DNA from: an uncultured Granulosicoccaceae bacterium
GTDB taxonomy: Bacteria > Pseudomonadota > Gammaproteobacteria > Granulosicoccales > Granulosicoccaceae
Direction of reading: 5' to 3'
DNA length: 32,065 nucleotides
Assembly: GCA_937957915.1 (NCBI GenBank)
Contig: CALGNZ010000185.1
Location: forward strand, 1 to 32,065
Shown in pieces: positions 1 to 32,065 of this stretch (its first letter is position 1; every line of letters starts with the position of its first letter). The translations under genes were made by a program, and so were the position numbers. The notes beneath the pieces were generated by a model. The model saw only the letters and a list, made by a program, of their open reading frames with translations. It did not search any database and was not told the origin of the DNA.

Positions 1-345
1 AGACCAAAGTCGTTATCAACACTGCCGTCAGCGTTGAGCCGCATCACAGCAAAATCGCGATCCGTATTCTGAACGTAGCCACCGATGACCAGTTTCCCAT
101 CGGCTTGCTCAACAATGGATTTAGCATAGTCATTGTTACTAACACCAAATTCATTGATGTAGACGCCACCAGTGCCAAAGCTGGTGTCGAGACTGCCATC
201 GGAAGTCCATTTGGCAATCGCCCACCCACGATTGCCATTCACAAATACGTTTCCAGCAGAGATGCTGCTGCCGTCGGCCAGTACGATAACTTCTTCGGCG
301 AATTCGTTTGCGTTTCCGCCGAGGAGATCCTGGTTACTTGTGCCT
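1..345 (-). repeat. Start of delta-60 repeats, cut by the window edge
   Basis: The last visible part of the giant protein reads SLDTSFGTGGV, ADGKLVIGGY, DFAVMRLNADGSVDNDFG. This is the signature of the delta-60 repeat family (about 55 residues per repeat, possibly propeller-forming). More repeats are expected beyond the left edge. Confidence 0.8.
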
Positions 346-3300
346 GGACCCACACCAAAGGTGGGCGCGTCGTTTTCTACATTGATGGTTATTGAAACCG
401 AGTCGGTTGCTGTGACCTGATCTGCTGTAAGTGCAGCGATTTCTTCGGCAGGCAGCGCACGGGAGTAGACCCGCACGTCATCGATCAGGCCATTGAGTGC
501 CCAGCCCCCTGCGGGGTTTTCTCCGATCCTTGCTATACCCGTTGGCGATCCGGCATCCGCTACGACCGATGCGGATGCGTTCGAAACGAGTACCCCGTTC
601 AGGTATAACTCGCCTGTAGTCGTCGATTCATTCCAACTGAAGGCGACATGGTTCCAGCCAGCACCGCTCAAGTCACTATCGAAATCAAACAGGGTCCATT
701 CGGTGCCGTTGTGTACATAGGCTTCAAGCCTTTGCGACGTTTCGTTGTATCTCAGCCCGGCTACGTAGCCGATTTCCACCACAGTTGCATAGCTTGTTTG
801 CAGTTCATCTATGTTGACCCACGCTGCCAGCGTAACATCTGCGGGATCGCCAAAGTCTGAGGCGATATCGACTGAATCTGCTGTGCCATCCAGGCTGAGT
901 ACATCGCCGCGTTCGGCGTCATTGATGATTGCCGCGTTTCCACTGAGGGTTCCGTTCTGTGAGGGGCCGGCCGATTCGTCAATGACCGTCGATCCACTGA
1001 CTGTCGCCGATTCAAACGTGTAGTGGCCCGCCAGGTCGGCGGTGAGTGCGGTTGTCATCGTTAGAGTGACATTGCCACTGAATTCGGCATTGGGCTGGAA
1101 AGTCATGCCGTGCAATGCCGCATTGATTGCCGATTCAGTTCCGTTTATCACGAACGAATCGTTTCCGTGAACACCTTCAACAAAGGTGATACCGTTTGTT
1201 TGTGATAAAAAAAGCACGCCGTCATTTACCGACAGCGAGACTTGCAACGGCAAGTCGCTTCCCGATAATCCGTCGGATACGGTGACGGCATTGCCACTAC
1301 TAAACGTAAGCACGTTGTCTTCGTCAACCGACTGGGCACCCGGAACCACGTGAATAGCGTCCGCGCCGTTGTCGATAGTGATCGTGAGAATTTCGTCGTA
1401 GGAGCCACTGTTGCTGTCGGTGACTTCAACAGTAATGTTATGTGAAGTGGCAGTTTCGTAGTCTAGAGATGATGCATCGGCGACGGTAACTTCACCAGTG
1501 CTGCTATTGATCGCAAAACGTCCGGCCGCGCTGTCCGGCAGGCTGTAGGTAAAGGTGTCATCCAGATCGGCGTCGACGCTGAAAACCGTGCCTACTGATG
1601 TTCCATCAATGCTGTTTTCATTGATATTAAAGGCGGGTGTTGAATCGACTTCGTAAGCCCGGATATTGTCCAGCACTAAATCAACGGAGGTTGTGACGCT
1701 GGAATTGTCGGAGAACTGCAGCGTGGTTGTTGTACTGTCGGCGACAAACGTGTAGCGATAACTGTCGAAACTGGCGGGATCCGAGCCGGTATCTGTGATT
1801 GTATCCGTCACCAGGTTCGCCGAACCAATAAGCAGCACCTCCATCGCCTGATGTTGGCCGAGGCCAAGTGCACTACCGAAGGCTGCCATGTCGAACGTGA
1901 CTGTATAGGTTTGCCCGATAGTGGTTGCAATCGTTGTACTGACCACACCGGTATTGGCCGAATCCAGGTGGCTAAATTGAAATGCGTAGTCTCCGTCGCT
2001 TGCCCCCTGGCCAGTTTGTCGCACAACATTGCCTGCCAGCGTCCAATCGCTGGTACCCACTTCGATAGATGAGTTGGCGACCAGATTGTTACCCGTTTGG
2101 GTGGCAATGTCTGTTGGATTGTCCGGCTGCGGTTGCACGTCGATGAATAGCGACTCGGTGGCCGTTTTTGCACCACCTGCGCCGATATTGCCTCGGTCAT
2201 CGACAGTGATTTGAACATTGCCAAGTCCAACGAAATCGATGGTGGGGGTGTAACTGAAATTGCTCAACACCGTGTTGATGTTCGCCACCGTACCTTCAAA
2301 TACAATTGTCGAACTACCGCTGCCACCGGACAGAACCGTTACACCGGTAGTGTCTAGTGCTGCGATACCGTTGCTGACTTCAATTGCCACCTCTACTAAC
2401 GAAGCCCCTGCATCGTCATCGTCAATTTGCACGCTCAGCCCACTGAGAGTGACGTCCTCGTTGGTAGTGCCGCGAACAAAATTACCGCTGTCCTGATTGA
2501 TGTGTACGCCAATGGAATCACCGTCGCCGGCTGCAAAAATAATGTCCAGCTGCCCGTCACCGTCGACGTCAGCCGCTTCTGCCCAGACCGGGTCATCGGT
2601 ACTGGTATCCAGAAGTTTGTGGGTGAACTCGGCGCTGCCGTTATTTTCATACAGGTGAATTTCATCAGAATTATTGCTGGTGACGATCAAATCACTGGAA
2701 CCGTCGCCATCGGTATCGGCGACATCAATGTGGTACACCAATGGTGAAACGCCACTGTCGACCAATGTTGATGTAAAGACTGGTGTAGTCGAGCCGTCGT
2801 TGGTTAGCAGGCCCACCGTGTTTGTAGTCCAGGTGATGTACCCGACATCTACATCACCATCGGAATCGAAGTCACCCACATCCAGGTCAGCGACGCTGCC
2901 CACGCTGCTGGCGATTGTGCTGCGGTTAAACCCCGCAGTGACATTGCCATTGTTGGTGAATAGCAGAATTTGCTTGTTCTGGAAATCGCCGACGACCAGA
3001 TCGAGGTCGAGATCGCCATCCATATCTGCGATAGCAACACCTTCGGTGTTACTGACAATATCCGCATAGGTTTTGGTGAACACACCGGTTGCATTCTGTT
3101 CAAAAACGGCGATCTGGGAGTCGCCAATGCTGCGATAGAACGTGGCGGCGATGTCCTGGCGTCCATCGCCGTCAATATCGCCAACGGCCAGATCATCGGA
3201 CCCATCGAACTCTCCACCGACGCTTCCTTCATAAGTGGCTGTATTGAACGTGACGGCGCTGGTTCCGACAAAATTATTCAGCAACACATAAATGCTATCT

Positions 3301-6300
3301 GCAGCATCGGCTGGATCGTCATTGGCTGCGACTATATCTACATCGCCATCACCGTCCAGGTCGGTTGCCACAACGGCGCCGAAATCCTGTGCTGAGGCAA
3401 TCAACGTACCCGCTGAGAAAACACCACTGCTGTTATTCTCATGCCATAGAAGCTGACCGCTATTCGTCGTCGAAACCAGATCGACATCACCATCATTGTC
3501 CAGATCACCGGATGTGACACTGGTGGCGCCTGTGAGGCTTTCTATCGTTTCAGGGTTAGCGCCTGGCAGGCTGCTAAAGTACGGAGCATTGTTCACGGCT
3601 TGAACAGTAATGGCCACGCTGTCGCTGGATGTTGCCAGGTCGGCCGAAAGGCTTGCGATTTCGTCCACAGAAAGTGCGCGGCTGTAGATCCGAACCTCGT
3701 CGATCAGGCCATCAAAATCAAAACCTGCGCCGCCATCGCCTGATCGTCCGATGTATGTATCGGGGCTATTGTCGTATTCGATTGCTGCTGGTGCCACAGT
3801 GGTTTCAATGGCTGATCCATCAATAAAGACAGTCATCTGTTGGCTAGCTGTGTCGATCGTGACCGCAACGTGTCTCCAACCAGTGCCGAGCAGGCTCTCA
3901 GTCGAACGACTGACGTAGTCCGTGCCACCGGATTCATAGTAGCCGAGCAGTGTTCCATCAGGTTCCAGGTACAACGCCGGGGCGGTACCCATCGAAATGA
4001 CAACCGCGCCGCTAACGTCGGCACTGGTCGCGTTGATCCATGCTGCCAAAGTGAGGTTGGCCGGCTCACCCAGGAGACCAGTGATTAGCATGAATTGACC
4101 GCTGCCATTAAGACTCAACACATCGCCACGTTCTGAGTCGCTTACGATTGGCGGGCTACCAGTGAGTGTTCCGTTCTGCGAGAGTCCGACCGACTCATCG
4201 GTAACCGTTGAGCCACTAACCGTTGCCGATTCAAAGGTATAGTGACCTTCCAAATCAGCCTGTAGCGACGTTGTCATGTTCAGCGTGACCGCGCCAGTGA
4301 AATCCGTATCCGGCGTGTAGGTCAACCCTTCAAAAGCAGCATTGATGTCAGATTCAGTGCCCTGAATCGTCATGAACGTACTGCCATTAGAGCCGCCGAG
4401 AATGGAGAGCCCTGTGGTTTGTGACAGGGTTAGCACGCCATCGTTTACGGAGATAAAGACCTGCAGCGGTGAAGTGGTTGAATCAACCGTGTCTGTGACA
4501 GTCACAGCGTTGCCATTGCCACTGCTGAACGTAAGGGTGGAGTTTTCAGTAACGTTTTGTGCAGCGGGTACTAACTGACCGGGTTCAATCCCGTTATCCA
4601 CCCGGATACTCATCGTCTCTGAATAGCTATTACCTGTAACATCGGTCACGAATACATCAATGTCGTGCGAAGTCGCGATCTCGTAGTCGAGCGATCTGGT
4701 TGCAACGACAGTGATTTCACCGGTACTGCTGTCGATTTCAAAATTGTTCGATGAATCAGTCAGGCTATAGGTAAAACCTGATAGCACGTTGCTGGCATTC
4801 CATTCCATAACGTACTGCAAACTCTGCGAGGCGTCGATATCAGCCCATGTTCCATCGCCATTGATAATTTGCAGACTGTCTTCAATTCCACCGGCATCAT
4901 CGGGTTGGCCACTTGCAAAGTTGCTGTACGCCGTTGCAGCCCCGCCTGTGTAGAAAGAATCAGCTTCAACACCGTTGTTAACCCAGCGCCAGGTCCCTTC
5001 TGTGGTCGCATCAAGCGCTCCAATGCGCGCGGAGCCAAGGCCTGCCTCCCCAACAAGATTGAGTACCAATTCATTTTCGTAGTCTGAGCGGATATTAACC
5101 AGTTGACCACCAACACCGTTGATCAACACGTTTGCGGCATCCGCTTGCGATGTTGCATAATCCCGCGCTGCAAGCGGTGAACTGACTTTATAAAATTTCG
5201 CCGTAGCCGCGTCGTAGGTCAGCGATGGATCGTTATTCAGTATCGTAGTAACTGCCTGCGGGACCTCGATAACCTGAACATCAGTGATTATCGGGCCCCA
5301 GGTGCTCGGTGTGTCCAGTGAAGCGAACGATAGAGCAGTGGTAGTTGAATCAGCAGTAAACGTGAATGATCGAGCAGACCAAAGCATATTTGTCGTCGAC
5401 CAGGCAGCGGGCTGTGTCATTTGATAATCTATTGCCACACCACCCGCACTGGCACGCAGATCTTTGACGGCGTCGCCGTTGGTCCAGTTACCAGAGGAGG
5501 CAAATACAACCTGATATTGCCGCCCGATTTCGGTGGTAAGCGTTTGTTCGATAGCGCCGGCCACAGCGCCATCACCATGCAATTCAACTGCTTTTCCGCC
5601 TAGAGGCCCTGGCTCCCAACCGGTAAGTATGTTTACGTTTTCAACAGTGACCGTCCAGTCACCAAAACTATTAGGCGCGTAGACAACGGATGTAGCATCT
5701 GGAGTATTGCTGAACGAACCATCAAGCACGATATCCTGTGGGGTATCCGGATCGGTTGGCACAACAAAGCCAACACTGGCACCGGCGAGCGCATTTTCAC
5801 TGATGTGCAAATCATCGACTGGCGTGCTGATTTGAAATCCTGTGGATAATCCATCGTTGCCGGAGACGACATGGAAATTCGACAGAGAGTAATCGTCCTG
5901 GTTGTCGTATGTTGAATCAGAAGTTCGAACGTAAAAGGACGAGTCGATATACCAATCTGTAGCTGCCGTAATAGTATCCGTTGCGAATGTCACACCGTCA
6001 TATTGATACTCCAGAGTTGTTCCATTTACATACAGCCCGAATACTCCGCCATTCGTCATCCCAATGTTGTAGGTTCCTGTCGACACACCATTGTGTCTGA
6101 CAGAAACAGTATCAACACCACTGATATAGTCATGGAAGAGAGCAAACTCGGGGTCAGCAAGGTCAACACTGGATTCTGCAGATCCCAGGCCTATCGTCCA
6201 GGCATTATTGGTTTCATTGTCAACTGTGAATCGGATCGTATAATCATCTGAATAACCCAGCGTTGATACGCTGGTCGAATTAACCTGTGATCCCCACCCG

Positions 6301-9300
6301 TCAGGTGCACCTGCGTCAACGAAGGTAAGCGTGTTCCCGCTTACTGTTACCCCACCAACCTGGTTGGTCCAGTCAGTGATAGCGGTTTGTCCTGCAGATT
6401 CCACGCTCAGGTTGTTTCCACCAACCACATCGACGACTTCGTTACTTCCGTTAAAACCATCCATCTGCCAGTTAGCAATCAGGCCAACTGGCAGGTTGCC
6501 GCTTTGAAATTTATGTTGATGATTGAGTGCAACGTCAGCCGGGCTGCGAACCCCGCTCCAGAGACGAACATCGTAGAGTGTACCCCGAAAGGTATCGTTC
6601 GATTGGAAGCCACCGCCATAGGAGTCTTGTTCATTGCCGATCACAAGTTGACCTGTGGACGCGTCACCAGCAACGGTTTCACCAACGGCCAGCCCGGTAC
6701 CTGATTCGATGAAATCACCATCGACATAGATAGCCCAGTCACCGTTGGTGTTGTCCCAGGTCAACGCAAGTGAGTGTGGCTCGCCATCAAGCAAGACATC
6801 ATCGTAATCAATCGCAAAGGGATTGATCTGATTGACTGACCCATTGATCACCAGTGTCAGATACCCGTTACCTGCCAATTGGTCAATACGAACCAGGATG
6901 TCATTCCCATCCGGATCTGTGGCGGCATAGGACAACAGTGTTTGCCTGCCAGCATCGGCACCGCTGAAATTGAATTCAAGAGTAAATGCAGATAAGCCAC
7001 CGATCACATCGCCAATGTCACCTGCGTTTCCGCTGCTGGCTACAGACAGGTAGGTGTTGTTGCCGCCGTCGGCATTCAACTCGATACCGGCAGACAGATC
7101 CGTCGGAGCGCTATTGCTCTCTAACAGATTATTCAGGTTAACCGTAAAATTCTGGTCATTGGTGTTACCGTTAACGTCTGTCGTGTGAATCGTCAGTGTG
7201 TGCGACGGCTGGCTGCCAAAATTCAACAATGAACCATTGCGTACACGAATTTCCCCCGTGCTGCTATCAACTTCAAATGCATTGGCAACCGTTTGTGATG
7301 ATATCGCGTAACTCAGTGGCTGACTCGCATCAAGCACGGCGTCAGCATCCCATTCAACGATGTAATTATCAGGGGAGCCTGTGATCGGCGAGTCGTACCA
7401 CTTCCCATCTGTTGTGTCGAGCCGGATTGCATCTTCGTTTGCGCCACTGTCATCCGGCTGAGTTGATGAAAACCAGTTCGAGTAGGTGCCTGAACGATAA
7501 CCGTCAACCGCACCCTGCCAAAACTCGTCGGCGTTAACTCCATTTTCAATCCATCGCCACTCACCCTCTTCCGTAGCATCACTGCCTCCGATGAACACGC
7601 TTCCTCCAGAAGTTTCACTATTCGCGAGGCTGCGAAGGAACTCATTCTCGTTAGCCGTTCTGATCACCGACAGTTGGCCATTCACCGAGTTTAGCGGGGT
7701 TGCCTCGGCATTGGTTTTAGCAACGCTCCAGTCGTATGAACCGGTCACTACCTTATAAAACTTGTCGGTTTCTCCACTGTAGCGTAAATCAGCATCCGCC
7801 ATCAGCAACGCTGAAACCTGTGCTTCCCGCTGTGCATCGATAGCCGTGACCATTCCTACGATGCTGCCATCACGCGCGTGCTCATCAACCATGAGCGCAA
7901 GCATCGCCTCACTGCCAGTAAAACCAGCGTCATTGGTGTGCTTAACAGTCAGGTTATTTCCGCTGACGGAATCAGTGACAATACCATCAACAGACAATGC
8001 ATTAAAATTCCACTGTGCCAGCATGTCTGTTTCATTGTGAGGCAGTTCACTGCGATAGCTTGCTGCCATTTCTACTTCTGTGCGCACATCACTAAACAGG
8101 CGACTATTGATTAATGACCCGGTGAAGACCTGTGTATTGTCGAAGCTCCCCCCAATGTTATCTTGCATCTGTCCAAACAAGAGAACACCGTTACCCCCAA
8201 TGGTTTGCCCATTGGCCAGCAAGGTACCGCTACTGATGGCTGTACTGTCGACCGCAACACCGTCGGCATAGATCACCCAGTTTCCATTGGTGCCATCCCA
8301 GGTGAATCCGAGTGAATGACGGGCCCCGTCCTGGAGCGTACTGTAGTCAAAGACGGTTGAGTTATAGATTGCCCCTGAAACGATCAGTGTGGCAGATCCA
8401 TCGTTACGGATCTCAAACACAATTTCGTTGCCATTAGACGGCACCGCATAAGACAACAGCACCAGATCCTTTGAGACACTATTGCTGGCAAATTGAGTTT
8501 CAAAACTCAGCGAGGTTCGCCCGCCAAACAAAGCATCGCTATCGTCGGCGATCAGATAGCTATCGTTGCCACCATCGTTGTTGATACCAAGCCCACCGTT
8601 ACCAGTGGCAGTAACCTTGATCTCCTCAGGTGAAACGCCATCACTATCACCATCGGTGGCTGTAGCGTAGCCAGACAGTTCACTACTATTACCGCTGGCA
8701 TCAGTTGTTATCAGTGTTACAAACTCACCCGTCGCTAACGAGACTCCTGCAAGCGTTCCGGAAAGCGAGCTATCGCCACTTGCAACGCCCGTCGCCGTGC
8801 CCAGATAGCGTTGCGCTTCTACTTGGCCGCCATCACGATCACTACTGGCGTAGAAATCTATGGTATAGGTTCCGGCAGAAAGCGTTGTCGTATCCAGCAC
8901 GTAAGCGAATGTGCCATCGTCTGCAATAGAAGCGGTACTTAGAACGGCCCAGTTTTGTCTATTGTTACCGCCAGTGTCAGTATCGCCCGCATCGTTGACA
9001 TCTGCACCGTCTTCGATGGAGACACTAAGGTCGACACCTAATCCCGAATTAGCATATATACTGTTGCCGCGAATCTGGTTGCCAGCGGAAGGGTCTCTTA
9101 TCGATACACCGGCATCACGAGCAACAGCGCCTTGACCATTAAACGCTATAACGTTTCCTTCACCAACACCCGTGCCACCGATCAAGTTATTGCTCGACCC
9201 TGTTAATACGATGACGCCGTTCTCTCTGTTTCCCCAATCCAGTGTGCCCGAAGCATCTGTTCCGATAATATTTCCCTGTATTACGTTACCGTTTGCACTT

Positions 9301-12300
9301 GAATTAAGCTCGATACCTGAGTACTGACTGCCCACAATGATGTTGTCGAGGATTTGATTGTTATCTGCGCCACCGCTGCCGGCAAGAGCGATACCGGAAC
9401 CGCTGTTACCAAGATTTTGGGTTCCATCAGCAGACACACCGATGTAGTTATTTTGAAAGGTGTTGTTATCGTTCCCATCACTAAATAAACGAATTGCGTA
9501 GCTTGTCGCACCGGCGATAACGTTTCCGTGTGCCGCCGTAGACCCGCCAATCGTATTACCATTAGCGGTTTCCAGAATATAGATACCGTAAGAGCCCGAT
9601 CCCAACAGCGCGTTGCCTGTGATATCAGTTCCGAAGTAGTTACCTGAAACGTTTGAATTAGAGCTTGTACCACGAAGAACTACACCAAAGTCAGTACCGG
9701 CAAAAACGTTGCGATCTGCTTGTGTTGAACCACCTACTGTTGTGTTATCCGCATAGCTCCGGACGCCATAGTCGTTCTCTTCGCTCGCCCCTGCATCAGA
9801 CCCATCTGAGTTGAATTGCCCGATCCAGTTGCCTGCAACGGTAACGCCATCGGCGTCGTCAGCTATCTCGACCGCGGCGTCGACAAGATCACGAAGTACC
9901 AGTCCTCGCACTTCACTGTTGTCCGCAGCAGCGCCGAATTTAAACGCTTTGTAGGAACCGTCACCGTCCACCACAATCGGCAGGTAACTCGCTTCAGCCC
10001 AATCAGTTTGAGTTGTACCGTCTATAGTGACCTGATCGGTTATCACCGGCAGATCGGAAACCAGGGAAATGATCTGAGATCCAACGCCCGGAATATTAAA
10101 CTCGATGGTGTCGGCCTGACCGTTGTTGGCGTTTGCGTCAATAATTGCCTGACGCAGCGAACCGGTGCCGTTGTCATTGGTGTTTATAACAGTAAGAGTT
10201 TGTGGACCTGATCCGGCGAGGTTGTAAAGCTCAGTTACATCGCTGCTGGCAAGTGCGCGCGTATACACCCGAACATCGTCTAACTTGCCATCAAAATCTC
10301 CGACTACCGCGTCCCGACCACCTATAGTTAGTGATGCTGCAGGAGAAACAGTCCCGACGGCTGAACCGCTAAAACCCGTTAATGCCGCATCAACATAAAT
10401 GCGTAAATCATCGCCTGTTCGAGTTGCAGTAATATGGTGCCAAGCACCATCAGCGATTAGTGCACCCGGCTGAGTTCGGACATGCGTCCCGGACGCACCT
10501 TCCAGAAAGAAACTGAAATCACCATTTGCGTCTGCAAAAAGCGAAAAACCAGTGCTGCCATCATGAGAGCCGATGATACGTGTGGAATTCGACTGAGGAT
10601 CATCGGCGTTGTACCAGAAAGCAACACTGAAATCGTTATTGAAGTCTAACGATACGTCGTCGGGCACGGCAACAACCGCATTGTTGTTGAACGAATCTCC
10701 GGTAAAGTCGAGTGAAAACGCCCCCACCGCGCTATCGCCACTCCAACTCGGTGCGTTGGTCCAGCTACCATCATTGCCGTTGACGGTTGAATCAGTTGCT
10801 ACACTACCGCCGTTTTCCTCAAACTCTAAGTGAGCGACAAGCGACGAACTGATATCCAGTGTACCGTGCCAGCTTCCCTGCTGATCATTCGAAAATGCGA
10901 CATCAGCTTCAACGTTTCCTACCTGATACTCCAACGCCCAGTTACCACCAAGGTCTGCGTGTCCGGTCAGATCATCACTGGCGGCAATGTCTGAGTCGGT
11001 AATTGCAGCTATCTGCCTGACCAGTGCTTGCCCCTGAACACTGCCTGCTACTTCACAACCGTAAACCAGAATATCCGCGTCAACGCTGAGGCCTGGTGTC
11101 CAGCTCGCCAATTCCTGTTCGTATGAGGATAGCGTTGCCGCTGTTAAAGTGTCGGTACCAAGTTGTATCTCGCCGGAGGAACCGTGCCCGACAATGTGCA
11201 CGGCACTGAATTTGCCGCCACCGGCAAGAAAATCCGAGACGACTGCAATGCCACTTTCCGTTTCGGCTATCGTCAGAATGTCATAAGCCACAGTGTCATT
11301 GCCCGACGTAATATCGTTAACAAGAGACTCGTAGCCTTCTATCTGTTCATCGAAAATCAGCAATTGCCGCAACTCATCGGCTGTTGCGCCAGTTACGTGG
11401 TCTGACATGACATCACTTTGGATGTAGTCAGCCAGGTGCTTAGTAGATTCAGGCAGAATCCCATCGTTGACATTCTGGTGCAAACCGGCAATCTCACCTG
11501 CCGATAAAACTACATTGTAAAGCCGGCCATCATCCAGAAATGCTGTTGAAATATTTCCTGACTCAATTCCGAAATCCTTGGGTTTACGCAACGGATAGGA
11601 ACCATCAGTCGTGGTACCCGCCGAGTCAGTGCTTTGCGGTGCGTTTTCTGATTCTGTACTTGCCAACGCCAGATATTGCACACCGTCAACATAAATCTGT
11701 GTATCTGCAATATCCCGGGTGATAGCAATATGTGCCCAGCTGCCTTCGGTTAGATGTTTTTTACCCGTTTGATAGAAATCGATAGCAGCGGAGCTGTGTT
11801 TCGCCGTTACTTCAATCTGCTCGCCCTGTCTGGCCACCACGATTTCGCTTTCGCTGTAGCCGCCTGTCACTATATTCGCCAGCACTTCGTTGCCAGCTAA
11901 TGACTCAAGGTACAGCCAAAACGAGATCGTGCCAGGCGCATCGCCTGGAACACGGATTGTTTTAGCTGACAAGTCCAGATGGCTATAGGGTGCGTTACTG
12001 GCGATACCTTCAACAGGCTTGGTTGCAGTAGTTTCGTTTAGCGAAGATCGATCGGCGTGGAGATCTTTACTCTCTGAAAGTTGCAGCTTAGCACTTGAAA
12101 CACTGGCCTTGACGTCATCAGGCGGCGCATTCCAGTCATTCTCGAGTGGTGTGGTGATTGCTGGCACCGCATTCCGTTGCTGATTCACATCGACTGCAAC
12201 CCACGAATCATCAACAGTTTCTTCTGTGTTAGCTGGCGGTGGATCTGCGATGTGTTGTGAAAGCGCTCCGTGTTTTATCGGGCGTGCGGATTCCAGCAAA

Positions 12301-12455
12301 ACGCCACTGTTGACGTCAATAGTCGTAGCGTCAGAATCATCGGCGATGTTACCACTAGCCAGAAAATCGCCGGAGTACAACAGGCGCTGCTCGAGCAATT
12401 CAAGCACTGACTGAGACTTTGCTTCAGCAACGCCTTTGGGTTTGCGTTTTCTCAT
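1..12455 (-). CDS. Giant modular surface/exported protein (LEPR-XLL, LamG, DUF4347, beta-helix, lectin-like, cadherin, VCBS, delta-60), C-terminus outside window
   Basis: One frame stays open from ATG at 12455 to the left edge, at least 4151 codons. It begins MRKRKPKG and has the LEPR-XLL-like motif LEQRLLYSGD near residues 19-28, which marks the N-terminus of many giant exported proteins. Approximate domain order by residue: LamG/concanavalin-like 150-325; DUF4347 360-520 with H424 in VGHG and C467 in YGC; LamG 537-750; right-handed beta-helix with NVIxG-type turns 751-1140; LamG 1280-1465; C-type-lectin-like 1556-1704; cadherin 1706-1776; LamG 1789-1990; an unassigned beta-sandwich; a choice-of-anchor C/DUF642-like domain 2243-2400; a second lectin-like domain 2404-2552; cadherin, Ig-like and LamG to 2947; seven DxDxDG VCBS repeats 2966-3329; Ig-like; a choice-of-anchor-like domain 3456-3600; cadherin, Ig-like and LamG to 4006; delta-60 repeats from about 4039. 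Composition is Asp/Gly/Ser/Thr-rich with few Cys, as in calcium-binding adhesins. An adhesive role is inferred. No secretion genes are visible. Confidence 0.93.
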   Translation of the reverse strand, partial: MRKRKPKGVAEAKSQSVLELLEQRLLYSGDFLASGNIADDSDATTIDVNSGVLLESARPIKHGALSQHIADPPPANTEETVDDSWVAVDVNQQRNAVPAITTPLENDWNAPPDDVKASVSSAKLQLSESKDLHADRSSLNETTATKPVEGIASNAPYSHLDLSAKTIRVPGDAPGTISFWLYLESLAGNEVLANIVTGGYSESEIVVARQGEQIEVTAKHSSAAIDFYQTGKKHLTEGSWAHIAITRDIADTQIYVDGVQYLALASTESENAPQSTDSAGTTTDGSYPLRKPKDFGIESGNISTAFLDDGRLYNVVLSAGEIAGLHQNVNDGILPESTKHLADYIQSDVMSDHVTGATADELRQLLIFDEQIEGYESLVNDITSGNDTVAYDILTIAETESGIAVVSDFLAGGGKFSAVHIVGHGSSGEIQLGTDTLTAATLSSYEQELASWTPGLSVDADILVYGCEVAGSVQGQALVRQIAAITDSDIAASDDLTGHADLGGNWALEYQVGNVEADVAFSNDQQGSWHGTLDISSSLVAHLEFEENGGSVATDSTVNGNDGSWTNAPSWSGDSAVGAFSLDFTGDSFNNNAVVAVPDDVSLDFNNDFSVAFWYNADDPQSNSTRIIGSHDGSTGFSLFADANGDFSFFLEGASGTHVRTQPGALIADGAWHHITATRTGDDLRIYVDAALTGFSGSAVGTVSPAASLTIGGRDAVVGDFDGKLDDVRVYTRALASSDVTELYNLAGSGPQTLTVINTNDNGTGSLRQAIIDANANNGQADTIEFNIPGVGSQIISLVSDLPVITDQVTIDGTTQTDWAEASYLPIVVDGDGSYKAFKFGAAADNSEVRGLVLRDLVDAAVEIADDADGVTVAGNWIGQFNSDGSDAGASEENDYGVRSYADNTTVGGSTQADRNVFAGTDFGVVLRGTSSNSNVSGNYFGTDITGNALLGSGSYGIYILETANGNTIGGSTAAHGNVIAGATSYAIRLFSDGNDNNTFQNNYIGVSADGTQNLGNSGSGIALAGSGGADNNQILDNIIVGSQYSGIELNSSANGNVIQGNIIGTDASGTLDWGNRENGVIVLTGSSNNLIGGTGVGEGNVIAFNGQGAVARDAGVSIRDPSAGNQIRGNSIYANSGLGVDLSVSIEDGADVNDAGDTDTGGNNRQNWAVLSTASIADDGTFAYVLDTTTLSAGTYTIDFYASSDRDGGQVEAQRYLGTATGVASGDSSLSGTLAGVSLATGEFVTLITTDASGNSSELSGYATATDGDSDGVSPEEIKVTATGNGGLGINNDGGNDSYLIADDSDALFGGRTSLSFETQFASNSVSKDLVLLSYAVPSNGNEIVFEIRNDGSATLIVSGAIYNSTVFDYSTLQDGARHSLGFTWDGTNGNWVIYADGVAVDSTAISSGTLLANGQTIGGNGVLLFGQMQDNIGGSFDNTQVFTGSLINSRLFSDVRTEVEMAASYRSELPHNETDMLAQWNFNALSVDGIVTDSVSGNNLTVKHTNDAGFTGSEAMLALMVDEHARDGSIVGMVTAIDAQREAQVSALLMADADLRYSGETDKFYKVVTGSYDWSVAKTNAEATPLNSVNGQLSVIRTANENEFLRSLANSETSGGSVFIGGSDATEEGEWRWIENGVNADEFWQGAVDGYRSGTYSNWFSSTQPDDSGANEDAIRLDTTDGKWYDSPITGSPDNYIVEWDADAVLDASQPLSYAISSQTVANAFEVDSSTGEIRVRNGSLLNFGSQPSHTLTIHTTDVNGNTNDQNFTVNLNNLLESNSAPTDLSAGIELNADGGNNTYLSVASSGNAGDIGDVIGGLSAFTLEFNFSGADAGRQTLLSYAATDPDGNDILVRIDQLAGNGYLTLVINGSVNQINPFAIDYDDVLLDGEPHSLALTWDNTNGDWAIYVDGDFIESGTGLAVGETVAGDASTGQLVIGNEQDSYGGGFQSNDTFRGTLYDVRLWSGVRSPADVALNHQHKFQSGNLPVGLIANWQMDGFNGSNEVVDVVGGNNLSVESAGQTAITDWTNQVGGVTVSGNTLTFVDAGAPDGWGSQVNSTSVSTLGYSDDYTIRFTVDNETNNAWTIGLGSAESSVDLADPEFALFHDYISGVDTVSVRHNGVSTGTYNIGMTNGGVFGLYVNGTTLEYQYDGVTFATDTITAATDWYIDSSFYVRTSDSTYDNQDDYSLSNFHVVSGNDGLSTGFQISTPVDDLHISENALAGASVGFVVPTDPDTPQDIVLDGSFSNTPDATSVVYAPNSFGDWTVTVENVNILTGWEPGPLGGKAVELHGDGAVAGAIEQTLTTEIGRQYQVVFASSGNWTNGDAVKDLRASAGGVAIDYQMTQPAAWSTTNMLWSARSFTFTADSTTTALSFASLDTPSTWGPIITDVQVIEVPQAVTTILNNDPSLTYDAATAKFYKVSSPLAARDYATSQADAANVLINGVGGQLVNIRSDYENELVLNLVGEAGLGSARIGALDATTEGTWRWVNNGVEADSFYTGGAATAYSNFASGQPDDAGGIEDSLQIINGDGTWADIDASQSLQYVMEWNASNVLSGFTYSLTDSSNNFEIDSSTGEITVVATRSLDYEIATSHDIDVFVTDVTGNSYSETMSIRVDNGIEPGQLVPAAQNVTENSTLTFSSGNGNAVTVTDTVDSTTSPLQVFISVNDGVLTLSQTTGLSILGGSNGSTFMTIQGTESDINAAFEGLTYTPDTDFTGAVTLNMTTSLQADLEGHYTFESATVSGSTVTDESVGLSQNGTLTGSPPIVSDSERGDVLSLNGSGQFMLITGLLGEPANLTLAAWINATSADVSGAVVISMGTAPALYLEPDGTLLGYYESGGTDYVSRSTESLLGTGWRHVAVTIDTASQQMTVFIDGSAIETTVAPAAIEYDNSPDTYIGRSGDGGAGFDFDGLIDEVRIYSRALSVDEIASLSADLATSSDSVAITVQAVNNAPYFSSLPGANPETIESLTGATSVTSGDLDNDGDVDLVSTTNSGQLLWHENNSSGVFSAGTLIASAQDFGAVVATDLDGDGDVDIVAANDDPADAADSIYVLLNNFVGTSAVTFNTATYEGSVGGEFDGSDDLAVGDIDGDGRQDIAATFYRSIGDSQIAVFEQNATGVFTKTYADIVSNTEGVAIADMDGDLDLDLVVGDFQNKQILLFTNNGNVTAGFNRSTIASSVGSVADLDVGDFDSDGDVDVGYITWTTNTVGLLTNDGSTTPVFTSTLVDSGVSPLVYHIDVADTDGDGSSDLIVTSNNSDEIHLYENNGSAEFTHKLLDTSTDDPVWAEAADVDGDGQLDIIFAAGDGDSIGVHINQDSGNFVRGTTNEDVTLSGLSVQIDDDDAGASLVEVAIEVSNGIAALDTTGVTVLSGGSGSSTIVFEGTVANINTVLSNFSYTPTIDFVGLGNVQITVDDRGNIGAGGAKTATESLFIDVQPQPDNPTDIATQTGNNLVANSSIEVGTSDWTLAGNVVRQTGQGASDGDYAFQFSHLDSANTGVVSTTIATTIGQTYTVTFDMAAFGSALGLGQHQAMEVLLIGSANLVTDTITDTGSDPASFDSYRYTFVADSTTTTLQFSDNSSVTTSVDLVLDNIRAYEVDSTPAFNINENSIDGTSVGTVFSVDADLDDTFTYSLPDSAAGRFAINSSTGEVTVADASSLDYETATSHNITVEVTDSNSGSYDEILTITIDNGADAIHVVPGAQSVDEDNVLTFSSGNAVTVSDGLSGSDLPLQVSLSVNDGVLFLSQTNGITFVEGVHGNDSFVINGTESAINAALHGMTFQPNAEFSGNVTLTMTTALTADLAGHYTFESATVSGSTVIDESAGPSQNGTLSGNAAIINDAERGDVLSLDGTADSVDIASDFGDPADVTLAAWVNIDELQTSYATVVEIGYVAGLRYNETSQRLEAYVHNGTEWTLFDFDSDLSGAGWNHVAFSWNESTTTGELYLNGVLVSNASASVVADAGSPTGIARIGENPAGGWALNGLIDDVRVYSRALPAEEIAALTADQVTATDSVSITINVENDAPTFGVGPGTSNQDLLGGNANEFAEEVIVLADGSSISAGNVFVNGNRGWAIAKWTSDGSLDTSFGTGGVYINEFGVSNNDYAKSIVEQADGKLVIGGYVQNTDRDFAVMRLNADGSVDNDFG
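434..1521 (-). repeat. Cadherin-Ig-LamG cassette, distal copy (A)
   Basis: This stretch encodes SSTGEVTVADASSLDYE, then VPGAQSVDEDNVLTFSSGN and GHYTFESATVSGSTVIDES, and ends LIDDVRVYSRALPAEEIAAL. It is a diverged copy of 3652-4747. Stretches such as GHYTFESATVSGSTV and SQNGTL are identical at protein level. Confidence 0.85.
2535..3515 (-). repeat. Seven VCBS/FG-GAP calcium-binding repeats (likely seven-bladed beta-propeller)
   Basis: Seven DxDxDG-type loops are read in order: GDLDNDGDVD, TDLDGDGDVD, GDIDGDGRQD, ADMDGDLDLD, GDFDSDGDVD, ADTDGDGSSD and ADVDGDGQLD. They are spaced roughly 47-61 residues apart. Seven such repeats is the number expected for an integrin-alpha-like propeller in which each loop binds calcium. 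Confidence 0.82.
3652..4747 (-). repeat. Cadherin-Ig-LamG cassette, proximal copy (B)
   Basis: This stretch encodes SSTGEITVVATRSLDYE, then VPAAQNVTENSTLTFSSGN and GHYTFESATVSGSTVTDES, and ends LIDEVRIYSRALSVDEIASL. It lies about 3.2 kb from copy A in the same orientation and frame. The VCBS propeller and a choice-of-anchor-like domain lie between the two copies. Confidence 0.85.
4800..5245 (-). other. C-type-lectin-like domain 2 of the giant protein
   Basis: This is a second copy of the lectin-like module: KFYKVSSPLAARDYATSQ, then ARIGALDATTEGTWRWVNNG, SNFASGQPDDAGGIEDSL, GTWADIDA and YVMEWNA. It aligns end to end with the copy at 7345-7790 and keeps the QPD motif. A cadherin domain follows both copies, so the lectin-cadherin pair was probably duplicated as a unit. 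Confidence 0.78.
7345..7790 (-). other. C-type-lectin-like domain 1 of the giant protein
   Basis: The segment runs from KFYKVVTGSYDWSVAKTNAE to DNYIVEWDA. It has the CTLD core: FIGGSD...EGEWRWIENG, then SNWFSSTQPDDSGANED and KWYD. The QPD tripeptide is the galactose-type version of the calcium/sugar motif in classical C-type lectins. The domain lacks the conserved disulfide cysteines, as bacterial versions often do. Confidence 0.78.
9040..10205 (-). other. Right-handed parallel beta-helix segment of the giant protein
   Basis: The segment opens with NDNGTGSLRQAIIDAN, which resembles the CSLREAI motif that introduces bacterial beta-helices. About ten irregular turns rich in N-V-I/N-x-I-x-G follow (for example GNVIAG, GNIIGTD, NNLIGGTG, NQIRGNSI). 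It ends with the usual closing pattern LGVDLSV...DVNDAGDTDTG. A fibrous or carbohydrate-binding role is typical of the fold but is not shown here. Confidence 0.75.
10895..11370 (-). other. DUF4347 domain inside the giant protein
   Basis: The stretch from LLIFDEQIEGYESL (about residue 364) to GNWALEYQVGNVEA (about residue 519) matches the DUF4347 family pattern, including AVHIVGHGSSGEIQLG, ILVYGCEVA and IAASDDLTGHADLGGNW. The His of GHG is residue 424 and the Cys of YGC is residue 467. That His-Gly then Cys order and a spacing of about 43 residues resemble caspase-like (clan CD/CHAT) peptidases. Catalytic activity is an inference. Confidence 0.82.
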
Positions 12456-13015
12456 CTGAACCGTATGCCACAGGCAAGAACTTTCCCAACAAAACGCTGA
12501 CTTCTAATTCTTGCACGCATCGACGTTTGTCAATACCAGGTAATAGAACTTCCACCCGATTACTCCAGACAAGCCAGAGACCGGGCAGTTAGTTACAGGG
12601 GCTTCCATTCGCGGGGATTTCCTTCCAGTGAGTGGTATCTCTCAGGTCAGTCAAGTGACCATGCCAGCATCATGCCCGAGCGCACGAATACGGCTTGTTT
12701 TCTCTAACTGGAAATAGGCGGCGTCAATTTTTCAGCAACACAGGCACTGGTTTTTTTTGATGCATCGATAGCCGTGAAAGAATTAAGGCTGGAATTGTTT
12801 GAGGTCTGTGGCAGGCAGAGCCGATTTTGCAGCGGCAAAACTTTACCGTACGCTGCAGCGCGTTTAATCAACGCAAAAAGAAAGACTGCAGGGCATACCT
12901 ACAGAGCTGTTACCGACAAGAGCAGCTACAGGAGTGGTCATTCAAATTCTTTGGCACTGACTGCAGAGCCCCGACCAGGACGGGGCTATTCATCACAGAA
13001 CCAGGTTGGCTGCGG
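12456..13015. other. Intergenic region upstream of the giant gene
   Basis: No convincing gene lies here. A plus-strand frame from 12774 is antisense to the thiolase gene over its second half and has no recognisable domain. On the minus strand a perfect -35 hexamer TTGACA lies at 12533-12528, about 75 bases before the giant gene's ATG, but the -10 that should follow is poor. No clear Shine-Dalgarno precedes the ATG at 12455. The fad-operon hairpin at 12967-12987 lies at the right end. Confidence 0.5.
12967..12987 (-). terminator. Putative terminator hairpin of the fadBA operon
   Basis: A perfect 7-bp stem, AGCCCCG paired with CGGGGCT, encloses a 7-base loop about 30 bases after the fadA stop codon. 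No U-run follows on either strand, so intrinsic termination may be weak. It could instead be a 3'-end stabiliser. Confidence 0.45.
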
Positions 13016-16368
<3,353 letters not shown>

Positions 16369-16574
16369 AGAGTCTGATTCCTTTATTAGCACACCGGGTG
16401 CAGCGCCATCATTTGAATTCGGCACCTTTTATCAGACACCCGGCACTGCAGTTTGTTTACTTTATTTCAACGACACGCCTGGCAACACTCAGCCACAGCG
16501 ATTGCAACCGCACCTACTTAAGCAGGGTATCTGCTAAAGCAAGGCATTGAAGCAGCCTGATGACTGTTCTGCCA

Positions 16575-18377
16575 TCACTGGAAGGACAAGTGATCGGCGT
16601 CGAGATCCATCAGATTATCTGCACCAGACGTCATGGTTACCGCCAGTGTTCGCGTTCGCGGCAGCAAACGCTCATAGTAAAAACGTGCGGTAAAAAGTTT
16701 AGCGCTGAGGAATTGTGTATCACCTGCACCCTGATCAAGCTGAAGGTTAGCAGTAGCGGCCGCTCTGGCCCAAAAGTAGGCAAGCACCACGTAACCGGAG
16801 TACATCAGGTAATCAACCGACGCCGCACCGGCTTCCTCTTTACTCTGTATTGCCGACATTCCAATTCGTGTTGTCAGCTCACCCCATTCTTTGTTTGCTT
16901 TGGCTAACGGTGTCACGAATCGCGCCATCTCCGGCACGTCGGCCTGCGATTGACAAAAACGATGGATCTCACGGGTAAAAACCTGCAGCAGCTTACCCTG
17001 TGACCCGAGGACTTTTCTGCCGAGCAAATCGAGAGCCTGTATGCCGGTTGTACCTTCATAGATCATCGAGATGCGCGCATCTCGCACATTTTGCTCCATG
17101 CCCCACTCACGAATGTAACCGTGACCACCGAAAACCTGCAAACCAAGATTGGCGGCTTCGAAACCGGTTTCAGTCATGAACGCCTTGGCGATAGGTGTCA
17201 GCAACGCCAGTTCCTGTTCAGCGGCACTTTTTGATTCGTCGTCGGCAGCGCGGTGACTGACGTCAACCAGCCGCGCGCAGTGGTAAAGAAACATCCGATT
17301 GCCTTCTGCAAGCGCTTTTTGCGTCATTAACATGCGCCTGACATCCGGATGCACGATGATCGGATCAGCTGGCTTGTCAGGTGCAGCAGGCCCTTCGAGC
17401 GCGCGCATCTGCAAGCGATCTTTGGCATAGGCAAGTGACCCCTGGAAGGCCAGCTCGGCGTGAGCAACGCCCTGCATAGCGGTGCCAATACGTGCCGCAT
17501 TCATAAATGTGAACATGCAATTCAACCCGCGATTAGGCGGACCGATCAAAAAACCCTGAGCACCGTCAAAGTTCAGAACACAGGTGGCGTTACCATGAAT
17601 CCCCATTTTGTGTTCAATCGATCCGCAGTTAACCGCATTGCGCTCGGTGACTTCGCCATCCGCATTAACCGAGTGTCTGGGCACGATGAAAAGCGAGATA
17701 CCCCGCGTGCCAGCAGGTGCATCGGGCAGTCGCGCCAATACAATGTGTACGATGTTGTCTGCCAGATCGTGTTCACCCGCAGAGATGAAGATCTTGGTGC
17801 CGGAAATACTGTAACTGCCATCATCACGAGGCTCAGCCCGCGTTTTCAACAAACCGAGGTCAGTGCCACAGTGGCTTTCAGTCAGGCACATGGTGCCAGT
17901 CCATTCACCGGACACCAGCTTCGACAAGTACTGTTGTTTTTGCTCGTCTGTGCCGTGCGCCTCGATGGTTTTCATAGCGCCGTGGCTGAGCCCGGGATAC
18001 ATAGACCACGCCCAGTTAGCGGTACCATTCATTTCGCTGAGTACCGTGCCAAGAGACTCTGGCAATCCCTGTCCACCGAGCTCGGGCGACTGCGTCATTG
18101 ATGGCCAGCCCGCCTCGACATACTGTTGATAGGCATCGCGAAATCCGGCAGGTGTTGCTACCTCACCTTCACTCCAGCTGCAACCCTCGGCATCGCCGGT
18201 GCTGTTGAGCGGCGACAATACATTAGCTGCAAACTTGCCACCTTCTTCCAATATGGCATCTACTACATCCGGTGTGGCATCTTCAGCTGACGGCAACGCA
18301 GCATAGTGGCCATCGAAATCGAGAACATCGTGCAATACAAAACGCATGTCTTTCAGCGGAGCGTTGTAGGTAGTCAT
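16575..18377 (-). CDS. Acyl-CoA dehydrogenase, ~600-residue long-chain type (PA0506/FadE1-like)
   Basis: This FAD enzyme catalyses the first beta-oxidation step, acyl-CoA to trans-2-enoyl-CoA. The protein has 600 residues, longer than the ~380-residue short/medium-chain class. It starts with the short N-terminal extension MTTYNAPLKDMRFVL typical of this subgroup and has a C-terminal extra helical domain after about residue 480. Visible landmarks are MCLTESHCGTDLG (flavin/substrate region, about 163-175), FGGHGYIREWGMEQ (416-429), and the catalytic base E441 in MIYEGTTGIQ. It lies upstream of fadBA on the same strand with a gap of about 200 bases, so the two may have separate promoters but belong to the same pathway. 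An AraC-type regulator lies just upstream. Confidence 0.93.
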   Translation of the reverse strand: MTTYNAPLKDMRFVLHDVLDFDGHYAALPSAEDATPDVVDAILEEGGKFAANVLSPLNSTGDAEGCSWSEGEVATPAGFRDAYQQYVEAGWPSMTQSPELGGQGLPESLGTVLSEMNGTANWAWSMYPGLSHGAMKTIEAHGTDEQKQQYLSKLVSGEWTGTMCLTESHCGTDLGLLKTRAEPRDDGSYSISGTKIFISAGEHDLADNIVHIVLARLPDAPAGTRGISLFIVPRHSVNADGEVTERNAVNCGSIEHKMGIHGNATCVLNFDGAQGFLIGPPNRGLNCMFTFMNAARIGTAMQGVAHAELAFQGSLAYAKDRLQMRALEGPAAPDKPADPIIVHPDVRRMLMTQKALAEGNRMFLYHCARLVDVSHRAADDESKSAAEQELALLTPIAKAFMTETGFEAANLGLQVFGGHGYIREWGMEQNVRDARISMIYEGTTGIQALDLLGRKVLGSQGKLLQVFTREIHRFCQSQADVPEMARFVTPLAKANKEWGELTTRIGMSAIQSKEEAGAASVDYLMYSGYVVLAYFWARAAATANLQLDQGAGDTQFLSAKLFTARFYYERLLPRTRTLAVTMTSGADNLMDLDADHLSFQ

Positions 18378-18485
18378 AGCTTTCTGCCCAAATCGTCAGT
18401 GGCGAAGTTTTTCCTTCCGTAACAGTGTCGGCCAGATACCAGTGATTCTCAATGTCCTTTCTACCCAAAGTGACTGACATTTTCG

Positions 18486-18498
18486 TTCATATTATGAA
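18486..18498. promoter_or_regulatory. Perfect 13-bp palindrome upstream of the acyl-CoA dehydrogenase gene
   Basis: TTCATA-T-TATGAA lies about 110 bases before the dehydrogenase start codon in an AT-rich patch. On the minus strand it includes TAATAT, a possible -10 element. It could be an operator overlapping a promoter. No known fatty-acid regulator consensus (FadR, PsrA) is recognised in it. Confidence 0.3.
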
Positions 18499-18606
18499 AA
18501 ATGGTAATGAATTGCATCGCCTTTCATAGACATAGGATTAGCCAACGCCCGCCCTTCGACTAGCCGAATCGCTCAATACAGGCGCCATCAATGACCAATC
18601 GCGGTG

Positions 18607-19671
18607 TCAGGCAGGGTATTGGTCAAGCGCACGCCGATACGCCGCAGGCGTTGTGCCGGACCAGCGTTTAAACGCACGGAAAAAGGCGCTGGCATCATCA
18701 AACCCCAGTAAGCGCGCAATTTCATTGAGCGACAGATCCGAACTACCCAGATATCGCAACGCCGCCGTGTATCGACACTCATCTTTCAGCGACTGGAACG
18801 ATGTGCCCTCATCGCCGAGTTGCCGCCGCAGTGTGCTGACAGACAAATTCAACGTTGCGGCAATGCTGGTGGCATTCGGCATTGCGCTGGAAAAATCGTC
18901 ACCGAACAGGGCCAGCACACGATCGCGCAAGGTATGTTGCCGGTGATAAGGCACAATCAGTCGATACGGCGCCGAGCGCAGGAAAATGTTTAACGACGCT
19001 TCGCTCTGAACGTTGGCGATATTCAGAAGCCCGGCTGGAAATTCGAGTGCAGACTGCGGGCTGTCAAAAACCAGCGGGCAATTAAACATGCGTTGCCAGC
19101 TTTCGGAATTTGCCGGTGCAGGAAAATTGAAAGTAATACGACTCAGGGCCAGCTCAGTACCGGCAAACCAGGAAAACAGGTTGTACCAGACAAACAGTGA
19201 CATGCGAACTCGCAGTGGACCATCTGCAGTCAGGATATCGTCCAGCGTGCGGTCATCACTGGCATCGATCAACCCAAAGCCTACCTGCACAGTACCGAGC
19301 TTATCTACTGTTACAGATGGCTTTAGCGTAGCCCCCTTACAGATATCCAGAAATTCGCCAACCCGGGTGAGGATGCCCCCAATCGATTCGCAATGAATAA
19401 CGCAGAGACACATCATTCGAAACGTGCCGTTGGGCACGCGACCACCGCTTGCCATACCCAGCGTTTCATCTTCCAGCAACAGTATGGCGCGCTTATACAA
19501 ACGCCCGAACAGTGAAGCGGGAACCGACTGAGCACTTGCCAGCTCATGCACGCTAACGCCGTCCACTGCAGCAAATGCCGCCGAATCGTGCCCCTGCTCC
19601 TCCACTGCACGCAGCAATGCACGTGCGTATGAAGCGGGGAGCGTTATTTCAGATGAATCGATTGGACACAT
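18607..19671 (-). CDS. AraC-family transcriptional regulator with arabinose-binding-like N-terminal domain
   Basis: The protein has 354 residues. Its C-terminal ~100 residues form two helix-turn-helix units. The first is seen in ATSIAATLNLSVSTLRRQL and the second in LSLNEIARLLGFDDASAFFR followed by AFKRWSGTTPAAYR, the classic AraC signature. The N-terminal ~200 residues resemble the Arabinose_bd (PF12625) ligand domain found in OruR/ArgR-type regulators. It sits directly upstream of and in line with the acyl-CoA dehydrogenase gene (230-base gap), so control of that gene by an acyl or other small ligand is plausible, though not shown. No clear Shine-Dalgarno precedes the ATG at 19671. Confidence 0.9.
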   Translation of the reverse strand: MCPIDSSEITLPASYARALLRAVEEQGHDSAAFAAVDGVSVHELASAQSVPASLFGRLYKRAILLLEDETLGMASGGRVPNGTFRMMCLCVIHCESIGGILTRVGEFLDICKGATLKPSVTVDKLGTVQVGFGLIDASDDRTLDDILTADGPLRVRMSLFVWYNLFSWFAGTELALSRITFNFPAPANSESWQRMFNCPLVFDSPQSALEFPAGLLNIANVQSEASLNIFLRSAPYRLIVPYHRQHTLRDRVLALFGDDFSSAMPNATSIAATLNLSVSTLRRQLGDEGTSFQSLKDECRYTAALRYLGSSDLSLNEIARLLGFDDASAFFRAFKRWSGTTPAAYRRALDQYPA

Positions 19672-19733
19672 TTGATGAGTTTTAACAGGTACGTGTTAAT
19701 TCGTTATCGGAATCATGTGATACCAAACACGGC

Positions 19734-19763
19734 GCTAGTCAAAGAGCTAGAGCTAGTCAAAGA
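19734..19763. repeat. Short 18-bp-period duplication across the NTAQ1-like stop codon
   Basis: GCTAGTCAAAGA occurs at 19734-19745 and again at 19752-19763. The second copy contains the stop codon and last codons (FFD-stop) of the NTAQ1-like gene. It looks like a small slippage duplication just after the gene end. Confidence 0.6.
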
Positions 19764-20280
19764 AAATGACAACTTCGTCGAGGCTTTTCAATTCGCCGTG
19801 TTTGTGTGAACGCATGTTAAGCATATCTGCAAAACTAAGTTCTTTACTAAATTCTTTACTAATTATCGGTGGCCATACGGGTGGCTCTGCAAGCCAGCTG
19901 CCGTCAGCACTTTTCATATGACTGCGATCTGAGGCAAACGCATCACGATAGTACGCGCTATCCATAACACGAAAAACCGGTTGCACAGGCATGGGCTGCC
20001 TGAATGTCTTACTGAAATAATCACCACTCGCAACGGGCATTCCCAGGATTGTATCGAAATCCCACACCTGCCACTGATTACCTGTGCCTCTTGCTAACAA
20101 GAATACATGATAGTCCCACCACACCGGTTCATCGACTGCGGCGGCGCTTCTCTGGCACCACAATGGACAGATCTGACGATCACTGCTGACCCACACTACC
20201 TTCTTTTCCGTCTCAGGCAACGCCGGATCAGCGCACAGGTGCCAGACATTTTCTTCGCAATAGCAAGCCGCGTAGTTCAT
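19753..20280 (-). CDS. Protein N-terminal glutamine amidohydrolase (NTAQ1 family), bacterial homologue
   Basis: In eukaryotes NTAQ1 deamidates N-terminal Gln to Glu, creating a secondary N-degron. From the ATG at 20280 the protein has 175 residues (human NTAQ1 has 205). The motifs are unmistakable: CYCEENVW with catalytic C8, WWDYHVFLL with H58, WDFDT with D74 (equivalent to human Cys28, His81 and Asp97), then FASDRSHMKSADGSW and EPPVWPP. The frame extends upstream to a GTG at 20421 with an ATG at 20340. The 20280 start is preferred because it puts the catalytic Cys close to the N-terminus, but it lacks a clear Shine-Dalgarno. The gene is divergent from the DUF3095 gene. No other N-degron gene (ClpS, leucyltransferases) is in the window. 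Confidence 0.88.
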   Translation of the reverse strand: MNYAACYCEENVWHLCADPALPETEKKVVWVSSDRQICPLWCQRSAAAVDEPVWWDYHVFLLARGTGNQWQVWDFDTILGMPVASGDYFSKTFRQPMPVQPVFRVMDSAYYRDAFASDRSHMKSADGSWLAEPPVWPPIISKEFSKELSFADMLNMRSHKHGELKSLDEVVIFFD

Positions 20281-20463
20281 TGACAGTTTAAAACACTCAA
20301 GGCCGATTTCAGATTCATAAACACTACTATATCGCAGCATGCTGAATACTGCGGCCGCCTGAACAGCCAAACCGCACTCCAGTTGCAAAACGCACTGCCT
20401 GAATCCGCCAGACCCTTGCACACCGTATCGTGATATTGTAGCAGCACCACCGGTCTCAACAAT

Positions 20464-21648
20464 ATGGCTTTGAACTCGACAATATCATTCAGCTCACTTA
20501 AGCCTTTCACGAGTTTCACCGGCAACGCTTTTGATGAAGACTTCTATACAGACATCCCGCATGACTGGCTCATTGTTATTGCAGATATAGAAGACAGCAC
20601 AAGAGCCGTAGAAGACGGAAAATACGAGCAGGTAAACTATGTCGGTGCTGCGTGCATTACTGCTTTAAACAATGCAATGCCCGAGCTCGATTTTCCCAAA
20701 GTGTTTGGCGGCGACGGGGCGCACGCCGTGGTACCACCAGATAACTTACCAGTGGTGATCAAGGCGATGCAACAGATGACCCACTGGTCACAACGGCAGT
20801 TCGGCCTTCGGCTGATCACAGGTATTGTGCCAATGTACGATGTTGTCAGCTCAGGGGGACATCTGTCTGCTGGAAAGATGCGATCAAGCACTGGTGTTGA
20901 TATCGCAATGTTCAGAGGAAATGGACTGGATATAGCAGAGTCAATGGTAAAAAAAGACACTACTGACCGCTACCGTTTAACGTCGGCAACTTCAAACACA
21001 CCTGATCTGACTGATCTCTCCTGCCGCTGGTCACCGATTACGCCAACACGTGACCACATGCTTTGTATTATTGTCAGTGCTCACAGTGATACACCGGGTA
21101 GTGCGGACAACACGCTTTCCAGTGTGGTGCACTTAATCAACAACATCGTCACACTGGACAGCAGCGACACCATGCCTGCCAGCGCTGACAAACTGAAATT
21201 CAAACTCCGACTCACAGCGATGCGGAAAGAGATAGCATCAGTGCGAGGCTCACTTTGGAAGCGTGTGCTGTCCGTGCTGGGCATCCACATGTTTGCCAGA
21301 GCGCTTTTCGCTTTCAGTATGCGAGTCGGTAATTTCGATGCGGAGCAATATCGGTCAGAAATAGCAGGCAACAGCGACTACATCAAGGTCGCCGGCAGCG
21401 TTAAGATGGTTTTGGACTGTACGTCTTCACAGGCAGATGACATCGAAATATTGCTGGAACAACAATACCAATCACAGCAACTCGTCTACGGTGTGTACAG
21501 AGCAAAAAAGGCATTGATGACATGCATAACACCAGACATCAACAGTGGCAATCATATCCACTATATTGATGGCTCTGACGGTGGTCTCTGGCAGGCTGCG
21601 TCCGCGCTAAAGCAACGCCTGGCCGAGGTTGGTGGCAACAACCGGTGA
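20464..21648 (+). CDS. DUF3095 protein with class III nucleotidyl-cyclase-like core
   Basis: The protein has 394 residues. The N-terminal half matches DUF3095: DWLIVIADIEDSTRAVEDGKY, VNYVGAACITALNNA and FPKVFGGDGAHAVVPP. The pair of acidic sites, D41 in ADIEDST and D84 in GGDGA, lie 43 residues apart in the order and context of the metal-binding aspartates of class III adenylate/guanylate cyclases. The C-terminal half (about 210-390) is specific to this family and has no domain I recognise. There is no signal peptide or clear membrane segment, so it is probably cytoplasmic. The ATG at 20464 has no good Shine-Dalgarno. It shares a divergent ~180-base promoter region with the NTAQ1-like gene. 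The biochemical function of the family is not established. Confidence 0.8.
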   Translation: MALNSTISFSSLKPFTSFTGNAFDEDFYTDIPHDWLIVIADIEDSTRAVEDGKYEQVNYVGAACITALNNAMPELDFPKVFGGDGAHAVVPPDNLPVVIKAMQQMTHWSQRQFGLRLITGIVPMYDVVSSGGHLSAGKMRSSTGVDIAMFRGNGLDIAESMVKKDTTDRYRLTSATSNTPDLTDLSCRWSPITPTRDHMLCIIVSAHSDTPGSADNTLSSVVHLINNIVTLDSSDTMPASADKLKFKLRLTAMRKEIASVRGSLWKRVLSVLGIHMFARALFAFSMRVGNFDAEQYRSEIAGNSDYIKVAGSVKMVLDCTSSQADDIEILLEQQYQSQQLVYGVYRAKKALMTCITPDINSGNHIHYIDGSDGGLWQAASALKQRLAEVGGNNR

Positions 21649-21705
21649 ACTGCCAAACTGCAGCACCGCACAGACCGCCCCCTGTTTCAGTTACGCCGCT
21701 TTGCT

Positions 21706-21763
21706 CAATGTAACAAGCAAACATCGTAACGAGCACGCATCGTAACGAGCAAGCATCTCAACG
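21706..21763. repeat. Tandem 16-bp repeat, about four units
   Basis: Units start at 21706, 21722, 21738 and 21754, a period of exactly 16 bases. The two central units are catcgtaacgagcacg and catcgtaacgagcaag. The first unit matches at 11 of its first 14 bases and the last is partial (catctcaacg). Confidence 0.75.
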
Positions 21764-21854
21764 CCCCGCACCTGCCCAGCGCACTGCCGGTCGATCTACT
21801 CGACACATCTGTCCAGCCAGTCTGCAGAAGCAAACCCACCCACAAACCAAGAAA

Positions 21855-21900
21855 TGATGTACGCACCTCAAATATTTCTCGACTTGAGGTACGCACATCA
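21855..21900. promoter_or_regulatory. Two LacI-family-type operators, 30 bp centre to centre
   Basis: TGATGTACGCACCTCA (21855-21870) and TGAGGTACGCACATCA (21885-21900) are each quasi-palindromes of the form TGAxGTxCGxACxTCA with a central CG, the usual layout of LacI-family operators. The pair also forms a 20-bp inverted repeat with two mismatches (21852-21871 against 21884-21903). They precede the transport operon that ends in a LacI-type gene. Confidence 0.65.
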
Positions 21901-21986
21901 TTTACACTGCTCAACAGCTGGAAAACAGTCATTTCCTAGCTTCACTTTTGGCTATTCACAGAAGTATCTATTCTCTGGAGGAATAA

Positions 21987-23306
21987 ATGAAACATCTCAA
22001 AATTGCGTCTGTCGGGGCGTTGTCTCTGGCCGCTGCCACCCTGTCTACCGGCTCACAGGCCGAGGACCTTACGCTTTGCTGGGCAGCCTGGGACCCGGCC
22101 AACGCGCTGGTAGAACTGAGCAAAGATTTCGAAGCCGAAAGCGGCCACAGCATGAACTTCGAATTTGTTCCGTGGCCCAATTTCGCCGACCGCATGCTCA
22201 ATGAACTCAACTCCGGCGGCAAACTTTGCGATCTGCTGATTGGCGACAGTCAGTGGATCGGTGGCGGCGCAGAGAATGGTCACTACGTAAAGCTAAACGA
22301 TTTTTTCGATAAAGAAGGGATCAGCATGGACGACTTTGCTCCCGCCACTGTCTATGCCTACTCTACCTGGCCTAAAGGCTCGCCCAACTACTATGCATTG
22401 CCGGCAATGGGTGATGCGAACGGATGGTTCTACCGCAAGGACTGGTTCGGCCGAGACGACATCAAGGCAGCCTACAAAGAGGCAACCGGTGAAGAACTTG
22501 GTGAGCCAAAGTCACAGAAAGAACTGCTCAAAATTGCACAGTTTTTTCAGGGTCGCGAGATAGACGGAAACACCGTTTACGGCGCTGCAATTTTCACTGA
22601 ACGTGGCTCTGAAGGGATCACCATGGGCGCCACCAGCGCGCTGTATCCCTGGGGCTTCAAGTACGAAAACACACCCGGCAAGTATGATATGGAAGGCGCT
22701 GTAAACTCTCCTGAGGCGGTAGAGGCGCTTGAGTTCTATAAAGAGCTCTACAAAACAGCCACCCCTCCCGGCTACACCAACTCGTACATGGGTGAGAGCC
22801 TAGATGCGTTCAAATCTGGTCAGGTCGCAATGGCGATGAACTGGTTTGCGTTTTTCCCCGGTTTGTATGCTGACCCTGACACTGGCGGCGACAAGATAGA
22901 TTTCTTTGTTAACCCGCCTCAAAACCAGGCAGGCTCAACACTGGGCGGACAAGGTATTTCCGTAGTCTCTTACTCTGAGAACAAAGATGCCTCACTCGAG
23001 TACATCAAGTGGTTCTCTGACCCTGAAGTGCAGGCAAAATGGTGGAGCATGGGTGGCTATTCTGCGCACAACTCAGTGCTGAACGACGCGTCATTCAAAG
23101 ACAGTGCCCCGTTTGCCGGTGATTTTCTCACAGCGATGGAAGCCGTACAGGATTTCTGGCAGGAACCCGCGTACGCAGAACTCTTGCTCGCTATGCAAAA
23201 ACGTGTGCACGACTACGTTGTCGCTGACAAAGGCACCGCGAAAGAAGCCCTCGATCTGCTCATCGAAGACTGGACTGAGGTATTCGAAGACGAAGGCAAG
23301 CTTTAA
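21987..23306 (+). CDS. ABC transporter extracellular solute-binding protein (carbohydrate type)
   Basis: The protein has 439 residues. A Sec signal peptide, MKHLKIASVGALSLAAATLS plus TGSQA, is followed by ED, with predicted cleavage after residue 25. There is no lipobox, so it should be free in the periplasm. The mature protein looks like family 1 (MalE-like) binding proteins: DLTLCWAAWDPANALVELSKDFE, a middle PNYYALPAMGDANGWFYRKDWF segment, and a C-terminal region with GGQGISVVSYSENKDASLEYIKWFSDPE, typical of sugar/polyol binders. A strong GGAGGA Shine-Dalgarno and a structured 182-base gap after the gene suit the higher expression usual for binding proteins. Substrate cannot be read from sequence. 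The kinase downstream suggests dihydroxyacetone or another short ketose or polyol. Confidence 0.9.
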   Translation: MKHLKIASVGALSLAAATLSTGSQAEDLTLCWAAWDPANALVELSKDFEAESGHSMNFEFVPWPNFADRMLNELNSGGKLCDLLIGDSQWIGGGAENGHYVKLNDFFDKEGISMDDFAPATVYAYSTWPKGSPNYYALPAMGDANGWFYRKDWFGRDDIKAAYKEATGEELGEPKSQKELLKIAQFFQGREIDGNTVYGAAIFTERGSEGITMGATSALYPWGFKYENTPGKYDMEGAVNSPEAVEALEFYKELYKTATPPGYTNSYMGESLDAFKSGQVAMAMNWFAFFPGLYADPDTGGDKIDFFVNPPQNQAGSTLGGQGISVVSYSENKDASLEYIKWFSDPEVQAKWWSMGGYSAHNSVLNDASFKDSAPFAGDFLTAMEAVQDFWQEPAYAELLLAMQKRVHDYVVADKGTAKEALDLLIEDWTEVFEDEGKL

Positions 23307-23332
23307 CAGCACCGCTGTCATTGCCAGTAGTC

Positions 23333-23455
23333 AGTAACGGGGGCGCGTAGCAAAAGTAATCAATCACTGATCTTTGCTACGTCACCACCGGGTATCAGCC
23401 CCCTGTTACTATAATCGTCCGGCTCCGGAGCTATAGAGTTTGACTCCGGAGTCGG
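23333..23455 (+). promoter_or_regulatory. Structured intercistronic RNA between binding-protein and permease genes
   Basis: An outer stem pairs 23333-23343 (agtaacggggg) with 23400-23410 (ccccctgttact, one G-U). It encloses a second 9-bp stem, CGTAGCAAA (23346-23354) with TTTGCTACG (23373-23381). A third hairpin of 12 bp with one G-U pairs 23419-23430 with 23444-23455. No U-run follows. Such structures after binding-protein genes often protect the upstream mRNA and reduce expression of the membrane components. Confidence 0.6.
23422..23453. repeat. Twin perfect palindromes with CTCCGGAG core, 21 bp apart
   Basis: GCTCCGGAGC (23422-23431) and GACTCCGGAGTC (23442-23453) are each perfectly palindromic. 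Their centres are 21 bases apart, two turns of DNA. They can be read as a protein-binding pair or as the two arms of the RNA hairpin described for this gap. Confidence 0.6.
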
Positions 23456-23488
23456 TCACCCCACCTGTAAATTAAATGGATACGCGGC

Positions 23489-24436
23489 ATGTCTGAAAAG
23501 ACAATTGATCGCCTCGCCAGTGCTACGCCTGTGCGTGTCGCTCGCAAAGTAAAGGGGCTTTCGGATCGAGCTATCGCCTGGATATTCGTCGGTCCGACAA
23601 TATTCCTGCTACTCGCGATTAACATCTTTCCGTTGCTCTGGACAATAAATCTGAGCTTCACTAACTTCAAGGCAAACCGCCTGAATCGTGAGGTCAAGTA
23701 CATTGGCCTGCGAAATTACGAAAGAATACTGGGTGATGCAGATGTATGGTTATCGATGCAGGCCACCGCACACTTTCTGTTCTGGACGCTGTTTTTTCAG
23801 GTATTGATCGGCTTTACGCTCGCCTGGCTTATTAATAAAAAATTTCGTGGCAACGATCTCTGGACCACCATTATTGTATTGCCAATGATGTTGTCACCCG
23901 CCGTCGTCGGTAACTTCTGGACATTTTTATACCAGCCACAAATAGGGCTGTTTAACTACATCATGACGTTCTTTACCGGGGCCGACCCCTCGAGTTTTGA
24001 CATGCTCGGTTCCGTCGACCTGGCACCCTGGGCCATTGTTATTGTGGACACCTGGATGTGGACACCATTTGTGATGCTGATATGCCTAGCAGGCTTACGC
24101 AGTATCCCCGACTACATCTATGAAGCAGCCGAAATTGATCGGGCCTCGAAGCTCAGGCAGTTCTTTACCATTACCGTGCCCATGGTACTGCCGTTTCTAA
24201 TGCTTGCCATTTTATTTCGCGGTATAGAAAACTTTAAAATGTTTGACCTGGTGGTACAGCTTACTGGCGGGGGCCCGGGCTCAATCACTGAGATGGCATC
24301 AATTAACCTCAAGCGCGAAGCATTCGAAAAGTGGCGAACCGGCTACTCAAGTGCCTTTGCAATTATATTATTCGTTACTGTATTCGGACTGGCATCGGTT
24401 TATGTAAAGGCGCTAAATAAGGTGAAAGAACGATGA
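23489..24436 (+). CDS. ABC transporter permease, MalF/UgpA-type
   Basis: The protein has 315 residues and about six membrane helices, the first around AIAWIFVGPTIFLLLAINIF (29-48). The cytoplasmic EAA loop is EAAEIDRASKLRQFFTITVP, with the conserved spacing to the last helices, and contacts the ATPase. It is the first of two permeases, so the transporter is a heterodimeric type I importer in the inner membrane. Its stop codon overlaps the next start by 4 bases (ATGA). The 182-base structured gap before it separates it from the binding-protein gene. Confidence 0.93.
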   Translation: MSEKTIDRLASATPVRVARKVKGLSDRAIAWIFVGPTIFLLLAINIFPLLWTINLSFTNFKANRLNREVKYIGLRNYERILGDADVWLSMQATAHFLFWTLFFQVLIGFTLAWLINKKFRGNDLWTTIIVLPMMLSPAVVGNFWTFLYQPQIGLFNYIMTFFTGADPSSFDMLGSVDLAPWAIVIVDTWMWTPFVMLICLAGLRSIPDYIYEAAEIDRASKLRQFFTITVPMVLPFLMLAILFRGIENFKMFDLVVQLTGGGPGSITEMASINLKREAFEKWRTGYSSAFAIILFVTVFGLASVYVKALNKVKER

Positions 24437-25371
24437 GCTATTCTGTCACCGAGCCTTCACCACGACAAAAATGGCTGGCCGGAACACTGGTGATTTTGTA
24501 CGCAGTGATCACTATGATTCCGCTACTGTGGATCATGATGACGGGCTTCAAAACCCCGCCAGACAGCATCAGCTATCCACCGAAGGTGTTCTTCGAACCC
24601 TCCGTAGAAGGCTACGTCAATCTGTTCACTACCCGAACCAGAGTCAGCCCGGAGCAACTCGAGAGCCTGCCACCACCGGAAAATTTTGCCGAAGAAATCG
24701 TGCGCAATCGCGACATGGTTATTGCCGGCCCCTCAAAGTTCGCGGGGCGTTTTCTCAACTCCGTGATTATCGGCTTTGGCTCTACGTTTTTAAGTATTTT
24801 CCTCGGCACACTGGCGGCCTATGCGTTTTCCCGCTTTCGCATACCGCTGGCTGATGATCTGCTGTTTTTTATCCTTTCTACCAGGATGATGCCGCCGATT
24901 GCGGTGGCGATACCGATCTTTCTGATGTATCGAAAGCTCGGCCTGAGTGACACGCACCTGGGCATGATACTACTGTACACCGCAGTGAATATCTCGCTCG
25001 CAGTGTGGCTGCTTAAAGGGTTTATCGACGAGATCCCCAGGGAATATGAAGAGGCAGCACTCATAGACGGCTACACCCGCTTCCAGGCTTTTTACAAAGT
25101 GGTGTTACCTCAGGCGGCAACAGGTATCGCATCCACCGCCATCTTCTGTTTGATCTTCGCATGGAACGAATACGCGTTTGCTGTATTGCTGACCTCTGGC
25201 ACGGCACAGACTGCACCACCCTTTATACCGACAATAATCGGAGTCGGTGGTCTCGACTGGCCAGCCATTGCAGCTGGTGCCACGCTATTTCTTTTACCCG
25301 TTATGATCTTCACCGTCATGCTGCGTAAGCATTTGTTGCGGGGTATTACATTCGGAGCCGTACGCAAATGA
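24433..25371 (+). CDS. ABC transporter permease, MalG/UgpE-type
   Basis: The protein has 312 residues with about six membrane helices. The EAA loop reads EEAALIDGYTRFQAFYKVVL. A periplasmic insert of roughly 70 residues after the first helix (about 35-105, rich in Pro, Glu and charged residues) is longer than in MalG and occurs in several rhizobial and proteobacterial polyol/sugar permeases. It ends LRKHLLRGITFGAVRK, as is usual for the family. It is coupled by 4-base overlaps to the genes on both sides. Confidence 0.93.
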   Translation: MSYSVTEPSPRQKWLAGTLVILYAVITMIPLLWIMMTGFKTPPDSISYPPKVFFEPSVEGYVNLFTTRTRVSPEQLESLPPPENFAEEIVRNRDMVIAGPSKFAGRFLNSVIIGFGSTFLSIFLGTLAAYAFSRFRIPLADDLLFFILSTRMMPPIAVAIPIFLMYRKLGLSDTHLGMILLYTAVNISLAVWLLKGFIDEIPREYEEAALIDGYTRFQAFYKVVLPQAATGIASTAIFCLIFAWNEYAFAVLLTSGTAQTAPPFIPTIIGVGGLDWPAIAAGATLFLLPVMIFTVMLRKHLLRGITFGAVRK

Positions 25372-25562
25372 TCCGATTTATCAAAGGCCTGTTCACCCTG
25401 CGCCGAGGTCCGTGGGAATTAGTCGCCACCCTGCTTATCGGGTGCGGTGTGTTCATGCTTATGCAGCCATTTGTATTGTGGGCCTATACCTACTCTTTCA
25501 TCGTGACATTGACCGGCACGGTCATGTTCATCATTGTCAGTCACTTTCCGGAGCAGGAATAA
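25368..25562 (+). CDS. Small two-helix membrane protein of the ABC operon
   Basis: The protein has 64 residues. A basic N-terminus (MIRFIKGLFTLRRGP) precedes two hydrophobic segments, about WELVATLLIGCGVFMLMQPF (16-35) and YSFIVTLTGTVMFIIVSHF (42-60). The ATG overlaps the permease stop by 4 bases, and its TAA overlaps the next ATG by 1 base (TAATG), which makes it very likely to be translated. It does not look like the DUF2160 protein of glycerol transport operons, though it has a comparable place between permease and ATPase genes. An accessory or assembly role for the transporter is an inference from position only. Confidence 0.8.
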   Translation: MIRFIKGLFTLRRGPWELVATLLIGCGVFMLMQPFVLWAYTYSFIVTLTGTVMFIIVSHFPEQE

Positions 25563-26716
25563 TGGCCGAAATAGTCATACGTAACCTGCGCAAGGAATTT
25601 GGCGACTTTACCGCGGTGAGAGAATCGTCTTTTACCATCGCAGACGGTGAGTTCTTTATGCTACTCGGCCCTTCCGGCTGCGGAAAGACCACCACCCTCA
25701 GAATGATTGCCGGCCTCGAGTTACCCACTGGCGGCGAGATTTTTCTCGACGGTGAGGAGATTAGCCAGCGCCCGCCATCGCAACGCGATATTGCCTTTGT
25801 TTTTCAGATGTTCGCGTTGTATCCACACATGAATGTACGGCGTAACATTAGCTATCCGCTTATCAGCCAGGGCATGAAACGGCGAGACGTGCGGGCAAAG
25901 GTTGCTGAGGTTGCGGGGATACTTGGTATAGAAGATATACTGAATAAACCCGTTGGCGGTCTGTCAGGCGGAGACCGCCAGCGTGTTGCACTGGGGCGGG
26001 CCATCGTGCGTGACCCCAAGGCGTTTATGATGGATGAGCCACTTGGTGCGCTTGACGCAGAGTTTCGTGAACACATGTCAGAAGAGTTGCGTGCCCTGCA
26101 CGATCGCATGGGCGCTACCACGGTTTACGTGACCCACGATCAGCTCGAAGCCATGCAGATGGGAGACAAAATTGTTGTCATGAACAACGCTGTGGTTGAG
26201 CAATTCGGCACGCCACAAGACATTTACGACAAGCCTGCCACCCTGTTCGTGGCAGACTTTATCGGCTCACCGTCCATGAACTTTCTGCACTTTGACGGCC
26301 ACATTGAGGCCGGGCAAAGCAATGCCACTATCGGCAACACCCCGTTCGCCGTTCCACAGCAACTCGAAAGCAGTAACGGCAAACTGGTACTCGGGGTGCG
26401 TCCGGAACATATCACTCTCAGCGACGAAGCGTCGTTGCGAGCGCAGGTGCTCGCGGTTGAATACCTGGGCACAACGCAGATTGTACTGTTGCAGTGCGAG
26501 TACGGTGACCTGAAAGCACGTGTTGATTCTGCGCTGACCGTGAGTGTCGGCGATCAGGTTGGCATCAGCTTTAAAGCCGATACGATCACCTTATTCAACA
26601 GTGACAGCGGTAAGGCAATAAGATCGGTTCTAAACGACCTGGCTCTGAACAACAGTGGCATATCCAGTAGCACTGATAACGACAGCTCAGGCAACGGAGA
26701 TCACCATCATGGCTGA
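25562..26716 (+). CDS. ABC transporter ATP-binding protein 1 (MalK/UgpC-type)
   Basis: The ATG at 25562 (TAATG overlap) gives 384 residues. The frame is open further upstream, but that part is antisense-like sequence inside the small membrane gene. Walker A is GPSGCGKTT (36-44), Q-loop Q82, signature LSGGDRQ (134-140), Walker B FMMDEP (155-160), switch H192. The C-terminal ~140 residues form the TOBE/regulatory domain (LGVRPEHITL). The tail is Ser/Asp/Asn-rich and ends DHHHG, unlike the second ATPase. It probably pairs with the second ATPase as a heterodimer on the inner face of the membrane. Confidence 0.94.
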   Translation: MAEIVIRNLRKEFGDFTAVRESSFTIADGEFFMLLGPSGCGKTTTLRMIAGLELPTGGEIFLDGEEISQRPPSQRDIAFVFQMFALYPHMNVRRNISYPLISQGMKRRDVRAKVAEVAGILGIEDILNKPVGGLSGGDRQRVALGRAIVRDPKAFMMDEPLGALDAEFREHMSEELRALHDRMGATTVYVTHDQLEAMQMGDKIVVMNNAVVEQFGTPQDIYDKPATLFVADFIGSPSMNFLHFDGHIEAGQSNATIGNTPFAVPQQLESSNGKLVLGVRPEHITLSDEASLRAQVLAVEYLGTTQIVLLQCEYGDLKARVDSALTVSVGDQVGISFKADTITLFNSDSGKAIRSVLNDLALNNSGISSSTDNDSSGNGDHHHG

Positions 26717-27713
26717 GGTAAGCCTGAGCAAGTTGTGCAAATCATTTGGTCGAGAGCAGGCTGTCATCGACATGGATATGACCATTGCCAATGGCAGTTT
26801 CGTCGTCCTGCTCGGGCCAACCGGTGCCGGTAAAACCACAACGCTGCGTTTGATATCGGGGCTTGAAAAAGCTGACAGCGGCAGCGTATCGATCGACGGT
26901 CAGAGTGTAGATAACGAAACGCCTGCACAACGCGATGTGGCAATGGTGTTCCAGCAATACTCGCTGTATCCGCATATGAGTGTGCGGAACAATCTTGCGT
27001 TTCCACTGCGATCCCCGATATTAAAAACACCCAAAGCTGAAATAGAACGCAAAGTTCACGAGGTAGCGGAAATACTTCAAATCACCGCTAAACTGGATAA
27101 CCGCGCAACCGAGCTTTCAGGTGGTGAAATGCAGCGGGTCTCTATTGGTCGGGCGCTGGTCAGAGACCCTGCCATCTACCTGATGGATGAGCCACTGAGT
27201 TCCCTCGACGCCCGGCTGAGGGCAGACCTTAGAATCGAGCTAAAACGCATTCAGTCTGATCTGGGCTCGACACTGCTGTATGTCACACATGATCAGATCG
27301 AAGCGATGACCATGGCCACGCATGTCGGGGTTATGCAGGACGGACGACTGATACAGTTTGGCACGCCCAGGGAAATATATGAAAACCCGAACAGTATCTA
27401 TGTTGCCGGGCGCCTGGGCTTACCGCGCATCAATATACTGCCAGCTGACCTGTTTCCAGGCACTGCAAATAAAGCTGTCAATCTAGGGCTGCGACCAGAA
27501 CACATCAGTTACGGCGACGGCGTCGAGGCATCGGTTAAACGTGTTGAGCATCTCGGTGATCAGACTCGCCTGCACCTCGATTTGAAAGGACACGCAATCA
27601 CCGCTCTTAGCCCGCCTGGCAATCCTTACCAGGCGGGCTCGACAATAAAAATACAACCGCAAAATCCACTGTGTTTTGACCAAAGTGGCAGCAGAATCTC
27701 CGGGAGAACTTAA
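26709..27713 (+). CDS. ABC transporter ATP-binding protein 2 (MalK/UgpC-type)
   Basis: The ATG at 26709 overlaps the preceding gene by 8 bases and starts the family N-terminus MAEVSLSKLCKSFG. The upstream extension of the frame is not homologous. The protein has 334 residues. Walker A is GPTGAGKTT, signature LSGGEMQ (136-142), Walker B YLMDEP (157-162), switch H194. The C-terminal TOBE-like region is shorter than in ATPase 1. All catalytic motifs are intact in both ATPases, so both nucleotide sites should be active. Two ATPase genes per importer is the arrangement of the rhizobial glycerol (GlpST) and related polyol systems. A perfect 11-bp hairpin lies in codons 301-311. Confidence 0.94.
   Translation: MAEVSLSKLCKSFGREQAVIDMDMTIANGSFVVLLGPTGAGKTTTLRLISGLEKADSGSVSIDGQSVDNETPAQRDVAMVFQQYSLYPHMSVRNNLAFPLRSPILKTPKAEIERKVHEVAEILQITAKLDNRATELSGGEMQRVSIGRALVRDPAIYLMDEPLSSLDARLRADLRIELKRIQSDLGSTLLYVTHDQIEAMTMATHVGVMQDGRLIQFGTPREIYENPNSIYVAGRLGLPRINILPADLFPGTANKAVNLGLRPEHISYGDGVEASVKRVEHLGDQTRLHLDLKGHAITALSPPGNPYQAGSTIKIQPQNPLCFDQSGSRISGRT
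27609..27639 (+). other. Strong hairpin inside the end of the second ATPase gene
   Basis: AGCCCGCCTGG (27609-27619) and CCAGGCGGGCT (27629-27639) pair perfectly over 11 bases with a 9-base loop. It lies about 75 bases before the stop codon and the start of the kinase gene. No U-run follows directly, although an A-rich stretch does. It may slow transcription or translation between the transport and kinase parts of the operon. Confidence 0.55.
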
Positions 27714-29347
27714 TGACGCAATTCATCAACAACAAAGAAAACCTGGTAACCGAGGCTATTGACGGCCTGCTCGCGGCCTCCGGTGGCTCGCTGCGACGGC
27801 TCGATGGCTATCCGCATATCAAAGTGGTTTATCGAGCCGAGCGCGATAAATCCAAAGTCGCGTTACTGTCTGGTGGCGGCAGTGGCCACGAGCCTTCTCA
27901 CGCAGGCTTTGTTGGCGAAGGCATGCTGACTGCCGCGGTCTGTGGTGAGGTGTTTGCGTCGCCATCGGTGGAAGCCGTACTGGCGGGTATTCTCGCCGTG
28001 ACCGGTGACGCTGGATGTCTGTTGATTGTAAAAAACTATACCGGCGACAGGCTTAACTTTGGCCTGGCCGCCGAGCGCGCAAGAGCACTTGGCAAGCAGG
28101 TTGAAATGGTAGTCGTCGATGACGACATCGCCCTGCCCGATCTGCCGCAACCGCGCGGACTTGCCGGTACATTATTTGTGCACAAAATTGCAGGAGCAGC
28201 AGCTGAGGAAGGACAATCACTACAGACTGTCGCCGAAATAGCTCGCAATGTGATTAAAAACACCGCATCCATCGGCATGTCACTCGACACCTGTACTGTG
28301 CCAGGTGCGCAAAGGGAAGATCGAATTGCCGAGGGTCACGCAGAGCTTGGCCTCGGCATTCATGGTGAGCCCGGTGTGCAACAGGTGGCGCTAAACAGCG
28401 CCACGTCTGCTATGCAAATGGTACTTGAAAAACTGGCACCCAGGCTCGAACACGGAGGTCGACTTGTGGTTATGCTAAACAACCTGGGTGGTACCACGCC
28501 GCTGGAAATGTCGGTTCTGACAAACGAGCTGTGTAAGTCAGCGCTGTGTAAAAATGTGGAATTTATCATCGGCCCTGCCCTGATGATGACATCACTCGAT
28601 ATGCATGGCTTTTCAGTATCGGTATTGCCCGTCAATGACGAACAGGTGGCCGCACTGAAAACACCAGTGCCGATGACTGCCTGGCCAGCAATGCAAAGCA
28701 TTGAACGAGGCACTGCCATCGTTGAACGATTGCCCGACGGGCTGACACCTGTGGCGCCGATTGCCTCCGTCAACGCTGCCACACGTGCAACCATCACATC
28801 TATCTGCGATTTACTGGAGGCTTCGGAAAGCACACTTAACGAACTCGATGCGAAGTCAGGTGACGGTGATACCGGCAGTACCCTGGCAACAGCGGCGCGT
28901 GCACTAAAAGGCAATCTTGATCAAATGCCACTGGCTGACCTGACCCAGCTGATGCCGGCACTGGGCAATGAACTGAGCCAAACGATGGGCGGCTCCTCTG
29001 GAGTAATACTCGCCATATTTTTCAATGCAACCGGTGATGCCTGCGCTCGCGGTCTTGCTATTGAAAAAGCACTTGCTGAAGGACTTGAGCGGGTGAGCCA
29101 GGTCGGTGGTGCGGTTCCTGGTGACCGAACCATGATTGATGCACTGCAGCCTGCACTCAACGCGCTGCCTTCAGGTGTTTCAGCCGCTGCCACAGCAGCC
29201 AGACAGGGAGCAGACAGCACTGCCAACATCGGAAAAGCAAAGGCCGGGCGCGCCGCCTATGTGCCAGAAGACAACTTACTCGGCCATAATGATCCGGGCG
29301 CTGAGGCTGTGGCAATTGTATTCGAAGGCCTTGCTAAAAATAGCTAG
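27713..29347 (+). CDS. dhaK: Single-chain ATP-dependent dihydroxyacetone kinase (DhaK-DhaL fusion)
   Basis: The protein has 544 residues, close to the 552 of the Citrobacter freundii enzyme. The DhaK domain (about 1-330) has GGGSGHEPSHAG with H59, NYTGDRLNF with D112, and LGLGIHGEPG with H217, the His that binds the ketone of dihydroxyacetone as a hemiaminal. The DhaL domain (about 355-544) has the Mg-ATP aspartates D379, D384 and D386 in ELDAKSGDGDTGS, then MGGSSGVI and GRAAYVPEDNLLGHNDPGA. No PTS-type DhaM is present, so ATP is the donor. Its TAATG overlap with the ATPase gene ties it to the transporter. Relatives also phosphorylate D- or L-erythrulose, so the substrate may be a ketotriose or ketotetrose. 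Confidence 0.94.
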   Translation: MTQFINNKENLVTEAIDGLLAASGGSLRRLDGYPHIKVVYRAERDKSKVALLSGGGSGHEPSHAGFVGEGMLTAAVCGEVFASPSVEAVLAGILAVTGDAGCLLIVKNYTGDRLNFGLAAERARALGKQVEMVVVDDDIALPDLPQPRGLAGTLFVHKIAGAAAEEGQSLQTVAEIARNVIKNTASIGMSLDTCTVPGAQREDRIAEGHAELGLGIHGEPGVQQVALNSATSAMQMVLEKLAPRLEHGGRLVVMLNNLGGTTPLEMSVLTNELCKSALCKNVEFIIGPALMMTSLDMHGFSVSVLPVNDEQVAALKTPVPMTAWPAMQSIERGTAIVERLPDGLTPVAPIASVNAATRATITSICDLLEASESTLNELDAKSGDGDTGSTLATAARALKGNLDQMPLADLTQLMPALGNELSQTMGGSSGVILAIFFNATGDACARGLAIEKALAEGLERVSQVGGAVPGDRTMIDALQPALNALPSGVSAAATAARQGADSTANIGKAKAGRAAYVPEDNLLGHNDPGAEAVAIVFEGLAKNS

Positions 29348-29396
29348 GCAGCGACGCTCATCGCCGCCACAAACACAGCACAAACACCTGTGAACA

Positions 29397-30482
29397 ATGA
29401 AAGCTAACGAGCTACCCGGCAATGTTATCAGCGGTGTAAAACCCACTGTCAACGACATTGCTCGCCTCGCAGGTGTGAGCCTGGCGACCGTTGATCGTGT
29501 GCTTAACGCTCGTCCTGGCGTGCGCAAGGTAACGATACAACGCGTTAACAAGGCAATTGACGAGCTTGGTTATATTCGCGATACCGCCGCCGCCAATCTC
29601 GCGCGCAAGCGCTTTTACCAGTTTGTGTTTTTGCTGCCAGATTCAAACAGTGAATTCATCGACGAGCTGGAAACACAAATCGAAGCACAGGCTGTAACGC
29701 TTGCAAATGACCGCACCCATTTGCTTACCCGCAAACTACCTGCTTTTGATTCTCAATCAATCGCATTTGCTCTGGACGAATTGCAGCCGGAAGCCACCAG
29801 TGGTGTTGCCGTGATCGGGCCAGAGACACCGGCTGTACGAGACGCAATCTCGCGTGCCACCGAGCGCGGTATCGCGGTAGCCGCGCTGCTTTCCGATCTG
29901 CCCAGCTCGCCTCGCGATCACTTTATAGGTATAGATAACACCTCCGCAGGTCAGACCGCTGCACAATTAATGGGACGCTTCATCAAAGCAGATCGCGGCT
30001 CCATTCTGGTGCTCACCGGATCACGTCTGGCTCGCGACCATCTCGAGCGCAGGCTCGGTTTTGATGCGGTGATGCGCGAGCACTTTGCGCAACTGAGCAT
30101 ATTGCCTTCGGTGGAAATTCGCGACGATCAGCCTTTGTCGGACATTGTGCTGGCAAATGCATTTTCCGAAACAACAGATATTTGCGGAATCTATTCAACA
30201 ACCGCCAGCAACGCCGGTTTACTGGAATTCCTTAAACAACGCAGCGAGCAGGCAAAAGGCCTGGTAGTCATTGCACACGAGTTAACACCGTTGTCACGAC
30301 AGGCCTTGCTTACCGGTAGCATTGATGCATTGATCTCTCAGGACACCGGCCACATTGTGCGCAGCGCTGTCCGGTTAATGCGTGCAACCGTTGATGCAGT
30401 TCCGCACAATGCGCTGCAAGAGCGTATTCGAATCGAAATATTTTTGAAAGAAAATCTGCCACCTGAAACGCCTGCAGATTAG
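29397..30482 (+). CDS. LacI-family transcriptional regulator of the uptake operon
   Basis: The protein has 361 residues. The helix-turn-helix and hinge lie at 16-60: PTVNDIARLAGVSLATVDRV followed by LNARPGV, then VNKAIDELGYIRDTAAANLARKR. The VSLATVDRVLN variant is typical of the subgroup regulating sugar/polyol ABC operons. The rest is a two-lobed periplasmic-binding-protein-like sensor (FVFLLPDSNSEF, HFIGIDNTSAGQTAA, TDICGIYSTTASNAGLLE). It follows the kinase gene by 49 bases on the same strand, so it is probably last in the operon. The twin operators at 21855-21900 are its most likely sites. It converges on and overlaps the next gene by 4 bases. Confidence 0.93.
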   Translation: MKANELPGNVISGVKPTVNDIARLAGVSLATVDRVLNARPGVRKVTIQRVNKAIDELGYIRDTAAANLARKRFYQFVFLLPDSNSEFIDELETQIEAQAVTLANDRTHLLTRKLPAFDSQSIAFALDELQPEATSGVAVIGPETPAVRDAISRATERGIAVAALLSDLPSSPRDHFIGIDNTSAGQTAAQLMGRFIKADRGSILVLTGSRLARDHLERRLGFDAVMREHFAQLSILPSVEIRDDQPLSDIVLANAFSETTDICGIYSTTASNAGLLEFLKQRSEQAKGLVVIAHELTPLSRQALLTGSIDALISQDTGHIVRSAVRLMRATVDAVPHNALQERIRIEIFLKENLPPETPAD

Positions 30483-31453
30483 CGAGTCACCACCACAATA
30501 GGCTGCACCACTTCTCGATCAAAGTTGCTGCCACAGAGAATTACCACACTGGTGCTGCCACGTTGCTGTTCACTGGCTTTCTGAAACGCAATATAAGCAA
30601 GCCCGGCAGAACCCTCGACCAACATTTTTTCTTCCCATGCGATCGCTCGCATGCCGTCGGCGATCTCCGATTCAGAACATTCAATAATGTCGTCAACGAC
30701 ATCTATGGCAAGCGGCAATGTCATCGTACCCTCTGACACACTGCCAGCACAGCCATCAGCGAGTGTAGGCAAATGCGCGACCTGAACAACCGCTTTAGCC
30801 TGAATACTGGCGGCCAGTGCGCCTGAGTTGCGGGCACTAACCCCGATCACTCTGGTCTGTGGCGAAAAGGCTTTTAACACTGACCCTATACCCGACAACA
30901 GACCGCCACCGCCCATGGATACAAACACTGAGTCGATACTATCCAGTTGTTGCAGGAGCTCCAGTGCAATTGTGCCCTGTCCGGCAACAACCTCTGCATC
31001 GTCATAGGGAGAAACATAATTCAAGCCGTGATCACGAGCAATACCTTGCGCATGCAGTTCCGCCTGGCCGGCATCACAGGAATGCAAAATAGTCTCGACG
31101 CCGAGCGCTGCAATTTTTTGATGTTTTTCGGTCGCTACGTTCTCGGGTAATACAACTCGCAACTGATGACCGGTAACCGCCGCCGCCTGTGCCACCGCAA
31201 GACCGTGATTTCCGGACGAGGCTGTGATAATCGGTTTATCAACAGCAAGTGTGGTGAGTTTGGACAGCGCACCGCGGTACTTAAACGAACCGGTGCGCTG
31301 CAGATTTTCTGCTTTTAGATAGAGCCGATCAGCGTGAGCCCCTGCCTGACGCGTGGCAAGACAGGGCGTCGCAATCAGCCATTTTTTAATCCGCCTGTGC
31401 GCAGCGACCGACAACGCCGCCTGACTTAAAACGTTACTGGAAAGCGTGTTCAT
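30479..31453 (-). CDS. PLP-dependent threonine/serine dehydratase-like enzyme (fold type II)
   Basis: The protein has 324 residues. The Schiff-base lysine is K58 in TGSFKYRGA, followed by ASSGNHGLAVAQAAA (substrate loop, about 78-92) and the phosphate-binding GGGGLLSG (181-188). It ends with the CGSNFD motif seen near the C-terminus of the family. There is no ACT regulatory domain, so it matches the catabolic threonine dehydratase, serine racemase and EutB (hydroxyectoine utilisation) group rather than biosynthetic IlvA. Which of these reactions it performs cannot be decided from sequence or from neighbours. It is convergent with the LacI gene and overlaps it by 4 bases. Confidence 0.9.
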   Translation of the reverse strand: MNTLSSNVLSQAALSVAAHRRIKKWLIATPCLATRQAGAHADRLYLKAENLQRTGSFKYRGALSKLTTLAVDKPIITASSGNHGLAVAQAAAVTGHQLRVVLPENVATEKHQKIAALGVETILHSCDAGQAELHAQGIARDHGLNYVSPYDDAEVVAGQGTIALELLQQLDSIDSVFVSMGGGGLLSGIGSVLKAFSPQTRVIGVSARNSGALAASIQAKAVVQVAHLPTLADGCAGSVSEGTMTLPLAIDVVDDIIECSESEIADGMRAIAWEEKMLVEGSAGLAYIAFQKASEQQRGSTSVVILCGSNFDREVVQPIVVVTR

Positions 31454-31536
31454 GTTCTGGATAACTTTGTCATTGATTCGAGCAATCTGCCTTTCACCTT
31501 CAACTGTGATACACAGCGCTTATCGCTGGTTATTGT

Positions 31537-31587
31537 TAACCACGGGTTTACTGTAGGCACGGGTTACTGCTAACCACGGGATACTGC
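31537..31587. repeat. Tandem 17-bp repeat, three units
   Basis: Units are taaccacgggtttactg, taggcacgggttactgc and taaccacgggatactgc, laid head to tail with no gap between divergent genes. They contain no obvious palindrome. Confidence 0.75.
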
Positions 31588-31667
31588 TATCGATCAGTTA
31601 GCGCCACTCATCAAACCTGCAGGTTTGGTTTATCATGCCAGTCAATCGCTTTGAACGGAAACAGCTC

Positions 31668-32048
31668 ATGCAAATCAAAAAACTTGACCATGTCAATGTA
31701 CGAACCACACAGCTGGACCAGATGGTCGACTGGTATACAACTGTGCTGGGTATGCAAAGCGGCAATCGGCCAGACTTTCCCTTCCCGGGTGCGTGGATGT
31801 ACGCGGGAGATTCACCGGTTGTGCATCTGGTTGGCATAAACGGAGAACCGGCCGTCGGCGCCGAGGCAAAACTAAAGCTTGAACACTTTGCCCTGAGCGC
31901 TACTGGCTGTAAACGCTTTATCGAACAGCTGGAAGCTGCGGGAGAGAGGTACAAACGCGGGGAACTGAAAGATTTCAATATCGTTCAAATTAATGTGTGG
32001 GATCCGGATGGCAATCATATTCATATCGACTTCCCGGCAGATGAGTAG
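31668..32048 (+). CDS. Small VOC (glyoxalase/bleomycin-resistance) family protein
   Basis: From ATG at 31668 the protein has 126 residues. The frame is open from an ATG at 31635, which would add 11 residues. 31668 is preferred because MQIKKLDHVNVRT is the normal VOC start and GGAAACAG precedes it. Two beta-alpha-beta-beta-beta modules are visible, LDHVNVRT...WYTTVLGM and LEHFALSA...WDPDGNHIHIDF. The four metal-ligand positions appear to be His: H8, H53, H73 and H119. Family members include glyoxalase I, dioxygenases and resistance proteins. The substrate is unknown. It is divergent from the dehydratase gene. Confidence 0.88.
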   Translation: MQIKKLDHVNVRTTQLDQMVDWYTTVLGMQSGNRPDFPFPGAWMYAGDSPVVHLVGINGEPAVGAEAKLKLEHFALSATGCKRFIEQLEAAGERYKRGELKDFNIVQINVWDPDGNHIHIDFPADE

Positions 32049-32065
32049 AATGCCGATACTCGATA

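Follow-up and report, generated by a model that had tools for sequence, protein, structure and literature searches.

Bacterial N-degron pathways are described with primary and secondary destabilising residues and no deamidation step in the accessible portions of two accounts (PMC4745127, PMC6274719), which assign the deamidation of N-terminal Gln to eukaryotes and describe a narrower range for bacteria. In the Bpt pathway of Vibrio vulnificus, Bpt is specific for Asp and Glu according to the work cited in the available part of PMC12493166. The human enzyme NTAQ1 (PDB 4W79, 3C9Q and 8JJF series) has the catalytic triad Cys28, His81 and Asp97; its residues Trp78, Asp79 and Tyr80 touch a substrate-mimicking N-terminus in the crystal, Tyr111 hydrogen-bonds the catalytic Asp, and protein-glutaminase is named its closest structural homologue (PMC4214742, accessible part). 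According to the available text of PMC7022378, NTAQ1, NTAN1 and Nta1 of yeast each arose by a separate recruitment.

Here we analyse a window of 32,065 nucleotides, the whole stretch of DNA under study, from an uncultured Granulosicoccaceae bacterium. Its NTAQ1-family protein resembles human NTAQ1 in predicted fold, triad, W-D-Y strand and approximate size, at 38% identity, and does not have the roughly 20 residues found ahead of the match in the human protein. The window protein would act before Bpt and ClpS, whereas the human enzyme acts before ATE1 and ubiquitin ligases. Bpt, Aat, ClpS and ClpA are common to this genome and to the bacterial Bpt pathway (Vibrio vulnificus, via the available part of PMC12493166), but the genome adds a predicted deamidase ahead of Bpt, a bacterial step that does not appear in the accessible portions of PMC4745127 and PMC6274719. 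A literature search by title and beginning of abstract, with most subscription papers outside its coverage, returned no paper placing a bacterial NTAQ1 in the N-degron pathway of bacteria. The enzyme is of an already known kind, and the bacterial Gln tier is plausibly new.

The NTAQ1-family gene and its product

The gene (PF09764) occupies 19753..20280 on the minus strand and encodes 175 amino acids plus a stop codon from an ATG. The surrounding open frame spans 19753-20421; the near relatives L030 (MTDHQYAACYC) and L031 (MQSYLYASCYC) have their start codons at roughly the same site, and the ATG at 20280 is therefore a reasonable, although not proven, start. On the other side of the gap at 20281..20463, which is perhaps a putative shared promoter region, lies a divergent gene for a DUF3095 protein (PF11294, 336.6 bits; 20464-21648, plus strand); this neighbour had no match at E 1e-10 around NTAQ1 in the 88 other loci, some of them short-flanked. 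The next gene on the same strand encodes an AraC-type regulator (PF12625 and HTH_18; 18607-19671, minus strand). It starts 81 bases past the NTAQ1 stop, so that co-transcription of the two is possible; the regulator was unmatched by blast in the other NTAQ1 loci. Further along the minus strand, we observed fatty-acid oxidation genes at 13016-18377 (FadB-like, acyl-CoA dehydrogenase and, by eye, thiolase-like) and a single open frame at 3-12455, of at least 4151 amino acids, which extends beyond the window end.

The protein is an NTAQ1-family member, with a match far beyond chance. It scores 158.4 bits against PF09764 (N-terminal glutamine amidase; cut-off 27, E 1.9e-46) over profile positions 1-182 of 184, and it is the single match to this profile in its own assembly; NCBIfam holds no model for it. 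Human NTAQ1 is matched by phmmer at E 3e-28, with 58 identities in 151 aligned residues (38.4%). The AlphaFold2 model, built from 48 aligned sequences, has a mean pLDDT of 94.4 and a pTM of 0.90, and a fold search with this model places human NTAQ1 entries at all ranks from 1 to 17 (best E 5.4e-16; best TM 0.89 when normalised by query length and 0.76-0.80 by target length). These results, taken with the complete triad and the strand that would bind an N-terminus, bear out the family assignment of the initial annotation. Its further statement, that the identity is strikingly high for a bacterial protein, does not hold: the median identity of the 89 bacterial members is 36.6% to human NTAQ1 and 35.3% among themselves, and the window value is therefore ordinary for the family.

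Eighty of these 89 members come from a scan of a genome collection, which yielded 159 relatives, the best 80 being kept. The scan used one pattern around the catalytic Cys, and members without that pattern were missed; as the pattern contains both the Cys and its CEENxW context, the invariance of these positions is not independent, while the other invariances are. The alignment excludes a weak second frame of L054. The window protein keeps the triad as Cys8, His58 and Asp74, along with the strand Trp55-Asp56-Tyr57. The codon of Cys8 (human Cys28) lies at 20257..20259 on the minus strand, like all the codons that follow, and the residue is Cys in 89/89 bacterial rows. The codons at 20107..20118 specify Trp55-Asp56-Tyr57-His58 (human Trp78-Asp79-Tyr80-His81), that is, the binding strand and the catalytic His; the Trp, Tyr and His are present in all 89 rows, and human position 79 is occupied by Asp in 81 rows and by Asn in 8. 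The catalytic Asp74 (human Asp97; 20059..20061) is likewise invariant (89/89), and Tyr88 (human Tyr111; 20017..20019) is Tyr in 76 rows and Trp in 13. Within the FASDRSHMK segment (19912..19938), R, H and M are found in every row, S in 86 and D in 85 of the 89. Based on the fold and on these residues, we consider it very probable that the gene product has the predicted N-terminal glutamine deamidase activity.

N-degron genes and the proposed fate of the deamidated terminus

In the mechanism we propose, the product would work inside the cell as an N-terminal glutamine amidohydrolase. Proteases would expose an N-terminal Gln on protein fragments, Cys8 would attack its side-chain amide with departure of ammonia, and the acyl-enzyme would be hydrolysed to leave Glu at the N-terminus, following the proposal for the human enzyme. 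Bpt would then attach Leu to the new Glu, and ClpS would bind this Leu and pass the protein to ClpAP for degradation. This would make Gln, in this bacterium, a destabilising residue of the tertiary class, a tier above Asp and Glu.

The initial annotation had tied this idea to bpt, aat and clpS, and would have counted a genome without Bpt or ClpS against it. All three are present in the genome, with clpA in addition, so that this objection does not arise; for each product the score exceeds the curated cut-off of one or more NCBIfam models. Bpt, which contains ATE_N as well as ATE_C, reaches 306.7 bits against NF002341 (cut-off 252), Aat 200.3 bits against TIGR00667 (143.55), ClpS 163 bits against NF000669 (149) and ClpA 1116.9 bits against TIGR02639 (993.15); clpA lies 52 bases downstream of clpS. 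The NCBIfam models matched by Bpt carry the title arginyltransferase, and by analogy with the characterised enzyme this Bpt is presumably specific for Asp and Glu. For the parallel Asn tier, NTAN1 (PF14736) matched in 0/62 genomes, but the controls gave no match either.

In the Gammaproteobacteria, 9 of 369 genomes hold NTAQ1, our own genome included. Eleven passed E 0.001, and G114 (two matches) and G073 were dropped, being under the Pfam cut-off with frames that do not hold the triad; both were counted among the non-holders. All nine holders have Bpt, Aat and ClpS. Bpt occurs in 223 of the 369 genomes, which corresponds to 9/9 holders against 214/360 non-holders (Fisher one-sided p 0.010, a test that ignores descent); a crude count by family, with 7 families, gives p ~0.026. 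The association in the class is thus modest. Three other genomes sampled from the same family have no NTAQ1 match and still have Bpt, Aat and ClpS. In the class of the holder G386, Bpt matches at E 0.001 in 27/146 genomes, strongly in 22, as against 4/4 of the tested holders whose titles name Melainabacteria or cyanobacteria; but in that class Bpt is mostly in the larger genomes, which makes lineage a confounder for the co-occurrence of NTAQ1 and Bpt.

We searched for the pathway genes in 50 of the 80 kept relatives, chosen for taxonomic spread; among them were 8 of the 25 Bacteroidota, and 4 of the 7 relatives titled as Melainabacteria or cyanobacteria. G361 (L002) and G373 (L061) are apparently one genome, the proteins of L094 and L095 are identical, and absences among the 50 could be gaps, since genome completeness is not given. 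ClpS is found in 48 of these holders, Aat in 40 and Bpt in 35; two have no ClpS match. Every non-Bacteroidota holder tested (42/42) has Bpt or Aat, with Bpt in all four of the Melainabacteria or cyanobacteria set and missing in 7 of the 42. The eight Bacteroidota holders, on the other hand, have a Pfam ClpS match and neither Bpt nor Aat (8/8), and ATE_N was found in 0/15 of the Bpt-less holders (these 8 Bacteroidota and the 7 others). In the Algoriphagus genome of L112, where NTAQ1 is present and Bpt and Aat are unmatched, the ClpS-like protein (L112:4336-4629) has 97 amino acids and falls below every NCBIfam ClpS cut-off shown. Because of the eight Bacteroidota, coupling to Bpt cannot be a general rule for NTAQ1 holders: in that phylum either the deamidase has another purpose or there is an undescribed reader or transferase.

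The pathway genes are also rarely found close to NTAQ1. Across 89 NTAQ1 loci, no conserved neighbour was found beyond close relatives; a gene on the same strand and within 300 bases is shared by several loci only within Polyangium, among L002/L061/L084 and between L032/L037. Among 116 neighbour clusters with at least three loci, the top 45 were inspected, and families that we named by eye as ABC transporter-like, kinase-like and reductase-like recur there at varied distances; a 28-locus cluster was set aside, 37 of its 46 members being frames that overlap NTAQ1. Six window neighbours compared by blast with the other loci yielded a single match, FadB-like at 28.6%, in L098. A blast of the 89 loci with Bpt, Aat, ClpS, ClpA and the Algoriphagus ClpS as queries gave matches in two. 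One is a weak ClpA-like match in L106 (25%), probably another AAA protein. The other, the one clear pathway gene near NTAQ1 in 89 loci, is aat in an uncultured proteobacterium (L080:6267-6881), about 3.1 kb upstream on the same strand; opposite-strand genes separate the two, so they do not form an operon. We accordingly rejected an operon or conserved neighbourhood, as close neighbours recur only among near relatives and aat is nearby in 1/89 loci.

These data bear on a second reading, in which N-terminal Gln is deamidated without a Bpt-ClpS step and for ends other than proteolysis, such as stopping its cyclisation to pyroglutamate or aiding peptide breakdown. The Bacteroidota holders, the seven further holders that lack Bpt, and the unconserved, non-pathway neighbours (aat in L080 excepted) speak for it, but the presence of Bpt or Aat in all tested holders outside the Bacteroidota, of ClpS in nearly all of the 50 and of Bpt in every holder of the class speak against, and we regard this reading as unlikely, though not negligibly so. 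Coupling of NTAQ1 to Bpt and ClpS in our organism is the prediction that we favour, with a confidence that stays well short of firm because the Bacteroidota are an exception and gene linkage is lacking.

Substrate of the family

A further reading would give the enzyme a substrate other than a protein N-terminus, be it a free small molecule, an internal Gln in the manner of protein-glutaminase, or a peptide bond. The wider fold class indeed includes protein-glutaminase and cysteine proteases (PMC4214742 and PMC10318531, accessible parts), and the protein-glutaminase of Chryseobacterium (PDB 2KSV, 3A54) is, as window NTAQ1 is predicted to be, a Cys-His-Asp glutamine deamidase, one that deamidates Gln in proteins. 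It is also the next fold match of the predicted window model after human NTAQ1, but far weaker by Foldseek (E 0.016 and TM 0.28, against 5.4e-16 for human NTAQ1). The target of protein-glutaminase is an internal Gln. By contrast, the family conserves the strand with which human NTAQ1 touches the substrate N-terminus, and such a conserved surface for a free N-terminus favours protein or peptide N-termini, as the probable substrates, over small molecules. We therefore hold a different substrate to be quite improbable.

Distribution, origin and significance

According to their record titles, the best 80 of the 159 relatives belong to Bacteroidota, Melainabacteria, Myxococcota, Desulfobacterota, Acidobacteriota, Planctomycetota, Gammaproteobacteria and others. 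A quick maximum-likelihood tree, with human NTAQ1 as the single eukaryotic row, puts the window protein in a group of four with two Granulosicoccaceae sequences and one Chromatiales sequence (SH-aLRT 96), and the human row among the bacterial rows without resolution. The family looks old within bacteria, because many phyla hold it and human-bacteria identity is about the same as identity between bacteria; the direction of descent is not fixed by a tree with one eukaryote. The idea that a bacterium has taken in a eukaryotic enzyme, to which the wording of the initial annotation lends itself, is not supported: the family is spread over many bacterial phyla, and the one human sequence in the tree falls among them without a resolved position.

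Recent transfer from a eukaryote, or a contaminant contig, might be suggested by the sparse occurrence of NTAQ1 in the class and by its absence from 3/3 other genomes sampled from the family, but we consider it highly unlikely in view of the bacterial spread, the bacterial nearest rows in this one-eukaryote tree, an identity to human that is not above that among bacteria, adjoining window genes that match bacterial families, and a contamination given as 0.55% for the assembly (89% complete).

We found no relatives on viral contigs, in a search limited by the pattern, and none on plasmids or phages in our searches, and mobile carriage was rejected on these grounds; a role in defence was likewise set aside, PADLOC having given no match. 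Separately, PF09764 is weakly matched (22-26 bits) in L010, L011 and L012, close to the C-terminal end of proteins from an unrelated family, which we take by eye to resemble AbiEii-type nucleotidyltransferases. Such matches are a pitfall for automatic annotation.

Finally, we put forward a broader reading, tentatively and with more doubt than belief: the Gln-deamidation tier may be an old and widespread bacterial device, ancestral to the eukaryotic NTAQ1 step. In most holders it would then feed Bpt, or an Aat of broad range, followed by ClpS-ClpAP, and the Bacteroidota, which have NTAQ1 and a divergent ClpS and neither Bpt nor Aat, would rely on a transferase not yet described or on direct reading of N-terminal Glu by their ClpS. 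The Bacteroidota case itself suggests that a reader or transferase is yet to be found, or that the enzyme does something else. If the Bpt-coupled tier is real, Gln would be destabilising in some bacteria, one more tier than is usually described for them, and this would bear on the origin of the eukaryotic N-degron hierarchy.
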